Source of the DNA: an uncultured Bacteroidota bacterium
Lineage (GTDB): Bacteria > Bacteroidota > Bacteroidia > B-17B0 > Aurantibacillaceae
Direction: 5' to 3'
Length of the DNA: 64,000 nt
NCBI GenBank assembly: GCA_937873155.1
Contig: CALMVZ010000027.1
Location: forward strand, 248,001-312,000
Positions within the stretch are counted from its first letter, which is position 1, and every line of letters starts with the position of its first letter. The translations under genes were made by a program, and so were the position numbers. Below the pieces are notes generated by a model, which was given only the letters and a program-made list of their open reading frames with translations, did no database searches and was not told the DNA's origin. Positions 1 to 64,000 of the stretch are shown one piece after another.

Positions 1-1139
1 TCCTGGTAATATTCTTCCGTACCGTGCTCGTATGGTTTTTGAATACAGCGTCCTGTCGGTGTATAATATCTCGCAACAGTTAAACGCACAGCAGAACCAT
101 CAGGTAAATCGCGCTGATCCTGTACTAAACCTTTTCCAAAACTTCTTCTGCCAATAATTGTAGCGCGGTCGTTATCCTGTGTAGCTCCGGCAACGATTTC
201 ACTTGCACTCGCACTGCCTTCATCAATTAAAATCACTAAGGGATTATTTTCAAAACTTCCGCGGCTTGTTGCTTTGTAAACTTTTTTCGGATTAGCACGG
301 CCTTCCGTATAAACTATCTGCAAGCCATCCATTAAAAATTCATCGGCAATGTCAACAGCAGCTTTTAAGAACCCGCCCGGATTTCCTCTGAGATCAAGAA
401 TGAGTTTTTTCATTCCTTTTTTAGTTAAGGCATTGAAGGCACTTAAATATTCTTCATATGTTGTAGCGGCAAAACGGCTGATCTTCATATAACCAATTCC
501 CGGCCTTACCATATAAGAAATATCAATGCTGTACAGTGGGATCTCTCCGCGGGTGATCTTGAAATCGATCGGATTTTTCACACCGCTGCGTAAGATGGTC
601 ACTAAAACTTCAGAGCCTTCCGCACCACGTAATCTTTCAAACACTTCTTTGTTGCTGATCTTAATACCTGCAATTGGTTTTCCTTCTACTTTAATAATTT
701 TATCTCCGGCTTTAATTCCCAATTTATCAGATGGTCCGCCGCTTATAGGAGCAATAACACGGATAGTATCATTAATGATATTGAATTCAATGCCTATCCC
801 TTCAAAGTTTCCCTCTAATGTTTCATTCACTTGTGCAAAATCTGCAGCAGGAATATAAGAAGAGTGGGGGTCCAAACTTTGTAACATGGAGGTCACTGTT
901 TTCTCCACCAATTGTTTTTCATTGATGGTATCTACGTAATCCAGTTTAATATATTCTAAAAGGCTCGTGATCTTGGAATATGAATTACCGCTTTTTCCTT
1001 TTCCTCCCGCACCGGCATCAACACTGTTAAATGATAACCAATACCCGGCTGCTATCCCGATAACTAACACTACAGCGAAATAAAGCGGCATAAAAGGGTT
1101 GCTTTCAGGCTTTTCTTCGTTTTGGTTAAAGTCGGTCAT
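1..1139 (-). CDS. C-terminal processing peptidase (S41 family), C-terminus beyond window
   Basis: Periplasmic serine protease of the CtpA/Tsp family, anchored to the inner membrane and expected to trim or degrade envelope proteins. The 379 visible residues show a membrane segment (about 18-36), a PDZ domain (about 113-190, GIGIEF and GIKAGDKI) and the S41 core with LDLRGNPGG (about 249-257). The catalytic serine lies in GSASASE (Ser311) and the lysine 25 residues later in SFGKG (Lys336), the spacing known from E. coli Tsp. The ATG at 1139 is the only good start. The gene runs off the left edge, so total length is unknown. It is divergent from the lipoprotein gene at 1189. Confidence 0.93.
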   Translation of the reverse strand, partial: MTDFNQNEEKPESNPFMPLYFAVVLVIGIAAGYWLSFNSVDAGAGGKGKSGNSYSKITSLLEYIKLDYVDTINEKQLVEKTVTSMLQSLDPHSSYIPAADFAQVNETLEGNFEGIGIEFNIINDTIRVIAPISGGPSDKLGIKAGDKIIKVEGKPIAGIKISNKEVFERLRGAEGSEVLVTILRSGVKNPIDFKITRGEIPLYSIDISYMVRPGIGYMKISRFAATTYEEYLSAFNALTKKGMKKLILDLRGNPGGFLKAAVDIADEFLMDGLQIVYTEGRANPKKVYKATSRGSFENNPLVILIDEGSASASEIVAGATQDNDRATIIGRRSFGKGLVQDQRDLPDGSAVRLTVARYYTPTGRCIQKPYEHGTEEYYQ

Positions 1140-1153
1140 TTTTAGTAAATTTG
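1122..1153 (+). promoter_or_regulatory. Bacteroidota-type promoter for the lipoprotein gene at 1189
   Basis: A TTG at 1122-1124 is followed after 21 bases by TAAATTTG (1146-1153), matching the Bacteroidota -33/-7 pattern TTG and TAnnTTTG. It overlaps the start of the divergent protease gene. The predicted transcript would begin about 30 bases before the ATG at 1189. Confidence 0.5.
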
Positions 1154-1188
1154 TATAAAGGTAATGGTTTATAGCCAAGGCTTTACTA

Positions 1189-1641
1189 ATGTTATTTATA
1201 AAAAAAATAAAAATTTTATCACTGGTATTAATCGCGGTACTGGCGGTGGCTTGCAAGAAAAAGGCTCAGAAAGTGCAGGATAATGGCGTACCCTATACCC
1301 CGATAAACATTGTTATTTATGTTGGTGATCCTTTGAATGCACCTATACAGGTTGCCGGCGGATGGAAGTATTTTAGCGGAGGGGTAAGCGGATTGATAGT
1401 GTATTGTAAAGTGGCAAATTCAGAATTTGTGGTGTTGGACAGGACTTCCACCTATTTACCGGATGATTTTAATGCGAGGGTGAAAGTCCAGCCGGATGCT
1501 TTTACGTTGAAAGATACAATAAGCGGTTCTAAATGGCAGATCATTGATGGTGCTGTGATGAGCGGACCTGCTACTGCCCCTTTACGTTTATATCCTTATA
1601 CTTACGATTCCGGAACCGGAACTTTGAGGATCACAAATTAA
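1189..1641 (+). CDS. Small hypothetical lipoprotein
   Basis: Predicted 150-residue lipoprotein. The N-terminus has lysines, a hydrophobic stretch and a lipobox ending LAVAC at Cys22, followed by KKK, a common start for Bacteroidota lipoproteins. The rest is rich in glycine, tyrosine and beta-prone segments (VQVAGGWKYFSGGVSGLIVY), consistent with a small beta-sandwich, but no family is recognised. A promoter-like site lies just upstream. The last four bases overlap the end of gldD on the other strand, so the two genes are convergent without a terminator between them. Confidence 0.75.
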   Translation: MLFIKKIKILSLVLIAVLAVACKKKAQKVQDNGVPYTPINIVIYVGDPLNAPIQVAGGWKYFSGGVSGLIVYCKVANSEFVVLDRTSTYLPDDFNARVKVQPDAFTLKDTISGSKWQIIDGAVMSGPATAPLRLYPYTYDSGTGTLRITN

Positions 1642-2264
1642 TTTTTAACTTTTCCTGGAATTACCCCGTCTTTCCACTTGCAGGTTTGCACCATCCGTAT
1701 AATATCCTTCCGGATAAAATCGATCACAATTTTCAACGAATCAATATTGGTAACTGTATTAAAATACAAGGAACCACGCAGGAAATGTTTTGTACTATCA
1801 GTCAGATAAAATTGAACAGACGAAGCTGTATTCCCTGCAATATCATAAACCAATCCGTAAACTTTTGAACTGTCACGTATAACAACAGATTCTTCTAAAC
1901 CGGTTGCTTTTATCTGGTGACGGATAGCAAAATCGCGTGAATCTTCCAGGTAACGGTTCAGGCTTGTATCATTTACTTCTTTATAACTTAAATGTACTGT
2001 TGCTTTGAATTGCGGGAATTCTAAATTCAACCAACAGGGTTCAGCACCTTTATGTTTATCCTGTGCGATCCGGGAATAAACAGGCATCTCAAAGGTGTAA
2101 GGACAAATACTATCAAAGATCCTGTAGTTCTTTTCCGGAAAATTAATTCTGAAATAACCGCGGGGTTTTGGTGAAAAGATCTTGTCTTCATCATCACCCT
2201 CACAGGCAGTGAAGGCTCCAACAAGAACAGGAATGAATAATAGATATTTTAAATTGGATCTCAA
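1638..2264 (-). CDS. gldD: Gliding motility lipoprotein GldD
   Basis: 208-residue lipoprotein with lipobox FTAC (Cys21) and an acidic GDDED spacer. The body has the GldD pattern: PKPRGYFRINFPEKNY, a YTFEMPVYS segment, a LEFPQFKATVHLSYK segment, VYGLVYDIAGNTASSVQFYLTDS and FLRGSLYF near the C-terminus. GldD is required for gliding and for the type IX secretion apparatus in flavobacteria and is conserved in Bacteroidota that carry T9SS. It starts four bases after the end of ssb and is presumably cotranscribed with it. In many relatives gldE lies next to gldD; it is not present here. Confidence 0.9.
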   Translation of the reverse strand: MRSNLKYLLFIPVLVGAFTACEGDDEDKIFSPKPRGYFRINFPEKNYRIFDSICPYTFEMPVYSRIAQDKHKGAEPCWLNLEFPQFKATVHLSYKEVNDTSLNRYLEDSRDFAIRHQIKATGLEESVVIRDSSKVYGLVYDIAGNTASSVQFYLTDSTKHFLRGSLYFNTVTNIDSLKIVIDFIRKDIIRMVQTCKWKDGVIPGKVKN

Positions 2265-2267
2265 AAA

Positions 2268-2672
2268 TTAAAATGGCAGATCACCGCTGTCTTGTTTATC
2301 AAAAGATGTAGTTCCGCCTTCGTTACCGGTATTACCTGCATCGCGGCGTTGTAAGATCACATAAGATTCAGCAACAATTTCAGTGGTGCTGCGTTTCTGG
2401 CCCTCTTTATCGGTCCACTGGCGCGTCTGTAATTTTCCTTCAACGTAAACCTGGGTTCCTTTTTTCAGATATTTTTCAGCGCTCTCCGCTAATCCTCTCC
2501 ACATAACAATATTATGCCATTCGGTCTGATCAACACGATTTCCATTCTTATCTTTATACGAATCACTTGTAGCTAAACTGAAATTAACGCGTGCTACATT
2601 CCCTTCCAGGTATTTTAATTCAGGGTCGCGACCTAAATTCCCTATCAAAATTACTTTATTTACGCCTGCCAT
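2268..2672 (-). CDS. ssb: Single-stranded DNA-binding protein
   Basis: 134 residues, a short member of the SSB family. The N-terminus MAGVNKVILIGNLGRDPE is the canonical OB-fold start, followed by the RVNFSLATSDSYKDKNG and WHNIVMWRGLAE segments. The protein ends in an acidic tail closing with GDLPF, the tip that recruits repair and replication proteins. It binds exposed single strands during replication, recombination and repair. Its position directly before gldD is a recurrent Bacteroidota arrangement. The 137-base upstream gap to the methyltransferase gene holds no clear TAnnTTTG box. Confidence 0.96.
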   Translation of the reverse strand: MAGVNKVILIGNLGRDPELKYLEGNVARVNFSLATSDSYKDKNGNRVDQTEWHNIVMWRGLAESAEKYLKKGTQVYVEGKLQTRQWTDKEGQKRSTTEIVAESYVILQRRDAGNTGNEGGTTSFDKQDSGDLPF

Positions 2673-2791
2673 ATCTTTAGGTTTTTAATTACTACAAAGC
2701 AAATCTTTTGCCGGATGAAAAGCAAACTTTTTTATCAAACAACAATTAGAAATTAGATGCGAATGAAATAAGTAACACCGGTATCCTTGAA

Positions 2792-2810
2792 AATCTGTGT
2801 AATCCGTGGC
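2792..2810 (-). repeat. Short reiterated-word intergenic element
   Basis: The text AATCTGTGTAATCCGTGGC contains two near copies of the word AATCYGTG. It sits upstream of ssb and touches the stop codon of the methyltransferase gene. It resembles the other word-reiterated leaders in this window (12.2, 18.1, 31.5, 39.6, 41.5 and 60.6 kb). Confidence 0.4.
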
Positions 2811-3601
2811 TAGTACTTCAAAACAAAATGTTCCTTTTCTTTTTGTTCTTTGCGGAAGAAAATTATTCCTACCGAGAACAGATCTATACTTAATGTAACT
2901 TCCGGATGATCTTTGATCTCACTCCAGGCTTTCTTCATTTCATCATTCCAGTTAATGTCATCAAAAATAAAAACAGAATGGTGATGTTTTTTCTGTAAAC
3001 CTGACTTAAAATATTCTAATGTTGATTTATAGTTGTGATTTCCGTCAATGTATAAAAGATCGATCTTAGGAATTTCATTTAATAATTTAGGAAAAGCTTT
3101 TTCGAAGGTATCATTGATCAGGTAAACATTTTTCGCATTGTTTTTTTCGAATAGATTTTTTGAGAACTTTGCGAGTTCCGGGCAACCTTCCAAAGTATAA
3201 ATTGTAGAATTAGAATTCGCTTTCGATAAGTACAACGTATTTAAACCAATCGATGTTCCTAATTCTACAATGAATTGGGAATTCGTGAAATTCACAAGTT
3301 TAAAATATAATTCAGAGAATTTTTGTTTGCTGGTCCCATATCTCACCAGGTCAGATACTTTCCGTTTATTGTCTTTGAATACTTTTGATCCCGCACCAAA
3401 GTCTGTGATAGTAAGAACAGAATTATCCTTCAATAAACTTTTTCTTATATCAGCCAATGCAGTGAACTGGTAATAATCCTCATTGAAACTTTCTAAAAGC
3501 TCAGTAACGAATTTAAAAACGAATGGGGAATGGATTCCATGAGACGATTTCGCGACCAGCCGGTACTTTAAGTATGAATTGATATTACTTAGTTTGTTCA
3601 T
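2810..3601 (-). CDS. Class I SAM-dependent methyltransferase
   Basis: 263 residues. A nucleotide-binding motif I is visible as FIVELGTSIGLNTLYLS (about 110-126), followed by an acidic residue in YTLEG (motif II) and the LLYIDGNHNY segment (about 182-191), typical of O-methyltransferase-like Rossmann proteins. The N-terminal SSHGIHSPFVFKFV motif marks a Bacteroidota-specific subgroup often annotated only as class I methyltransferase. Substrate is unknown. The start codon overlaps the end of the upstream HTTM gene by 17 bases, indicating translational coupling. Confidence 0.8.
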   Translation of the reverse strand: MNKLSNINSYLKYRLVAKSSHGIHSPFVFKFVTELLESFNEDYYQFTALADIRKSLLKDNSVLTITDFGAGSKVFKDNKRKVSDLVRYGTSKQKFSELYFKLVNFTNSQFIVELGTSIGLNTLYLSKANSNSTIYTLEGCPELAKFSKNLFEKNNAKNVYLINDTFEKAFPKLLNEIPKIDLLYIDGNHNYKSTLEYFKSGLQKKHHHSVFIFDDINWNDEMKKAWSEIKDHPEVTLSIDLFSVGIIFFRKEQKEKEHFVLKY

Positions 3602-5045
3602 TCTCGTAACACAAACAAGTGTTCTGTTCTTTTAATGGTGCGGTCTTATAATCCGGTAAACTCTCTTCCAGCACAAATATAACATCAAGTCCTTCTATTT
3701 TATTTTCCGGATGTTTTTTATTCCACTCCCTGATCAGGTATTTGCAATAATAAGGCCGCATGAAATTATAATTATTGTTCTGGTAATTCTCCGCGAATTT
3801 CCGCCAGCGGTCACTCGGATACATTTTATCTATGTCTTTTGGTTTTGTAAGATCCATCTGGGGTTTATTGTTATAGATATCCCACACCGAATCATTTGCT
3901 TTAAAACCTTTGTAAATGTACCAGCCATCTGTTTTATAAACGTTAGGCGAGAACATGCCCCAGTATTGTTCCAGTTTTAAAACATTAGTTACATACTGCG
4001 CCCGGTCGTCTAACACATATCTGAAAGATGGAATATATCCTAAATTAAAGAACAGGCAGAAGCCGATGAGTAAAACAAAGAAAGCGTTCTTTGCATATTT
4101 TAAACCAGTTGGTAAAGTAGCTTCATAAAATCCTTCTGATAAAGCGGCTCTTATTGGCCCGATCTTATTATCGATACGATCCATAAAAGAGGATGGCATC
4201 AAACCTAAACAACCGGCAATACTTATAGCAAAAAATAATCCGACATATATAGTAGATGCAATCCCGAGATGTAAAATAATAATTGAGGAAACGATCAGCC
4301 CCCTGAATTTTTTTGTAGTGAAGGGAAGCAAAAGTAAAATGGGAACCAATAACTCAAAATAATAGAACACTAAAAAAGTAAGTACTTTCATTAAGGTTGG
4401 AAATTGATATAACCAATCGCCGATACCAACTTTTAATTGATCTAAACTTAAGGCGTAATATAAAGCTGTTCCTTCTGTTCTCCATTCAGGTGACGATTTT
4501 TGGATAGCAGAAAAAATGTAAACTGAAGCAATAAGTATCAGATACCCTAAAGAAGACAGTGAGAAATAATGCTTTACGATTGGAATACTTTTTTTTGAAT
4601 CTGCAGAATAAAAATAACCCCAGGGCATGAAGATCCCGAAGAAAAGGACCAAGCGTAAAAGATCATCACCACTTTGCTGAATGAAAGGATTTCTGTTCTG
4701 AAGTGATACTAAAAAGATCCACGACAAAACAGTGAATAAACGTGTTCTGTAACCTAAGATCAAAAAGAATGTAATAAAACCATGAATACAAAATAAGAAC
4801 GATTGGTATGCGAAAGAATCATTTAAATAATGGAGCGACCAGCGTAACGGCTTCGAATCAAATTCCAGTAACAGAGAAACAGGAAGCACGCCCTGATCTG
4901 TATAATGCGCGGTTAATGAAGAAGCACGGATGATAAGATCACTTAAGATAACAACCCCGATCGCAATACGCATTAATGCCAGCGCCCTCAGATCGACCTT
5001 ATATTGGTCTTTAATGAACTCTGATATTTTGGCGAGGAGGTGCAA
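3585..5045 (-). CDS. HTTM-domain integral membrane protein
   Basis: 486 residues with many membrane helices. The N-terminal LRALALMRIAIGVVILSDLIIRA and the following DQGVLPVSLL and RNPFIQQSGDDLLRLVLFFGIFMPWG segments match the HTTM (horizontally transferred transmembrane) domain, related to the membrane part of vitamin K-dependent gamma-carboxylase. The C-terminal 150 residues are soluble and rich in W and Y (QYWGMFSPNVYKTDGWYIY). Whether bacterial members carboxylate anything is unknown. It is the first gene of a two-gene unit with the methyltransferase, and a terminator for the preceding gene lies just upstream. Confidence 0.82.
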   Translation of the reverse strand: MHLLAKISEFIKDQYKVDLRALALMRIAIGVVILSDLIIRASSLTAHYTDQGVLPVSLLLEFDSKPLRWSLHYLNDSFAYQSFLFCIHGFITFFLILGYRTRLFTVLSWIFLVSLQNRNPFIQQSGDDLLRLVLFFGIFMPWGYFYSADSKKSIPIVKHYFSLSSLGYLILIASVYIFSAIQKSSPEWRTEGTALYYALSLDQLKVGIGDWLYQFPTLMKVLTFLVFYYFELLVPILLLLPFTTKKFRGLIVSSIIILHLGIASTIYVGLFFAISIAGCLGLMPSSFMDRIDNKIGPIRAALSEGFYEATLPTGLKYAKNAFFVLLIGFCLFFNLGYIPSFRYVLDDRAQYVTNVLKLEQYWGMFSPNVYKTDGWYIYKGFKANDSVWDIYNNKPQMDLTKPKDIDKMYPSDRWRKFAENYQNNNYNFMRPYYCKYLIREWNKKHPENKIEGLDVIFVLEESLPDYKTAPLKEQNTCLCYENEQTK

Positions 5046-5057
5046 TGGTACAAAAAT

Positions 5058-5088
5058 AAAAAGGCTTCCGTTTTTCGGAAGCCTTTTT
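5058..5088 (-). terminator. Rho-independent terminator
   Basis: Perfect hairpin: GGCTTCCG (5063-5070), loop of five T, CGGAAGCC (5076-5083), flanked by A5 and T5. On the minus strand it ends the lipoprotein gene whose stop is at 5108 and lies before the HTTM start at 5045. Being symmetrical, it could act in both directions. Confidence 0.85.
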
Positions 5089-5107
5089 GATAAATATCAT
5101 TAAAATA

Positions 5108-5656
5108 TTAACCGCAGCTTAAAGTTCCCGTTACGCTAACAACAGGGAATAAATAATTGTACTGTAAGCATTGGATGTTATTAAATGTTGCTGCCCAACC
5201 GGCTGTAGTTGTATAAGTTGTTAAAGATCCTGATTTAGAATACCAGGTAATGCCATCAGGTTGCCCCGGAGCATTATAAATTGTCATACGTGCCTGACCG
5301 CCGCTAGGAAGACCTGAAGTTAATGCGTAAGTACCCACTAACATAGTTGCACCGCCAAATTTGATCTGAACTTGTGTTGCCCCAAGGTAACCTGTCATTG
5401 TCATCGGAGTTGTTAAACAATTCTCTTCTAACCATCCTCCTCCGCCAACCGCTAAAGCGCTGTTTGCAGTTGCAGGGTTAGTTACAGTTTGAGTACCTGT
5501 TACAGTAACTGCATTGATATTAGGATTTGCACCTGTACCTGTAGACTGGTTCTTATAAGTAGGGGTGATGTTATTGTTGTTCTTGTCTTTACAAGAAACG
5601 ATAATAAGACCACTTAAACCTAAAGTAAGAAGTGCGGGTATAAAGATTTTTTTCAT
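5108..5656 (-). CDS. Hypothetical lipoprotein (paralogue of the next gene)
   Basis: 182 residues from the ATG at 5656. A longer frame opens at 5722, but only the internal methionine gives a proper signal peptide, MKKIFIPALL with lipobox IIVSC (Cys22). After the lipobox comes an Asn-rich spacer and ITPTY.NQSTGTGANPNI, a segment shared with the small gene at 5763-5972. The C-terminal 110 residues are glycine/threonine-rich and beta-prone, with two or three cysteines. No known family is recognised. It is followed by a strong terminator. Confidence 0.7.
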   Translation of the reverse strand: MKKIFIPALLTLGLSGLIIVSCKDKNNNNITPTYKNQSTGTGANPNINAVTVTGTQTVTNPATANSALAVGGGGWLEENCLTTPMTMTGYLGATQVQIKFGGATMLVGTYALTSGLPSGGQARMTIYNAPGQPDGITWYSKSGSLTTYTTTAGWAATFNNIQCLQYNYLFPVVSVTGTLSCG

Positions 5657-5762
5657 GGTTACAAGAATTTGATACTCAAATATAGCCATTTTACCCGTTT
5701 TGAGCAAACTATGCTTTAACAAATGAGTGAACAGGGATTTAGATTTAGGGAAATCAGGGGTT

Positions 5763-5972
5763 TTAAGGTTGTTTATGATCTGAATTCTGTGAAGTTGAAG
5801 TAATTAATGTAGTTGGCTTTTTAACCATTTTGATATTCGGATTAGCCCCGGTACCGGTTGATTCGCTACGATAAGTTGGTGTGATACTATCATTCTTTTT
5901 TTCCTTGCAGGAAATGAAGACAAGTCCAAGAGATCCGATTATCAATAGGGCCGGAACAATAATTTTTTTCAT
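5763..5972 (-). CDS. Very short lipoprotein, truncated paralogue of the 5108 gene
   Basis: 69 residues from the ATG at 5972. The signal peptide MKKIIVPALL with Cys22 and the segment ITPTY.SESTGTGANPNI closely match the neighbouring lipoprotein, but the sequence then diverges and stops after about 25 residues, with none of the beta-rich C-terminal domain. It is either a decayed tandem duplicate or a minimal lipopeptide still expressed. It lies about 100 bases before its paralogue in the same orientation. Confidence 0.55.
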   Translation of the reverse strand: MKKIIVPALLIIGSLGLVFISCKEKKNDSITPTYRSESTGTGANPNIKMVKKPTTLITSTSQNSDHKQP

Positions 5973-6075
5973 AATTAGGAGGTTTAGTTTATCCAAATAT
6001 ATATTGGAGAATCAAGAAAATGGGTGCCAATGAGTGAACTTGGATCTAGACTTATTAAAGAGATTGTTTTGGTAT

Positions 6076-7218
6076 TTACCCCTTCAATCCAACACTAGGC
6101 CTGTAACGGTCTTCCTGGTATAGATCATAGAGGTCCTGAAGGGTTTTTAAGACGTTTTTCGGGCCTATTTCATCGCTCCACTTTAACAAGCCTTTCGGGT
6201 AATTTACACCCTTTGTCATTGCGAGGTCTATGTCTGCTTTGGAGGCAATTTGATAATAATGGGTATCCACCGCTTCATTGATCAGCATCGCTAAAATGCG
6301 GTTAAAAACAAGCTTTCCTAAAGCTTCATCTTTCTTTGGTTCAGGCAGGCTTGAACCTTCTGCATAATTGTAAAAACCACGTCCGCTTTTCCTCCCTAAA
6401 AAACCTGCTTCTAATAAACGCTTTTGAGATAAAGCCGGTTTAAAACGCGGATCGAAATAGAATTGTTTCCAGACAGTTTCTGTCACCACGTAATTTACAT
6501 CATGTCCGATCAGGTCCATTAATTCAAACGGCCCCATTTTAAAACCACCGAATTCTTTCATGGCCCAGTCAATGGTTGGCATATCGGCAATACCTTCTTC
6601 ATAAATGCGTAAGGCTTCGCTGTAAAAAGGACGGGCCACACGGTTCACGATAAAACCGGGGGTGTCTTTCGCGATCACGGTTACTTTTCCCCAACCGTCA
6701 ATTAATTTTTTTATTTCGCCCGCTAAATTTCCTGCCGTTGCAATGCCGGGAATAATTTCCACTAACGGCATCAGCGTTGCAGGATTGAAAAAATGGACCC
6801 CTAAAACTCTCTCAGGTTTTGCACAAGCAGACGCAATGGATGTGATAGATAATGATGAGGTGTTACTTGATAAAACACAATCCGTGCCAACAATTTTTTC
6901 AAGATCTGAAAATACTTTTTGCTTGACCTCCAAATTCTCAATGATGGCTTCAATAGCTAAATTACATTTTGCAAATGCATTCAGATCAGAAACAAAATTT
7001 ATATTCTTTGAGATGCTTTGTGATTGATCAGCAGCGATCTTTTGTTTCTCTACTAATTTCGCCAACGATGCTTTTAAATTTGCAGCAGCTTTCTCAAGTG
7101 ACTTGGAATTGTTATCGTAAACAAGAACTGTATGTCCGGCTGTAGCGGCAACCTGTGCAATGCCTGCACCCATCGCGCCCGAACCAATTACACCAATAAC
7201 TGAATTTTGTGAGAACAT
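6076..7218 (-). CDS. 3-hydroxyacyl-CoA dehydrogenase, NAD-dependent
   Basis: 380 residues. The N-terminal Rossmann domain starts IGVIGSGAMGAGIAQVAATAGH (GxGxxG at about 12-17) with the family SSNTSSLSI segment and catalytic histidine in VLGVHFFNPA (His142). The substrate domain has DTPGFIVNRVARPFYSEALRI. A second, shorter C-terminal helical domain (about 295-380, INEAVDTHYYQIASKADIDLAMTKGVNYPKG) resembles PaaH-type enzymes with a duplicated 3HCDH domain. It oxidises 3-hydroxyacyl-CoA to 3-ketoacyl-CoA in beta-oxidation or aromatic degradation; which one cannot be decided here. Three bases separate it from the upstream T9SS gene. Confidence 0.93.
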   Translation of the reverse strand: MFSQNSVIGVIGSGAMGAGIAQVAATAGHTVLVYDNNSKSLEKAAANLKASLAKLVEKQKIAADQSQSISKNINFVSDLNAFAKCNLAIEAIIENLEVKQKVFSDLEKIVGTDCVLSSNTSSLSITSIASACAKPERVLGVHFFNPATLMPLVEIIPGIATAGNLAGEIKKLIDGWGKVTVIAKDTPGFIVNRVARPFYSEALRIYEEGIADMPTIDWAMKEFGGFKMGPFELMDLIGHDVNYVVTETVWKQFYFDPRFKPALSQKRLLEAGFLGRKSGRGFYNYAEGSSLPEPKKDEALGKLVFNRILAMLINEAVDTHYYQIASKADIDLAMTKGVNYPKGLLKWSDEIGPKNVLKTLQDLYDLYQEDRYRPSVGLKG

Positions 7219-7221
7219 AGA

Positions 7222-8649
7222 TTACTTAGTGATAATGATCTTTTCCTGGAATTGTTTTTCTCCGGCTTTAATAAGCACAAGGTAACTTCCGCTTGCCAGG
7301 TTTGTAACATCGATTTTTTTGAAAGTTATAGGTAAAGAACAATCATTGAGGTTGCTTTCCGTATGAACTAACTGTCCTAACATATCTGTAATGTCAACCG
7401 AATAATACTGTGCATCCGGGTTAGCGAAAGAAATATTCAGATCGTTCTTTGCAGGATTCGGAAAAACATTTGCATTCAATACTATTGGATTTTCCGGTAT
7501 CTCAACACTTGTCAATGTAGTTCTCACAAAGAAAAAACCATTTTGCATATCATTCATAATGATAGTTCCGCTTGGTAAATATGGATAAGCTCCCCAATTA
7601 CCACGATAGGAAGAAGGACCATAATTATTCGAGAAATTCGCACCGCCCTGCGGATAACTGTCGAAATAACCCGCAACAAAAGGAGCGTTAGGATTTGAGA
7701 TATCGTAAAGGATCAACCCATCCTGGTAACACGATACAAAAGCCCATTTATTTCCCATCACATAAGGATTGTGCCCAACAAATTCAATATTTGAATTCGG
7801 TTCAACAGTACTCGACATAATGATGTTACTTAAATTACTGACATCAGCAACTTTGATACAAGCGCCTGTTGGCACTTCATCGCAGAACACAAGTGTATTC
7901 CCGTTATTGGTGATCCAGCTTGCGTGATTGTAACCTGCATCAGGGTAACTTGTCAGCGACCCGAGTGCAGTGAACGTATTAGTTGCGCCATCAAATTTAA
8001 AAACATGTAATCCCTGCCAGCCGGCAGATGCGTAAACGGTATCATTGCGAACGAACATATCATGCACATAATTGATCGAAGGATAATCATCCGATAAAGT
8101 TCTCAATAGTAAAGGCGCCGTCGGTGTTGCCAAACTGTAAACACACATATTAGATAGTACAGCGCTTGAAGAGCTTTGTCCGCCTACATACAATTTATTT
8201 CCATCAATGAAACAGGTATGCCCCCGTTCAAATAACAGGTTGTCATCTTTCACCACATGAACCGAATCGGGTAAATATGACATGTCGATGATCTGGAATG
8301 TATTCGGAGGAGAATCATCACTCACGATGTAACAATAATTCTGGTAGGTCTTTAATTCACGCCAGGTACAACCGGTACGAGGATTATTAACAGAATCACA
8401 AATTACCGGAACTAAAGGATTGGTAATATCTACGAAATAAGTTTTATTACTGGCACCAATGATCGCGTATTCTTTACTCTTTGAAGTTTGCACCCATCCC
8501 CAGCAACCGGAATATTTACGTCCATCTGCCCCGGTATTATCGTTGTTCGGATCCATTGCACTTAGCAATGTGAAATTCAGTGATGGATAAGTTTGCGCAA
8601 AAGCGAAGGCACAGAATAGAAAAGACAAAAGAGTAAATTTCAACCTCAT
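7222..8649 (-). CDS. Choice-of-anchor B family protein with T9SS sorting domain
   Basis: 475 residues, secreted. A signal peptide ending AFAQ is followed by LVIVD-like beta-propeller repeats (YFVDITNP, FQIIDMSYLPDSVHVV, LILYDISNPNAPFVAGYFDSYP), the hallmark of choice-of-anchor B proteins. Residues from about 390 on form a type A T9SS C-terminal domain: NVFPNPAKNDLNISF, a DITDMLGQLV strand and LASGSYLVLI, ending KIIITK. The protein is expected on the cell surface or released, with unknown ligand. A TATATTTG box 17 bases upstream of the ATG is a likely promoter element. Confidence 0.9.
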   Translation of the reverse strand: MRLKFTLLSFLFCAFAFAQTYPSLNFTLLSAMDPNNDNTGADGRKYSGCWGWVQTSKSKEYAIIGASNKTYFVDITNPLVPVICDSVNNPRTGCTWRELKTYQNYCYIVSDDSPPNTFQIIDMSYLPDSVHVVKDDNLLFERGHTCFIDGNKLYVGGQSSSSAVLSNMCVYSLATPTAPLLLRTLSDDYPSINYVHDMFVRNDTVYASAGWQGLHVFKFDGATNTFTALGSLTSYPDAGYNHASWITNNGNTLVFCDEVPTGACIKVADVSNLSNIIMSSTVEPNSNIEFVGHNPYVMGNKWAFVSCYQDGLILYDISNPNAPFVAGYFDSYPQGGANFSNNYGPSSYRGNWGAYPYLPSGTIIMNDMQNGFFFVRTTLTSVEIPENPIVLNANVFPNPAKNDLNISFANPDAQYYSVDITDMLGQLVHTESNLNDCSLPITFKKIDVTNLASGSYLVLIKAGEKQFQEKIIITK

Positions 8650-8665
8650 TGTAAAAGCGTTTAAA

Positions 8666-8673
8666 CAAATATA
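8666..8673 (-). promoter_or_regulatory. -7 box (TATATTTG) of the choice-of-anchor B gene
   Basis: On the minus strand TATATTTG fits TAnnTTTG and lies 17 bases before the ATG at 8649. No convincing -33 TTG was found at the right spacing. Confidence 0.4.
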
Positions 8674-8688
8674 AGAATTTTAGGCGGA

Positions 8689-10431
8689 TTAAAACAGGGC
8701 TGTTAATCCAAAGTGGATCTTTCCGGAACGGACATCTAACCCATTGCCTTTCTGGCTGCCCAGAGCATAATTCAGGGAGAAGATCCCTGCTTTTGTATCG
8801 AAATTTATGCCCGCCCCAACGCTGTAAGGCATGTCACTAGTGTAAGTTCCGGAGCTGTTGTTCTCGTACCAGGCCCCTTCGGCAAATAAAAGGATGTGTG
8901 AATTTTGACCGAACAAAAAGCGGTATTCTAAAGTTGGAATTGCATAAGTAGAGGCAAAGATACTTTCTTCATCAAAACCTCTTAAGGTCCGTAAACCGCC
9001 GATACGAAATAATTCATTCTTAAAAACAGGCGCGCTTCCAAAAACAGTTCCGTATTGGGCCCCCATCCTTACAACATTATTACCTGAAACCTGTATAAAT
9101 AAATTCACATCGCCCTCACTTTGGTATTGCGTTGACTTCAGTTGCAGATTTCTATAGGCAAGGTCATTGACCTTCGAATTCTTTTTTATCGTTTTGTTTC
9201 CTGTTTGCCCCTTGACGTTGATCGCGAAACCTTTATGCGGATTGAAACGGTAATCTAATTTTTCAAAGGATAAACCCAGACCGTAAGATTGCGTACTCAC
9301 ATCAGCGTAATCAGGTAGAACTGTAATGGCGGAAAGCCCGGAAGTTGATAATAAGCTAGCGGTCCGTTGCTTGTAAAACACTTTCACATTATTCAGCCCG
9401 CTGAAATAATATTGCAAGCCGATGTCATTATTTACATCAATGAACGAAGTATCCTTTTTGTAAATTTTTAATGCATAATCAACACCTATTGGCGTTCCCA
9501 AAATGTAAGGATAAATGACCCGTCCTTTAAAATCCTGGGTCTGTGTTTGCAATCTTCTCCAGTTGAGGTCAAATGTTTCCCCGCTTCTGAAAATGGTATT
9601 AACTAATCGTATCTTCACATCACCGGTGAAAACTGTTTTTCCTGTTTTGTTATCAGGCAATATACCAATGATCCCATCGAACTGAGAGGCATTTTTCTTT
9701 CCTAAAAATAAATATAACTTATTTTGTTTCTCGTAGAACCGTAATTCCTGTCCGCGCTGTTCAGTTAAAAAAGGAAGCTGTTTTATTTTTTTCGACATCG
9801 ATCTGAACGCCGCTTCATTGTACAACATTTGCGGGTGGATCCCTAAATAACGGTATAGGAAAAGCTTACTTATTTTAGCATCACCTTTCACGATAATGCT
9901 GTCGATCTTTATCATTTTATTCCTGTTCACATTCAGTACTGCAGACAAGGAATTACCCTCAACAGTTACGCTATCAAGCGTAAGCGAAGCAAAAGGATAA
10001 CCGTTATTCTCGTAATAAGTAATGGTTCTTTCGATCAGTTTTGCGGCTTGCGAAAAACTGAAAGCTTTATTGGTATATAATTTTTCACTGTATCCTGATC
10101 GGGACACCACATCCATATTCGCATTCCCTTTTTTAAGTTTAGCCCATTTGAATTTTTGCCCTATCCGCAGTGAATAGATCTTGTTCAGCGAATCCCCTTT
10201 CTTCGAATCAATATCAGCTAACAAATAACCTTGGGAACGGAGATCAGTTAAGATGGCATTTACACTTCTGGTCAGTTCTTTCTCAGTCTTGTATCTTTCT
10301 TTATACTTTATATATTTGAAAAGCTTAACAGAATCACTGTTCACCAGCTTTAAAGTAAAGGATGGTCCGCCTGAAGCAGGGTTTTGTCCGTTTAACGTGT
10401 TAAACCAGACAAAGGCCAAAACGAGGCACAT
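8689..10431 (-). CDS. BamA/TamA-type (Omp85) outer membrane protein
   Basis: 580 residues from the ATG at 10431. The frame can be extended to a GTG at 10452, but those codons fall in a dispersed repeat (TTCGACAAGCTCA), so the ATG is preferred. A signal peptide is followed by periplasmic POTRA-like modules (about 25-250, with KIDSIIVKGD.KISKLFLYRYLG) and a C-terminal beta-barrel with the Omp85 signature GGLRTLRGFDEES and a closing strand ending GLTALF. Omp85 proteins insert or export outer membrane proteins. At 580 residues it is shorter than BamA (about 800) and nearer to TamA- or patatin-like-barrel types. Cargo is unknown. Confidence 0.85.
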   Translation of the reverse strand: MCLVLAFVWFNTLNGQNPASGGPSFTLKLVNSDSVKLFKYIKYKERYKTEKELTRSVNAILTDLRSQGYLLADIDSKKGDSLNKIYSLRIGQKFKWAKLKKGNANMDVVSRSGYSEKLYTNKAFSFSQAAKLIERTITYYENNGYPFASLTLDSVTVEGNSLSAVLNVNRNKMIKIDSIIVKGDAKISKLFLYRYLGIHPQMLYNEAAFRSMSKKIKQLPFLTEQRGQELRFYEKQNKLYLFLGKKNASQFDGIIGILPDNKTGKTVFTGDVKIRLVNTIFRSGETFDLNWRRLQTQTQDFKGRVIYPYILGTPIGVDYALKIYKKDTSFIDVNNDIGLQYYFSGLNNVKVFYKQRTASLLSTSGLSAITVLPDYADVSTQSYGLGLSFEKLDYRFNPHKGFAINVKGQTGNKTIKKNSKVNDLAYRNLQLKSTQYQSEGDVNLFIQVSGNNVVRMGAQYGTVFGSAPVFKNELFRIGGLRTLRGFDEESIFASTYAIPTLEYRFLFGQNSHILLFAEGAWYENNSSGTYTSDMPYSVGAGINFDTKAGIFSLNYALGSQKGNGLDVRSGKIHFGLTALF

Positions 10432-10435
10432 ATAT

Positions 10436-10448
10436 TTCGACAAGCTCA
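10436..10448. repeat. TTCGACAAGCTCA dispersed element
   Basis: Member of a short dispersed family TTCGAC-A/T-N-GCTCA found also at 12113-12136, 15827-15840, 50761-50779 and 56941-56955 in this window. It covers the extra N-terminal codons of the longest frame of the Omp85 gene, which argues against the GTG start there. Confidence 0.45.
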
Positions 10449-10465
10449 CCACAAGTATTTATGAC

Positions 10466-10492
10466 GAAGGCATCCCTACGGGAAAAGCCTTC
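10466..10492. repeat. Hairpin between divergent genes
   Basis: GAAGGC (10466-10471) pairs with GCCTTC (10487-10492), with an inner TCCC/GGGA stem. It sits between the divergent Omp85 and T9SS genes, so it is not a simple terminator. It may be a mobile palindromic repeat or a leader structure. Confidence 0.4.
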
Positions 10493-10575
10493 AGGGGCAT
10501 ATTTTCCCTTAAATTACTAATAATACTTAACGCTTATTTGCCAAATTTTATTACATTTATTGAAAATTTTACAGA

Positions 10576-11679
10576 ATGAAAAAACTATTACCCGCAATTT
10601 TTGTTCTCAGTGCATTTTTATCTGATGCACAGATCACCATTACAAGCAGCAATATGCCTTCTTTGGGCGATTCGGCAAGGGTTTCTTTACCAAACATATT
10701 ATCCTTATTGGATGCTTCAAATACGGATTACCAGACCACGGGCTCCAATTATTTCTGGGATTTTACAAACATGAACACTAATGAGCAAACGGTGCGTCAG
10801 TTCATAGCGCCTCCGGGTTTGTTTTCTTTCTATTTTTTCCCTCCTAGGTTTGGCGAGAAAGTTCTTGATTCAGTTCCTTTGCCTGCAATTCCTGTGGGAA
10901 GTCTGACTTTAGTGATCAAAGACGTACATAATTTTTACAAAAAGAATTCTACAACTTCTTATAACAATGTAGGTACAGGGATGATGGTTTCAGGAATCCC
11001 TTTAGGAGCAACAGCTCAGGCCGGGGATGAAGATGAATTGTATAAATTCCCTTTGAATTATGGCGACAGGGATTCAACCACTTTCAGTTTTGCTACACCT
11101 ACCACTACTTTAATTCCGTTTAAATATAAAAAGCACGGATATCGCATAACAGAAGTGGATGGCTGGGGATATGTAAGCACGCCTTACGGCACTGAACCTT
11201 GTATCCGTGTTGTATCAACACAATACGCGACAGATTCTATCATTATAACCAATCCGCCTTTTTCACTTCCTTTTCCGAATGTTGTACGTACTTACCAGTG
11301 GTTAACTTTAGGAGAGAAAGTTCCTTATTTTGAAGTGAACGGAAGTATGTTTGGATCAACTTTCACACCAACAGAAGTGCGTTACCGCGATAAAGCACGT
11401 TCTTTTGTAGGTATAAAAGAGAACGAAAACCAACAATTGGCTGTTGCAATCTATCCGAATCCTGCGGTTAATGAATTGAACTTTGTGGTTGCAAAAAGCA
11501 AAGAACTGAACATCGAGATCTATTCTGCATCCGGACAATCGGTAATAAAAAAGTCAATTTCAAATACAGAAGTAATGAATAAGCACAGTATTGATATTTC
11601 TAAATTGGCCCAGGGCTTATATTCAGGAAGTTTGAGTGATGGCGAGACTGTTCAAAACTTTAAGTTCATTAAACAATAA
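10576..11679 (+). CDS. Secreted protein with T9SS type A sorting domain
   Basis: 367 residues. A short signal peptide (MKKLLPAIFVLSAFLSDAQ) is followed by about 260 residues of unrecognised beta-rich sequence (YFWDFTNMN near the start, a PLNYGDRDSTTFSF segment in the middle). The last 80 residues are a T9SS type A domain: VAIYPNPAVNELNF, LNIEIYSASGQSV, DISKLAQGLYSGSL, ending FKFIKQ. It should cross the outer membrane through T9SS and be attached to the surface or released. The N-terminal pattern is common in Bacteroidota T9SS proteins of unknown function. Confidence 0.88.
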   Translation: MKKLLPAIFVLSAFLSDAQITITSSNMPSLGDSARVSLPNILSLLDASNTDYQTTGSNYFWDFTNMNTNEQTVRQFIAPPGLFSFYFFPPRFGEKVLDSVPLPAIPVGSLTLVIKDVHNFYKKNSTTSYNNVGTGMMVSGIPLGATAQAGDEDELYKFPLNYGDRDSTTFSFATPTTTLIPFKYKKHGYRITEVDGWGYVSTPYGTEPCIRVVSTQYATDSIIITNPPFSLPFPNVVRTYQWLTLGEKVPYFEVNGSMFGSTFTPTEVRYRDKARSFVGIKENENQQLAVAIYPNPAVNELNFVVAKSKELNIEIYSASGQSVIKKSISNTEVMNKHSIDISKLAQGLYSGSLSDGETVQNFKFIKQ

Positions 11680-11735
11680 GGCTATTTTAAAAATTCCAAT
11701 TAAATTTTATTTTTACAGCATAAAATTAAAAACAT

Positions 11736-12104
11736 ATGTCACACGATAACCATAATCACAACGGCCACTCAGAACCAAAAAAAGTAGCATTCGGTACACC
11801 AATGCTCTTAGGTGCTATTACTGTATTTATTATTTTATGTTTTGTAAGCTTAGGCAATCCTTGTCATCATAAGGAAATGTGTTGTGAAGACGGTAAAGAA
11901 TGTTCAAAGGAATGTATGGAAGCTTGTGAAAAAGGTGACCATAGCAAGCATCCGGAAGCTACCGGTCACGAAGCAGGCCATGCTGCTGCAACTAAAGAAG
12001 AGCACGCTACAACTCCTGAAACGCCAGCAACTGAAACAACTGCTACAGATTCGACAAAAGCTGAACCTGCAAAAGAAGAACACAAAGAAGAAGCTCATCA
12101 CTAG
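11736..12104 (+). CDS. Single-pass membrane protein with His- and Cys-rich segments
   Basis: 122 residues of unknown family. The cytosolic-side start is histidine-rich (MSHDNHNHNGHS), followed by one membrane helix (about 23-41, MLLGAITVFIILCFVSLG), then a cysteine cluster (CHHKEMCCEDGKECSKECMEAC, about 43-64) and a low-complexity tail of His, Glu, Thr and Ala (about 70-122) ending EEAHH. The clustered His and Cys suggest metal binding outside the membrane, an inference only. A dispersed palindrome and a strong terminator follow directly. Confidence 0.65.
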   Translation: MSHDNHNHNGHSEPKKVAFGTPMLLGAITVFIILCFVSLGNPCHHKEMCCEDGKECSKECMEACEKGDHSKHPEATGHEAGHAAATKEEHATTPETPATETTATDSTKAEPAKEEHKEEAHH

Positions 12105-12112
12105 TTTAAGTA

Positions 12113-12136
12113 GGTCCCTGAGCGTGTCGAAGGGCC
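12113..12136. repeat. Palindromic TGAGC..GTCGAA element
   Basis: An imperfect palindrome running from GGTCCC to GGGCC around TGAGCGTGTCGAA, placed nine bases after the stop of the His/Cys-rich gene. Same family as the element at 10436. Confidence 0.45.
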
Positions 12137-12151
12137 GGTATAAATAAATTT

Positions 12152-12188
12152 AACCCGCCCCAACAGGATTGTTGGGGCGGGTTTTTTC
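12152..12188 (+). terminator. Rho-independent terminator
   Basis: A 13-base stem AACCCGCCCCAAC (12152-12164), six-base loop, GTTGGGGCGGGTT (12171-12183) and a T-run. It ends the gene whose stop is at 12104. Confidence 0.92.
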
Positions 12189-12190
12189 TT

Positions 12191-12230
12191 TGTGTTCTTT
12201 GCGATATCCTTCGCATCTTTGCGTTTAAAC
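12191..12230 (+). repeat. Reiterated-word leader upstream of rnhA
   Basis: Near copies of the word CTTTGCG occur at short intervals (TTCTTTGCGATATC, CTTCGCAT, CTTTGCG), starting just after the terminator and ending about 25 bases before the rnhA ATG. The same words recur upstream of the proline dehydrogenase gene at 41.5 kb. Confidence 0.4.
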
Positions 12231-12254
12231 AATTGTGGCAGATATTAAAAACGA

Positions 12255-12734
12255 ATGACCGATACAATTCACATATATACTGATGGCGCGGCGAGCGGAA
12301 ATCCCGGTCCCGGCGGATATGGTGTTGTGATGTTATGGAAACAACACCGCAAAGAAATGAGCGAAGGTTTTCGTTTGACGACAAATAACAGGATGGAATT
12401 GTTATCTGTAATAGTTGCAATTGAAACTTTAAAAAAACCGGGATCAAATGTAATAGTACATTCCGATTCTAAATATGTGGTCGATTCAATAAATTTGAAA
12501 TGGTTGGATGGCTGGCAGCAGACAGGTTTCAAGAAAAAAGCTAATGTAGATCTGTGGCAACGCTTTTTAAAAGTGCGAAAAAAACACAACATCACTTTTA
12601 AATGGGTGAAAGGCCACGCGGATAATGTAGAAAATAACCGTTGCGATGAATTGGCAGTAGCAGCCTACAAAACAGGAAATTTAAAAATAGACGAAGGCTA
12701 CGAAGCCTCAAAAGACAACCTCCCATTGGAGTAA
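12255..12734 (+). CDS. rnhA: Ribonuclease HI
   Basis: 159 residues, the usual length. It cuts the RNA strand of RNA-DNA hybrids. All four acidic metal ligands are visible: Asp10 in IYTDGAASGNPGPGGYG, Glu48 in NNRMELL, Asp71 in VHSDSKYVV and Asp131 in NNRCDELA, plus the catalytic His121 in KWVKGHAD. The basic handle region GWQQTGFKKKANVDLWQ is present, as in E. coli-type enzymes. It is monocistronic, between a terminator and a hairpin repeat. Confidence 0.97.
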   Translation: MTDTIHIYTDGAASGNPGPGGYGVVMLWKQHRKEMSEGFRLTTNNRMELLSVIVAIETLKKPGSNVIVHSDSKYVVDSINLKWLDGWQQTGFKKKANVDLWQRFLKVRKKHNITFKWVKGHADNVENNRCDELAVAAYKTGNLKIDEGYEASKDNLPLE

Positions 12735-12741
12735 CGGAATG

Positions 12742-12773
12742 TCATGCTGCCCGCCGGAGGCGTAAGCAGCATC
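12742..12773. repeat. GTCATGCTG hairpin element
   Basis: ATGCTGC (12744-12750) pairs with GCAGCAT (12766-12772), with an inner CGCC/GGCG pair. It follows the rnhA stop by about ten bases. Related elements with the same outer words GTCATNCTGA and AGCATCT are at 14541, 42728 and 62557. Confidence 0.5.
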
Positions 12774-12831
12774 TAAAAAAAAGTTACGCTTTGTGTGTGA
12801 CTTTTTTGAATATCTTTATTATGATATTAAA

Positions 12832-13479
12832 ATGATACAGAAACTAAGCATACTCGTCCTCGCCCTCTTCCTTTGGGCATGTTCCCGCAAAGAAGGGAAG
12901 AATGAACCTGTTTCCAATTCCGAGAGAGTGGAAATAACTCCATTCAAGATCAATAAAGTAATATTAAAAGATACCCAACTGATCAAAACGATTTATGTCT
13001 GGGCCGATAGCGGTCAGATGTCGGTTGATGAATACAAATATAATTGGGGCAGGGATTATAAATTTTTAGATCACACACAATTCAGCGCTTTGCGTAAAGC
13101 CATGTGGGCTTTGGTGAAAAGTCCGGGCTCAAGAGTGTATGTTGATCCGACGGGAAAAGCAGCTACTCCACAGGAAGTAAAAGACAGGATCATTCAGTGC
13201 GGTATGATCGAAGAATCCAGTTTTGATGCAGAAGGAAATGAGATCATTCAATCTCGTATGAATTGCGATTCGATGAGTACGATACGTAATATTAACCAGA
13301 TCCGTTTTTTTGAATCCTGGTATTTCAATCCGAATAATAATATGATCGAACGCGACCTCTTAGGTTATTCGGTTCATGAATGGGTTGGTGATAAAAGCGC
13401 GTTCAGGGAATTATTTACAGTATTTGTAAATGATGAAGCATTAGAGAAATCAAAGAAATATTATTTTAGTAAACAATAA
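12832..13479 (+). CDS. Hypothetical lipoprotein, first of a tandem pair
   Basis: 215 residues from the ATG at 12832. The frame extends to 12793 but the internal methionine gives a clean lipoprotein signal, MIQKLSILVLALFLWAC (Cys17). It is clearly homologous to the next gene: both have RVEITPF or RIEIVPF after the spacer, a CDS..ESSFDAEGNE-like block, IRFFESWYFNPNNNMIE and a C-terminal SAFRELFTVFVNDEALEKSKKY. No known family is recognised. The two genes are separated by one base and form an operon. Confidence 0.7.
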   Translation: MIQKLSILVLALFLWACSRKEGKNEPVSNSERVEITPFKINKVILKDTQLIKTIYVWADSGQMSVDEYKYNWGRDYKFLDHTQFSALRKAMWALVKSPGSRVYVDPTGKAATPQEVKDRIIQCGMIEESSFDAEGNEIIQSRMNCDSMSTIRNINQIRFFESWYFNPNNNMIERDLLGYSVHEWVGDKSAFRELFTVFVNDEALEKSKKYYFSKQ

Positions 13480-13480
13480 C

Positions 13481-14077
13481 ATGAAGAAGATCATAACCAT
13501 ACTCGTTTTGCCGGTGATTTTCATTTCATGCGGAAGAAAACATAAGAACAGCAAAGCTGTTAAAGAAGAAAGAATAGAGATCGTCCCTTTTTATATAAAT
13601 GAAGTTTATACGCAAGACCTTCATTTCATAGATACGAATTTGTATTTGGTAGAACCCCAGGAATTTTTAAACAAAGAGCAATTTAAAACATTCAAGGAGG
13701 CGATCCGCGCTATGATCAAAGATCCTAAGTCCAGATTGCTTGATTCACCGTTACATGTATATTCCAAAGAAGAGCTGAAAGACCGTTTCTTCCGTTGCGA
13801 TTCTATAACGGAATCAAGTTTTGATGCTAACGGCAATGAAAATATTACAAGAAGATTTATGTGTGACAGCACTTCCGCCATCGACAATGCGGTACATATA
13901 AGGTTCTTTGAATCCTGGTATCTCAACACAAAAACAAATCTGATCGAAAAAGAAACTTTAGGTTACGCGGTGTGGAGCTACGTTCCAAGTAAAGAAGCGT
14001 TCCGTGAATTATTTGTTGTGTTCCGTGATGATAAAGCCATGGAGAAATGCAAACTCTACGAGTACGCGGATCAGTAA
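13481..14077 (+). CDS. Hypothetical lipoprotein, second of a tandem pair
   Basis: 198 residues with lipobox FISC (Cys17). Shares with its neighbour the blocks CDSITESSFDANGNENI, HIRFFESWYLNTKTNLIE and EAFRELFVVFRDDKAMEKCK. The conserved block order and equal length show a tandem gene duplication followed by moderate divergence. Function is unknown; the location should be a membrane face toward the periplasm or the cell surface. It ends two bases before the convergent lipoprotein gene. Confidence 0.7.
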   Translation: MKKIITILVLPVIFISCGRKHKNSKAVKEERIEIVPFYINEVYTQDLHFIDTNLYLVEPQEFLNKEQFKTFKEAIRAMIKDPKSRLLDSPLHVYSKEELKDRFFRCDSITESSFDANGNENITRRFMCDSTSAIDNAVHIRFFESWYLNTKTNLIEKETLGYAVWSYVPSKEAFRELFVVFRDDKAMEKCKLYEYADQ

Positions 14078-14079
14078 AA

Positions 14080-14514
14080 TTAATGCTTAAGCTTAACGTA
14101 ATAACTGGAACCGCCGTTCGTGACACTTAACCAAAATGAACTCTTGTCCAGTTTTTCAATCTTCCAGGTTTGATTGTCGCGAAAAAGATTCTTTTGTGGC
14201 ACGAAAACTTGTCCGATATCGTACGAATAAGAATTGATCGTTACATTTTTCTTTTTCTTGTCCAGCTTCCATTCGCCCTCGTATTGCTCATTGAATTTTA
14301 TGTCCTCATCCAATAATTCTATCCCTTCCTGGACATACATTTTAACATCGTCATAGGAAGTGGAATCGGTTCCGTTAACAGTGATCTGTTCCAGTTTCCA
14401 TTTACCGATCATCGCATTCTTCGGCGCCTTGAACCATAACTTATTCTCCGGATATTTTTTGCAGGACAAGAGAATAATAACAAATAAGAGGCTGTATACG
14501 GATAACGTTTTCAT
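14080..14514 (-). CDS. Hypothetical lipoprotein, lipocalin-like in outline
   Basis: 144 residues from the ATG at 14514; five further codons upstream are open, but MKTLSVYSLLFVIILLSC (Cys18) is the better signal. After KKYPENK the sequence reads NAMIGKWKLEQITVNGTD, and later YEGEWKLDKKKKNVTIN and WKIEKLDKSSFWLSV. The GKWKLE start and alternating strands resemble lipocalin-like lipoproteins common in Bacteroidota; this is an analogy, not a firm family call. Confidence 0.65.
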   Translation of the reverse strand: MKTLSVYSLLFVIILLSCKKYPENKLWFKAPKNAMIGKWKLEQITVNGTDSTSYDDVKMYVQEGIELLDEDIKFNEQYEGEWKLDKKKKNVTINSYSYDIGQVFVPQKNLFRDNQTWKIEKLDKSSFWLSVTNGGSSYYVKLKH

Positions 14515-14540
14515 TCTAAAATTTTTCAATTTGACCCGTG

Positions 14541-14566
14541 GTCATTCTGAACTTGTTTCAGTATCT
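14541..14566. repeat. GTCATTCTGA...TCAGTATCT element
   Basis: Short inverted repeat (TCTGAAC and GTTTCAG) of the same family as 12742, 42728 and 62557. It touches the last codon of the dihydroorotase-like gene and lies upstream of the lipoprotein gene. Confidence 0.45.
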
Positions 14567-15824
14567 AATTCCAGTACGCTTTGTTGTTATTTATAGAACC
14601 GATCACTTTCCCTTGCAGGTTTTTTCCTGTGAAAGGAGAGTTCTTTGATTTTGAAAGAATTTCTTTTTCTGTCAGCGAAGTTTCACCATTGGTGGTGAAG
14701 AGAGTCAGGTTCGCTTTTTCGCCTTCTTCTAGTTTCGGTAATTCTAATCCTAAGATCTTATATGGATTTGTAGTAAGTGTTTCAATTAAATTCTCGCTTT
14801 CACCTTTCAGTGCAGTGTTGGCTGTTAAGAATGCAGTTTGTAAAGCTATGATACCGTTATCTGCCAGGTCAAATTCAAGATCTTTACATTCTATATCCTG
14901 CGGTCTGTGATCACTCACCACCACATCTATAATTCCATTCTCTAATGCTTTGCGGACAGCTTCCACATCTTTTTTACTTCTCAGCGGAGGATTCACTTTG
15001 TAATTCGTATCGAAATCCGCAAGAACCGAATCATCCAGCAGTAAGTTGTGCGCAGCCACGCCGCAGGTAATTTGCAGGCCGTTAGCTTTTGCTTTTTTGA
15101 TCAATTCCACACTTCCTTTAGTGCTGATGGTCGGGATATGTAATTTTCCGCCCGCGTATTCCAAAACAGAAATATTTCTTTGTAACATTATTTCTTCTGC
15201 AAGAGCAGGAGAGCCTTTTAATCCTAAACTCGTTGAGGTTTCACCTTCATTCATTTGTCCGCCATGCGAAATGCTTTTATCATCGCAGTGCGTGATGATG
15301 AAACTGTTGATGTTATCAGCGTACTGAAGTGCTCTTAATACAAGTCCTGCATCTTTCACAGGTGTTTTGTAATCGCTATAAGCAACTGCACCCGCCAGTT
15401 TCATGTCGTACATTTCCGAAAGGTCTTTTCCTTCCTGGTTCTGGCTCAAAGTCCCGATCGGGTAAACATTTACTAAATTGTTTTTCGCGCGGTTGATCAC
15501 GTATTCAATTTGCGCTTTGTTATGGAGTGGGGGATTAGTTCCGCTTACCACACACACCGCAGTAAATCCTCCGGCTGCTGCGGCTTTTAATCCGCTTTCC
15601 AGGTCTTCTTTATGTTCAAATCCGGGATCGCAAAAATTCGCCTGCATGTCTAACCAGCCGACAGAGACCATAAGGCCTTTCTCTTCGATGGTCTTTACAT
15701 CCCTTGCTTTAATTTCTTTATTGATCTGTGTGATGGTTCCGTTTTCAATTAATAGGTCAACGGTTTTGTTATGGAAGCTGCTTTGGGGGCAGATGACTTT
15801 AGCTTGCTTGATTAATACATTCAT
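14565..15824 (-). CDS. Dihydroorotase-like amidohydrolase with missing metal ligands
   Basis: 419 residues, with the full length and block order of class I dihydroorotase (step 3 of pyrimidine synthesis, carbamoyl aspartate to dihydroorotate). Recognisable blocks are GWLDM....CDPGFEHKEDLESGLKAAAAGGFT, ITHCDDKSISHGGQMNEG, PALAEE, GSVELIKKAKANGL, a VNPPLRS segment and SDHRPQDIECK. However the HxH metal motif is Gln61-Ala-Asn63, the expected HVST is PTIST, and TPHH is AAHN. It may be a non-catalytic partner or paralogue, as with pseudo-dihydroorotases bound to aspartate transcarbamoylase, or have changed chemistry. Confidence 0.8.
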   Translation of the reverse strand: MNVLIKQAKVICPQSSFHNKTVDLLIENGTITQINKEIKARDVKTIEEKGLMVSVGWLDMQANFCDPGFEHKEDLESGLKAAAAGGFTAVCVVSGTNPPLHNKAQIEYVINRAKNNLVNVYPIGTLSQNQEGKDLSEMYDMKLAGAVAYSDYKTPVKDAGLVLRALQYADNINSFIITHCDDKSISHGGQMNEGETSTSLGLKGSPALAEEIMLQRNISVLEYAGGKLHIPTISTKGSVELIKKAKANGLQITCGVAAHNLLLDDSVLADFDTNYKVNPPLRSKKDVEAVRKALENGIIDVVVSDHRPQDIECKDLEFDLADNGIIALQTAFLTANTALKGESENLIETLTTNPYKILGLELPKLEEGEKANLTLFTTNGETSLTEKEILSKSKNSPFTGKNLQGKVIGSINNNKAYWN

Positions 15825-15826
15825 GT

Positions 15827-15840
15827 TTCGGCTACGCTCA
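15827..15840. repeat. TTCGGCTACGCTCA element
   Basis: Variant of the TTCGAC..GCTCA family, immediately upstream of the ATG at 15824 of the dihydroorotase-like gene and between it and the BatA-domain gene. Confidence 0.4.
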
Positions 15841-15849
15841 ACACAAGTT

Positions 15850-17898
15850 TTACTTTAAAAATCGTATCAGTGCTATTTCTATGGCTATAAAAGCCAGCGT
15901 GAAGATAATAAATAATTTCCAAAGTTTCACATTGCCGCTTATTTCAGCCACAGAGGCGGTTAGCGACTTCTCCGAAGCCACCAGGTTCTTGAATGAAATA
16001 AGGTTATTCTCAGCAATGCTTTTTTCTATCTCTTCATTGGTAAAGAACTCCAAACCTGACTCCAACCGGTTATAATTAAAGGCGGCCGATTGAAGGTCTA
16101 TGCCTTTATGGGTGAGTTTATAGAACCCGGGATTCGTGATCTGGTTCTGGGTATAAACATTCAGACGGTTATTGTTCACTCGGATCTCCGGAATGACATC
16201 AAACTTGTTAGTTGTTTCAGTTAAATGAACAGGCTCTTCGCTTTTTTCTTTAAAGGCATTCAGGCTGATCACCGAATTACTTTGCGTAAAATAATAAAGC
16301 GGCACAGGTTTTAAACTATTGATCGCCATTTTATAAATAGTTGGAACAAATAACGCATGCTTGCAAAAATTAGTAAAGCTTTCATCCAGCGAACTGCTGA
16401 ACACATATACTTTTGCGTTTTGAATTGACGCTTCACCAACCCATGTCTCACCGTTAATTAATTTCAGTACAGGTGTGATATTATTTTTAGAACTCAAATT
16501 GAAAGTGTAATGTTTTCTAACAACAGGTAGATCCATCCGTTCATCGATCTTATCAAACACACCTTCATAGAATCCGGTTTTGAAATCTGTTTTCTCTACT
16601 TTTAATCGCGATGTATCCAACGCTGAAATGAAAGGAAGGTTCAATGTTTTATAGAACTCGTTGTAATTTTGGGTGTTTGTTTTTGCAGCAGGAATGATCG
16701 CAAGATAACCGCCGTTCGAAACATATTTGTTCAATTCTGCAATTAAGCCTGAAGAAAAATTCTCAATTTCATTCAGCACAATTAAATTGGAGGTGGCGAA
16801 TAAAGCATAATCAATCGCGTTCTCATTATTCTCACGGAAGTTGAACAAACTGTCATTCTGCATTAAGGTTTTAAAATGCGTTCCTGTTTTTGAATTCGGG
16901 CCATTTATAACAAGCGCCGAAATATTCAATTTGGAATTGAAAGAGAAATACAACTCATCATCAAATACGATAGGGTAATCCTCAATTTTCAGAGAACAGA
17001 AATTAAATCCTTCTTCCTTGCATTCAAAGGTCATTTTGGTTTCTGCTTTCGAATTGGCATCTGCATTGTAAGAAGCCAACGCAACCTGCTGTTTATTGAT
17101 GAAGAGTTTGATAGTTCCGTTCTCAACCGCCTGGTTACTCTTGTTCCAAATCCGGATGTTTAATTTCTGAATGATCCCTTTTTGCTGCACCGGCGTTTCA
17201 AACCAACAGCTATCGATGTAAATATTATTGTTGTTATTTGCTGCTAACGGAATTAATGTTGAGCTGATCAAGGTATCCGCTTTCAGGTTCTTAAAATCTG
17301 AAACCGATTTCTGAAAATCGCTGATGATGAATTGACGCAGGTCTTTCGCTTTACTGCCTTTTAAAAAATCTGCCTGACGTTTAACAACCGATGACAAAGG
17401 CTTCACCGCCGCCGAAATTTTAACTTCAGTAATTGCATCTTTAATTTCTTCTTTCGATAACAAACGTTGGTGTTTCCCTTCAAAATCATTGGTTAGTAGC
17501 ATGAATCTATCTGCATTCCCGAAAGCATCTACAATTTCATTCGCTCTTTTTTTGGCATCGCCCAATAAAGTACCGTTCTTGTTCAAACCTTCCATCGTGA
17601 AGGAGTTATCGATATAGATCCCGATGGCTTTGTCGCCTGTTCTCACTTTGGCGGTCTTATCTGTAATTACGGGCTGGGCAAAGGCTAAAACGAGGCATGT
17701 AATGGCTAAAATCCGCGCTAATAAAATTAAAAGCTCTTTTAAACGTGATTTCGACTGACTTTCCTGTTTTAATTCGCGTAAAAACTTTACGTTTGTGAAA
17801 TAAACGGTCTTGTATTTCCTGAAATTGAATAAATGAATGATAATAGGGATCGAGATCGCAAAAAGGGCATACAGAAAAGAAGGAAATACAAAACTCAT
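15850..17898 (-). CDS. BatA-domain (aerotolerance regulator N-terminal) membrane protein
   Basis: 682 residues. The N-terminus MSFVFPSFLYALFAISIPIIIHLFNFRKYK, followed by VYFTNVKFLRELKQESQSKSRLKELLILLARILAI, is the BatA N-terminal domain. A von Willebrand-like region follows (AIGIYIDNSFTM, about 92-103, resembling the metal-site DxSxS in shortened form), then a long periplasmic part and a C-terminal membrane helix (about 660-680). Such proteins often belong to Bat or MoxR-associated clusters in Bacteroidota. No MoxR or other Bat gene is adjacent. Function is unproven. Confidence 0.85.
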   Translation of the reverse strand: MSFVFPSFLYALFAISIPIIIHLFNFRKYKTVYFTNVKFLRELKQESQSKSRLKELLILLARILAITCLVLAFAQPVITDKTAKVRTGDKAIGIYIDNSFTMEGLNKNGTLLGDAKKRANEIVDAFGNADRFMLLTNDFEGKHQRLLSKEEIKDAITEVKISAAVKPLSSVVKRQADFLKGSKAKDLRQFIISDFQKSVSDFKNLKADTLISSTLIPLAANNNNNIYIDSCWFETPVQQKGIIQKLNIRIWNKSNQAVENGTIKLFINKQQVALASYNADANSKAETKMTFECKEEGFNFCSLKIEDYPIVFDDELYFSFNSKLNISALVINGPNSKTGTHFKTLMQNDSLFNFRENNENAIDYALFATSNLIVLNEIENFSSGLIAELNKYVSNGGYLAIIPAAKTNTQNYNEFYKTLNLPFISALDTSRLKVEKTDFKTGFYEGVFDKIDERMDLPVVRKHYTFNLSSKNNITPVLKLINGETWVGEASIQNAKVYVFSSSLDESFTNFCKHALFVPTIYKMAINSLKPVPLYYFTQSNSVISLNAFKEKSEEPVHLTETTNKFDVIPEIRVNNNRLNVYTQNQITNPGFYKLTHKGIDLQSAAFNYNRLESGLEFFTNEEIEKSIAENNLISFKNLVASEKSLTASVAEISGNVKLWKLFIIFTLAFIAIEIALIRFLK

Positions 17899-17957
17899 AA
17901 GACCATAAATTTACTAAAACCAATAACCATAAACAACTAAGAAACCATAGTAACTAT

Positions 17958-18056
17958 CTCTGTGTAACTCCTAAACTCAGTGCCCCTGTGTTGAAAGTCG
18001 GGCTTCTCCAAAAAAGAAAGACGGATTTTTCAACACGGAGTGACAGAGAAACAGAG
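17958..18056 (+). repeat. Dispersed stem-loop element, copy 1
   Basis: A 99-base element whose left arm (43 bases) and right arm (34 bases) match the element at 26869-26965, on the other strand, with three and two differences respectively, while the roughly 20 bases between them are unrelated. Inside, CCCCTGTGTTGAA and TTCAACACGGAG are inverted repeats, so the conserved parts form a stem and the variable part a loop. It lies between divergent genes. Confidence 0.7.
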
Positions 18057-18096
18057 ATGCGCAGAGTAACCATAACCCAAACCACTAAAACAACCA

Positions 18097-18128
18097 TCTC
18101 CGAACTCCGAACTACCAACTACGAACTA
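18097..18128 (+). repeat. Reiterated-word leader (CGAACT..CCAACTACGAACT)
   Basis: Near-tandem copies of the words CCGAACT and ACTACCAACTACGAACTA end right before the ATG at 18130. The same words occur at 22731-22752, before the gene at 22817, and in complement at 41463-41493. Confidence 0.45.
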
Positions 18129-18129
18129 A

Positions 18130-18765
18130 ATGAACTCCACAACCGCCATAATAGGAAAGAACCTCGTCCTCATAGCCCTGGTCGTAATAACCGTCATGAG
18201 CATGTTCCAGTACGTGTTCAGTAACAGCACCCTTTTAATAGTGCAAATAGTAATGGGTTTGGTATACGCTCTGTTCAGCTATTTCGAGTACAACAACACG
18301 GCTTATAAAGCAATGCTTCCCGTAGAGCGGTATTCGTATTATCCAGGGAGTTTTTATACATTCCGTTTTTTAAAGATCGGTATCTATTTAACCTTTGGCT
18401 TGTTGTTGGCTGCATCTCCGAGCGGTGTTAGTATTTTGTATCCTGTTTGCCTGGCTTTGGCTTTAACGGAGATCATTATTTCTTTGTTAAAGTATTATAA
18501 AAAACTCTGTTTCGTGAATGTTTACGCCAATTACATTTTAATTGCCCTCGAAGAAATGGAAAAGATCTTCGCCACCGAAGTAGAAAGCGTAGAATACCGC
18601 CACGACATTTTTTACCTGATAAAAAAGAACGGCAAAAGCACCATGATAAAAACTTATTCCATCCAGGACAAAGACGTCTTCATCAACAAAATGAAAGACT
18701 GGATCGTGAATAATGATGTGAAGATAAGTGATGAGAGTGCTGCGAGGTTGAAGGCGATTGGGTAG
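18130..18765 (+). CDS. Four-helix membrane protein with soluble C-terminal domain, unknown function
   Basis: 211 residues. Four hydrophobic segments lie at about 10-30, 34-51, 78-96 and 100-120. The C-terminal 85 residues are soluble, starting after the basic YYKKLCFVNVYANY segment, and end MKDWIVNNDVKISDESAARLKAIG. The topology resembles bacterial YcxB-like proteins, but no motif supports the assignment. The last 25 codons recur, mostly with synonymous changes, at 20200-20280 downstream of the STAS genes, so a second gene of this family probably once existed there. Confidence 0.7.
   Translation: MNSTTAIIGKNLVLIALVVITVMSMFQYVFSNSTLLIVQIVMGLVYALFSYFEYNNTAYKAMLPVERYSYYPGSFYTFRFLKIGIYLTFGLLLAASPSGVSILYPVCLALALTEIIISLLKYYKKLCFVNVYANYILIALEEMEKIFATEVESVEYRHDIFYLIKKNGKSTMIKTYSIQDKDVFINKMKDWIVNNDVKISDESAARLKAIG
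18691..18765 (+). repeat. Gene-end repeat, intact copy
   Basis: The last 25 codons of the membrane protein. Partner of the remnant at 20206-20280; the two share 28 identical bases (18733-18760 and 20248-20275). Confidence 0.85.
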
Positions 18766-18846
18766 GTGATACTCTCTTCGTTGCATGTATCCTTGCGATT
18801 TTCGTATCAGGTTTATTAAACTATATTTGTATTACAGTTTGATATT

Positions 18847-19761
18847 GTGGAAATAAAAATACCTAATAGATTCTCAGACAATTTTGGTGAACCCTTGAAT
18901 TATATAATTAAGCAGTTAATTATTATTAATCAGGAAAATCCAACTAAATTGATTTTTGATTTTTCCGGATCAAAGTTTATTTCTCCTTTTATTATTGGAA
19001 GTATAATTGCAGTGACAAATCATTTAAGGCGAAAAGGAAAGACTGTAAGTTTTAAAGTGGATGGAAATAGTAATGTCACTAATTACTTTGAAACAATCTG
19101 CTTTCCTAATGGTTATAATTTTGAGGGTTTGTCATCAGCAGAAATGAATGCCAAACTGGAGGAGTATGGTTTAAAGACTTTTATTCCTTTAGTTCTTTTT
19201 CCAACAGGAGCAAATCAGGCTGAATCAACATTAAGAGAGAATGTATTATCAGCAATTAATTCTATTTTAAAAAAGCAATTAAAACTTGAGGGGAGTATTC
19301 TTGAAGCGGTTTATTATTTGATTGACGAATTAACAAATAATATATCCGACCATTCTTCTTCTGAAAAAGGAATATTATTCGCCCAATTTTATCCAACAAA
19401 AAACTATATGGATATTTGTATTATTGATTATGGGAAAGGGATAAGACAAACTTATTTGGATTCCGGAAAAGCAAATCCAAGCACTGATGAGGAAGCCATT
19501 GAATTTGCTATAAAGGGAAAATCCACAAAAGATCAATCTATTAGTCGGGGATTTGGTATATCAACCAGTAGAAATATGATAACAGATGGATTAAAAGGAA
19601 AGTTTTTTATATATTCAGGCAACGCATTGTTTTATCAAAACTCAGAAAAACAAGAAATTATTTCTTTACCTCAAGAAGCTAATTATCAAGGCTGTATGAT
19701 AGCTTTAAGGGTTCCGATCTTACCTAATTCACAATTTAATTTTTATAAGTACACGCAGTAA
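18847..19761 (+). CDS. STAS-like plus HATPase protein (putative regulatory kinase)
   Basis: 304 residues from a GTG start. Residues about 30-75 look like a STAS fold (TKLIFDFSGSKFISPFIIGSII). Residues about 145-290 form a GHKL ATPase domain: N-box LIDELTNNISDHS (Glu161, Asn165, His169), G1 box DYGKGI (194-199) and G2 box RGFGIS (234-239). Such proteins act as anti-sigma-factor-like kinases or molecular switches. The small STAS-like protein encoded 47 bases downstream could be its partner. Both genes are visibly richer in A and T than their neighbours, and they interrupt a region flanked by a duplicated gene end. Phosphorylation of the partner is inference. Confidence 0.8.
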   Translation: MEIKIPNRFSDNFGEPLNYIIKQLIIINQENPTKLIFDFSGSKFISPFIIGSIIAVTNHLRRKGKTVSFKVDGNSNVTNYFETICFPNGYNFEGLSSAEMNAKLEEYGLKTFIPLVLFPTGANQAESTLRENVLSAINSILKKQLKLEGSILEAVYYLIDELTNNISDHSSSEKGILFAQFYPTKNYMDICIIDYGKGIRQTYLDSGKANPSTDEEAIEFAIKGKSTKDQSISRGFGISTSRNMITDGLKGKFFIYSGNALFYQNSEKQEIISLPQEANYQGCMIALRVPILPNSQFNFYKYTQ

Positions 19762-19808
19762 CTTATTTTAACTTGGATAAAAAATAGAAATTTAGTAACT
19801 TTAAAATC

Positions 19809-20165
19809 ATGAAGCCAACAAAGAAAATATTGGTATCTAATAAGGAAAAGAACTTTTTAGTAAGTAGAGAGGCGGCAAGTACCCTTTTTAATGAATTAAA
19901 CTTTTCAGATTCTGATTTTGAATTGGATTTCAGTAATGTGGAATTTATTTCTAGGTCTTATGCCGATCAGTTCTATAAATTGAAAGATGATTTGGAAAAA
20001 AGATTTAATACAAAAATCCACATAATCAATGCGAGTGAAGAAGTAATAAACATGCTTCATGTTGTATCAAAAACACAAAATTTGAACGAAAGGAATTTCG
20101 AAAAAATCCCTGTGTATAGATTTTCTAAAATGGATAATCTTTCTGATTATCTTTTCTCAATTTAA
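19809..20165 (+). CDS. Small STAS-like (DUF4325-type) protein
   Basis: 118 residues. The core FELDFSNVEFISRSYADQFYKLKDDLEKRF is typical of STAS-like DUF4325 proteins: a strand ending in a conserved DFS/V segment, then FISRSYADQF (about 45-54) where anti-sigma-factor antagonists carry a phosphorylatable serine. A serine is present here in SRS. A second block, KIHIINASEEVINMLHVV, completes the alpha/beta fold. It follows the HATPase gene in the same direction and probably forms a two-gene unit with it. The target is unknown. Confidence 0.78.
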   Translation: MKPTKKILVSNKEKNFLVSREAASTLFNELNFSDSDFELDFSNVEFISRSYADQFYKLKDDLEKRFNTKIHIINASEEVINMLHVVSKTQNLNERNFEKIPVYRFSKMDNLSDYLFSI

Positions 20166-20199
20166 TTTCTAAATCACCGGACTTGATTGCTAAACCAGA

Positions 20200-20280
20200 A
20201 GCAAAATGAAAGACTGGATAGTAAACAACGACGTGAAGATTAGTGAGGAGAGTGCTGCGAGGTTGAAGGCGATTGAGTGA
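20200..20280 (+). pseudogene. C-terminal remnant of a second copy of the 18130 membrane protein
   Basis: Reads S-K then MKDWIVNNDVKIS..ESAARLKAIE and a stop, matching the last codons of the 18130 gene. Of the differing codons, about seven are synonymous and only two or three change the residue (Asp to Glu, Gly to Glu, Asn to Ser). The last 28 shared bases are identical. There is a stop three codons upstream and no start or membrane part, so it is a remnant. Synonymous divergence means it evolved as coding DNA before truncation. Confidence 0.75.
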
Positions 20281-20311
20281 TTTTTTTAAAGTGCTATTGT
20301 AGAATTATAGT

Positions 20312-21382
20312 ATGAGTAAAATAACTTATTTATTTGGAGCTGGAGCAAGTTGGGAGTCGATTCCAGTAGTAGGTGAATTGGAAAGAGCATTCCAAATTGT
20401 AAAAGAATGGAATGAAGAGATTCATAAAAGTATCCCGCAAAAGACCTCTTATTCTGATGGCGAAAAAAAAACAATAAGGTCATGCAAAACCTTTGATGCT
20501 TTGCTACAAACTATTTGCTTTAATACCCCAATCTACAAAACAATAGATACTTTCGCAAAAAAACTAACTATCACTGATGATATACATGATTTACATAATG
20601 TCAAAGCAGCATTAAGTTTGTTTTTTACTTTATGGCAGGAGAGTTCGATAAGGGACATTGAATTCGAACTACTGAAGAAAAATGGAAGAAAGTTTAAAGA
20701 AATCGATACTCGTTATTTTGGATTATTAACTAACTACCTTCAAAGGGATAACGGAAAAATAATCCTTGACCCTAATGTGAATTTCATTAGCTGGAATTAC
20801 GACACTCAACTGGAGAGGTCTCTTGCATTTATACTTGACAAGTCAGTGAATGATATTCCTAATCTATTTAATATCCATCCTTTTAATCAACAAGAAACTC
20901 CTCAAATAATTCATTTAAACGGAGTGGCTGGTTATTATAAAACTGAAAGCAATAATGCTAATTTATTTCGCGAAAAGAACCCGTTAGGAAATAGGCCACC
21001 AAAAGAAGTATTAAAAGATCTTGTTGATTTCATTGGGTCAGTAGAAAAAATGAGTATTAATGTTGATGAATATTTTACATTCGCTTGGGAAAGCGATAAA
21101 ATTAACAGGGCGGTAACTGAAGCAGAAAAAATACTTTCAGAGACGGATACACTTGTTATAATTGGTTATTCTTTTCCGAATTTCAATAATGAAATTGATA
21201 AAAAGCTTCTAGCAATATTTTTAGAGCAAAGCAATAGAAAGAATAACTTAAAAGTTTATTACCAAGACCCTAGAGCAAACAAAACTCTTTTATCGAAACG
21301 TTTTGGAATTGATGAGAGTATCATCGAAATTGATTCAACTAATATGGATCAGTTTATTTTACCGCTTGAGAGAATTTCTTAA
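20312..21382 (+). CDS. SIR2-like NAD-binding protein (candidate NADase)
   Basis: 356 residues. The N-terminal ITYLFGAGASWES gives the NAD-binding GAGAS motif (9-13). The SIR2 signature appears as FISWNYDTQLER (Asn162, Asp164) and the catalytic-type histidine as IIHLNG (His201). Near the C-terminus VIIGYSFPNFNNEID (about 283-296) closes the domain. Proteins of this SIR2_2 type occur as effectors in antiphage systems (for example Thoeris ThsA and DSR-like proteins), where they destroy NAD. There is no recognisable partner domain within the protein; the STAS/HATPase pair lies just upstream. The gene is AT-rich compared with the backbone. Confidence 0.82.
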   Translation: MSKITYLFGAGASWESIPVVGELERAFQIVKEWNEEIHKSIPQKTSYSDGEKKTIRSCKTFDALLQTICFNTPIYKTIDTFAKKLTITDDIHDLHNVKAALSLFFTLWQESSIRDIEFELLKKNGRKFKEIDTRYFGLLTNYLQRDNGKIILDPNVNFISWNYDTQLERSLAFILDKSVNDIPNLFNIHPFNQQETPQIIHLNGVAGYYKTESNNANLFREKNPLGNRPPKEVLKDLVDFIGSVEKMSINVDEYFTFAWESDKINRAVTEAEKILSETDTLVIIGYSFPNFNNEIDKKLLAIFLEQSNRKNNLKVYYQDPRANKTLLSKRFGIDESIIEIDSTNMDQFILPLERIS

Positions 21383-21641
21383 CACAGATGTCGCGGATTT
21401 GTAACCCCGCCAGCGCAGCCTCGATAACTATCGGAATGCAATTGGCGCTAAACAGCTCTTATTTCCCCACATTAAAAAAAGTCCTTGCGAAGGGACGTGG
21501 GCCAGCCGGAAAATCCGCGCCGGCGGGTAGCATCGCGCGAGGAATCGGATTTTCTTCCCACTCTACCGGTGCCTGAGCAGCCAGTGTTAAGCCTTGTGCG
21601 AGTCGAAGGCACTTTTCATCAGGCAAAAAAGTAACATAGAA
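21383..21641. other. GC-rich intergenic segment with inverted words, no gene
   Basis: About 260 bases, abruptly richer in G and C than the AT-rich SIR2 gene before it. It contains GCGGATTT near 21391 and AAATCCGCGCCGGCGGG near 21510, an inverted relation, a GATAACTATCGG word and a palindromic GCCTT..AAGGC element (21591-21610). An open frame of 62 codons (21388-21576) is present but has repeat-like composition and no family. It may be a repeat element or decayed mobile DNA at the island edge. Confidence 0.5.
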
Positions 21642-22265
21642 TTATTCTTGTGGATCACTAGCTTTCTTTTTCTTTAGTTGGCGAGATACGCTTAAAGCTA
21701 GTAATTGATTATAAGATGCTTTAGAGACTAAAGGAACAGCGCCCCTCACTGGCAATAAAGAATGGCTAAGTCTTAATCCGAGTGCCCACTTCTCATTTAA
21801 TGCGCAGCCAATACCAACGTTGAATGAAAGTTCGCTTCTGGTAAATGGATGTTTATTTACCAGGTCGGGCGTTTCATTACTATATAAATGTTCACGATAA
21901 TTGATCATATATCCCAAACCAGGACCAAATTCAAAATAGATCTTCTTCCTGTGGTATTGAAAAAGGACAGGCATTTCAAAATAATGGAGGTTGACAAAAT
22001 GCGTACTCTTTCCGGCTCCCCGAACACCGATTCCTTTATCTAAAAGTAAAAGTTCCGTTTGAGCCGTCCATTTTTTGTTCATTTTTAGCTGGAACCAGAA
22101 TCCTCCTAACAAGTTTCCGCCGGGTTGACTTTTAGTAAGATCTCCCGCAAGCGTATGAAGCGAATACCCCAGCTTAAGCCCAACGCGATATCGTGATTTG
22201 TAGCCATGCTGAGCGCACAACCAGAAACAATTAAAAATGGCTATAATAAGAAGAATTTTTTTCAA
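21642..22265 (-). CDS. Outer membrane beta-barrel protein (PorT-like family)
   Basis: 207 residues. A signal peptide (MKKILLIIAIFNCFWLCAQ) is followed by alternating amphipathic strands: RVGLKLGYSLHT, KKWTAQTELLLLDKGIGV, HYFEMPVLFQYHRKKIYFEFGPGLGYM, FNVGIGCALNEKWALGLRLSHSL. The strand set YFEMPVLF..FEFGPGLGY is typical of the small PorT-like outer membrane proteins of Bacteroidota. The Lys/Asp/Glu C-terminus lies outside the barrel. It faces the accessory segment and is monocistronic. Role unknown. Confidence 0.82.
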   Translation of the reverse strand: MKKILLIIAIFNCFWLCAQHGYKSRYRVGLKLGYSLHTLAGDLTKSQPGGNLLGGFWFQLKMNKKWTAQTELLLLDKGIGVRGAGKSTHFVNLHYFEMPVLFQYHRKKIYFEFGPGLGYMINYREHLYSNETPDLVNKHPFTRSELSFNVGIGCALNEKWALGLRLSHSLLPVRGAVPLVSKASYNQLLALSVSRQLKKKKASDPQE

Positions 22266-22816
22266 TACATTAATAACGTAATTTTCTTCGAAAAATTATA
22301 CTAAACTAAATTTTAAAAAGCATTCGTTTACACAGTTTTCCGGACACTCTCTAAACCTTGCGATGGCAAAAGTAAACCTCGCGATAGCAAAAGTAAACTT
22401 CGCGATGGCGAAAGTAAACCTTGCGATAGCCAAGAAAAACCTTGCAATTGCATCCATCAAACTTACGGTTACAAAACTGGACTTCGGCGATCTCCCGCCC
22501 TTGCATTCCTTTTCATAAAAGAAATGCCGGTCTGAAAACGTACACTAACGCCCCTCTCTGCTTGTAGAGAGGGGTTGGGGGTGAGTCTTTCGAAGCTACG
22601 AACTCTTTTAACCGCACTTCGCTTTTGCGTAAACGCAAAATTCGTGCGGAAGGTGGGTGGTGGTCCCGTTCCCAGGATGAAATCCCGGGTTACAAACATT
22701 GAACCCCTCCGGGGTTAAAAGACATTTTGTAATCTCCGAATTACCAACTACGAACTATACTAAATCCCCCGTTCTGGGTTAAGCACCTCTCCGATCCAAT
22801 AATTACTTTAGTATAA
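22266..22816. other. 550-base intergenic region with repeats
   Basis: No conserved gene. It contains a degenerate 21-base tandem repeat (22353-22478), a hairpin CCCCTCTCT..AGAGAGGGG (22551-22574) followed by GTGAGT, a Bacteroidota-style word repeat at 22731-22752, and a run of T-poor GC-rich text around 22620-22710. The repeat region gives a possible 51-codon frame starting at 22363. The region separates two convergent-divergent units and looks like an accumulation site for small repeats. Confidence 0.6.
22353..22478 (+). repeat. Six-copy 21-base tandem repeat encoding a heptad pattern
   Basis: Units start at 22353, 22374, 22395, 22416, 22437 and 22458 and decay toward the right. Unit 1 begins AAACCTTGCGATGGCAAAAG. 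Because 21 is a multiple of three, one frame reads NLAMAKV, NLAIAKV, NFAMAKV, NLAIAKK, NLAIASI, KLTVTKL. The frame is open from 22282 to the stop at 22516-22518, with the first ATG at 22363. No spacer structure of a CRISPR kind is present. Confidence 0.75.
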
Positions 22817-23362
22817 ATGAAAACGGTCAAACTTGTCTCAACAGCGTTACTAAGCGCAATACTATTAATCAGCTTTAAACCCAAAAACGATCTTATGACC
22901 AACACAACTTTAAAACTGAGCGATTCAACACTTTTTGATTTTTGGGTTGGCGATTGGGAAGCATCCTGGAACGAGAACGGAACTGTAAAATTACTTGGCG
23001 AGAATCATTTGAGCAAAGAATTTGGAGGCTGGGTCATCCGCGAAAAATTCAAAGTGAATGATGGCGCATCCAAAGGTTTTGAAGGTGGGAGCTGGACCGT
23101 ATTTGATAAGCAAAAGAAAAAGTGGTTTCAAACCTGGGTTGACAATAATGGCGCCTATATGGCATTTGAAGGAAAGCTCGATGGAGAGAAACGGATATTC
23201 GAAAGGAATACCATAGATAAAAAAGGGAAACCTGTTTTGCAAAGAATGGTTTTCAGGGATATTACAACCGAAAGTTTCACATGGGATTGGGAAAGTTCGG
23301 CTGACAATGGAAAAACATGGACACTAAGTTGGCAGATACTTTATAAAAGAATAAAAAAATAA
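22817..23362 (+). CDS. Exported DUF1579-like protein
   Basis: 181 residues. A signal-like N-terminus (MKTVKLVSTALLSAILLISF) without a lipobox is followed by FDFWVGDWEASWNENGTVKLLGENHLSKEFGGWVIREKF, resembling the start of DUF1579-like domains (FDFWVGDW...N.I...LGG). The remainder has alternating strands with W residues (WTVFDKQKKKWFQTWVDNNGAYMAFEGKLDGEKRIF). Substrate or ligand is unknown; lipocalin-type fold is likely from the pattern. An upstream word-reiterated leader lies at 22731. Confidence 0.65.
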   Translation: MKTVKLVSTALLSAILLISFKPKNDLMTNTTLKLSDSTLFDFWVGDWEASWNENGTVKLLGENHLSKEFGGWVIREKFKVNDGASKGFEGGSWTVFDKQKKKWFQTWVDNNGAYMAFEGKLDGEKRIFERNTIDKKGKPVLQRMVFRDITTESFTWDWESSADNGKTWTLSWQILYKRIKK

Positions 23363-23531
23363 AGTAACAGGCATCAAAGACCTTAACCCAAAAAAGCAGG
23401 ATCATTTGTTCCAAAATGAACCTTTCTGCATTTAAAGTGTATACCCTATGTAACTTAACACAATTTAACCGTTACAGCTTAGCAGGAATAAAAACTTTAA
23501 TGAATTAAAAGTAGTTTTAGGCACCCCATTT

Positions 23532-25961
23532 ATGCACAAAATAAAGATCGTTTGCATCGGTTTAGTTACGTTGTTCAGCGTACTCAGCAATTTTTCCTTC
23601 TCACAATGTTCAATCAGCGCTAAAGTCACTGATAGTTTAAATGCCCCGGTTCCTTTCATTACCGTAGCACTCTTAAAAACAGACAGCACTATTTACAAAG
23701 GCGAGATCACTGACGATAAAGGTGAGTTCTGTTTTTCAAAACTAAAGAAAGGTGCTTACCTGGTTAAGATCTCAGCTATCGGTTACGCGAATTACTTTAG
23801 CGAAAAAATAAACTACGATAGTTCTTCAACAATTAAATTAAACGATATCGCTCTTAAAAAAAGCGGTGTAACACTTGGAGAAGTTTCTGTCAGCGTTATT
23901 AAGAATCCTATCGAATTCAAAGGTGGGAACATAACAGTCAACGTTGAAGATAGTCCGCTTGCCGTTGGGAATAGTGCCTGGGATCTGATAGCGCGATTAC
24001 CCGGTGTAATGGTAGAGGGTGATAACATCAGCATACAAGGTAAAGCCGGAGTACGTGTTTATATAAATGATAGAGTGCAGCAATTCTCAGGCGCACAGCT
24101 AAGTAATTTTTTACGGAGCATGAATGCTTCGGTCATTGAAAAAATTGAGATCATCATGAATCCGCCGGCCCGCTACGATGCTGCAGGAGGTGCCGGCATC
24201 ATCAACATTAAAACAAAAAAGATAAAAATAACAGGCCCTAGCGGCGGACTCAACTACACTTTCTCGCAAGGATTCTATAACACCAACACCGGAGGCTTTT
24301 CATTCAACTACAAAGCAAAAAAAGTAACTTTCTTCAGTAACATTAGCAGCTACGAAGGTCTCTTATACCAGGAAACCCTTAATGAAAATCATATCACATT
24401 TGATGGTAAAACAACAACACTGAACCAAAAGTCGTATGAAGTTGATGCCGCAAAATATGCGACAATTGATGTTGGTACCGACTGGTACTTTAATAAAAAA
24501 AATACCATTGGTGTAAAAGGCCAATTTGTTCCCGGGAAAGCCATGCGTACTTATAATGGAAATACTTACATGAGTGATAACAGTCTCGGCTATGATCGCC
24601 TCTTGTATAACCGCCCTATCGGCAACGATTGGTTCTTTGCTAATTTCAATTTCAATGCTGAACATGTCTTCGATACGGTCGGCAATACAAAACTTAAATT
24701 CTCGACCGATTATTACGGTCCGTATTACGATAATTATTATGCCTTATACCAGAACCGTTTTATCGGAAAAGATGGTTTAGATACTATGTCACCCCGGATT
24801 TTCAAGTCCACCAATCTTATCGGCATCAACATTTTTGCTTCACGTTTAGACTTTGAAACAAAATTCGCTAAAGATCTTAGCCTGGAAGCAGGAGTAAAAT
24901 ATAGCGACCAATCCGCATGGAGCGATTACACTTTAGAGAACCAAAATGAATTAACAGGAGAGTTTGTTGTGGATAGTATCTTCACCAATAAATTCAAGTA
25001 TAACGAACAGATCAGTTCGGGTTATGTGAGTATCGATAAACAATATAAGAAAATTAATTTCAGATTGGGATTGAGAGGAGAGAATACAAATATTCAAACC
25101 GAAAGCGTCACCAGTAGTATTAAATATTCACGGAATTATTTTAATGTATTCCCGACTTTAAGTTTTGATTACAATCCTAACAGGGATCATTCCATTTCAA
25201 TGGCCTACAACCGCAGGATCAATCGTCCGGATTATAATTCCTTTAATCCATTTCGTCAGTTCAATAATATTCTAAGTTCAGGTGAAGGAAATCCTTACCT
25301 GAGTCCTACTTATGATAACAATTTTAATTTTAATTACGTTTATAAAGGGAAGATCTCCAATAACCTTTCTTATGCAAATGTTGAACATCCTATCCAGCAG
25401 TACATAACGCAAAATGATTCTACTAAGGAAACTGTCGCTCACATCACCAACATGAAAGAACTTAATATCATCCGCTATAATTTATTTGTGAGGCAGGAAA
25501 TTAAAAAATGGTGGATCGTTTCATTCTTAGCAGGCGGATATTATATCGATTATAACGGCACGGTGAATGGATCTAATTATGCTGCGCAAGCAATTCCATG
25601 GTACACCCGTTTAACTAATATTTTCATCATTAAGAAAAATACCAAAGTAGAAGTATCCGGTTTTTATTGGAGTCCATGGATCGGAAACACATCTGTGTTC
25701 CTGCATAGAGAAGGGTTAAGCATTGCAGTTAAACAATCCTTATTAAAGAATACTTTGAATATTTCGGTGGCACTGAACGATGCTTTTTTCACGGAGCAAT
25801 TCAGACAGAAAGTCGATTTTCAGAACCAGAAATGGCTGCTTGTTGAAGCTCATGATTCAAGAAGGTTGAATGTAAGTGTAAGCTACAACTTCGGAAAGAT
25901 CAAAGCACAACAGCGGGACACGAAGGAAAATGATGAGGAGAAAAGAAGGCTGGGTCATTGA
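23532..25961 (+). CDS. TonB-linked outer membrane beta-barrel protein with carboxypeptidase-regulatory N-domain
   Basis: 809 residues. After the signal peptide comes a regulatory-like beta-sandwich (about 27-110, CSISAKVTDSLNAPVPFITVALL and ITDDKGEFCFSKLKKGAYLVKISAIGYANY), then a plug-like region (LPGVMVEGDNISIQGKAGVRVYINDRVQQFSG) and the OMP_b-brl_3-type barrel from about 240. ARYDAAGGAGIINIKTK is diagnostic for that family. It probably transports or binds an unidentified substrate at the outer membrane. No SusD-like lipoprotein is adjacent, so it is not a standard polysaccharide locus. Confidence 0.9.
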   Translation: MHKIKIVCIGLVTLFSVLSNFSFSQCSISAKVTDSLNAPVPFITVALLKTDSTIYKGEITDDKGEFCFSKLKKGAYLVKISAIGYANYFSEKINYDSSSTIKLNDIALKKSGVTLGEVSVSVIKNPIEFKGGNITVNVEDSPLAVGNSAWDLIARLPGVMVEGDNISIQGKAGVRVYINDRVQQFSGAQLSNFLRSMNASVIEKIEIIMNPPARYDAAGGAGIINIKTKKIKITGPSGGLNYTFSQGFYNTNTGGFSFNYKAKKVTFFSNISSYEGLLYQETLNENHITFDGKTTTLNQKSYEVDAAKYATIDVGTDWYFNKKNTIGVKGQFVPGKAMRTYNGNTYMSDNSLGYDRLLYNRPIGNDWFFANFNFNAEHVFDTVGNTKLKFSTDYYGPYYDNYYALYQNRFIGKDGLDTMSPRIFKSTNLIGINIFASRLDFETKFAKDLSLEAGVKYSDQSAWSDYTLENQNELTGEFVVDSIFTNKFKYNEQISSGYVSIDKQYKKINFRLGLRGENTNIQTESVTSSIKYSRNYFNVFPTLSFDYNPNRDHSISMAYNRRINRPDYNSFNPFRQFNNILSSGEGNPYLSPTYDNNFNFNYVYKGKISNNLSYANVEHPIQQYITQNDSTKETVAHITNMKELNIIRYNLFVRQEIKKWWIVSFLAGGYYIDYNGTVNGSNYAAQAIPWYTRLTNIFIIKKNTKVEVSGFYWSPWIGNTSVFLHREGLSIAVKQSLLKNTLNISVALNDAFFTEQFRQKVDFQNQKWLLVEAHDSRRLNVSVSYNFGKIKAQQRDTKENDEEKRRLGH

Positions 25962-26003
25962 TATCCTCCGGGTTAAGAAAGCCTATCCGGAGTAAGCTTA
26001 TAA

Positions 26004-26049
26004 CTCTCCTTAAGGAGAGGATGTCCGCCTTTGGCGGACAAGTGAGGTT
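26004..26049 (+). repeat. Double-hairpin element downstream of the 23532 gene
   Basis: A 16-base perfect palindrome CTCTCCTTAAGGAGAG (26004-26019), then TGTCCGCC/GGCGGACA with a three-base loop (26022-26040), then AGTGAGGTT. The same three-part order (CTCTCC..GGAGAGG, TCCGC/GCGGA, GTGAGGT) occurs at 53104-53150, and a partial form at 22551-22586. It starts about 40 bases after the stop codon. Confidence 0.6.
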
Positions 26050-26061
26050 ATACCGTGATGT

Positions 26062-26841
26062 TTATTTGAACCCTTCAAAAGCCCCCAACCCAAAAAGAGC
26101 AAAATCATATTTCACCGGGTCATTACTATCAAACTGTTTTAGAACAGCAGTAATTTCCTCAACCGCCTGCCAGTCATCCTGCGTGCGTTTCAATAAACCT
26201 AATTTACGGCTCACGTTGCCGGTGTGTACATCCAGCGGCAGACAGAGTTGGGAAGCATTTATTTTATTCCAGATCCCAAAATCAACTCCTTTTTTATCAT
26301 TCCGCACCATCCAGCGGAGATACATGCACAACCGTTTCGCACTGGATTTGCTTTCCGGATTTGAAATATGTTTATCACTCCGCGCATCATGTTTTAAATC
26401 TAAAAATATCTTTCTAAAGCCAACAATGGAATTTTTTATATTCTCATCATTCTTTTTTAAGCTTTTTGCAAACGCACTTTCCAGTCCGCCATGTTTCAAA
26501 TAAATATTTTGCAACGACTTAATAAAGAAAACACAATCAACGCCATTAAAAGTACGGTGTACAAATTTTTTAAAGGGAGCAAGTTCTTTAGCAGAGTGAT
26601 TCAAAATAAAATCATGCGGCGCATTATCCATCCACAACATTAATTTCTGCGCGTTGTTAATGATCGTCTTCCGTTGTCCCCATGCGATGGTAGCAGCAAG
26701 AAAAGCTGCGATCTCAATATCTTCTTTCTTTGTGAACAGATGCGGAATTTGAATGGGGTCGGTCTCTATGAATGAGCGGTTGTTGAAGAGGAGGAGCTTT
26801 TCATCTAAAAAGGATTTTATGTCAACATCAACTTTCTTCAT
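26062..26841 (-). CDS. TIGR02757 (DUF2400) family protein
   Basis: 259 residues. The pattern IPHLFTKKEDIEIAAFLAATIAWGQRKTIINNAQKLM (about 28-64), FIKSLQNIYLKHGGLESAF, RLCMYLRWMVRNDKKGVDFGIW and QLCLPLDVHTGNVSRKLGLLKR identifies the TIGR02757 family, conserved in Bacteroidota and Epsilonproteobacteria. Its fold resembles HhH-GPD-type DNA glycosylases (the LDVHTGN..LGL block), suggesting a nucleic-acid role; no reaction is established. The start ATG is directly preceded by a second copy of the dispersed stem-loop element. Confidence 0.88.
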   Translation of the reverse strand: MKKVDVDIKSFLDEKLLLFNNRSFIETDPIQIPHLFTKKEDIEIAAFLAATIAWGQRKTIINNAQKLMLWMDNAPHDFILNHSAKELAPFKKFVHRTFNGVDCVFFIKSLQNIYLKHGGLESAFAKSLKKNDENIKNSIVGFRKIFLDLKHDARSDKHISNPESKSSAKRLCMYLRWMVRNDKKGVDFGIWNKINASQLCLPLDVHTGNVSRKLGLLKRTQDDWQAVEEITAVLKQFDSNDPVKYDFALFGLGAFEGFK

Positions 26842-26868
26842 TTGATCGTTCCGGATTCCTCTGTGAAC

Positions 26869-26965
26869 CTCTGTTTCTATGTCTCTCCGTGTTGAAAAAT
26901 CCGAATCCCTTTGTTGAGTACACGACCTTCAACACAGGGGCACTGAGTTTAAGAGTTTCACAGAG
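26869..26965 (-). repeat. Dispersed stem-loop element, copy 2 (inverted)
   Basis: Read on the minus strand it matches 17958-18056 over both arms, with the middle unrelated. It occupies most of the space between the starts of TIGR02757 (26841) and the end of the MFS gene (26990), about 28 bases upstream of the TIGR02757 ATG. Confidence 0.7.
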
Positions 26966-26989
26966 TACTTTTCCCGCACCTCGCGAATG

Positions 26990-28249
26990 TCATTCGTACT
27001 TAGTAAGATCCATCGTCTTTAACTTGGGATTTAATTTAGTGATCCCTAACACAGTCGCTATCGTCATAGCTCCTCCAAAAACAATAGATGGCACTAATCC
27101 CATAGCCTTTGCAGCAACACCGGATTCAAAAGCGCCTATCTCATTACTGGAGCCAATAAAAATATTATTTACGGCTGTTACTCTTCCGCGCATGTTATCA
27201 GGGGTTGAGAGTTGTAAAATACTATGACGAACAACCACACTCACATTATCGAACGCGCCGGTCATTAACAATGCTAACAACGCCAGCCAATAATTTGTAC
27301 AGAAAGCAAATAGGATTGTAAATATTCCAAATCCTATTACCGACCAGATCAAAGCCAGGCCTGCTCTTTTTGCAGGGGGTTTTACTGCCATCACTAACGC
27401 CATCAATACGGCTCCGATTGCAGGTGAAGTTCTTAGTAAACCGTACGCTTCCGGACCAAGATGTAAAATCTTATCATTGAACATTGGTATCATCGCTACA
27501 GCACCGCCAAACAGAACAGCGAACAGGTCTAAAGTTAAAGCACTCAGCACCATTTTGTTTTTGAAAACGAATTTCAAGCCAACCGTCATAGCTTGTACCA
27601 GGGTTTCTTTTTCTTCTCTAACCGGTTTTGGTTTACTTGAAATTCTGAAAATAAAATAAATAGAGATCAGGAATAAAATGCAATCGATCAGGTAACAAGT
27701 ATCTGCATTCAGTTTTCCCTTGTAACCATAAATGATCCCCGCAAGAACAGGCCCTAAAATTGCGCCCACATGCCAGGCGGTACTGTTCCATGTCGCTGAG
27801 TTAGTATAATGAACCCTGGGCACCAACTGACTCATGAACGGATGCGTACAGGCTGCTAAGAACGCACGGATGATCCCGAATAAAAATACGATGCTGAACA
27901 GAACGGTCATACCTGTATTCTTTAAAAATAGTGAGAATGAAGCACTGTGGAAATAAAGAAGCACACAGCCGAGAAACAGAACAAATATTCCTGCTAATAA
28001 AATCTTCCTTCTGTTATAAGTATCAGCAACAATACCCGAGAAAAAACAGGTGACCACAAAAGGAATAGCTTCTGTTAATCCGATCATCCCCTGAACCAAA
28101 GGATCATCCGTATGCTCGTAGTAAATTTGGAGGCTGATGGTACTGAACTGCATTTGAATAGCTACTGTCAGAAAAAACCTCGCGTAAATAAAGTATCGGA
28201 ATTCTTTGATCCGGAAAATATCGAGGGACGCTGTGTTGAACAGTGACAT
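26990..28249 (-). CDS. MFS transporter
   Basis: 419 residues with about 12 membrane helices. The A-motif-like loop GIVADTYNRRKILLAG (about 74-89) between helices 2 and 3 is the MFS hallmark (GxxADRxGRRK). The pattern (N-terminal FRYFIYARFFLTVAIQMQFSTISLQIYY, RGRVTAVNNIFIGSSNEIGAFESGVAAK near the end) matches the enterobactin-exporter-like MFS group, efflux of small molecules. Substrate cannot be read from sequence. A -7 box lies only seven bases before the ATG. Confidence 0.9.
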   Translation of the reverse strand: MSLFNTASLDIFRIKEFRYFIYARFFLTVAIQMQFSTISLQIYYEHTDDPLVQGMIGLTEAIPFVVTCFFSGIVADTYNRRKILLAGIFVLFLGCVLLYFHSASFSLFLKNTGMTVLFSIVFLFGIIRAFLAACTHPFMSQLVPRVHYTNSATWNSTAWHVGAILGPVLAGIIYGYKGKLNADTCYLIDCILFLISIYFIFRISSKPKPVREEKETLVQAMTVGLKFVFKNKMVLSALTLDLFAVLFGGAVAMIPMFNDKILHLGPEAYGLLRTSPAIGAVLMALVMAVKPPAKRAGLALIWSVIGFGIFTILFAFCTNYWLALLALLMTGAFDNVSVVVRHSILQLSTPDNMRGRVTAVNNIFIGSSNEIGAFESGVAAKAMGLVPSIVFGGAMTIATVLGITKLNPKLKTMDLTKYE

Positions 28250-28256
28250 AGGTTCA

Positions 28257-28264
28257 CAAAGTTA
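28257..28264 (-). promoter_or_regulatory. -7 box (TAACTTTG) seven bases before the MFS start
   Basis: TAACTTTG on the minus strand, ending eight bases from the ATG at 28249. Transcription from it would begin at or next to the start codon, so the message would be leaderless. Confidence 0.45.
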
Positions 28265-28342
28265 CCTATTTTGGGGCCAATCGGAGGCAACAACTTTTCA
28301 ACTTGCTACAAATTGTAGCCATCAATCTGAATTCCGTGACTT

Positions 28343-28350
28343 TAACTTTG
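28343..28350 (+). promoter_or_regulatory. -7 box (TAACTTTG) upstream of radC
   Basis: Matches TAnnTTTG, 27 bases before the ATG at 28378. No TTG at normal spacing. It overlaps the N-terminal extension of the longer frame, which supports the start at 28378. Confidence 0.45.
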
Positions 28351-28377
28351 AATTTACCCGGAATAAAAGGGGTTAAT

Positions 28378-29079
28378 ATGGAAGAAATAGAAATAAAACA
28401 CATCCCGATCAAATTTTTGGCAGAGGATGACCGGCCGCGGGAGAAATTATTGTCTATTGGCAGACAGAACTTATCAGACGCCGAATTATTGGCTATACAA
28501 ATCGGTTTCGGAACCAAAGAAGAGACTGCGATACAATTGGGGCAGAGGATACTGAACAGCTACGGGAACGATCTGAACCAATTGGCAAAAGCTTCGGTAA
28601 ATGAACTCAAAAAATTCAAAGGTATAGGCGAGGCAAAGGCCATAAATATTGCTTCAGCTTTTGAATTGGGAAGACGGAGAACTGAGAATGATATTCTCGG
28701 AAAACCGAAGATCAGCACATCTTACGATGCGTTTAAATTATTGAATGCAAAACTGAGCGATCTGCCTCATGAAGAATTCTGGATCTTATTATTGAACCGC
28801 GCCAATGCTGTCGTAAAAATGGAATGCATAAGCAAAGGGGGAGTAAGCGGTACGATCGTAGATGCGCGTTTGATCTTAAAGCCTGCCATCGAATTACTGG
28901 CCAGCGGGATTATTTTGTGCCATAACCATCCTTCAGGCCAGTTAAAACCAAGCGAGCAGGATATTTCCCTGACCAAAAAGATCAAAGAAAGCACCCGTTT
29001 AATGGATATTAATTTATTGGACCATATCATTATTGGGGACCAAAAATATCTTAGCTTTGCAGACGAAGGCATTCTTTAG
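28378..29079 (+). CDS. radC: RadC-family JAB/MPN protein
   Basis: 233 residues from the ATG at 28378; a frame open from 28303 would add 25 non-conserved residues overlapping a promoter-like box. The N-terminal helical part (IKFLAEDDRPREKLLSIGRQNLSDAELLAIQIGFGTKEE) precedes a helix-hairpin-helix-like KKFKGIGEAKAINIASAFELGRR. The metal-binding JAMM motif is intact: HNHPSGQLKPSEQD near residue 182. RadC proteins are widespread, but their biochemical role is unsettled. A dedicated recombination role is not assumed. Confidence 0.95.
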   Translation: MEEIEIKHIPIKFLAEDDRPREKLLSIGRQNLSDAELLAIQIGFGTKEETAIQLGQRILNSYGNDLNQLAKASVNELKKFKGIGEAKAINIASAFELGRRRTENDILGKPKISTSYDAFKLLNAKLSDLPHEEFWILLLNRANAVVKMECISKGGVSGTIVDARLILKPAIELLASGIILCHNHPSGQLKPSEQDISLTKKIKESTRLMDINLLDHIIIGDQKYLSFADEGIL

Positions 29080-29140
29080 GAGTCAGGATATAGGATTTAG
29101 TGGGCTTAATTGAAAATGATTTTCTAAAACATGGCATCTA

Positions 29141-29207
29141 CGACCCCTTTTGGGTCGAATGTTTATAGAAGAATGTTTTTTATAAACCTATGACCCCGAA
29201 GGGGTCA
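29141..29207. repeat. Three nested hairpins between radC and wecB
   Basis: CGACCC/GGGTCG (29141-29157), GTTTATA/TATAAAC (29161-29187) and TGACCCC/GGGGTCA (29191-29207) lie in succession. The outer two hairpins share the word GACCCC and enclose the middle inverted repeat. It may be a REP-like element, an RNA structure in the wecB leader, or an attenuator. Confidence 0.6.
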
Positions 29208-29218
29208 AACATGAATTT

Positions 29219-30367
29219 ATGATCAAGATCGTCACAATAATCGGAGCTCGTCCGCAAATAATTAAAGCGGCTGCATTGAGCAGGGCCATTAAAACCCATT
29301 TCAGTTCGCAGATAAAAGAAATTATTGTCCACACCGGACAACATTACGATGAGAACATGAGCCAGGTGTTCTTTGATGAATTGGGAATTCCTGCACCGGA
29401 TTATAATTTAAACGTAGGAAGCGGATCGCATGGTAAACAAACTGCTACTATGATCGCGGGTATAGAAGAAATTTTAGTGAAAGAGAAACCGAATGCAATT
29501 GTTCTTTACGGAGATACCAATTCAACATTAGCCGGTGGGGTAGCAGCCAGTAAGATCCATGTGCCTGTTGTGCATATTGAAGCGGGGTTGCGTTCAAGAA
29601 GCAAAGCAATGCCTGAAGAAGTGAACCGTATCATGTGTGATCATGTGAGTACATTATTATTCTCACCAACGAAAACCGGTTACGATAATTTAGCTAAAGA
29701 AGGATTTAAAACCGATAATAAAGCACCGTACAATGTTGATAATCCAAAAATTTACCATTGCGGGGATGTGATGTATGATAACAGTTTATTCTTTTCGGAA
29801 GTTGCTGAAAAGAAAACAGACATTATTACTAAGAATAAATTGGAGCAGAATAAATTCATATTAGCAACTATCCATCGCAATAACAATACGGATGAACCTG
29901 TCCGTTTGAATGCTTTGTTCAGCGCACTAAATAAAATTTCCGCTGCTGATAATTTAGATGTGATCTTACCATTGCATCCGCGTACAGCAAAATTAATGGA
30001 AACGAATTTAGCGCCTGAATTATTGAGATCAATAAAGTCAAATCCGAAATTCCATATCACAGCACCGGCGTCATTCTTAGAAATGATAGCTTTGGAAAAG
30101 AATTGTAAAATTATAATGACCGACAGTGGCGGTGTTCAAAAAGAAGCTTTTTATTTTGAAAAACCTTGTGTGATCTTGCGTCCGGAAACAGAGTGGATCG
30201 AATTAGTGGAATGCGGTACAGCTTTAATAGCAGATGCTAACGAATCTAAAATAATTGATTCTTATAAAAACCTCACCTCAAAAGCTGACATGCAATTTCC
30301 GAAATTGTACGGAGATGGTAAAGCCTCTGAATTTATTTGTTCTGAAATGGTAAAACATTTGGGTTAA
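29219..30367 (+). CDS. wecB: UDP-N-acetylglucosamine 2-epimerase (non-hydrolysing)
   Basis: 382 residues, the usual length. It interconverts UDP-GlcNAc and UDP-ManNAc for surface polysaccharide or teichoic-type polymers. IIGARPQIIKAAALSRAI at the N-terminus, HTGQHYDENMSQVFFDELGI, DTNSTLAGGVAA, HIEAGLRS (about 121-128), DHVSTLLFSPT, HCGDVMYDN and the C-terminal DSGGVQKEAFYFEKPCVILRPETEWIELVE are all diagnostic. It precedes an acyltransferase gene by seven bases, so a common role in surface glycan modification is likely. Confidence 0.96.
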   Translation: MIKIVTIIGARPQIIKAAALSRAIKTHFSSQIKEIIVHTGQHYDENMSQVFFDELGIPAPDYNLNVGSGSHGKQTATMIAGIEEILVKEKPNAIVLYGDTNSTLAGGVAASKIHVPVVHIEAGLRSRSKAMPEEVNRIMCDHVSTLLFSPTKTGYDNLAKEGFKTDNKAPYNVDNPKIYHCGDVMYDNSLFFSEVAEKKTDIITKNKLEQNKFILATIHRNNNTDEPVRLNALFSALNKISAADNLDVILPLHPRTAKLMETNLAPELLRSIKSNPKFHITAPASFLEMIALEKNCKIIMTDSGGVQKEAFYFEKPCVILRPETEWIELVECGTALIADANESKIIDSYKNLTSKADMQFPKLYGDGKASEFICSEMVKHLG

Positions 30368-30374
30368 ATAATTT

Positions 30375-31439
30375 TTGAAGTATTTCGCTAAAATAGATTC
30401 CCTCCGTTTTGTGGCAGCCCTGATGGTTTTGGTTTCTCACTGGTTGTTTTTTTTACCTGAAGTAAGAGCATTTAACTTAGGTGAAATGGGTGTGGATCTC
30501 TTCTTTACCATTAGCGGATTTCTTATCACACTTCAATTACTTGATTTTAAAGAGAAAGCCGCGGAAAATAATTTAAGCAATGGATCTGTTTTCAAAGAGT
30601 TCTATATCCGCAGGGCGTTCCGTATTCTTCCCTTGTATTATCTTGTAGTTATTGTTAGCGCACTTGCGAACCAGGGAGAGATCCGTGATGCTTTAATCTG
30701 GAACATGACCTTCACCAGTAATTTTTATATTATGAAAGTCGATCACTGGCCTTCTAACTTCTCCCATTTCTGGTCATTATCGGTTGAAGAGCATTTTTAT
30801 TTGTTCTGGCCATTCGTTATCCTGTTCGTCAATAATAAAATATTGCCTTATGTGATCAGCGGGCTCATCATTGTTACATTCATCATTAAATATTTTGTGA
30901 TCGGTGATTCTATGGGTTATTTCTTTCTTCATGTTCACACCATTTCCTGTATTGATCTGATCATGTACGGTTGTTTACTAGGCTGGCTTTACAAAAACAA
31001 ATATGAAACTATCAGTGAGATCTTTCAATTCAAAGGTTTTTCTTTTTTTAGTGTCAGCGTTATCGTTGCAGTAACGGCGTATAAATATTATTTTATTTTT
31101 GATGTCGACGATTACATTGTTCTCCGTGCTGTAACCGGCATCGCGTTTACTTTCCTGGTTGGCTCTTTGGTTTTTAGTCAATATCCAAAACGCCGGAGTC
31201 TCTTTGAGAATAAGTGGATGGTGATCCTTGGTAAATTAAGTTTCGGGATCTATTTGCTGCATAATTTTATTCCGGGCCTGTTATTAGGCGTGAAAGACCT
31301 AAAACTGCATTGGAGTTTAGAATTTCTAATTTATTTAATGGTAACTATTGCCATAAGCGCTGTATTGCATTGGGGAGTAGAATTACCTATAAGACGTGTG
31401 AGAAAACTAAAGTTCGGAACTGCTTTGCTTAAAGATTAA
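30375..31439 (+). CDS. OafA/YrhL-type membrane acyltransferase
   Basis: 354 residues from a TTG start, the first possible start in frame after wecB. About ten membrane helices. The N-terminal FAKIDSLRFVAALMVLVSHWLFF is the acyltransferase family 3 signature with the catalytic-type histidine (His22 in VSHW), followed by GEMGVDLFFTISGFLIT and RRAFRILPLYY, and FWSLSVEEHFYLFWPF. Such enzymes O-acetylate surface sugars using acyl-CoA. It is in an apparent operon with wecB. Confidence 0.92.
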   Translation: MKYFAKIDSLRFVAALMVLVSHWLFFLPEVRAFNLGEMGVDLFFTISGFLITLQLLDFKEKAAENNLSNGSVFKEFYIRRAFRILPLYYLVVIVSALANQGEIRDALIWNMTFTSNFYIMKVDHWPSNFSHFWSLSVEEHFYLFWPFVILFVNNKILPYVISGLIIVTFIIKYFVIGDSMGYFFLHVHTISCIDLIMYGCLLGWLYKNKYETISEIFQFKGFSFFSVSVIVAVTAYKYYFIFDVDDYIVLRAVTGIAFTFLVGSLVFSQYPKRRSLFENKWMVILGKLSFGIYLLHNFIPGLLLGVKDLKLHWSLEFLIYLMVTIAISAVLHWGVELPIRRVRKLKFGTALLKD

Positions 31440-31443
31440 TCCT

Positions 31444-31451
31444 TATCTTTG
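31444..31451 (+). promoter_or_regulatory. -7 box (TATCTTTG) upstream of psd
   Basis: TATCTTTG fits TAnnTTTG and stands five bases after the acyltransferase stop. A large inverted repeat follows at once, so an early hairpin would be in any transcript starting here. Confidence 0.4.
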
Positions 31452-31457
31452 TGGATG

Positions 31458-31541
31458 GTTATCGGTTATAAGGTTATTAGTTATAATACTTGGGCTAACA
31501 ACAACATCTAACTAATAACCTTATAACCAATAACCGATAAC
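31458..31541. repeat. Large word-reiterated inverted repeat in the psd leader
   Basis: The left arm (31458-31483) is complementary to the right arm (31509-31541) over a 20-base uninterrupted core, followed by GATAAC after a seven-base insertion AATAACC. The whole reads as words like GGTTATCGGTTATAAGG and their complements. It ends six bases before the psd ATG at 31548. Confidence 0.75.
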
Positions 31542-31547
31542 TCAAAA

Positions 31548-32204
31548 ATGAAATTTCACAAAGAAGGCTACGCCAGTTTGATCTTAGTTCTGGTTTTCAG
31601 CGCGATCATAACATTTATAGCTCATTATTTTTTTCCAACCTTTGCCATCGCGCATTGGTTCGCTTATTTATTAAGTGCATTCTTAATAATTACCATTCTC
31701 CAGTTCTTCCGCAATCCGACCCGTGAGCACACAAAAAGCGAGAATCTACTCATTGCACCCGCCGATGGAAAAGTTGTTGTTATTGAAGAAACCACTGAGC
31801 ACGAATATTTTAAAGGTCCGCGTTTACAGGTGAGTATTTTCATGTCGCCTGTCAATGTACACATAAACCGTTACCCAATCAGTGGAATTGTTTCATTTTT
31901 TAAATACCATCCGGGTAAATTCTTAGCAGCCTGGGAACCTAAATCCAGCACTGATAATGAGCGCACCACTATAGTGGTTAAGCATAAAAATGGCACTGAG
32001 GTTCTGTTTCGCCAGATAGCCGGAGCATTGGCCCGCCGTATTGTTTGGTATTGTAAAGAAGGTGATGTAGCGGAACAATGCGGAGAAATGGGGTTCATTA
32101 AATTCGGATCGCGCGTAGATCTGTTCTTACCTGTCGGCACTAAACTAAATGTGAAGATCGGTGATGTGGTGAAAGGCGCTCAAACTGTTTTAGGAGAGAT
32201 CTAA
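31548..32204 (+). CDS. psd: Phosphatidylserine decarboxylase (short, archaeal-type)
   Basis: 218 residues. Converts phosphatidylserine to phosphatidylethanolamine after self-cleavage to form a pyruvoyl group. A hydrophobic N-terminus (about 10-53) anchors it. Core motifs: APADGKVVVIEE (about 70-81), MSPVNVHINRYPISG, FRQIAGALARRI and the cleavage site FGSRVDLFLP (Gly187-Ser188). The length is typical of the short Psd group of Bacteroidota and archaea. The gene upstream is the acyltransferase, with a large inverted repeat between them. Confidence 0.95.
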   Translation: MKFHKEGYASLILVLVFSAIITFIAHYFFPTFAIAHWFAYLLSAFLIITILQFFRNPTREHTKSENLLIAPADGKVVVIEETTEHEYFKGPRLQVSIFMSPVNVHINRYPISGIVSFFKYHPGKFLAAWEPKSSTDNERTTIVVKHKNGTEVLFRQIAGALARRIVWYCKEGDVAEQCGEMGFIKFGSRVDLFLPVGTKLNVKIGDVVKGAQTVLGEI

Positions 32205-32234
32205 TCAAAAATTTTCTTTATCTTGTTCTCTGGT

Positions 32235-34178
32235 ATGTTACCCAAGAGAATATTATATCTTTTAGTTTCAGCTTTTCTTTTCTTAGGTTCCGTTTCGCAG
32301 AACCCGAATTTTGATTCCATTTTGAATGCGATACCGAAGCTGGAAGATAAATATGACTATTGTCACAGACAGATCTACACTTACGAAAACCTGAATACAG
32401 CAACAGCCTTACTACTCTCGAAAAAGAAATTGCAATTCGCTAAATTCCTTAATGATAAAGCGAAGATCGCGGGTTCTTATAATGATATAGGAAATCAATA
32501 CCTCGATCTTTCAAATTATTCTGAGGCATTAAGCAATTATATTGAGTCATCATTATATTATGCTTCAATTCCTGATTCAAGCGGAATTGCGGATGAGTAC
32601 AGTAATATCTCATTGATCTATTCTTATAAAGAGGACAACGAAACGGCAAAACGTTTTTTGTTAAGGGCTTTAAGGATCTACAAGAACAACAATAATAAGA
32701 AAGGTTATGTTTCTACAGTAATGGCATTAGCAGATGTGTGCCGTGACCTGAACCAGATCGATAGTGCTTTTCATTGTTATAATTATGTGATCAGGAATTC
32801 GAAAGATTCCACCGACCTGCTCGTTGTGTACAATAACATGGGTCTGTATTTCAGTGATATCAACAATGTGGATAGCGCGCTTTACCTGTATGAGCTTTCA
32901 AATAAATATAATTTTGGGTTAAAGAATAAACATAATTACGCGATCTGTGTAGGTAACATTGCTGAATGTTATTTTAAAAAGGATGACCTGCCCAAAGCTT
33001 TGTCCGGATATTTACAGGCCCTGGAATTATCAATGCAACTTCAAAGCCCTGATCTTGTACAAACCAATTGCGAGAGTCTTGCTGCATATTATAAGAAAGC
33101 ACGAAAATTCGACAGCGCATTTTATTATCTCGAACGTGCGAAGACGATTTCTGATTCCTTAGATGTACACGACAGCGATCTTAAATTATCGGATGTAAAA
33201 TCAGGTTTCGACAGGGAAGCAAAAGACAAAGAACTGGAGATCAAAAAGCTTGAGAACGAAAAAAAGGAGCAGGAAAAAAAGGATATGAAGATCATATTCA
33301 TCATCTCTTCAGTTTGCCTGTTGGTTATTATTGGTTTTGCTATTACCCGGTATAAGTCAAAACAAAAGTCGTACAACAAACTTAAAGCACTGAATGATGA
33401 GGTCACACTTCAAAAAACATTAGTGGAAGAGAAGCAACAGGAGATAGTTGACAGTATCACTTATGCCCAGCGGATCCAAAAACCATTATTAGCTAAAGAG
33501 GAATGGATCAAGAAATATTTCTCTGATTGTTTTGTTCTTTTCAAACCAAAGGCCATAGTGAGCGGAGATTTTTATTGGGCTGCTGAGTTAAATGATAAGT
33601 TCTATCTCGCCGTTTGCGATAGTACAGGACATGGTGTTCCCGGCGCGTTCATGAGTTTATTGAATATTGGTTTCTTAAGCGAAGCGATCAAGGAGAAAAG
33701 AATTGAGAAACCAAATGAAGTATTCAATTATGTAAGGAACCGTTTGATCGAAAGTATAAGCGACCAAGGCCAAAAAGATGGCTTTGACGGTTGTTTGATC
33801 TGTTACGATAAAAAGAAATCGAAGATCTATTATACCGCCGCACATTGTACGCCTTTAGTGATAAGAAATGATGAGATGCTGGAAATGGACAACGATAAAA
33901 TGCCTGTGGGAAAAGGAGAACGCACGGAATCATTTACATTGTACGAGTTCGATGTTAAAGCTAATGACAGGATCTATTTATACACCGATGGTTATTCGGA
34001 TCAGTTTGGTGGCCCTAAAGGAAAAAAATTCAAATACAAGAATTTAAAAGAGGTCCTGCTATCGGAATACATCAACAAGATGAATAAGCAAAAAGATGTT
34101 ATTGAAGAAGTTTTTGAAGAATGGCGTGGAGAACTGGAACAAACTGATGACGTTACTATTGTCGGATTGAAGGTCTAA
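32235..34178 (+). CDS. TPR sensor protein with SpoIIE-type PP2C phosphatase
   Basis: 647 residues from the ATG at 32235 (MLPKRILYLLVSAFLFLGSVSQ signal); a TTG four codons earlier is less likely. Periplasmic TPR repeats span about 70-330 (for example YNDIGNQYLDLSNYSEALSNYIES). A coiled coil and one membrane helix (about 350-370, IIFIISSVCLLVIIGFAI) lead to a cytoplasmic SpoIIE domain: VSGDFYWAAEL, CDSTGHGVPGAFMSLLNIG, LYTDGYSDQFGG. The acid residues for metal binding in GDFYW, CDSTG and TDGYSD are present. These proteins probably dephosphorylate STAS-type antagonists in partner-switching pathways; the target is not next to the gene. Confidence 0.9.
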   Translation: MLPKRILYLLVSAFLFLGSVSQNPNFDSILNAIPKLEDKYDYCHRQIYTYENLNTATALLLSKKKLQFAKFLNDKAKIAGSYNDIGNQYLDLSNYSEALSNYIESSLYYASIPDSSGIADEYSNISLIYSYKEDNETAKRFLLRALRIYKNNNNKKGYVSTVMALADVCRDLNQIDSAFHCYNYVIRNSKDSTDLLVVYNNMGLYFSDINNVDSALYLYELSNKYNFGLKNKHNYAICVGNIAECYFKKDDLPKALSGYLQALELSMQLQSPDLVQTNCESLAAYYKKARKFDSAFYYLERAKTISDSLDVHDSDLKLSDVKSGFDREAKDKELEIKKLENEKKEQEKKDMKIIFIISSVCLLVIIGFAITRYKSKQKSYNKLKALNDEVTLQKTLVEEKQQEIVDSITYAQRIQKPLLAKEEWIKKYFSDCFVLFKPKAIVSGDFYWAAELNDKFYLAVCDSTGHGVPGAFMSLLNIGFLSEAIKEKRIEKPNEVFNYVRNRLIESISDQGQKDGFDGCLICYDKKKSKIYYTAAHCTPLVIRNDEMLEMDNDKMPVGKGERTESFTLYEFDVKANDRIYLYTDGYSDQFGGPKGKKFKYKNLKEVLLSEYINKMNKQKDVIEEVFEEWRGELEQTDDVTIVGLKV

Positions 34179-35251
34179 TCGCCTTGATCAAATTCTTTAT
34201 TCACAACGTATTTTCTCCACTTTTCAATTACACTTGTCATATCTTCAGGTATTTCACTTTCAAATTTTAATTTTTTTCCGGTAATAGGGTGAGTGATGCC
34301 TAAAGTTTTTGCGTGTAATGCGTGACGCGGACACATGGTAAAGCAATTGTGAATGAATTTTTTGTAAGTGGCAGTGTTTATTCCTTTTAATACAATATCG
34401 CCTCCGTATTCATTATCGTTGAATAAAGGATGCCCGATCGATTTAAAATGCACGCGGATCTGATGAGTACGTCCTGTTTCCAAAACACATTCTACTAAAG
34501 TTACATAACCAAAACGTTCGATCACTTTATAATGTGTTACGGCATGTTTACCATGATCGCCTTCAGGAAAAACATTCATCACCTTCCTGTTCTTCAGATC
34601 ACGGCCTACATTTCCTGTTATAGTTCCTTCATCTTCTTTTACATTTCCCCAAACCAGCGCCACATATTTTCTGTCGATGGTATGATCAAAAAAATCTTTA
34701 GCTAATTTGGTCATTGCTATTTCTGTTTTAGCTATGATCACAATTCCGGAAGTGTTCTTATCGATGCGGTGAACCAGGCCGGGACGTTCTAAACTTACAT
34801 CATGCCCGATCTTTGTTTTTGTTGTAGGCAAGTTCTGGAAATGATAAGCTAAAGCATTTACTAAAGTTCCTCTGTAATTTCCGTAACCGGGATGAACGAC
34901 CATTCCAGGTTTTTTATTCACCAAAGCAATGTATTCATCTTCGTAAACAATATCGATCGGAATATTCTCAGGTACCACTTCTACATCACGAGGCGGCACA
35001 GTAAGAACAATAGAGATCTCATCAAAAGGTTTTATCCTGTAATTCGATTTAACCGGTTTGCCATTCACTAAAACATTTCCTGCTTCACATGAATTCTGGA
35101 TTTTGGTACGTGTAGTATGGGAAATGCGGATCATGATGAACTTATCAATGCGCATCATCACTTGCCCTTTGTCAACTTTTATATTATGATGTTCGTAGAG
35201 TTCGCGGTCCTCCTCCTGCAGCTCATCGTCGGGTTCAATGGCTTTGTTCAT
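34175..35251 (-). CDS. rluD: RluA/RluD-family pseudouridine synthase
   Basis: 358 residues. Converts uridines in 23S rRNA to pseudouridine. An S4 RNA-binding domain lies at the N-terminus (DKFIMIRISHTTRTKIQNSCEAGNVLVNGKPVKSNYRIKPFDEI, about 33-75). The catalytic motif is VHRIDKNTSGIVIIAKTE with the nucleophile Asp in RIDK (about 165). The later HQIRVHFKSIGHPLFND segment is canonical. The assignment as RluD rather than RluC or A is from the general pattern. It is convergent with the SpoIIE gene by four bases, and it follows the T9SS gene by three. Confidence 0.92.
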   Translation of the reverse strand: MNKAIEPDDELQEEDRELYEHHNIKVDKGQVMMRIDKFIMIRISHTTRTKIQNSCEAGNVLVNGKPVKSNYRIKPFDEISIVLTVPPRDVEVVPENIPIDIVYEDEYIALVNKKPGMVVHPGYGNYRGTLVNALAYHFQNLPTTKTKIGHDVSLERPGLVHRIDKNTSGIVIIAKTEIAMTKLAKDFFDHTIDRKYVALVWGNVKEDEGTITGNVGRDLKNRKVMNVFPEGDHGKHAVTHYKVIERFGYVTLVECVLETGRTHQIRVHFKSIGHPLFNDNEYGGDIVLKGINTATYKKFIHNCFTMCPRHALHAKTLGITHPITGKKLKFESEIPEDMTSVIEKWRKYVVNKEFDQGD

Positions 35252-35254
35252 GGC

Positions 35255-37177
35255 TTAACGCGAAATAATGAATTTTTTATTGGCAACAGGAGTATTGTTC
35301 TGCTTCAATGTAACAAAATAAATTCCGGAAGAATAGTCGTTCAAACTGATCTCTGTGGTTGTGTTCTCTATATTTACTTCAACTAATTTTCCACCTAGCA
35401 TAGAATACAGCTCTAATGTATACTCATCTTTGTTGTTCAATTCTTCTGCAGTGATAAATAATTTATCGTTAGCAGGATTAGGATATACGTTGATAAAACC
35501 TTCTTTACGTTTCACAGTTGTTTGTTCGTCGATACCAACTAAAGCTCTGTTTGGTTCGCCAAACACAGGATGGATCATTAATGAACCTTTAATTGAAGAT
35601 TGTGTCCAGCCAAAGCCAACATCATAATAATGTTTTGTGCGGCGGTCAATATTCCTGTCATAACCAACGCACAAACTCTGGCTTGTTACCTGCTGCATCC
35701 CTATATAATAAGTGCCGGGGCCTAATGTCATTGGTGTAGTGAAAAAATACCGCGGCAATTTATTATATCCATGATCGAGGTAAACAGGTTTCATGGCGCT
35801 GTCTTTTCTTATCACAGGACCGGGCCCTGAACCTCCATCCGACCAAACATACATCCTGAAAAATGAATTCTTGATCAGGTTACCATCATAAAAAGGATCA
35901 AAGAAAATATCCAATGCCCTCAAGGTATCAGTAACATTCAGTGTGTATTTTATCGCGTCTTTTGCACCGAATGTATTGTGATAATAAACACTTTCAGCAC
36001 TTCCGTCGTCGTAAGCATAGAAATTATTGAAAACCAATTTCTGAACGATGGTATCGTTATGACGGAACTGATCGGTTTTATTAAGCGCATGTTTAATAAT
36101 GAAGAATGTACTATCCGTCATAGCACTGAGAGTATAATTCAACGGCGGACTTTTATGCGTCAATACCGAATCCCATCCACGTGTAACAAAAGGATTAACG
36201 TTACCTGAATTGCTTAAACCTGTTCCGTATGAATGCAAAAGTGTCATGTTGGAAGAATAGATCGAATATTCGTAATTACAGTTCTTTACAACGCCAACAT
36301 TGTTGTTACGGATAAAGTTTGAAAAAGTAGTGCCCATTTCAGCCGGGATAAATTGGTTGAATGGCATTTCAGAATAATTTTTAAGAATTGGACGTGGCAT
36401 ATAACCGAAAGTAGCATCATCGTAAGTGGTGTCGGTTTTATAAATGTTAGTTTTTAAACGGATATAATCCACGTGCCAGTGATCAGCACTTCCGGCGCCG
36501 GTTGCTTTGTTACGGAGACGGAAACGGAATCCGTCATGGAAATAAGCAGTGTCGCTGATACGCACAAACACTTTTTTGAACATCGTATCGTTGAGCGGAA
36601 TGGTATTATTGCCGCGTTTGCTCCAAACACGGTTCCAGGTTTTTTGTTTGGGTTTGTAAAGATCAAGCACTAAAGAATCTTTATCGGAAGGATTCTCTCC
36701 GAAACCTTCCATCTGGAATAAGAATGAAATACCAACACTATCAACAGGAGAATAAGTATAAGTGTTCAGAGGATTCGTATATAGATTTATAGGTTTGGAA
36801 GTTAATGTATCAGCAGAAGCAGAAATAGTTGGCGGCGCTGCAATATTGTACGGATATCCTTTTTTATTCAGTCCGTCGAAAGTAGCTACACCAATACTCG
36901 GTGGTGCAATTGCAAAACCTGTATTTACATACACTGAAGAATCCGTCCAGTGATTTGCACTCGGATAGGGAGAGTTTGGTGCGTAATAAAAATCTTCAAA
37001 GAAAGGAATGGTATCAGATACAGCTGAAATTTTTTGCTCTGCTGTATTTTTGGCAATTGGTATAGGGCCATAGAACAAATTGATATTTCCGCCGGGAGCT
37101 TTAATATATTCCTGTGCTGAAGTTCCATGTGGGAGAACTACTGCTAAAGCAAAAAGTATTTTAAAGATCATTCTCAT
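35255..37177 (-). CDS. Large secreted protein with T9SS type A sorting domain
   Basis: 640 residues. Signal peptide to about residue 20 (GTSAQ), a long region with repeated beta-type segments and lectin-like patches (DSVGISFLFQMEGFGENPSDKDSLVLDLY; HWHVDYIRLK), and a C-terminal T9SS type A domain: NVYPNPANDKLFITAEEL, YTLELYSMLGGKLVEV, LNDYSSGIYFVTL, ending KKFIISR. It sits between the PASTA gene and rluD in one operon; the order PASTA protein, T9SS protein, RluD is recurrent in Bacteroidota in my recollection, but its meaning is unknown. Confidence 0.88.
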   Translation of the reverse strand: MRMIFKILFALAVVLPHGTSAQEYIKAPGGNINLFYGPIPIAKNTAEQKISAVSDTIPFFEDFYYAPNSPYPSANHWTDSSVYVNTGFAIAPPSIGVATFDGLNKKGYPYNIAAPPTISASADTLTSKPINLYTNPLNTYTYSPVDSVGISFLFQMEGFGENPSDKDSLVLDLYKPKQKTWNRVWSKRGNNTIPLNDTMFKKVFVRISDTAYFHDGFRFRLRNKATGAGSADHWHVDYIRLKTNIYKTDTTYDDATFGYMPRPILKNYSEMPFNQFIPAEMGTTFSNFIRNNNVGVVKNCNYEYSIYSSNMTLLHSYGTGLSNSGNVNPFVTRGWDSVLTHKSPPLNYTLSAMTDSTFFIIKHALNKTDQFRHNDTIVQKLVFNNFYAYDDGSAESVYYHNTFGAKDAIKYTLNVTDTLRALDIFFDPFYDGNLIKNSFFRMYVWSDGGSGPGPVIRKDSAMKPVYLDHGYNKLPRYFFTTPMTLGPGTYYIGMQQVTSQSLCVGYDRNIDRRTKHYYDVGFGWTQSSIKGSLMIHPVFGEPNRALVGIDEQTTVKRKEGFINVYPNPANDKLFITAEELNNKDEYTLELYSMLGGKLVEVNIENTTTEISLNDYSSGIYFVTLKQNNTPVANKKFIISR

Positions 37178-37789
37178 TTATTCTTCGTCGTCAAAATTTG
37201 GTCCGCTTTGTTTTGCAGTATCTGTTGATGCGGTTACAAACCTGTCTTTTTTTCCAATCGTTAGTTCAATTACAGTTCCTTTTTTTACTTGTGTTCCAGG
37301 TTCAACGGCTTTTCCCTTTACAAATTGTCCTAATACACAACCGTTGCAATCACCGGCCACCTGCGTTATCCTTCCAACTTTTAAACCGTAGCTCTCCAGC
37401 ATTAAGATCGCCTGGCGTTCACTACGGTCAATTAGTTTCGGCATTGCCAGTGTCGGCGGCATCAAGCCATTAACGTATAAATAGATAGTTCTATTGCGTT
37501 TCACCTGGGTTTTTGTTTCAGGGTCCTGGCGAATAACAACGCCTGGTTTTTCTTTCGGGGCATAGATACTGTCAATAATTAAATAACGTACATCTTTCCC
37601 TTCAATAAAACCATTCAGCTCAGCAATTGTTTTCCCTTTAAAATCCGGCACTTCAACAGTTTCGCCATGCTGTGTATAAGTGTTAAGCATCTTTACGAGG
37701 ACCCATAACGTAATTGCAACTGTAACTATCGCAATTCCAAAATGAAGGAAAAACTGTTTTGATTTTAAAAAGGTAAAAAATCCCTTCAT
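37178..37789 (-). CDS. PASTA-domain membrane protein
   Basis: 203 residues. An N-terminal membrane helix (about 14-36, FLHFGIAIVTVAITLWVLVK) is followed by three PASTA-like repeats: VEVPDFKGKTIAELNGFIEGKDVRYLIIDSIY, PPTLAMPKLIDRSERQAILMLESYGLKVGRI and a C-terminal unit ending KGTVIELTIG. PASTA domains bind peptidoglycan fragments; here there is no kinase or penicillin-binding domain. It ends exactly where the T9SS gene begins and leads the three-gene operon down to rluD. Confidence 0.88.
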   Translation of the reverse strand: MKGFFTFLKSKQFFLHFGIAIVTVAITLWVLVKMLNTYTQHGETVEVPDFKGKTIAELNGFIEGKDVRYLIIDSIYAPKEKPGVVIRQDPETKTQVKRNRTIYLYVNGLMPPTLAMPKLIDRSERQAILMLESYGLKVGRITQVAGDCNGCVLGQFVKGKAVEPGTQVKKGTVIELTIGKKDRFVTASTDTAKQSGPNFDDEE

Positions 37790-37916
37790 ACTGCATTATT
37801 GGTTATTGTTATTACCTCTTTTTTTAAGCACTTTTTTTGCTATTTTATTCTATCAATGCAGTACAGGTGTTTTTTAATAAGCTAATTTACCTGTTTATTT
37901 TTTTGTAGGGATGTTT

Positions 37917-38528
37917 TTAAGATTTTTTACGATTGTTCAGCTCATCACGAATGCGTGAAGCTGTTTCATATTGTTCTTCATCCAACGCGGTTTGAAGAAG
38001 ATTCTTTAATTCCTCGGTGCTCTTGCTTTGAAGGCTGCCTTCTTTAACAACTTCTTCACCTTCTTTCACCTCAGGGTCTGCTTCAACGCTACTTGTTAAT
38101 CCGGCGGTCTCATCATCTAAAACAATACCGGCAGATTTCAGGATGAATTCGTAAGTATAGATCGGGCAATTGAAACGCACAGCTAATGCGATTGCATCTG
38201 AAGTACGAGCATCGATCTCAATATCCTTTGTTCCGTCATTACAGATCAGTTTCGCGTAGAAGATGCCTTCCACTAAATTGTAAATAAGAACTTCGTTTAC
38301 GTTAATATCGAACGTCTCGCAAAATGTTTTAAAGAGATCGTGGGTTAACGGACGGCTTGGTGTCATTTTTTCCAGCTCAATGGCAATGGCCTGCGCTTCA
38401 AAGCCTCCAATAATGATAGGAAGACGGCGGGTTCCCGCACTTTCACCTAATACCAATGCGTAAGCACCCGATTGGGTTTGGCTGTAGGATAGACCTACAA
38501 TTTCGAGCCTTACTTTTTTCATTCCCAT
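37917..38528 (-). CDS. Bifunctional nuclease-type (DUF151) protein with UVR motif
   Basis: 203 residues. The DUF151 domain covers about 1-140: LVLGESAGTRRLPIIIGGFEAQAIAIELEKMTPSRPLTHDLF, FYAKLICNDGTKDIEIDARTSDAIALAVRFNCPIYTYEFIL. A C-terminal UVR-type helical hairpin (about 165-203, LKNLLQTALDEEQYETASRIRDELN) is fused to it, as in UvrB/UvrC interaction motifs. Plant and bacterial members show nuclease activity in vitro, but the role in bacteria is unclear. It ends about 130 bases before the PASTA operon and may be independent. Confidence 0.88.
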   Translation of the reverse strand: MGMKKVRLEIVGLSYSQTQSGAYALVLGESAGTRRLPIIIGGFEAQAIAIELEKMTPSRPLTHDLFKTFCETFDINVNEVLIYNLVEGIFYAKLICNDGTKDIEIDARTSDAIALAVRFNCPIYTYEFILKSAGIVLDDETAGLTSSVEADPEVKEGEEVVKEGSLQSKSTEELKNLLQTALDEEQYETASRIRDELNNRKKS

Positions 38529-38556
38529 GTTCCTCTAATTTACGAAAAAAGTGTGA

Positions 38557-39534
38557 TTAATTTTGATTGGCTTTTAACTTTTTAACAGCCTCGGTCAGCT
38601 TAGGTACAATAGTGAAAGCATCACCAACCACACCGTAATCTGCCGACTTAAAGAACGGCGCTTCCTTATCGTTGTTTATTACAACAATGGTTTTGCTGCC
38701 ATTCACGCCTGCTAAATGTTGGATCGCCCCTGAAATTCCGATAGCGATATATAAATTCGGACGGATAGCAATTCCTGTTTGTCCAACGTGTTCGTGATGC
38801 GGTCTCCAGTGCATATCAGCAACCGGACGTGAACAAGCGGTTGTAGCATTTAAAGTTTTTGCAAGTTCTTCTATCATGGCCCAGTTCTCAGGACCTTTCA
38901 TTCCGCGGCCTGCGCTAACTACTAATTCTGCTTCAGGTAACGGAACCATTCCGCCAACGTCAGTTGACTTTTGTTCTTTCACTTTTATTTTTGATGCCGC
39001 TAATTCAACATTGAAATCTGTAACAGTTGCAGCATTTGCACCCAATGAAACAGGGAATGAATTCGGTAATAAAGAAATAACTTTTATATCGCTGTGAATT
39101 GTGTAAACCGCAGTAGCTTTACCCGAGAACACATTTTTCTTTACTTCTAATGAAGAACCGCTAACGGTCGGATGAGCAACTGCCCCTGCAACTAAACCTG
39201 CTTTTAATTTTGCAGCCAGACGGGGAGCAACAGCTTTTCCTGTTATATCAAATGCAAATACAATTACTTTCGCACCTTCAGCTTTAGCAGCTTGTTCAAC
39301 TGCCGAACAGATCAATGAACTATCTAAACCTTTTAATGCATCATTCTTAATTGAAAGAATTTTTTTAGCACCTGCTTTTCCGATCTCTTCCAATTGAGCA
39401 GCATCGGCATTAGCTACAACCGCAGTTACAGATGAACCTGTAAGCTCAGCAATTTTCGCGCCGTAATTCACGGCCTCAAGGGAAGCTTTTTTAACTTTCC
39501 CTTTATTTATTTCTGTGTAAACGAGTACTGACAT
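38557..39534 (-). CDS. etfA: Electron transfer flavoprotein alpha subunit
   Basis: 325 residues. The C-terminal FAD-binding block is clear: VSAGRGMKGPENWAMIEELAKTLNATTACSRPVADMHW, GQTGIAIRPNLYIAIGISGAIQHLAGVNGSKTIVVINND and ADYGVVGDAFTIVPKL. With the beta subunit it takes electrons from acyl-CoA dehydrogenases and passes them to the respiratory chain. The 86-base gap to etfB holds an ATTGTCAATT word repeat. Confidence 0.96.
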   Translation of the reverse strand: MSVLVYTEINKGKVKKASLEAVNYGAKIAELTGSSVTAVVANADAAQLEEIGKAGAKKILSIKNDALKGLDSSLICSAVEQAAKAEGAKVIVFAFDITGKAVAPRLAAKLKAGLVAGAVAHPTVSGSSLEVKKNVFSGKATAVYTIHSDIKVISLLPNSFPVSLGANAATVTDFNVELAASKIKVKEQKSTDVGGMVPLPEAELVVSAGRGMKGPENWAMIEELAKTLNATTACSRPVADMHWRPHHEHVGQTGIAIRPNLYIAIGISGAIQHLAGVNGSKTIVVINNDKEAPFFKSADYGVVGDAFTIVPKLTEAVKKLKANQN

Positions 39535-39539
39535 GTTTT

Positions 39540-39620
39540 AATTATTTACAATTTTTTTATTTACGATTTACAATTTTTAAATTTTTGGAATTGTCAATTG
39601 TCAATCCAAAAATTGTCAAT
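39540..39620 (-). repeat. Reiterated-word element between etfB and etfA
   Basis: Words TTTACAATTTT and ATTGTCAATTGTCAATCC recur with variants; the second half is complementary to itself (GGAATTGTCAATTGTCAATCC and CCAAAAATTGTCAATTT). It occupies almost the whole gap, upstream of the etfA ATG at 39534. Confidence 0.45.
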
Positions 39621-40364
39621 TTATATTACTTTAGCCTCTGTATGCAACAAATTCACCAATTCATCCATATTATTCTCATCAATCATTTTGCAAGTTGTTC
39701 TTCCTGCTGATAAAGAATAAGATTTAACGCTGGTTAATTTATCGGTTCCTGTTGCAGGCACAACTGTCAAAGGTTTTGTACGTGCTCCCATAATTCCTTT
39801 CATATTTGGGATACGTTGTTCTGCCATGCCTTTTGCGCACGACATTACCATTGGTAATTCACATTCTACAACCTGGGTTCCGCCATCGATATCATGTTCG
39901 ATAGTTGCAACATTTCCATTGATATCTAATTTCGTTGCCAAAGAAACAAAAGGAAGATCCATGAAACCGGAGATCATAGCTCCAACTGATGAACCGTTAT
40001 AATTGATAGTTTCTTTTCCTACCATCACTAATTCATAACCATTAGCTTTTGCATAAGTTGCGATCTGCTCAGCCACGAAATAAGCATCAGGTCCTTCCGC
40101 ATCAACACGAACGCCGTCATCAGCGCCTAAAGCAAAACCTTTTCGGATAGTTGCTTCGCTGTCTGCTAAACCAACGTGAATGATGGTCACTTTTTCAGCT
40201 TTTCCGGCTTCTTTTAATTCAAGGGCACGCACTAAGGCATACCACTCGTCGTAAGGATTAATTATGAACTGAACACCGGCGGTGTTAAATTTCGTGTCGT
40301 TGTCGCTGAACGCTATTTTGGTAGTGGTATCAGGGACGTTGCTTATAGCTACAAGTATCTTCAT
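39621..40364 (-). CDS. etfB: Electron transfer flavoprotein beta subunit
   Basis: 247 residues. Starts MKILVAISNVPDTTTKIAFSDND and contains INPYDEWYALVRALELKEAG, VGKETINYNGSSVGAMISGFMDLPFVS and DGGTQVVECELPMVMSCAKGMAEQRIPNMKGIMGARTKPL, diagnostic for EtfB. Upstream of etfA in the same direction. A convincing promoter lies just upstream (40388-40417). Confidence 0.96.
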   Translation of the reverse strand: MKILVAISNVPDTTTKIAFSDNDTKFNTAGVQFIINPYDEWYALVRALELKEAGKAEKVTIIHVGLADSEATIRKGFALGADDGVRVDAEGPDAYFVAEQIATYAKANGYELVMVGKETINYNGSSVGAMISGFMDLPFVSLATKLDINGNVATIEHDIDGGTQVVECELPMVMSCAKGMAEQRIPNMKGIMGARTKPLTVVPATGTDKLTSVKSYSLSAGRTTCKMIDENNMDELVNLLHTEAKVI

Positions 40365-40387
40365 TTTAGGTCTAAAAAATCGGTTCG

Positions 40388-40417
40388 CAAAGTTAAAAAT
40401 AATGGCCGTTTGACAAA
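40388..40417 (-). promoter_or_regulatory. Promoter of etfBA
   Basis: On the minus strand TTTG (40414-40417) is followed after 18 bases by TAACTTTG (40388-40395), a close match to the Bacteroidota pattern. The predicted leader before the etfB ATG is about 17 bases. Confidence 0.65.
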
Positions 40418-40440
40418 AAAAAGTTTAGACATAGTTTTCC

Positions 40441-40470
40441 TTTGATTTTAACCGAAAAACTCTAATTTTG
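40441..40470 (+). promoter_or_regulatory. Promoter of pdhB
   Basis: TTTG at 40441-40444, 18-base spacer, TAATTTTG at 40463-40470. It stands back to back with the etfB promoter. The ATG of pdhB follows 17 bases later, so the leader is about 10 bases. Confidence 0.65.
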
Positions 40471-40487
40471 TTGCTCTAAATTGACCT

Positions 40488-41465
40488 ATGAGAGTTATAG
40501 AATTCCGTGAAGCCTTAAGAGAAGCCCTGAGCGAAGAAATGCGCCGCGACCCAAACGTGTTTTTGATGGGTGAAGAAGTAGCCGAATACAATGGCGCTTA
40601 CAAGGTTAGTAAGGGTATGTTAGCTGAATTCGGTGCGAAAAGGGTGATTGATACCCCGATCGCTGAATTGGGTTTTGCCGGAATAGGGGTAGGTGCCGCT
40701 ATGAATGGTTTAAGGCCGGTTGTAGAATTCATGACATTTAATTTCTCTCTGGTAGCTATCGATCAGATCATCAACTCTGCCGCTAAAATTTTAAGTATGA
40801 GTGGCGGACAATATAGTGCCCCAATTGTTTTCCGCGGACCAACTGCCAGTGCAGGAATGTTAAGTTCACAGCACTCCCAGGCATTTGAGAATTGGTATGC
40901 GAATTGTCCCGGTTTAAAAGTAATTGTGCCAAGTAATGGTTACGATGCAAAAGGATTATTAAAATCTGCGATCCGTGATAATGATCCTGTTATTTTCATG
41001 GAAAGTGAACAGATGTATGGTGATAAAATGGAAGTTCCTGAAGAGGAATATATCATCCCGATCGGTGTTGCAGATATTAAAAGACCGGGAAGCGATGTAA
41101 CAATTGTTTCATTCGGAAAAATAATGAAAGTAGCGATGGCTGCGGCTCTTGAATTGGAAAAAGAAGGCATTAATGCAGAAGTTATTGACTTAAGAACAGT
41201 TCGTCCTATCGATTATGATACTGTTATTGAATCTGTGAAAAAAACAAACCGATTGGTGATAGTTGAAGAAGCATGGCCATTGGCGAGTATCTCCAGTGAG
41301 TTAGCATTCAATGTGCAAAAAAATGCTTTTGATTATTTAGATGCGCCTGTTCGCCGTGTTACAGCAGCTGATGTTCCGTTGCCGTATGCTCCGACCTTAA
41401 TTGAAGCATCATTGCCAAATCCCACTAGGGTAATCCAAGCTGTAAAAGATGTAATGTATAGATAG
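40488..41465 (+). CDS. pdhB: Pyruvate dehydrogenase E1 component, beta subunit
   Basis: 325 residues. Full-length E1-beta with [106 protein letters not shown] and the C-terminal [43 protein letters not shown]. The enzyme makes acetyl-CoA from pyruvate together with E1-alpha, E2 and E3, none of which is adjacent. A clear promoter is upstream, divergent from etfBA. Confidence 0.95.
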
Positions 41466-41540
41466 TTCGTAGTTGGTAGTTCAGAGTTCGCAGATAGCCT
41501 TTAAGTGCTTTGCGAAAAACTTAGCGACCCTTGCGGTTAA
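41463..41540 (+). repeat. Reiterated-word leader upstream of proline dehydrogenase
   Basis: Words TAGTTCGTAGTTGGTAGTTC (complement of the words at 18097) and CTTTGCGAAAAACTTAGCG with CCCTTGCGG (related to the words at 12191) lie side by side between pdhB and the ATG at 41554. Confidence 0.45.
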
Positions 41541-41553
41541 ATAAAATTTCTAA

Positions 41554-42726
41554 ATGGTTTCCTTTGATAACACACAGATCGCATTCATTTCTAAAAGCGA
41601 TTTTGATCTGAAAAAATCTTATTGGCTATTTAAAATAATGAGTAAGCCACTGTTGGTGAAGTATGGCGGAGCTTTAGCGCCTTTAGGTTTAAAATTAGGA
41701 TTCAAAGGATTAATAAAAAGCACCATATTCAAACAGTTCGTTGGTGGTGAAAACATTACAGATTGTGGCAAAACCATTGAGCAATTAGGGAAATATAATA
41801 TCGGCACTATTTTAGATTACAGTGTTGAAGGAAAAGAAAGCGAAACTGATTTTGATGCGTGTTGTAAAGAAACAATTGAAACGATTCACCGTGCGAAAGG
41901 CGATAAAAATATTCCATTCTGCGTTTTTAAAGTAACCGGTTTAGCACGTTTCGATCTGCTCGAAAAAGTGACGGCGAAGCAAACACTCACTAAGGAAGAA
42001 ACTGAAGAATACGAACGTGTTAAACAGCGCGTGAATAAAATATGTAAAGAAGCGCATGATAATAACAAACCGATTTTTATTGATGCGGAAGAAAGCTGGA
42101 TCCAACAAGCGATAGATGATCTCGCCAATGAAAACATGGCGCGTTACAATAAAAATTCTGCTATCGTTTATAATACATTCCAGTTATATCGCAAAGACCG
42201 GTTAGAGTATTTGAAGAAGTCTGTTGAGATGGCAAAAACAAACGGTTGTCATATCGGTGCAAAGTTAGTACGTGGTGCTTACATGGAAAAAGAGCGTAAA
42301 CGTGCGACTGAAAAAGGTTATGCGTCTCCGATACAGGATTCAAAAAAGAATAGCGACAAAGATTATGATGCTGCTTTGGAATTTTGTGTGAAGAATATTG
42401 ATATGATGGGCTTATGCGCAGGAACCCACAATGAAAAAAGCAGTTTGATCTTAGTGGATCTGATGGCGAAGCAGAATATTTCGCCGAATGATAAACGTAT
42501 TTATTTCTCCCAGCTTTTAGGGATGAGTGATCATATCAGTTATAATCTTTCCCAAAATGGTTATAACGTGGCGAAGTATGTGCCTTACGGGCCGGTTAAA
42601 GAAGTGCTTCCATATCTGATCCGGCGCGCTCAGGAAAATACCTCAGTAAAAGGTCAGACTGGTCGCGAGCTTTCACTTATTATTAAGGAGAAGGAGCGTC
42701 GCTTTAATGACCGAAAAGGTCATTAA
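41554..42726 (+). CDS. Proline dehydrogenase
   Basis: 390 residues, the length of stand-alone Bacteroidota enzymes. FAD-dependent oxidation of proline to pyrroline-5-carboxylate. FDNTQIAFISKSDFDLKKSYWLFKIMS opens the protein; the barrel shows GKYNIGTILDYSVEGKE, FCVFKVTGLAR, ANENMARYNKNSAIVYNTFQLY, LVRGAYMEKERKRA and the C-terminal YVPYGPVKEVLPYLIRRAQENTSV (the RRAxEN motif). No P5C dehydrogenase domain is fused or adjacent. Confidence 0.94.
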   Translation: MVSFDNTQIAFISKSDFDLKKSYWLFKIMSKPLLVKYGGALAPLGLKLGFKGLIKSTIFKQFVGGENITDCGKTIEQLGKYNIGTILDYSVEGKESETDFDACCKETIETIHRAKGDKNIPFCVFKVTGLARFDLLEKVTAKQTLTKEETEEYERVKQRVNKICKEAHDNNKPIFIDAEESWIQQAIDDLANENMARYNKNSAIVYNTFQLYRKDRLEYLKKSVEMAKTNGCHIGAKLVRGAYMEKERKRATEKGYASPIQDSKKNSDKDYDAALEFCVKNIDMMGLCAGTHNEKSSLILVDLMAKQNISPNDKRIYFSQLLGMSDHISYNLSQNGYNVAKYVPYGPVKEVLPYLIRRAQENTSVKGQTGRELSLIIKEKERRFNDRKGH

Positions 42727-42727
42727 G

Positions 42728-42754
42728 AGATGCTGAAATGAATTCAGTATGACG
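42728..42754 (-). repeat. GTCAT..CTGA...TCAGCATCT element
   Basis: On the minus strand it reads GTCATACTGAATTC, then ATTTCAGCATCT. It begins at the stop of the proline dehydrogenase gene. Family of 12742, 14541 and 62557. Confidence 0.5.
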
Positions 42755-42857
42755 CTGTTTCTTAAAAAATCTTCTTTTTACAAATATTGGCTATTTTTTG
42801 TAAAAGAATAGATACTATTTTGTATTGAAATACGTTCTTATTTAAAACCCCCTTGGC

Positions 42858-45605
42858 ATGAAAAAAAACGACTGGTTACTCCTGATATCAGTTCTGCTTT
42901 ACAGCTATTTATTCTATGAGCAATCTGCCGGAATAAATTTTCTTCTTTTTAATATTGCTTTAGTAGTGTGTTTGCTGATCAAAGATCCTGCAAACTTAAA
43001 GCACAAAAGCTGGATCGCGACCGCAGCCGGAGCAATAATTTCTTCAGCCTGCATCATGTATTATTCGAGTCCGCTCGCTATAATAACTAATATTTTTTCG
43101 TTGGCGTTGTTATCTGTTTACAGTATGTCTCCGAAAACATCTGTGTTTACAGCTTTATTCATGACACTTTGTTCGGTGGGTTCATCAATTGTGTTCATGT
43201 TCATTGATCTGTTCACCAGGCGAAAAAAAACAAAAACGGAAGAGAAAACTAAACGTCCGATATACGTTACTATTTTAATGATCCTTTTCGTTGTTGTGAT
43301 CACAATTCTTTTCTTCGTGATGTACCAATCCTCAAATCCTTTATTCAAAGAGTTTACAAAGAACATTAATCTCGATTTCATTTCATTCCCCTGGATATTC
43401 TTTACACTAGGTGGTTTGTTATTGCTTTATGGTTTCTATTACAATCGTCATTTGCAAGGACTCACTGATGTTGATCAAAGATTGGATAATAACTTAAGTG
43501 AAGACAAAGCTAACTCTGACGGATTCTTAAACAGATTATTCAAACTCGATACAGAACATTTAACCGGTGCGATCTTATTTGTGGTCCTGAATTTAATGTT
43601 GCTTTTGTTGAATAGCCTTGATGTTGCTTATTTATGGATCGACGGAACATTACCGGAAGGAATGAAACATAAAGAATTCGTTCACGATGGAGTAGGTTCT
43701 TTAATTGCGTCTTTGATCTTCGCTATCATCATCATGTTATATTATTTCCGCGGACGATTGAATTATCATTCGAAGAACAAGAAGTTAAAAACACTGGCCT
43801 ATATCTGGATCGCGCAAAATGTTTTCATGATCATCTCTACGGCTTATCGTAACGATATGTATATTGAAGAATCCGGGATCAGTTATAAGAAGATAGGACT
43901 GTATGTTTATTTGTCTTTGTGCCTCATTGGCTTGGTTACAACATATATTAAGATCAGTAAGAACAAAACCAATATGTATTTGGTGAGAGTGAACCCATGG
44001 TGTTATTATGTTATTCTTGTCATCAGCTGTTTGGTAAATTGGGATGTGTATATAACGAATTTCAATTTGAATAAGGCATTCAAAGAGAATAAAAAGCTTG
44101 AGAAATATTATTTGGCAGATCTTAGTTTTAAAAATTTACCGCAGTTATTGGTATTACCTGATTCTGTCAAATCTTACGACGATTACGAGGCACGTGACTA
44201 TTATTTTGCTTTGCGCGGAACGTATTTCAGTAGTTTTAAGATCGCTTTGGATAAAAAACTGTTCGGGTTCATGAAAGACATGCAGGGTCCGGATTGGCAG
44301 TCGTGGTGTGCTGAGAAATCCAGAGTGTATGACGAGGTAATTGAGTTGAATGCGCAAAAGAAAATTAAAAAACTCGATCTGAGTTCAGAAAGCTATGTTG
44401 AAACGCTTGAACCGCTTAAAGAGATCAATAACCTCGAGAGTATCAACCTCGATAATAATAGTTTTGGAAAATTAGACCAGTTCGCATTCTTTCCGCACTT
44501 AAAAACACTATCAATCCGTTCAAATCAATTAGATTCATTAGATAAATTACCTGTAATGAATGAACTCGAAGAATTCAATGCAGGTGAGAATCCTTTTATA
44601 TCCGGACTCGCGAAATTGAAAAATATCCCTAATGTAAAACACCTGGAACTTCCGGGAATAGGCGTGAATGATATAAATGCTTTCACTGAACTTAAAAAAT
44701 TAGAGAACCTGGATATTTCACGAAACGCAATTTCTGATTTTTCGGCTTTAGCGAAATTCCCGAATTTGAATAGTCTTAATATCAATTCTACTTTCAGGGG
44801 AAAACTGGATTCATTCCCAAATATTTCTTCATTAAAGAATTTGGATATTGGCCAGAATGAGATCTCAACTGTGCAAGTTTATGAAGTCTTTAATAAAATG
44901 AAGCCTTGTTCTAATATTTCAACATTAAGTATCGCCAATAATACAATTACTAATCTTTATGCTTTAGTAAATGATGGCAGCACAACAATTGTGTTCCCGA
45001 ATCTTGAAGTTTTGCGTGCTGAAGCAAATGGTATGCATACCCTGGCAGGTGTCGGTGTTTATCAGAAGTTAAAAGAGCTCTATGCAGCAAACAATGCTAT
45101 AAAAGATATTGATCCTGTATTCAAACTAACGAATCTGGAAGTGTTAAGTATCGAGTATAATACGATCCAAAAGATCGAAGGAATTGAACAGTTAAGAAAG
45201 TTAAGATATCTCAATCTTAGCGGCTGCGGGATCAGAACAGGCTTTGCTTCTTTAGCTTCATTATCAAAATTAACTGATCTGAATGTTGCAGGAAATCACA
45301 TCAGCAACATAAAACCTTTCACGGTGATCAAATCATTACGTTATTTAAATCTGACAGACAACAAAGTAAAAGATCTGAGCGGCATCGAAAATTTAGAAAA
45401 CCTTGAAGAATTATATCTGACACAAAACCGTGTAACAGATCTCACGCCTTTAATGAAAATGAAAAAGCTCAAGATCCTGTATCTTGATTATATGAAAGAA
45501 GAAGATCTGAAAAAATTAAGAAAAGCTTTACCGGAGTGCAGAATAAATGATTCGTATTACAAGAATGATAAATTCGGAAATACCGGAGTAGAAAGCGCGA
45601 TCTAA
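42858..45605 (+). CDS. DUF4173/DUF4153-like membrane protein fused to leucine-rich repeats
   Basis: 915 residues. The N-terminal 400 residues contain about 12 membrane helices with the DUF4173-type pattern (FNIALVVCLLI..DPANLKHK, SSNPLFKEFTKNINLDFISFPWIFFTLGGLLLLYGFYY, LVRVNPWCYYVILVISCLVNWDVYITNFN). From about residue 510 to 890 there are roughly 17 leucine-rich repeats of 21-23 residues (LNNLxxLDIxxNxIxDF type, such as LENLEELYLTQNRVTDLTPL). A soluble linker (about 420-510) connects the parts. DUF4173 proteins are usually 450-600 residues without repeats, so the fusion is notable. LRRs should bind a protein; which face they occupy is uncertain. Confidence 0.8.
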   Translation: MKKNDWLLLISVLLYSYLFYEQSAGINFLLFNIALVVCLLIKDPANLKHKSWIATAAGAIISSACIMYYSSPLAIITNIFSLALLSVYSMSPKTSVFTALFMTLCSVGSSIVFMFIDLFTRRKKTKTEEKTKRPIYVTILMILFVVVITILFFVMYQSSNPLFKEFTKNINLDFISFPWIFFTLGGLLLLYGFYYNRHLQGLTDVDQRLDNNLSEDKANSDGFLNRLFKLDTEHLTGAILFVVLNLMLLLLNSLDVAYLWIDGTLPEGMKHKEFVHDGVGSLIASLIFAIIIMLYYFRGRLNYHSKNKKLKTLAYIWIAQNVFMIISTAYRNDMYIEESGISYKKIGLYVYLSLCLIGLVTTYIKISKNKTNMYLVRVNPWCYYVILVISCLVNWDVYITNFNLNKAFKENKKLEKYYLADLSFKNLPQLLVLPDSVKSYDDYEARDYYFALRGTYFSSFKIALDKKLFGFMKDMQGPDWQSWCAEKSRVYDEVIELNAQKKIKKLDLSSESYVETLEPLKEINNLESINLDNNSFGKLDQFAFFPHLKTLSIRSNQLDSLDKLPVMNELEEFNAGENPFISGLAKLKNIPNVKHLELPGIGVNDINAFTELKKLENLDISRNAISDFSALAKFPNLNSLNINSTFRGKLDSFPNISSLKNLDIGQNEISTVQVYEVFNKMKPCSNISTLSIANNTITNLYALVNDGSTTIVFPNLEVLRAEANGMHTLAGVGVYQKLKELYAANNAIKDIDPVFKLTNLEVLSIEYNTIQKIEGIEQLRKLRYLNLSGCGIRTGFASLASLSKLTDLNVAGNHISNIKPFTVIKSLRYLNLTDNKVKDLSGIENLENLEELYLTQNRVTDLTPLMKMKKLKILYLDYMKEEDLKKLRKALPECRINDSYYKNDKFGNTGVESAI

Positions 45606-46645
45606 TTTCTCTCTTTAACTAACAAAATGTACACCGGAAAATGGTCGCTGTAACCTGCGGTATACGATTCACCGGAGTATGTTCTGAAAGTTGATCCTTT
45701 GTAATTCCCGAAATCACACCTGAGGTATTGCTTATTAAAAACAAATGCTTTATAGAATTCAAAAGTTTTATAACCATCCGGCCACAATGGTTTATTTAAA
45801 AGCGTTTGGTCAAATAGATTCCATGAATCCTGGTAAGATAAAGTTCCGATTCCTTTTTTGCATAAAGGTTCCATGGGATTATAATAGAGGTTGTCTTTAG
45901 CGTTTTCTAATTTGCCAAACGTTTTAATATTATCTTTTATACTTTCGTTCGTTGGGTCATCATTGAGGTCGCCCATGATGATCACTTTGTTTTTCGGATC
46001 TAATTTGGTAACTGAATCTGCAATATGCCTTGCCATTTTTGCTGCAACAATTCTTCCCGGCCTGCTTTTCAATTCGCCGCCGCTTCTTGATGGCCAGTGA
46101 CAAACAATAAGAGTTAAAGGCTCTCCGAAGAAAGAACCGCTCACTACTAATTGGTCACGTGTTTTATGCGCAGTATCATAAGGGAGAAGTATTCCATAGG
46201 TCACAACCTTTGTTACTTTAAAATGTTTAGGATTATAAATTAATCCGGGATCAACACCTCGTGCATCCGGACCTTCTACTAATACGGTTTGGTAATTTCT
46301 TGATTTCAGTTGCGGATCTTTTACAAGATCATCTAAACAGTTCTTGTTTTCAATTTCGCACAAACCTAAAATGGATAAGCCTTCAGGCGTGGCGTCACTT
46401 CCCATTTCAGCAATTACTTTTGCCAGGTGGTTTATTTTCACCCAATATCTGTCGCCGGTCCATGTTTTTGTCCCTTCCGGTAAGAACTCTTCGTCATTTT
46501 TTTTAGGGTCGTTAAGGGTATCATATAAATTCTCCACGTTCCAGAAACCAATAGCGGAGACGTAATAGTTTTTATCTTTTTTCAGAGTTTGTGCCTGAAC
46601 GAAAAGAACACTAAGGACTAAAAAGCTGATTAATTTTAATTTCAT
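45602..46645 (-). CDS. Secreted endonuclease/exonuclease/phosphatase family protein
   Basis: 347 residues. A signal peptide (MKLKLISFLVLSVLFVQAQ) exports it. The EEP fold is marked by IGFWNVENLYDTLNDP (about 32-47, N of the metal site), ILGLCEIENKNCLDDLV (Glu), ICHWPSRSGGELKSRPGR (the expected HW and R), VIIMGDLNDDPTNESI (GDLND) and the final SDHFPVYILL (SDH). All five EEP blocks are present. Exported members usually degrade DNA or RNA or cleave phosphodiesters. The gene is divergent from the TonB receptor with two DUF5689 lipoproteins. Confidence 0.93.
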   Translation of the reverse strand: MKLKLISFLVLSVLFVQAQTLKKDKNYYVSAIGFWNVENLYDTLNDPKKNDEEFLPEGTKTWTGDRYWVKINHLAKVIAEMGSDATPEGLSILGLCEIENKNCLDDLVKDPQLKSRNYQTVLVEGPDARGVDPGLIYNPKHFKVTKVVTYGILLPYDTAHKTRDQLVVSGSFFGEPLTLIVCHWPSRSGGELKSRPGRIVAAKMARHIADSVTKLDPKNKVIIMGDLNDDPTNESIKDNIKTFGKLENAKDNLYYNPMEPLCKKGIGTLSYQDSWNLFDQTLLNKPLWPDGYKTFEFYKAFVFNKQYLRCDFGNYKGSTFRTYSGESYTAGYSDHFPVYILLVKERN

Positions 46646-46664
46646 GTTTTGTATTAAGCGAGGC

Positions 46665-46672
46665 CAAAAATA
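46665..46672 (-). promoter_or_regulatory. -7 box (TATTTTTG) of the nuclease gene
   Basis: TATTTTTG on the minus strand lies 19 bases before the ATG at 46645. No good -33 element at normal spacing. Confidence 0.35.
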
Positions 46673-46799
46673 ATCAAATTAAATTAAGAGATTGTTAAAT
46701 TGGTTTAGACTGAACTTTAGAACTTCCGAATTAAGATAATGTTAAAATGACCCTGTTTTTTGTTTACAATTTGGTAATAAGTCAATTGTTTAAATTATA

Positions 46800-46807
46800 T
46801 ATATTTG
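46800..46807 (+). promoter_or_regulatory. -7 box (TATATTTG) upstream of the TonB receptor
   Basis: TATATTTG fits TAnnTTTG; about 100 bases of leader would precede the ATG at 46910. The 264-base gap between the divergent genes otherwise holds AT-rich sequence without a clear operator. Confidence 0.45.
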
Positions 46808-46909
46808 CCCGTTCTTTTGCCGAAGTGATCATCCTAGATGCTGTTCTTAAAGGTTCCTTTAAAACTGCAGAAACCGCTTCAAATTAAATGCGTTAACAAT
46901 TAAATTAAA

Positions 46910-49483
46910 ATGATCAAACGAATTTTATCCCTCACGTCACTTGTTTTTTCAATGAGTCTTAATGCTCAAACCGATTCAACATTGCATGTCTTAACTAAAG
47001 CGGATTCAACCGCGATAGATTCACACAAGGATACAACGCTTAACAGTTTAAACTTACCGATCTTCAGTACTTCAGGCGGCGACCTGGATACTGACCTGGA
47101 ACAACAGGATGTTTCTTCATTGTTAATGTCGAGCCGGGATGTGTTCACACAATTTGCGAGTTTTCAATTCGGTGCAGCGCGTTACCGTATGCGTGGTTAT
47201 ATGGCCGAGAACCAAATGGTAATGATCAACGGTGTTAACGTAAATAATTTGGAAACAGGTTTCAGTTCATGGAGCAGTTGGGGCGGATTAAACGACGTAA
47301 CCCGTTTCGTTGAGAACCGGTTTGGGAATGTGGCTAACCGCATGAATTTTTCAGGTCCCGGCGGATACACAAATATCGAATCAAAAGCTTCTTCATTTAA
47401 AAAAGGCACACGCGTTTCTTATATGAGTGCGAACCGTATTTTTCAGCACAGGGGAATGATCACGCATTCAACCGGTATGTTACAAAATGGCTGGGCGATC
47501 ACAGTTTCAGCTTCAATGCGTCAGGGTAATGCTGAGAGAATGCCAAGAATTTATTCTCCAGGAACTTATTTTAATGCTTACGCCTTCTACGCTTCGATCG
47601 ATAAAAGGTTGAATGATAAACATCTTTTAAGTTTCACCGGGTTCGGTGCACCGATCGAACAGGGCCGTGCGAGTGCTGCAACGCTTGAAGTATATGAAAT
47701 AGCGGGTTCAAATTATTATAATAGTTTATGGGGGTACCAGGATGGAAAGGTGCGCAATTCGAATGTGAGTAAAACAAACCGTCCGATGTTAATGTTGACT
47801 CACATCTTCACACCAAGCAACGATGCTAAATTAAGTTCAACTGTTTATTACAATTTCGGTAAGTCAAGTTTGACAAGCCTGAATTGGAATAATGCACCAA
47901 ATCCCCGCCCGGATTACTATCGTTATTTGCCAAGTTATTTCTATATGGCAGGGGATACTGTGAATGGAGATATAGCAACAAACAATTGGGCTAACAATAC
48001 AAACAGTACACGACAGCTCAACTGGGATAAACTGATCAATCTGAACCAGGCTAATTTATGGACTGATACTTCCCAGGCCGGAACTATTAATACAACCGAT
48101 ACGAGAGCAAGGTATGTTTTAGAAAATAAAATTGAGAGCATTCAGAATTACGGATTCAATACGGTTTACAATAAGCGTTTCGAAAGATTATTTTTAAGCG
48201 TTGGTTTGAACGGGAATATTTATAAGGACAGAAAATACAAAGTGATGGAAGACCTTTTGGGTGCGACGTTTTGGATCGACGTTGATCAGTTCGCTGAGAA
48301 TTTAGGAGTTTCCAATACAGTTGCACAAAACAACATTGATAAACCAAATCAAAAGATCTATAAAGGAGATAAGTTTGGTTACGATTATTCTATTAACATT
48401 AACCGCGGCGAATTGTGGGCGCAGGTAGAATACAATTTAAAATCCCTGGATTATTATGTTGGCTTAACAGTATCTAACAGTTCTGTTTGGCGTGAAGGTT
48501 TTGTTGCTAACGGAAAATTCCCAACCAACAGTAAAGGAAAAAGCGAGAAGGTTAATTTTTTCAATTACGGCGTGAAAGGCGGATTGACTTACAAAATAAA
48601 CGGTCGTCACTATGTAACCGCAAACGCATCTTATTTAACACGTAACCCTGAGATCAATAATGTTTTTGTTTCACAGCGTGTTCGAAACGATATTGTTGAA
48701 GGTATTAAAAGTGAAAATGTGCTTTCAACGGATCTGAATTATATCATCCGTTACCCCGGTTTAAAGGTCCGTGCTACTTATTATTATACAGAGATCAATA
48801 ACCAAACATGGTTACGTACATTCTGGCATGATAATTACAATAACAACGTGAATTTAATTATGCGCGGTCTTGATCAGACACATCAGGGTGTTGAATTAGG
48901 TATTGAGAAAACATTCTTTACTTCTCATGTTGTACAAGCGGCTTTTGGATACGGACAATTTTATTATACCAACCGACCGAAACTGGACGCGTGGCAGGAT
49001 AATAACAATACCAGTTTATATACCGACAGAACTGTTTACTTAAAGAATTATAAAGTAGGAGGAACGCCTCAGTTGGTAACCGGTTTAAGTTATAAGTATA
49101 ACGGTAAAAAATTCTGGTTCGCAGGAATTTCATTTAACTATTTCGACCAGATCTATATTGAACCAAATCCTGACAGAAGAACTGCAGAAGCTGTTGCCAA
49201 ATTTATTGATACAGACAAAGGTGCATATGATTTAGTAAGAGACCAGGAGCGTTTACCGGGTTATTATACAGTGAATCTTCAGGGCGGTAAGTCATGGAGA
49301 GTCATGAAAAAATATTTTCTTCGTTTGAACTTAACAGTTAATAATTTACTGAATAATCAAAAAGCCATCACCAGCGGTTTCGAACAATTACGTTGGGATA
49401 TGGCTTATATCGGAACATTTGATAATAAATATTATTACATGCAGGGCATTACGTACATGGCAGGTATAAACTTTAGTTTCTAA
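46910..49483 (+). CDS. TonB-dependent receptor
   Basis: 857 residues. A signal peptide ends NAQ near residue 20; no carboxypeptidase-regulatory domain is seen. The plug has FGAARYRMRGYMAENQMVMINGVNVNNLETGFSSWSSWGGLNDVTRF (about 83-130), followed by strands of a large barrel and the end VNNLLNNQKAI..FEQLRWD..GITYMAGINFSF, whose final Phe is typical of outer membrane insertion. It is followed after five bases by DUF5689 lipoproteins and preceded by a secreted nuclease gene. Together these look like an uptake system; the substrate is inferred below as nucleic acid or phosphate compounds. Confidence 0.9.
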   Translation: MIKRILSLTSLVFSMSLNAQTDSTLHVLTKADSTAIDSHKDTTLNSLNLPIFSTSGGDLDTDLEQQDVSSLLMSSRDVFTQFASFQFGAARYRMRGYMAENQMVMINGVNVNNLETGFSSWSSWGGLNDVTRFVENRFGNVANRMNFSGPGGYTNIESKASSFKKGTRVSYMSANRIFQHRGMITHSTGMLQNGWAITVSASMRQGNAERMPRIYSPGTYFNAYAFYASIDKRLNDKHLLSFTGFGAPIEQGRASAATLEVYEIAGSNYYNSLWGYQDGKVRNSNVSKTNRPMLMLTHIFTPSNDAKLSSTVYYNFGKSSLTSLNWNNAPNPRPDYYRYLPSYFYMAGDTVNGDIATNNWANNTNSTRQLNWDKLINLNQANLWTDTSQAGTINTTDTRARYVLENKIESIQNYGFNTVYNKRFERLFLSVGLNGNIYKDRKYKVMEDLLGATFWIDVDQFAENLGVSNTVAQNNIDKPNQKIYKGDKFGYDYSININRGELWAQVEYNLKSLDYYVGLTVSNSSVWREGFVANGKFPTNSKGKSEKVNFFNYGVKGGLTYKINGRHYVTANASYLTRNPEINNVFVSQRVRNDIVEGIKSENVLSTDLNYIIRYPGLKVRATYYYTEINNQTWLRTFWHDNYNNNVNLIMRGLDQTHQGVELGIEKTFFTSHVVQAAFGYGQFYYTNRPKLDAWQDNNNTSLYTDRTVYLKNYKVGGTPQLVTGLSYKYNGKKFWFAGISFNYFDQIYIEPNPDRRTAEAVAKFIDTDKGAYDLVRDQERLPGYYTVNLQGGKSWRVMKKYFLRLNLTVNNLLNNQKAITSGFEQLRWDMAYIGTFDNKYYYMQGITYMAGINFSF

Positions 49484-49503
49484 TTTAAATGGAGAATAAG
49501 ACA

Positions 49504-50757
49504 ATGAAAAAACTTTTTATAATAGTAACGTTGATCGGCAGTTTATTTGCTTTCAACAGTTGCAAGAAAAAAATTGACGCGGCACCAATTGCTGAAGTAA
49601 GTAAAGGCCACGTTTATTCGGTAGCTGAATTAAAAGCAATCGCCGGTTGCACTAATTCTTGTAATCATCGTTTTTCGGATGATGGTTATTTGGTAGGAGT
49701 TGTTATTGCTGATGAAGTAAGCGGTAATTTCTATAAAGAGATCTATGTACGCGACCGTACTAATACAGGCGGGATCCGTTTAGATATGAAATTTTCGCGT
49801 TGTAATTTCTTTATTGGTGATTCGGTTCATTTAAACCTGAAAGGTTACGATGTGAACTTCAACCCTCAAACTGATATGTTAGAGATAGACACTGTAGATC
49901 ACGAGCGTCACATGGTAAAATTTGCGACCGGTGCTAATCCGCCACCAAGATATGTTCAGTTAGGTTGTGATAAGTATTCTGATTATTTATGCGATCTCGT
50001 AATGTTAGATAATGTGTCTTTCCAATCTGCAAGTCAAAATCAGATCTGGGCGGATCCTATCTCACAAACTTCTATCAATCATATGTTACAATCCTGCGGA
50101 GGAAATACTGTAATTGTGAGAACAAGTAATTACGCTGATTTCGCACAGCAGTTAACCCCATCAGGAAAAGGAAGCATCATTGGAATTGCAACCGCTTATT
50201 CGGGAGATGACCAGATGGCTATCCGTCATCCGAGAGAAGTTAATATGTCAGGCCCTCTTTGCGGAACAGTTTATCATACTAAAAACTTTAACGATGCTTC
50301 TTTAACAAGCGGAGGATGGAGCGTGCAAAATGTTTTAGGAACCAGCACATGGTCGTACAGTACTTTTAGCGGCGATCAATTTGCCAAAGCATCAGGTTAT
50401 TATTCTTCTACAAATAACAACACGGAATCCTGGTTGATCTCACCGGTACTAAATTTAAGTGCAAGTTCGAATCCTGTATTAACATTTATGACAGCTGCTA
50501 AATTCAGTGGTGTTCCATTAGAGGTTTGGGTATCTACGGTGTATACTTCAGGCGCTATCAACTTGCCGCAGTGGAATTATCTCCCTGGATTCAAATTATC
50601 TCCGAATAATCCGGGTAATTATGCATGGACAGGTTCATGCGTGGTACCATTGAGTATGTACAAAAATGCGAATGTGAGGATCGCTTTCAGGTATCAAAGT
50701 ACAACCGGCGGAGCAACTACTTATGAGTTGGACGATATCACAGTAAGAGAAAACTAA
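49504..50757 (+). CDS. DUF5689 lipoprotein with choice-of-anchor J-like C-terminus
   Basis: 417 residues from the ATG at 49504 (five codons further upstream are open). The lipobox is FAFNSC (Cys20). Residues about 25-235 form the DUF5689 region: SDDGYLVGVVIADEVSGNFYKEIYVRDRTNTGGIRLDMK and a GDSVHLNLKGYDV strand suggest an OB-fold similar to that of some secreted nucleases. From about 260 to the end comes a choice-of-anchor J-like lectin domain (WLISPVLNLSASSNPVLTF..ELDDITV). In the TonB receptor operon it may capture ligand at the cell surface. Confidence 0.82.
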   Translation: MKKLFIIVTLIGSLFAFNSCKKKIDAAPIAEVSKGHVYSVAELKAIAGCTNSCNHRFSDDGYLVGVVIADEVSGNFYKEIYVRDRTNTGGIRLDMKFSRCNFFIGDSVHLNLKGYDVNFNPQTDMLEIDTVDHERHMVKFATGANPPPRYVQLGCDKYSDYLCDLVMLDNVSFQSASQNQIWADPISQTSINHMLQSCGGNTVIVRTSNYADFAQQLTPSGKGSIIGIATAYSGDDQMAIRHPREVNMSGPLCGTVYHTKNFNDASLTSGGWSVQNVLGTSTWSYSTFSGDQFAKASGYYSSTNNNTESWLISPVLNLSASSNPVLTFMTAAKFSGVPLEVWVSTVYTSGAINLPQWNYLPGFKLSPNNPGNYAWTGSCVVPLSMYKNANVRIAFRYQSTTGGATTYELDDITVREN

Positions 50758-50760
50758 TAC

Positions 50761-50779
50761 TTCGACAGCTTAGTAAACA
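50761..50779. repeat. TTCGACAGCTTAGTAAACA element
   Basis: Variant of the TTCGAC..GCTCA dispersed family, inside the gap between the two DUF5689 genes. Confidence 0.4.
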
Positions 50780-50797
50780 AATAAAGGAATTATGACA

Positions 50798-52063
50798 ATG
50801 AAAAAAATATATAGTATAGCATTCGGTTTATTGCTGGGATCTCTTTTTATGAGTTCATGTAAAAAAAAGTTCGATCTGCCGCCAATGAAAGATATACCGG
50901 TGAGCGGTTATATCACCATTGATTCGATCTATAAAAAATTTATAGATTACTATCAGAATTCAATGCCTTCACCAACAAAACTATTCCGGTTCAACACCGA
51001 TGTTAACCTGGAGTGTTTGGTTACAGCCGATGAAACAAGCGGTAACATTTACAAAACAGTTTATGTTCAGGACGCTACCGGAGGATTGACCATCAAACTA
51101 CTTAATAGTGGTGGTTTAGCTGCAGGTGATAAGATCCGGATCAATTTAAATGGTATCGCCTTGGATAATTATGGGAATACTGTTCAACTGGATTCGATTG
51201 ATATTTATGATCACGTTGCAAAGATCAGTTCAGGAAACATCGTTACACCAATAAAACTGACCATGAACCAGGCTCAATCTACAGGCGCCGGAAGTTTTTT
51301 GCAATACCAATCCAGGTTGATCACGCTTGATTCGGTTGAATTCATTGGTGTAAATAAAGGTGTAGTTTATGCAGATGCAGTTGGAAAATATGCTTTAGAC
51401 CGTTTCATTACCAATGCAGCAGGAAATGCTATTGATGTCAGAACTTCAGGTTATTCTAAATTCGCGGGTTACCTCACGCCTTGCGGGAAAGGTTCAATTA
51501 CCGCAATTCTTACTGAATATAACGGAACACCTCAGCTAACTATCAGGGATGTGAAGGAAGTGAAGATGACGAATGATGGTTGTCCGTATGTAGCAAAAGG
51601 ATTTGATGGTGAACCAAGTGTTCTTTACGGTGGTTGGAGCATGGAAAATGTGATCGGAACTACAAAATGGACAATTGATGAATACAGTGGCCAGATCTAC
51701 GGTTATATTTCAAATTATGCGAACAGCTCAAATCAATTATGTGAGACGTGGTTGATCTCTCCTTCAATGAATTTAATCGGTGCACCAAGCCCGAAACTAA
51801 CATTCCAATCAGCTTTTAATTATAGCGGACCAGCATTACAGGTCCTCGTATCAACAAACTATAATTCGGGTAACCCGAACCTGGCAACATGGACACCGCT
51901 CCCTGCAACTTTATCGGGTGGTTCGTGGAATTGGGTACCGAGTGGAAATGTTTCCTTAACCTCGTATATTTCTTCAAATACCCGTATAGCTTTTAAATAT
52001 AGTGGTACAGCAACCTCAGGTTCGACCTGGGAAATTGATGATATTGTAGTACTTCCTCAATAG
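50798..52063 (+). CDS. Second DUF5689 lipoprotein, paralogue of the preceding gene
   Basis: 421 residues from the ATG at 50798. Lipobox FMSSC (Cys21) followed by KKKFD. DUF5689 shows LECLVTADETSGNIYKTVYVQDATGGLTIKLLNSG and GDKIRINLNGIALDNYGN; the C-terminal region has WLISPSMNLIGAPSPKLTFQ and WEIDDIVVLP. It shares domain order with its neighbour but differs in sequence, so the tandem copies are old. Between them lie 40 bases with a TTCGACAGCTTAGTAAACA word (50761-50779). Confidence 0.82.
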   Translation: MKKIYSIAFGLLLGSLFMSSCKKKFDLPPMKDIPVSGYITIDSIYKKFIDYYQNSMPSPTKLFRFNTDVNLECLVTADETSGNIYKTVYVQDATGGLTIKLLNSGGLAAGDKIRINLNGIALDNYGNTVQLDSIDIYDHVAKISSGNIVTPIKLTMNQAQSTGAGSFLQYQSRLITLDSVEFIGVNKGVVYADAVGKYALDRFITNAAGNAIDVRTSGYSKFAGYLTPCGKGSITAILTEYNGTPQLTIRDVKEVKMTNDGCPYVAKGFDGEPSVLYGGWSMENVIGTTKWTIDEYSGQIYGYISNYANSSNQLCETWLISPSMNLIGAPSPKLTFQSAFNYSGPALQVLVSTNYNSGNPNLATWTPLPATLSGGSWNWVPSGNVSLTSYISSNTRIAFKYSGTATSGSTWEIDDIVVLPQ

Positions 52064-52110
52064 AAATCAGGCAATTAGCCCGTATTTTACTCATTTGCAA
52101 AAAAACCTTA

Positions 52111-52135
52111 AAAACCCGTGAAAGCGGGTTTTTTT
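52111..52135 (+). terminator. Rho-independent terminator
   Basis: AAAACCCG (52111-52118), six-base loop, CGGGTTTT (52125-52132) with following T-run. It ends the DUF5689 operon. Confidence 0.88.
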
Positions 52136-52160
52136 CTAACATTATGCAGGTTACCTCAGG

Positions 52161-52189
52161 TTGAACTCTGGTATTAATAGATACATTTG
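52161..52189 (+). promoter_or_regulatory. Promoter of the coiled-coil lipoprotein gene
   Basis: TTG at 52161-52163, 18-base spacer, TACATTTG at 52182-52189; a good match to the Bacteroidota pattern. The leader before the ATG at 52239 is about 43 bases. Confidence 0.7.
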
Positions 52190-52238
52190 CAAACGTATCC
52201 CGCCCCCAAGGAGCGGCTAAAACAAAAACCTTATAAAT

Positions 52239-53099
52239 ATGAAAAATTTAAAATTCTTAGTAGTAGCCTTAGTTTTAAGTCTTGCTGCTTTAAACATTAC
52301 CTCTTGCGGTTCAGGCGAGAAAGAACCAAATCCATTAGCTGACAGTTTAAGTGCTGTAAACGATGGATTGAACGGTAAATTATCAGAAAAAGAACAAGCG
52401 ATCCAGGAATTCGTTACTACTTTCAACGAGATCCAAAGCAATTTAAATGAGATCAAAGAAAAAGAAAAGATCGTTACCGCATCTTCAAAAGGTGGTGATG
52501 TAAAAAGCAAGGAAGACCAGATCAAGGAAGATATCCAGGCTATTTACGACCTAATGGGCAAGAATAAGAACCGCATCAACTCGTTAAGCAAAAAATTAAA
52601 AGCAAGTAAATCGCAGATCAAAGGTTTAGAAGAAATGATCGCAAGTTTACAGGCTCAGTTAGAATCGAAAGATGCTGAGATAACTGAATTAAAAGGCGTA
52701 ATAGAAGCTTTAAACATTGAATTAAGCAACATTAACACCAATTATCAGGAAGTAGAACAGGAAGTGGAAGTAAAGACAGAAAAATTGAACACTGCTTTCT
52801 ATGCTATCGGTACTGCTAAAGAACTAAAAGAAAAAGGTGTGACAACTAAAGAAGGTGGTTTCATTGGTTTAGGTAAATCAACTAAAGTGAAAGATGATTT
52901 CAATAAAGAATATTTCACTAAAATTGACGTAACACAAGTAACAAGCATCACTATCGGTGCTAAAAAAGCTAAGATATTAAGCTCACATCCATCAGGCTCA
53001 TATAAATTAGTGGGTGAAAAAACAGTTGAAAAACTGGAGATCACCAATGCTGAAGAATTCTGGGGAGCTTCCAAATACTTGGTTATTCAGATCGATTAA
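52239..53099 (+). CDS. Coiled-coil lipoprotein of unknown function
   Basis: 286 residues. Lipobox NITSC (Cys23). Residues about 35-200 are a nearly continuous coiled coil (KLSEKEQAIQEFVTTFNEIQSNLNEIKEKEKI, LSKKLKASKSQIKGLEEMIASLQAQLESKDAEITELKGVI), and the C-terminal 90 residues form a small domain including GGFIGLGKSTKVKDDFNKEYFTKIDVTQVTSITIGAKKAKILSSHP. The arrangement recurs in Bacteroidota hypothetical lipoproteins. It may tether the outer membrane or act as an envelope spacer; this is inference. Strong promoter and terminator suggest it is monocistronic. Confidence 0.78.
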   Translation: MKNLKFLVVALVLSLAALNITSCGSGEKEPNPLADSLSAVNDGLNGKLSEKEQAIQEFVTTFNEIQSNLNEIKEKEKIVTASSKGGDVKSKEDQIKEDIQAIYDLMGKNKNRINSLSKKLKASKSQIKGLEEMIASLQAQLESKDAEITELKGVIEALNIELSNINTNYQEVEQEVEVKTEKLNTAFYAIGTAKELKEKGVTTKEGGFIGLGKSTKVKDDFNKEYFTKIDVTQVTSITIGAKKAKILSSHPSGSYKLVGEKTVEKLEITNAEEFWGASKYLVIQID

Positions 53100-53103
53100 T
53101 ATT

Positions 53104-53150
53104 CCTCTCCTAAAGGAAGAGGACGATTCGCTTGCGGATCAGGTGAGGTC
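53104..53150 (+). repeat. Double-hairpin element downstream of the coiled-coil lipoprotein
   Basis: CCTCTCCT..AGGAAGAGG (53104-53122), GATTCGC/GCGGATC (53125-53140) and AGGTGAGGTC (53141-53150). The same three parts in the same order are at 26004-26049. It begins four bases after the stop codon. Confidence 0.6.
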
Positions 53151-53167
53151 ACAAAATTTTGATTTTT

Positions 53168-53201
53168 TAACGCCCCGTGGTTGATACTACGGGGCGTTTT
53201 T
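53168..53201 (+). terminator. Rho-independent terminator
   Basis: AACGCCCCGT (53169-53178) and ACGGGGCGTT (53189-53198) followed by T-run. Main terminator of the coiled-coil lipoprotein gene. Confidence 0.92.
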
Positions 53202-53268
53202 GATTTATATCAAAAGGTCAGGACCGAAAATTATACTACTTTTAATTCAGGTAATATAACCCCTTAAT

Positions 53269-55635
53269 ATGACCAACGAAGAAAAGATCAACCTGATCGG
53301 ACAAAAGATTGTCCTTCTTTCCAATAATCTGGATAAATACAAAACAGAACTGGAGTCCTTAAAGGCCGAGTTACTCGCTTTACAGGCCGGCAAAACTGTG
53401 GAACTAAAAACTCCACCTCTTCAGGAGGTGAAAAAGCAAGAGCCGATTAAAGAGGTTGTTCAGGAGATCAGATCTGAAAAAATTGAAGAACCGGTTGTTC
53501 AGCAGGTAATTCAAACACCACCTAAACCAAAGAAATCCTTAGGATTCGAAGAAACGATCGGGGCGCGTTGGTTCAGTATCATTGGTATCATCGTTTTAGT
53601 GTTAGGTGTCGCTATCGGCGTTAAATATGCTATCGATAAAGATCTTATTAATGAAACTACACGTTTAGTATTAGGTTATTTAGTGGGTGGAATTATTTTA
53701 TCACTCGCTTTAGTCTACAAAAAGAAATACGATGTGTTCAGCGCTGTTTTATTAAGTGGTGCCATGTCTATAATGTATTTTACGACCTATGTCGGCTATA
53801 ATCATTACCATTTTTATTCAGCACCGGTTGCGTTTTTCATTATGGCGCTCTTCACCGGCTTTACGGTCTTTGCAGCGCACATTTATAATTACGAGATAAT
53901 TGCATTAATTGGTTTGGTGGGAGGTTACGCGCTTCCGCCTTTATTAAGTACTGGTAGTGGTGAGATCCAATATATGTTCGCTTTCATGTTGATCCTTAAT
54001 CTGGGTGTACTTTTTCTCTCCTTTAAAAAATACTGGAAATTCGTTAACCACGTTGCTTATTGTTTAACGTGGCTGATCTTTGCAGTGTGGATGGCAGATC
54101 AATATAAACCGGAAGTTTATTTCGGAAGAACGATGTTCTTTGCCACAGCTTTCTATTTGATATTCTATATGTCGTTCATTGCTTATAAGATACTTCGTAA
54201 TAAACCATTCAGCGCCTGGGATGTGATCCTTGTATTAAGTAACAGTTTGATCTATTTCGGCATCGGGTATAATGCCATGGATAATAAGTACTATGAATTC
54301 TACCAGGGATTATTCTGTGTATTGAATGCTGTTTTCCATTTGGGATTTGCTTTATTGTGCAAGAAAAAGGAATTGTCAGACAAAACTATTTTCTATTTCA
54401 TTATTGCGATGATGATCAGTTTTGTCACGATGGCTATCCCGGTCCAGATGGATGGAAATTACGTAACGCTGATCTGGTTATGTGAAATGGTAGTGCTGAT
54501 GTGGATGACAAAGAAAACAAATATCAATACCTATAAATATTTATCTTACGGAATTTCTATTCTCGCGTTTTTCAGCCTGTGGCATGATTGGAGTAATTAC
54601 GCTTACTTTAGCAATAACACGAGTACAACTTTAGCGTTCACTCCATTAATGAACCGCTATTTCTTAACAAGCATAATCGGTACAGGTGTTTTTGGTTTTG
54701 TGTGGATGTTGAACCGACAGATGTTAACCACGGCCTTAAGTAAAGCAGCGAATGTGGTTTTGATTGTATTTGGCTTCATCGTTTGTTACATGACCTTTGC
54801 GAATGAGATCATGTTGTATTTTGATGTTCAGTACAAATTATCGGAAACAAAGCATGTTGGTGATTATGGCTATCAATGGACAGATTACGATAGCGCGTGG
54901 AATTCATATCAGGGATTATGGATGATCATTTATAGTATGGTGTTTTTCTCAGTAATGGGTTGGTTGAGTTTAAAGAAATTCAGTAATACAGTTTTCGCGT
55001 ATATAACATGGTCGTTGAACCTTTTAATGTTGCTCATTGGTGTTACCGCTGGTTTTGCGATCATCAGCGATCTTAAAATGGAGGCGGTAAATGATTATTC
55101 ATTCTCTGTAATAACTACCTGGAATTACAACAGCCGTTATTTATTCTTACCGTTCGTTGCGATGATGATCTTTATGATCTATCAATTCAGAAATGCAGAG
55201 ATCCTGAAAAAAATACGGCCGATCAATTTCTGGTTGTTTCATATGACCATTCTGGCTGTGTTAAGCAATGAGTTGTCGCATATCATGACGATGACGCATC
55301 TTGATAATTATAATCATTATAGTAAAGTGGCATATCGCATGGGCTACACTGTATTGTGGGGAGTTTATTCAATGGCATTAATTACTTATGGGATATTACG
55401 CGAAAGGAAAACATTACGTTTTATAGCTATCAGTTTATTCTTACTCACACTTTTAAAATTGGCGGGCGATGCAATGAGCATGACGATGGGTTACCGTTTA
55501 ATTGTATTTATTGTGATCGGTATTATTTTATTAGTGGTGTCGTTCATGTACCAAAAATTCAAGCCACTTTTATTTGGTAAAGATGAGGGGGAAGAAATAA
55601 TTGAACCTAATACTACATCTAATGAAACAGTTTAA
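53269..55635 (+). CDS. DUF2339 multi-pass membrane protein
   Basis: 788 residues. A coiled-coil N-terminus (about 1-45) and a basic linker are followed by about 22 membrane helices. SLGFEETIGARWFSIIGIIVLVLGVAIGVKYAIDKDLI (about 88-125) is the DUF2339 opening. The region around IALIGLVGGYALPPLLSTGSGEIQYMFAFMLILNLGV is also typical. Function is unknown. It overlaps the next gene, a DUF3999-like protein, by 14 bases. DUF2339 and DUF3999 proteins are commonly paired, so they are probably a functional unit in the envelope. Confidence 0.88.
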   Translation: MTNEEKINLIGQKIVLLSNNLDKYKTELESLKAELLALQAGKTVELKTPPLQEVKKQEPIKEVVQEIRSEKIEEPVVQQVIQTPPKPKKSLGFEETIGARWFSIIGIIVLVLGVAIGVKYAIDKDLINETTRLVLGYLVGGIILSLALVYKKKYDVFSAVLLSGAMSIMYFTTYVGYNHYHFYSAPVAFFIMALFTGFTVFAAHIYNYEIIALIGLVGGYALPPLLSTGSGEIQYMFAFMLILNLGVLFLSFKKYWKFVNHVAYCLTWLIFAVWMADQYKPEVYFGRTMFFATAFYLIFYMSFIAYKILRNKPFSAWDVILVLSNSLIYFGIGYNAMDNKYYEFYQGLFCVLNAVFHLGFALLCKKKELSDKTIFYFIIAMMISFVTMAIPVQMDGNYVTLIWLCEMVVLMWMTKKTNINTYKYLSYGISILAFFSLWHDWSNYAYFSNNTSTTLAFTPLMNRYFLTSIIGTGVFGFVWMLNRQMLTTALSKAANVVLIVFGFIVCYMTFANEIMLYFDVQYKLSETKHVGDYGYQWTDYDSAWNSYQGLWMIIYSMVFFSVMGWLSLKKFSNTVFAYITWSLNLLMLLIGVTAGFAIISDLKMEAVNDYSFSVITTWNYNSRYLFLPFVAMMIFMIYQFRNAEILKKIRPINFWLFHMTILAVLSNELSHIMTMTHLDNYNHYSKVAYRMGYTVLWGVYSMALITYGILRERKTLRFIAISLFLLTLLKLAGDAMSMTMGYRLIVFIVIGIILLVVSFMYQKFKPLLFGKDEGEEIIEPNTTSNETV

Positions 55636-56869
55636 AATAGTTTTCGCTTTATTGGTTTTAAGTTTCGGTGCAAATGCCCAGCTAAAGACCTTCGATTATT
55701 ACCGTGAATTAAAATCTGTAGCTGAGAATGGCTATTACAAAATAAAATTAGGTTCTAGTATTTTAGATAGGGAAGGTTATTACCGTGTTTATGAAATTAA
55801 TGAAAAAGACACAGTTGAAGTTCCCTATGTTACTGAGCAATACGACTGGAGCTTCCATGACCATAGCTATTATAAAGATCTTGCAATGATCGATAAGAGT
55901 TACGAAACCGGAAAACATTCCTACGTGACTTTAGTTCTCGATACAAACATTATTTATAATTCGGTCTATCTTGGTTTTGGTGATCTGGAATTCTTTAAGG
56001 ATATTACTTTAGAAGGGAGCCAGGACAATAAAAACTGGAAAACAGTTGTAGAGAAAGAAAAACTGTTCCGTTATTTTCCTCATAACGACAGAGGTTATTT
56101 CAGGAACAGGATCGATTTCGATCCCATCTCATTCAAATATTTACGAGTGAAAATTGACGATTCGCAATCTACCAAGTTGGATTTGATATCTGCCGCTGTG
56201 CCTTTAGTGAAAGAAGAAAAACCGGAGGAAGGTGAATTAATACCTTGCACTCAAACACGCACAGAGGATAAAAAAAACAAGCAAACCATTGTTGAATGTC
56301 AGTTCGCAAGGGCTTATGCTTTAACTGATCTTGAAGTTGTGATTGAGAATGAGAATAAATATCACCGCCAGGTAAATGTTGAGGTATTTAATCCCGTGAA
56401 CGGAAAAGATCAATGGATAATTTTTGGAAATGGTGTCCTTTCATCGGGCGCTTCCAATAAAATTTATTTCAACAATATTGTAAATGATGACTTCCAATTC
56501 AAATCAGGGAAAGTCCGGATTCTCATTCAGAACAATGATGATCAACCGTTGCAAAACATTTCCGTAAAACCTTACACGCATTCTGAAAAGATAAATTTAA
56601 AACTGCAGAAGGATAAAAAGTATGTCCTTGCTTATGGAAAGTCCGATGATCAGGCGCCTGTTTATGACCTGGAACATTTTAAGAATGTGATCAGGCTATC
56701 AGGTTCGGTAGAACTTGGCAATGAACAAAAGATCCCTCACAAAGTAAAACCTGTACAAGCACCATTGATCGGTAATAAAATGTGGATCTGGGTCGCTTTG
56801 ATCGGATGTGTGATTATCATAGGTTTGTTTGCCTTTAAATTAATGAAACCTGAAGAAAAGAGATCTTAA
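55622..56869 (+). CDS. DUF3999-like exported membrane-anchored protein
   Basis: 415 residues from the ATG at 55622, inside the end of the DUF2339 gene; a TTG further upstream (55601) is less likely because the ATG gives a clean signal peptide (MKQFKIVFALLVLSFGANAQ). The large periplasmic region (about 20-380) is beta-rich, with the DUF3999-like text SYVTLVLDTNIIYNSVYLGFGDLEFFKDITLEGSQDNKNWKTV (F5/8-type look, about 88-130). One C-terminal membrane helix (about 390-408) anchors it. Pairing with DUF2339 supports the call. Confidence 0.75.
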   Translation: MKQFKIVFALLVLSFGANAQLKTFDYYRELKSVAENGYYKIKLGSSILDREGYYRVYEINEKDTVEVPYVTEQYDWSFHDHSYYKDLAMIDKSYETGKHSYVTLVLDTNIIYNSVYLGFGDLEFFKDITLEGSQDNKNWKTVVEKEKLFRYFPHNDRGYFRNRIDFDPISFKYLRVKIDDSQSTKLDLISAAVPLVKEEKPEEGELIPCTQTRTEDKKNKQTIVECQFARAYALTDLEVVIENENKYHRQVNVEVFNPVNGKDQWIIFGNGVLSSGASNKIYFNNIVNDDFQFKSGKVRILIQNNDDQPLQNISVKPYTHSEKINLKLQKDKKYVLAYGKSDDQAPVYDLEHFKNVIRLSGSVELGNEQKIPHKVKPVQAPLIGNKMWIWVALIGCVIIIGLFAFKLMKPEEKRS

Positions 56870-56889
56870 TATGTAAGTAAATCCAAAAG

Positions 56890-56924
56890 AAAAGCCCTGA
56901 AGTTTTAGTACTGCAGGGCTTTTT
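56890..56924. terminator. Bidirectional terminator between convergent genes
   Basis: AAAAGCCCTG (56890-56899) and CAGGGCTTTT (56914-56923) with a 14-base loop. It separates the DUF3999-like gene from the convergent DUF2795 gene. Confidence 0.82.
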
Positions 56925-56940
56925 AGTTTTTTATGATGAT

Positions 56941-56955
56941 TGAGCGCAGTCGAAA
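56941..56955. repeat. TGAGCGCAGTCGAAA element
   Basis: Member of the TTCGAC..GCTCA family, directly next to the stop of the DUF2795 gene at 56956. Confidence 0.4.
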
Positions 56956-57177
56956 TCAGAACTCATCCTCATTAAAGAAGAAGTCGTCTTTTGTCGGGTA
57001 ATCCGGCCAGATCTCCTCAATGGTTTCGTAGGCTTCGCCTTCGTCTTCCATTTCCTGCAAGTTTTCTATTACCTCCATTGGTGCACCTGAGCGCATCGCA
57101 AAATCAATCAATTCATCCTTGGTTGCAGGCCAGGGCGCATCTTCTAACCATGATGCTAATTCTAAAGTCCAATACAT
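56956..57177 (-). CDS. DUF2795 small acidic protein
   Basis: 73 residues. The whole protein is the DUF2795 fold: MYWTLELASWLEDAPWPATKDELIDFAMRSGAPMEVIENLQEMEDEGEAYETIEEIWPDYPTKDDFFF. Such small acidic proteins are highly conserved in Bacteroidota; the family has been linked to DNA-binding-like or ribosome-associated roles only by guess, so no function is given. The 124-base region upstream to 57301 contains no recognisable RNA gene. Confidence 0.9.
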   Translation of the reverse strand: MYWTLELASWLEDAPWPATKDELIDFAMRSGAPMEVIENLQEMEDEGEAYETIEEIWPDYPTKDDFFFNEDEF

Positions 57178-57301
57178 TTTAGTAGTCTAATTTTCTGCAA
57201 AAGAAATCAAAAAATCCTAATCCACAACCATAAAAAGCCTGAAAACCCTAAAAGCTCGCCGAAACATCATAAATAACTGATTAACAGTCGTTTAAATTAT
57301 A

Positions 57302-58144
57302 TCAAATTTCAAACTCTTTCTCAAAGAAACGGCTGTTCTCGTCAGCTAAAACAATTTTGTATTTCCCCCTGTCCAAACCTCTAACATTAAGATCAACCGG
57401 ATAGTCATGATTTCCGTGAACAAGCCACTGACCAATAGTAATAACAACTTTTTGTCCTTTTGAATCCAGCACATAAAAATAGGCGTATGTTGTTTTATCT
57501 GATGAATAATTCACATTCGCTTTTAGCTGTAATGGATGTTCATTGATATCGCCATAAGAATTGATCCGGACGCGTTTTTGTAATGTGTACCATGGAATAG
57601 GTTCGCCTTTTACTCTCGCAACAAAGTGACGGAGATCTTGTGTCAAAGAATCATTTTTCCCGACAATATTTGCAGTGGGTTTATTATTACTGACTGCCCA
57701 CACTGCGTATTGTTCTGTGTTCTCGTCCATTTTAGATGCGTTCAAATAAGTCGCTACTAAAACTAAATCTTTGTCGGCCAGTTTTCCAGGTTCATATTTT
57801 AATCCTTTTGTAGGCCCCGAATTATCCGCTTCACAGCAGTAACCTTTTATCTCAAAGGATTTCTGTTGTTTTTTCGCCATAGCAAGAATTTGTTCGTGTG
57901 TCACCAATATATCCTGGTATTCTTCTTTTACGGAATTCATGCGCCATCCCGCAGGTACAATTATTTTTAATGAATCGTCGGTTTGATTTTTGATCTTGTA
58001 ATCAACCACCAAACCCCCTTTGCAAACCACTTCCGTCTTTATCATTCTTTTCTCAATTGCTTTATCAATAGTAATGGTTGTTTTTGCATGTATCACTGCG
58101 CAGCAAATGGCTATTGCTGTTGTGAAGTTTAAACGGGATGACAT
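57302..58144 (-). CDS. Exported hypothetical protein
   Basis: 280 residues from the ATG at 58144. The frame can be read from a GTG at 58162, but those codons are the ribosome binding site: AGGAGG lies four bases before the ATG, unusual in this genome. A signal peptide (SSRLNFTTAIAICCAVIHAKT) is followed by a region of about 250 residues with two cysteines in KGYCCEADN and long beta-type segments. No known family is recognised. The final RGLDRGKYKIVLADENSRFFEKEFEI resembles a carboxy-terminal beta domain. Divergent from the transporter gene. Confidence 0.7.
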   Translation of the reverse strand: MSSRLNFTTAIAICCAVIHAKTTITIDKAIEKRMIKTEVVCKGGLVVDYKIKNQTDDSLKIIVPAGWRMNSVKEEYQDILVTHEQILAMAKKQQKSFEIKGYCCEADNSGPTKGLKYEPGKLADKDLVLVATYLNASKMDENTEQYAVWAVSNNKPTANIVGKNDSLTQDLRHFVARVKGEPIPWYTLQKRVRINSYGDINEHPLQLKANVNYSSDKTTYAYFYVLDSKGQKVVITIGQWLVHGNHDYPVDLNVRGLDRGKYKIVLADENSRFFEKEFEI

Positions 58145-58147
58145 TTT

Positions 58148-58154
58148 TCCTCCT
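58148..58154 (-). promoter_or_regulatory. Shine-Dalgarno-like site
   Basis: GGAGG lies four to five bases before the ATG at 58144. Shine-Dalgarno sites are rare in Bacteroidota; in this window no other start has such a clear one. Confidence 0.6.
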
Positions 58155-58203
58155 TTTTGCACTTATAATGAACAAAAGGGATAAATGGTTACAAAATATT
58201 TTA

Positions 58204-58220
58204 CCGGGATAGCTATCGGG
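58204..58220. repeat. CGGGATAGCTATCGGG palindrome
   Basis: Near-perfect palindrome matching 62520-62535. It lies inside the extra N-terminal codons of the longest frame of the CNT transporter gene, supporting the later start at 58266. Confidence 0.5.
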
Positions 58221-58265
58221 ACTAATGATTTTGGTAAATTGCCTTTGTTAATTATATACAAAATC

Positions 58266-59498
58266 ATGGAAAGGTTCACAGGATTGATAGGCATAATTGT
58301 AATTCTTGGCATAGCTTATTTATTATCGAACAATAAAAAAGCAATTAATTACCGTTTGGTAGTTAGTGGAATCGGTTTGCAATTAGCCATCGCTCTTTTG
58401 GTATTAAAAGTGACACCGATCACCAATTTCTTTGCGTGGATAGGAAGGGGAATGGGAAAGATAGAGCAATTCGCAACACAAGGGGCTGCTTTTGCATATG
58501 GTGGAATAATGGTTGACAAACATGATGGAACATCAGCTCCTTTCGGCATGCAGCATACATTTGTTTTCGCATTCACGGTGACGGCAACTATAATTTTCGT
58601 TTGTGTCCTTGTCGCAATTCTTTATCATATTGGTTTCATGCAAAAAGTTGTAGCCTTAATTGCACGTGCAATGAATTTTGTAATGAGGGTGAGCGGGGCA
58701 GAAGCATTAAGTAATATCGCGAGCGCGTTTGTAGGACAAGTGGAAGCGCAAGTAATGATCCGTCCGTATTTACCAACCATGACCAAAAGCGAACTCATGG
58801 CATCTATGGCGGGAAGTATGGCGTGTATCGCTGGCGGAATTTTGATTGTTTATGTGAACATGGGCGCTAAAGCAGAATATCTTTTAACGGCAAGTTTAAT
58901 GGCAGCGCCGGCAGCTTTAGTGATATCAAAAATTATTTATCCTGAAACAGAAGAATCACAAACCAAAGGAACTGTGAAACTGGAAGTGAAAAGCCCTTAT
59001 ACAAATGTGATCGATGCAGTTTCTCATGGTGCTGCTGATGGAATGAAGATCGCGATAAATGTTATTGCGATGTTAATTGGTTTCATCGCATTAATAGCGT
59101 TAATAAATTACGGATTAGGAAAGATCTGGGCCCCGCTTTCATTAGATTATATTTTCGGAAAAGTGTTTTATCCCCTTGCCTGGTGCATGGGGGTTCCTGA
59201 AGCGGATGTTCAGCAAGCAGCAACTATCATGGGACAAAAACTTACTATTAATGAATTTGTGGCTTTTGACACTTTAACCCATCGTTTGGCTCAACCTTTA
59301 AGTGAAAAAGGAACCATGATCGTAAGTTTCGCTATTTGTGGCTTTGCTAATTTTTCTTCTGTAGGAATGCAGATCGGTGGTATTGGCGCTTTAGTTCCTG
59401 AAAGACGGGCTGATCTTGCTAAATTGGGAATGCGAGCACTTATAGCAGGTACTTTAGCCTCTTATTTATCAGCTACTATTGCCGGAATGCTGATCTGA
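58266..59498 (+). CDS. NupC/CNT-family nucleoside transporter
   Basis: 410 residues from the ATG at 58266. Codons 58185-58265 are open but contain a repeat palindrome and lack family similarity. The start MERFTGLIGIIVILGIAYLLSNNKKAINYR matches CNT transporters. Core signatures: FGMQHTFVFAFTVTATIIFVCVLVAILYHIGFMQKVVALIARAMNFVMRVSGAEALSNIASAFVGQVEAQVMIRPYLPTMTKSELMASMAGSMACIAGGILIVYVNMG. Sodium- or proton-driven nucleoside import is the family role. The region contains the EXXNRF-like pattern only partly. Confidence 0.94.
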   Translation: MERFTGLIGIIVILGIAYLLSNNKKAINYRLVVSGIGLQLAIALLVLKVTPITNFFAWIGRGMGKIEQFATQGAAFAYGGIMVDKHDGTSAPFGMQHTFVFAFTVTATIIFVCVLVAILYHIGFMQKVVALIARAMNFVMRVSGAEALSNIASAFVGQVEAQVMIRPYLPTMTKSELMASMAGSMACIAGGILIVYVNMGAKAEYLLTASLMAAPAALVISKIIYPETEESQTKGTVKLEVKSPYTNVIDAVSHGAADGMKIAINVIAMLIGFIALIALINYGLGKIWAPLSLDYIFGKVFYPLAWCMGVPEADVQQAATIMGQKLTINEFVAFDTLTHRLAQPLSEKGTMIVSFAICGFANFSSVGMQIGGIGALVPERRADLAKLGMRALIAGTLASYLSATIAGMLI

Positions 59499-59601
59499 TC
59501 ACATTGCAAAATCAACCACTTATATAGCAGGATCAATATTCTGCTCGGAACACTTCTAAGTTTAATACTTTTTAAGTAAATTACTTTTAAAATTCATAAC
59601 C

Positions 59602-60459
59602 ATGAAAAAACTATTATTTTTATTAGCAATTTTCTTTACAGGTGTTTCTTTTTCGCAAATAACTTTCAGTCATAAAAATGGTGATTGGTGTGGTTTGTGG
59701 CTTGATAAATTTCATATCAGTGGATATAAAAATGTAGAATGGCGCTGTGCGGTTGGTACACAAACCATTAATGTTTACAATATTAACAATTCACTTTTCA
59801 AGGCCTTTACTGTTTCAATGTCTCCGCCATATGTGACGGCGTTTATTGGTTATGTAAGTGAAAATTTGTTTGATCTCGATAGTGGAATGGAGCTTATTGT
59901 TGTAGCTAATGATACATCTAAATTTAATGTGCAGGCAGTTTTTGTAATGGATGAGACGGGAGCACAATTATTTAAACGCGATAGCGCTGAGTGTGACCCT
60001 ATGTTTACGCCTCAGGGTGCATCCATGAATAATGTTTTTCAGAATGCAGAGACAATATATTTTGATGGCGTTTCTACTAAAATGAGATTAAGGATGCATA
60101 GCGCTAATGATTTTGAGACCTATAATCTACCCGGTACAATTCCATGTGTAATGTGTACTTCAGGCATCGTAAGTGGATTAAGTACTTCAGGTGGAACCAT
60201 TGTATCGGAGCAAGAGGCACGTTTTTTTCCAAATCCGGCTTCTGACCAATTAAAACTGAAATACAAATTACCGGAAGGTTCGCATTATGCTGAAATGAAG
60301 GTCTATGATGTGCAAGGCAAACTGGTGGATGAATTTAAAATAACCGATACTTTCGACTTTATTTACCTCCCAACCAATTACAATAACGGATTGTATCTTT
60401 ATTCGCTGATTGTCGATGGTAAAACCATAAAAACGGAGAAAATAGTGCTAAATAAATAA
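59602..60459 (+). CDS. Secreted protein with T9SS type A sorting domain
   Basis: 285 residues. A signal peptide (MKKLLFLLAIFFTGVSFSQ), a middle region of about 170 residues with no recognised domain (GDWCGLWLDKFHISGYKNVEWRC near the start, later DETGAQLFKRDSAECD), and a T9SS domain: ARFFPNPASDQLKLKYKLPEG, MKVYDVQGKLVDEFK, YLPTNYNNGLYLYSLIVDGKTI, ending EKIVLNK. It is monocistronic. The cysteines in the middle may form disulfides. Confidence 0.88.
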   Translation: MKKLLFLLAIFFTGVSFSQITFSHKNGDWCGLWLDKFHISGYKNVEWRCAVGTQTINVYNINNSLFKAFTVSMSPPYVTAFIGYVSENLFDLDSGMELIVVANDTSKFNVQAVFVMDETGAQLFKRDSAECDPMFTPQGASMNNVFQNAETIYFDGVSTKMRLRMHSANDFETYNLPGTIPCVMCTSGIVSGLSTSGGTIVSEQEARFFPNPASDQLKLKYKLPEGSHYAEMKVYDVQGKLVDEFKITDTFDFIYLPTNYNNGLYLYSLIVDGKTIKTEKIVLNK

Positions 60460-60532
60460 AAATTCAGCCTTAAATCCTCCATCCTGGTCCTCCATATAGC
60501 GGTCCCCTATGGGATAATCCTTAATAATTCCC

Positions 60533-60540
60533 TATCTTTG
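60533..60540 (+). promoter_or_regulatory. -7 box (TATCTTTG) upstream of the ABC-F gene
   Basis: TATCTTTG followed by CCCCGC fits TAnnTTTG. The leader of about 50 bases before the ATG at 60594 carries the word-reiterated segment at 60556-60590. Confidence 0.5.
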
Positions 60541-60555
60541 CCCCGCAAAATTAAA

Positions 60556-60590
60556 CATTCTTAATTCTGCATTCATAATTCATAATTGAT
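60556..60590 (+). repeat. Reiterated-word leader upstream of the ABC-F gene
   Basis: Near-tandem words CATTCTTAATTCTG and CATTCATAATTCATAATTG end four bases before the ATG at 60594. Same style as the elements at 18097, 31458, 39540 and 41463 but different words. Confidence 0.45.
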
Positions 60591-60593
60591 AAA

Positions 60594-62507
60594 ATGATCT
60601 CGGTTAATTCAGCTACAGTTTCTTTCGGTGGGTTCGCACTCTTCGATAATATCTCGTTTTTAATTAATCCTAAAGACCGTATTGGTCTGGCAGGAAGAAA
60701 CGGAGCGGGAAAAAGTACTATGTTGAAATTGCTGGCGGGAGAACAACCTCCTACCAAAGGTGAGATCGCTATTCCACGCGAATGTAAGATCGGTTACTTG
60801 CCGCAGGATATGACCCATCAACACGGTCGTACAGTTTTTGGTGAAACTGAAACTGCTTATGCCGAAGTTAAGCAAATGCAGAAGCGTTTGGATGAGATCA
60901 ACCATCAATTGGAAACACGTACCGATTACGAAAGTGAAGAGTACATGAAACTGATCGAAGATCTTACAGATATCAATCATCGTTTAGATATTGTAGGTGC
61001 AGGAAATGTTGAAGAGGAGATCGAGAAAATATTAAAAGGTTTAGGATTCGATAGAAATGATCTCCACCGTCAAACTTCTGAATTCAGCGGAGGTTGGAGA
61101 ATGCGGATCGAGTTAGCAAAATTATTATTGCAAAAACCGGATGTATTATTGTTGGATGAGCCAACTAACCATTTAGATATCGAAGCCATTCAATGGTTAG
61201 AGGAATTCATGGAAACATTTCCCGGTGCGGTTGTGTTGATCAGTCACGATAAAACATTTTTAGATAACGTTACTTCCCGTACTATTGAAATTGTAAATCA
61301 AAAGATATACGATTACAAAACAAACTACTCGCGTTACTTAGTTTTACGCCAGGAACGCAAGGAGCAACAGGAGAATGCTCAGAAGAACCAGCAAAAGATA
61401 ATCAACCAGACAGAAGTTCTTATTGATAAGTATCGCGCGAAAGCAAACAAGGCTTCTTTCGCTCAATCGTTGATCAAAAAATTGGATCGTATGGAGCGTG
61501 TTGAGGTGGACGAAGACGATACAGCAGCCATGTATTTCCGTTTCCCTCCTCCGGCACATAGCGGTAAAATAGTAATTACTGCGGAACACGCAGGAAAAGA
61601 ATATGGAGCGAAACGGATTTTCTCCGATGCTAATTTCATTATCACGAAAGGCGAGAAGATCGGATTCGTAGGAAGGAACGGCGAAGGAAAGTCAACTATG
61701 ATGAAAATGATCGCGAAGAAAGTTGATTTTGAAGGAACAGTTACTTTAGGTCATAGCGTAATGATGGGGTACTTTGAACAGGACCAGGAAGAAAAATTGG
61801 ACGGAGACAAAACTGTTTTCCAAACTATAGATGATCTTGCTGTTGGAGATATCCGTAAACGCGTAAGGAATTTATTAGGAGCATTTTTATTCAGCGGTGA
61901 AGACATTGATAAAAAAGTAAAAGTATTAAGCGGAGGAGAGCGAGGACGTTTAGCTATTTGTAAATTATTATTAGAGCCATATAACTTGTTATTGTTAGAT
62001 GAGCCAACGAATCACTTAGACATCCGTTCAAAAGACATTTTGAAAAAAGCTTTAATGGATTACGAAGGGACTGTGGTGATGGTGAGTCACGACCGTGATT
62101 TCATGAAAGGTATGTGTACCCGTTTATTTGAATTCCGTGATGGCCATGTAAAAGAACATTTAGGCGGCATCGAAGATTTCATGGAGTTAAGAAAAGTAGA
62201 ACGTCTGAACGAATTAGATCTTGAAAAGAAAGAAGCAAAGAAAGAAATTGTTACAGAGAAAAAGAAACCTGAAGTGAACGCAAACGAACAGGAACAAAAG
62301 CAACTCCGTAGTCAATTAAAGAAAGTAGAAGCAGAGATCGAAAGATTAGAAAAAGAAATAAAAGATTGCGACGCTAAACTAGCGAACCCTGAAACTCAAA
62401 ATCAGGTTGTGAATGATAAAGCATTCATGAATAATTATTCTTCTTTAAAATCCCAGCTCGAAAAAGAAATGCAGAACTGGGAAGAAGTTTCTTCTAAGCT
62501 TTCTTAG
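60594..62507 (+). CDS. ABC-F family ATP-binding protein
   Basis: 637 residues, no membrane segments. Two ABC domains: Walker A GRNGAGKST (34-42) and GRNGEGKST (about 356-364), signatures SGGWRMR and SGGERGR, and Walker B LLLDEPTNHLD twice. The linker (about 245-305, helical and basic) and the C-terminal coiled coil (LRSQLKKVEAEIERLEKEIKD, about 563-583) fit the Uup/YheS group. ABC-F ATPases act on ribosomes or in antibiotic resistance; the group here is usually translational. The signature glutamates after Walker B are conserved. Confidence 0.96.
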   Translation: MISVNSATVSFGGFALFDNISFLINPKDRIGLAGRNGAGKSTMLKLLAGEQPPTKGEIAIPRECKIGYLPQDMTHQHGRTVFGETETAYAEVKQMQKRLDEINHQLETRTDYESEEYMKLIEDLTDINHRLDIVGAGNVEEEIEKILKGLGFDRNDLHRQTSEFSGGWRMRIELAKLLLQKPDVLLLDEPTNHLDIEAIQWLEEFMETFPGAVVLISHDKTFLDNVTSRTIEIVNQKIYDYKTNYSRYLVLRQERKEQQENAQKNQQKIINQTEVLIDKYRAKANKASFAQSLIKKLDRMERVEVDEDDTAAMYFRFPPPAHSGKIVITAEHAGKEYGAKRIFSDANFIITKGEKIGFVGRNGEGKSTMMKMIAKKVDFEGTVTLGHSVMMGYFEQDQEEKLDGDKTVFQTIDDLAVGDIRKRVRNLLGAFLFSGEDIDKKVKVLSGGERGRLAICKLLLEPYNLLLLDEPTNHLDIRSKDILKKALMDYEGTVVMVSHDRDFMKGMCTRLFEFRDGHVKEHLGGIEDFMELRKVERLNELDLEKKEAKKEIVTEKKKPEVNANEQEQKQLRSQLKKVEAEIERLEKEIKDCDAKLANPETQNQVVNDKAFMNNYSSLKSQLEKEMQNWEEVSSKLS

Positions 62508-62519
62508 AATGTGGCTTCT

Positions 62520-62535
62520 CCCGATAGCTATCGGG
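62520..62535. repeat. CCCGATAGCTATCGGG palindrome
   Basis: Perfect 16-base palindrome starting 12 bases after the ABC-F stop. A near copy is at 58204. Confidence 0.55.
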
Positions 62536-62556
62536 ATTCGCTCAGCCACCACTATT

Positions 62557-62590
62557 GTCATGCTGACTGCCGAAGGCACTTATCAGCGCT
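62557..62590. repeat. GTCATGCTGA hairpin element
   Basis: GTCATGCTGA, TGCC/GGCA hairpin and TCAGC form the same layout as 12742-12773. It lies between the ABC-F gene and the end of the GNAT gene. Confidence 0.5.
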
Positions 62591-62611
62591 TCAAAAAATG
62601 CTGAACAAGGT

Positions 62612-63118
62612 TCAGGACTTTTTGTAAACCATCACAAAATCATTCATAACATAACCATTTCCAATATCAAAATCAGCCACGCTTTCGATCGTAAATCCGT
62701 TCTTAAAATAAAAATTAACAGATTTGTAATTCTGACGGTTTACTGTAAGACGCATTAGAGAAGGTTGTAAGAGTTTCACTAGTTCATGATGAGCTTCTGT
62801 GCCGCTTCCTTTTCCGGCGAGAGTTTGATCCAAATAAAATTTCTGAATGAAATAACCGTTGTTCACATTCTCAATTTTACTTACACTGATAAAACCGATA
62901 TTGGTGTTATTCTGGCGGATGAAATAGAAAACATGCCCCTTGATAATCATTTGTTCGTTCAAACTCTTATCGCTGTACATCATCTCCAGCATGTAACTGA
63001 TCTGGTCCACGCTGATAATAGAAGGATAATGTTGATGCCACACAATATGGGCAAGCCGGGCTATTTCCGGAATATCCTCCTTTTTTGCTCTTAATAATTG
63101 CAAGCCATTGTTCGGCAT
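62612..63118 (-). CDS. GNAT-family N-acetyltransferase
   Basis: 168 residues. The N-terminal LRAKKEDIPEIARLAHIVWHQHYPSIISVDQISYML is typical of GNAT proteins with the W..YP motif seen in several Bacteroidota acetyltransferases. The acetyl-CoA loop appears as LDQTLAGKGSGTEAHHELV (about 97-115, loop near Q/R-x-x-G-x-G), followed by LMRLTVNRQNYKSVNFYFKNGF, the common C-terminal N..A..FY..GF motif. Substrate unknown. It is divergent from smpB with 19 bases between starts. Confidence 0.9.
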   Translation of the reverse strand: MPNNGLQLLRAKKEDIPEIARLAHIVWHQHYPSIISVDQISYMLEMMYSDKSLNEQMIIKGHVFYFIRQNNTNIGFISVSKIENVNNGYFIQKFYLDQTLAGKGSGTEAHHELVKLLQPSLMRLTVNRQNYKSVNFYFKNGFTIESVADFDIGNGYVMNDFVMVYKKS

Positions 63119-63125
63119 GGTTTAG

Positions 63126-63133
63126 TATATTTG
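63126..63133 (+). promoter_or_regulatory. -7 box (TATATTTG) four bases before the smpB start
   Basis: TATATTTG is followed by four bases and the GTG at 63138. Transcription from this box would begin at or inside the start codon, suggesting a leaderless message. A TTG at 63108-63110 is too close (15 bases) for the usual spacing. Confidence 0.45.
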
Positions 63134-63137
63134 TATT

Positions 63138-63593
63138 GTGGCAACTAAAATACTCAATAACGTTAATATAGAGAACAGGAGGGCTAAATTCGATTATCAA
63201 TTTATTGAAAAATTGGTGGCCGGAATGGTGCTGAAAGGAACCGAGATCAAGTCCATCCGTGAAGGAAAGGCCGCTTTGGTGGATAGTTACTGTTATTTCC
63301 GTAATGATGAATTGTATATTAAGAATATGAACATCGCTGCCTATAGTGAAGGCACCCATTATAACCACGAACCCAACCGGGAGCGTAAATTATTATTGAG
63401 CAAAGCGGAGTTAAACAAATTGCAGAAAAAATTAAAAGATCAGGGTTTAACGGTTGTTCCAATCCGCTTGTTCATTTCAGAAACCGGTTATGCTAAACTG
63501 GAAATTGCTTTAGCAAAAGGGAAGAAAGAATTTGATAAACGTGAATCCATTAAAAAACGTGATACCGAACGTGAGATCAATCGGAAATTATAG
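63138..63593 (+). CDS. smpB: SsrA-binding protein
   Basis: 151 residues from a GTG start. SmpB delivers tmRNA to stalled ribosomes. Motifs: NRRAKFDYQFIEKLVAGMVLKGTEIKSIREGKAALVDSYCYFRNDELYIKNMNIAAYSEGTHYNHEPNRERKLLLSKAEL, then VPIRLFISETGYAKLEIALAKGKKEFDKRESIKKRDTEREI. The basic, extended C-terminus is as expected. The end overlaps a divergent-frame lipoprotein gene by 23 bases. The GTG is used because no other start lies in frame before the conserved region. Confidence 0.95.
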   Translation: MATKILNNVNIENRRAKFDYQFIEKLVAGMVLKGTEIKSIREGKAALVDSYCYFRNDELYIKNMNIAAYSEGTHYNHEPNRERKLLLSKAELNKLQKKLKDQGLTVVPIRLFISETGYAKLEIALAKGKKEFDKRESIKKRDTEREINRKL

Positions 63594-64000
63594 TATCGTG
63601 CTGCTGTGTTTTTTATTGAGCAGCTGCGCGGTGCGTTCTGTTTATATTCCTGTTTGTCAGAACACGCCTTTTTTTAAAGATGACAGAGAAGTAAAAGTTA
63701 TGGCTTATGCCGGCACTAATCATATCGAATTGCAGGGCGCGTATAATCCAGCAAGAAGTTTGGCGATCTGCGGCAATGTAAGCTTTGGTTCAGGAATTTC
63801 TATTTATGATGGGGCCATCGGAACATATGGTTATAATAATTCAAAGAGTTGGCGTGCTGAGTTTTTTACCGGTTATGGACACAATTCAAATTTTGCTTTT
63901 CAAACTGCAAACTATAATCCGTTATTCAATCAACCTTTAAAGAGTTTTGAAGTAAGATCACTTTATGATAAGTTCTATATCCAACCTGGCGTTGGCTATT
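63571..64000 (+). CDS. Hypothetical lipoprotein, C-terminus beyond window
   Basis: 143 visible residues. Starting at the GTG at 63571 the frame begins with a good signal peptide (MRSIGNYSIVLLCFLLSSC, Cys19); earlier GTG codons at 63541 and 63559 are also open. It begins 23 bases inside the smpB coding end, so the genes overlap. After CAVRSVYIPVCQNTPFF comes glycine-rich, beta-type sequence (LQGAYNPARSLAICGNVSFGSGISIYDGAIGTYGY, FFTGYGHNSNF), which suggests an outer membrane barrel or barrel-like family. The frame remains open to the window edge. Confidence 0.7.
   Translation, partial: MRSIGNYSIVLLCFLLSSCAVRSVYIPVCQNTPFFKDDREVKVMAYAGTNHIELQGAYNPARSLAICGNVSFGSGISIYDGAIGTYGYNNSKSWRAEFFTGYGHNSNFAFQTANYNPLFNQPLKSFEVRSLYDKFYIQPGVGY

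Follow-up and report, generated by a model that had tools for sequence, protein, structure and literature searches.

Within the 64-kb stretch of DNA analysed here (the window, by which we mean the whole stretch at its full length), an anchor gene that we call gene X is followed by an ATPase gene, the gene of its STAS-like partner, a second, stranded X end and, starting 31 nt past it, a SIR2-like gene. The gene order can thus be written as X-[end]-ATPase-STAS-[end]-SIR2, and the features of the locus are the following:

18130–18765, plus strand: gene X, the anchor gene, 211 aa, without a named family (ORF; no family above cut-off)
18687–18763, plus strand: proximal copy of the repeat, the end of gene X (repeat search, codon comparison)
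18847–19761, plus strand: ATPase of GHKL type, 304 aa, GTG start (ORF, alignment, phrog_3364)
19809–20165, plus strand: STAS-like protein, 118 aa, partner of the ATPase (DUF4325 and STAS, below cut-off)
20202–20278, plus strand: distal copy of the repeat, the stranded end of gene X, 24 codons and TGA (20206–20280; repeat search, codon comparison)
20312–21382, plus strand: SIR2-like gene, 356 aa, second low-GC cargo (SIR2_2, below cut-off)
21642–22265, minus strand: OMP beta-barrel gene, at which the variable interval ends on the right (Pfam; syntenic in the nearest relative, G002)

The last 25 codons of gene X constitute the first copy of the repeat. The gene has no family above cut-off in Pfam or NCBIfam (the latter gave nothing useful for the window proteins), and its designation as a membrane protein is the label of the initial annotation, judged from hydrophobic stretches. 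GC content is 0.309 over 18766–21382 versus 0.395 in 15000–18765 and also in 21642–25000; by blocks it ranges from 0.29 to 0.34 inside the low-GC interval and from 0.35 to 0.44 outside, and the SIR2-like gene itself has 0.319. The stranded X end therefore has low-GC DNA to its left and to its right, and this flanking DNA is probably foreign. The STAS and HATPase genes had been regarded as an insertion from the outset, and they do look inserted, being low in GC, sporadic in occurrence and missing at this place in G002.

The motif TATATTTG at 18822–18829 (plus strand), 25 nt ahead of the ATPase gene start, fits the consensus of the Bacteroidetes -7 box, TAnnTTTG. No box of this type was found ahead of the STAS or SIR2-like gene of the window; at other loci (handles beginning with L denote loci and those with G genomes), such boxes precede the ATPase gene in L059, L061 and L062, and none is present in L060, L076 and L077. 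A search for a third X end past the SIR2-like gene (21383–21900) gave only 7- and 8-nt matches. Two other repeats occur in the surroundings: a tandem repeat with a 21-nt period by the OMP gene (22352–22477), consisting of five overlapping 42-nt copies that decay to 64% identity, and a 112-nt stretch between a BatA-like gene and gene X (17958–18069), which has an inverted copy (84%) at 26856–26965 and no match at that place in G002.

The Two Copies of the Gene X End

The initial annotation had noted that the 25-codon end of the gene at 18130–18765 recurs at 20206–20280. This recurrence is real, the copies forming a 77-nt direct repeat (18687–18763 versus 20202–20278) with 8 mismatches and 89.6% identity. 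It is the sole direct repeat of its class (50–400 bp, at least 80% identity, copies 0.4–6 kb apart, E at most 1e-8) across the 64-kb window; a scan of 614,838 bases with the same limits found repeats of this class in 10 of 39 sources. Homology begins 4 nt ahead of an in-frame ATG, with an identical run of 18 nt (18687–18704 and 20202–20219), and a second identical run of 28 nt occupies 18733–18760 and 20248–20275. This longer run had been described as the final 28 bases, a description that does not hold, as the run stops earlier and is followed by a changed last residue codon and a changed stop.

With the stop counted, nine of the 25 codons differ between the copies: six are silent sense changes, two change the residue (D/E and G/E) and one is the stop (TAG versus TGA). 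The nucleotide differences at codon positions 1, 2 and 3 number 0, 2 and 8, respectively. The silent changes in sense codons are six and not, as counted earlier, about seven. When eight random changes were simulated, two or fewer altered residues arose with P = 0.001, or 0.004 with a transition bias, and the pattern of a coding copy is therefore not put down to chance. The silent-biased differences and the stop kept in both copies suggest that both evolved as working gene ends; both thus look like once-working coding gene ends, in agreement with the original proposal that the remnant is a former coding gene end (six silent versus two altering codons, P 0.001).

The Inserted Genes and Their Products

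The ATPase matches phrog_3364 (9e-41), a family of phage proteins with unknown function. Pfam gave no match in the window ATPase; among its relatives, HATPase_c is found above cut-off at L063 and below cut-off at L077 and L061. The STAS-like partner matches DUF4325 (8.2e-4) and STAS (1.6e-3), both under the curated cut-off, and in relatives of the partner DUF4325 passes the cut-off at L063 and reaches it at L077. Residues D160, E161, N165, D194, G196, G198, G235 and G237 of the ATPase and S48 and S50 of the partner are invariant in all five aligned pairs (12 pairs were found), and residues typical of GHKL ATPases are thus retained in each of the five. The N-terminal part of the 304-aa ATPase is predicted to be STAS-like. 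A fold model from five sequences (mean pLDDT 71) gave weak fold matches to GHKL ATPases, the best PDB match having an E of 8.6e-4 and an rmsd of 20.5; because the model is of low confidence and the rmsd of its best match is so large, the ATPase is called here only GHKL-like. Searched by sequence, the PDB gave CheA as best match of the ATPase at E 0.045 or worse, and chance-level matches only for the partner.

SpoIIAB/SpoIIAA and RsbW/RsbV are pairs of a kinase and a STAS protein that act by partner switching. By analogy, a partner switch of kinase and STAS protein is the likely, although putative, working principle of the pair. PADLOC matched DrmA (6.1e-16) to ATPase residues 57–264, at positions 53–247 of a 1750-position model, perhaps reflecting an ATPase domain shared with that model rather than a DISARM gene; its other matches were PDC-S09 (2.5e-3) and, for the SIR2-like gene, SIR2 (6.6e-4). 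In Pfam, the SIR2-like gene matches SIR2_2 (2.4e-4, under cut-off). It was found in 3 of 100 genomes searched (own included) and could, by its family, be a candidate defence gene. No bracketing repeats were seen around three SIR2 relatives, a result of little weight, as both flanks were available only at L104, the upstream side being limited to 124 nt at L103 and the downstream side to about 20 nt at L105.

Gene X in Related Genomes

Gene X was present in 31 of 60 genomes searched (E 1e-3; some incomplete; the window's own included). Thirty of the 31 genomes have one match each, and the second match in that of the window is the remnant itself. None of the 31 carries a full second copy of the gene, and a DNA search of the window's own genome returned the two repeat copies alone. 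Likewise, in the X loci of 16 relatives no end of gene X is repeated downstream; the 12–49 nt matches listed look like chance, and one locus (L047) gave merely 625 nt to search.

In the nearest relative, G002 (JAGNIU010000015, L031), the flanks match the window, with BatA-like and dihydroorotase-like genes on the left and the OMP gene on the right. Between X and OMP, G002 contains 3.26 kb of unrelated DNA, in which neither the ATPase+STAS pair nor a SIR2-like gene nor another copy of the X end was found. Examined for an uninterrupted site, G002 shows a single X end that is followed by different DNA. Six other ORFs of at least 80 aa, all on the minus strand, lie behind gene X in G002 (L031:8637–11898); the content behind X therefore differs between the two genomes.

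Of the 25 third positions in the repeat, 8 distinguish the two copies, and the fraction over the whole of gene X between the window and G002 is 0.354; the divergence of the copies is therefore close to that of orthologues from two species. The copies agree against G002 at 7 of the 17 sites that vary, suggesting that their lineages are a little closer to one another than either is to G002. The two copies have 13 and 12 differences to G002, and with this genome as outgroup neither appears clearly native.

Occurrence and Bracketing of the Gene Pair

The ATPase and STAS genes are conserved as a pair at other loci, and the distribution of the ATPase gene is sporadic. It was found in 9 of 100 genomes at a loose cut-off, five of them strong, in 10 of 395 genomes of a class sample and in 3 of 395 of a phylum sample overlapping the class sample (own genome included). 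In four families, chosen because each had an ATPase gene, the counts are 1/46, 1/36, 1/1 and, for the window's own family, 3/87 (own or centre genome counted). Protein searches of phages and plasmids gave 12 and 4 records, respectively, all below 60% identity; viral contigs contained one weak relative with no bracket, and three viral loci were without bracket. In the archaeal prophage psiM100 (L073, NC_002628.3 6786–9578), the "inserted fragment IFa" holds relatives of the ATPase and of the STAS protein. IFa begins within a threefold tandem 125-bp repeat, which lies upstream and was the only repeat seen there, no bracket extending across the pair. Among the matches listed in the literature searched, no paper described the two genes together as acting in defence or as being mobile, and none, by title or abstract start, dealt with such gene-end cassettes; one listed paper, on a Francisella phage, mentions DUF4325 a single time.

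When direct repeats (minimum length 60 bp, minimum identity 85%) were sought from 1 kb upstream to 2.5 kb downstream, 5 of 11 pairs proved to be bracketed (window, L061, L076, L077 and L081), or 6 of 12 with L063. The window prompted this test and L063 was added after its repeat was known; minus these two, 4 of 10 pairs are bracketed. Under the same test, repeats were found at 3 of 458 random places, all in the repeat-rich L081, and around 2 of 179 neighbouring ORF pairs (L079, L103); Fisher's test of 4/10 versus 2/179 gives P 6e-5, a comparison with general genome sequence and not with other inserted genes, by which the pair is not made special among inserted genes. Places adjoining the cassette were left out of both controls, the repeat-rich L076 is in neither control, and weak ATPase matches in G028, G078, G079 and G082 were left out of the repeat counts. 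No bracketing repeat was found in 6 of the 12 pairs (L059, L060, L062, L078, L079 and L080). At L076, where the pair is followed by just 275 bases, and at L081, both of them repeat-rich records, the brackets are not gene pieces but non-coding interspersed repeats. The other four of the six brackets are pieces of a neighbouring gene, namely the 3′ end of X, the 3′ end of a recombinase gene (twice) and the start of a penicillin-binding-protein gene. Direct repeats have been described, in the excerpted text of one study, at 10–18% of small variable segments of E. coli and other genomes, mostly with lengths below 30 bp (PMC2884548).

At L063 (G042), two intact Phage_integrase-family genes lie directly ahead of the ATPase+STAS pair, which is followed by an Rhs-like fragment, a duplicate of the 57-codon end (stop included) of the second recombinase gene, and a PIN-domain gene. 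Between the displaced recombinase end and the intact one there are nine silent and two altering codon differences, and, compared by sequence, the arrangement is the same layout as that of the window. L061 is found on another contig of the same genome and its ATPase is of another subfamily; here, two copies of that same recombinase end, the left one frameshifted, bracket the pair. Being parts of one genome, L061 and L063 may share one history. Along L063:4216–13157 and L061:9381–12773, copies of a tyrosine-recombinase 3′ end, Rhs-like fragments and small cargo genes (ATPase+STAS, PIN) alternate, with a further frameshifted recombinase end at L063:4216–4364. The fragments by the pair in L060, L061 and L063 are presumably Rhs-like; they have no Pfam match in L063, and RHS_repeat is matched below cut-off (5.3e-3) in L060. 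At the latter locus (L060:6049–11013, G089), the gene of a 548-aa protein that gave no Pfam match is lined up on a single strand with two genes of the Phage_integrase family and the ATPase+STAS pair.

At L077 (G408), an exact 105-bp repeat brackets a 2-kb insert in which the pair represents the only ORFs of at least 60 aa. The repeat consists of 56 nt upstream and 49 nt of the listed penicillin-binding-protein ORF, whose product matches Transgly (4.6e-56) and Transpeptidase (1.2e-18). G781, the one informative genome of seven relatives, has one uninterrupted copy at this site, and in G780 the contig ends at the repeat. The L077 repeat is exact and lies in a 230-contig assembly, which leaves room for an assembly fault. 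A further repeat was seen at L103:4621–6734 (G068), where an ORF of about 60 codons occurs twice (about 88% identical) around methyltransferase-like and ORF6N genes and close to a SIR2-like gene. This footprint is similar to that of the window and lies around other genes, suggesting therefore a general process that is not tied to this pair.

Proposed Origin of the Stranded Gene End

An event that explains these loci must add cargo by a gene and duplicate a gene piece of 77–174 bp; it must also allow for two differing, once-functional ends and need no recombinase in the insert. Circularised foreign DNA that recombines by one crossover in a shared piece accounts for all four. Our preferred reading, to which we assign a probability of about 0.6, is that the incoming DNA came from a related species, carried that species' own X end beside the cassette and was integrated by homologous recombination, probably by a single crossover. 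The identity of the donor, the number of crossovers, the sequence of events and the status of either copy as native are inferred parts of this reading. The donor would have been a related species with the ATPase+STAS pair directly behind its own copy of gene X, and would belong to another species because the divergence of the copies matches species-level divergence. In the simplest form, a fragment with a piece of the X end and the cassette would circularise, and one crossover would take place inside the shared gene end, for which the 28-nt identical run may represent the crossover tract. The product would be an intact gene X with the cassette behind it, and a second X end (20202–20280) left on the far side, ahead of what had been the earlier neighbour of X, the SIR2-like gene. 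With linear DNA, homologous recombination on one side combined with end-joining on the other would give the same product, and the far copy would be the recipient's old gene end; such one-sided recombination is the route proposed for the type VI secretion arrays discussed below (PMC5361080). The similar bracketing by gene pieces of 77–174 bp at other loci of the pair lends support to this mechanism. Neither the donor state (X, pair and one X end) was found among the relatives searched, where the genus comprises 8 genomes and the absence is weak, nor was a genome found with the recipient state, in which X is followed by the SIR2-like gene alone.

The displaced gene end with silent differences is also the layout found at icd, and this would fit an integrase acting in trans that inserts a cassette with a replacement gene end at the X end. 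The gene pairs of the Phage_integrase family directly ahead of the ATPase gene in L060 and L063 point in the same direction, as does the repeat of L061 and L063, which consists of the recombinase 3′ end itself. However, tblastn with both L063 recombinases (E 1e-3) gave no match in the 64-kb window, although a distant recombinase could be missed in this way, Pfam identified no recombinase among the eight proteins of 14.6–23.4 kb, and no inverted repeat with exact arms of at least 6 and a gap of at most 12 is present in 18660–18800 or 20180–20310. Moreover, the brackets vary by locus (3′ end or gene start, 77–174 bp), unlike a fixed core. Site-specific insertion at X is for these reasons unlikely. 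A gene-end attachment site had been the second choice of the initial annotation; it comes nearer to the facts than the paralogue that was favoured there, but the recombinase and the inverted repeat that it calls for were not found at the site. The divergence upstream of the identical run, which had been held against an insertion, loses its force, since an insertion from a related species with its own gene end predicts it.

The loss of a tandem paralogue down to its 3′ end would agree with the silent-biased divergence of the copies. Their agreement against G002 at 7 of 17 variable sites could likewise be accommodated by a duplication of gene X more recent than the separation from G002, the second copy then diverging until the cassette replaced all but its last 25 codons. 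Yet none of the 31 genomes with the gene has the full second copy that would speak for such a history, and a course of events in which gene X is duplicated, the cassette inserted and a stretch of about 186 codons deleted is less economical. Nor does it explain the brackets at other loci of the pair, formed by a recombinase 3′ end or the start of a penicillin-binding-protein gene, notably the L077 insertion with its uninterrupted G781 site; at these other bracketed loci, a second full copy of the bracketing gene is absent from the stretch read. We therefore consider a lost paralogue to be rather improbable.

The pair may also be the cargo of a cassette-addition system of Bacteroidia, for which the tyrosine-recombinase pairs of G042 and G089 would provide the machinery in trans. 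Successive cassettes would be added behind a gene whose end is the joining site, each leaving a copy of that end, and the system would be integron-like in outcome. Such a cassette-specific system is a minority reading, which we regard as distinctly doubtful. Least probable is a target duplication, in which a long staggered break was filled in upon insertion and the identical copies then drifted. The exact 105-bp duplication of L077 with an uninterrupted site in G781 would suit it, but at the window the four changes of the distal copy polarised with G002, although this copy would have been unconstrained, are two silent ones and a two-base stop swap, and 77–174 bp exceeds the duplications that bacterial transposases are known to make.

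Significance of the Footprint

Small defence-like cassettes can occur without an adjoining integrase or transposase, and it is often hard to tell how they arrived. Where a gene end has been displaced and differs by silent changes, it can be read as a footprint. Here it suggests that the cassette arrived with a foreign copy of the end of the neighbouring gene, from a donor that, judged by the divergence of the stranded end, would be roughly as distant as another species. The further loci at which fragments of other genes bracket this pair provide a set on which the mechanism can be tested.

Comparison With Known Systems

When phage 21 or e14 integrates at icd, the gene receives a new end from the incoming element, and its former end, which differs by silent changes, is displaced. 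These elements differ from the insert studied here in their integrase, phage genes and inverted repeats, which were not found at this site. Rhs C-terminal displacement leads to arrays with strings of displaced 3′ ends. Loci of the pair resemble these arrays in that Rhs-like fragments adjoin the pair in L060, L061 and L063; at the window, in contrast, no Rhs gene was found among the insert-side ORFs run against Pfam, and the displaced end is no toxin tip. Rhs displacement arrays are mentioned in the excerpted text of a study on the type VI secretion system (T6SS) of Vibrio cholerae (PMC5361080).

In E. coli, according to the excerpted account, linear DNA was circularised and integrated by a single crossover (PMC3240628). 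By its nature, a single crossover would flank the insert with direct repeats of the shared piece and need no recombinase gene inside it, which is the arrangement seen at the window. In that account the DNA was laboratory plasmid DNA, whereas at the window the event is deduced from sequence, concerns another class and probably took place between species.

The T6SS effector modules of V. cholerae undergo stepwise displacement, for which homology-facilitated illegitimate recombination was proposed in the text excerpted from that study (PMC5361080), the mechanism there being itself a proposal. The displaced gene is in that description the effector itself, whereas at the window an unrelated anchor gene stays intact, and the window cargo, an ATPase/STAS pair and a SIR2-like gene, is unlike the T6SS effectors described there. 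In both cases, as far as the excerpted description goes, no integrase is known, a module enters at a conserved stretch, the old 3′ end is shifted back together with the older cargo, and the arrays grow stepwise.
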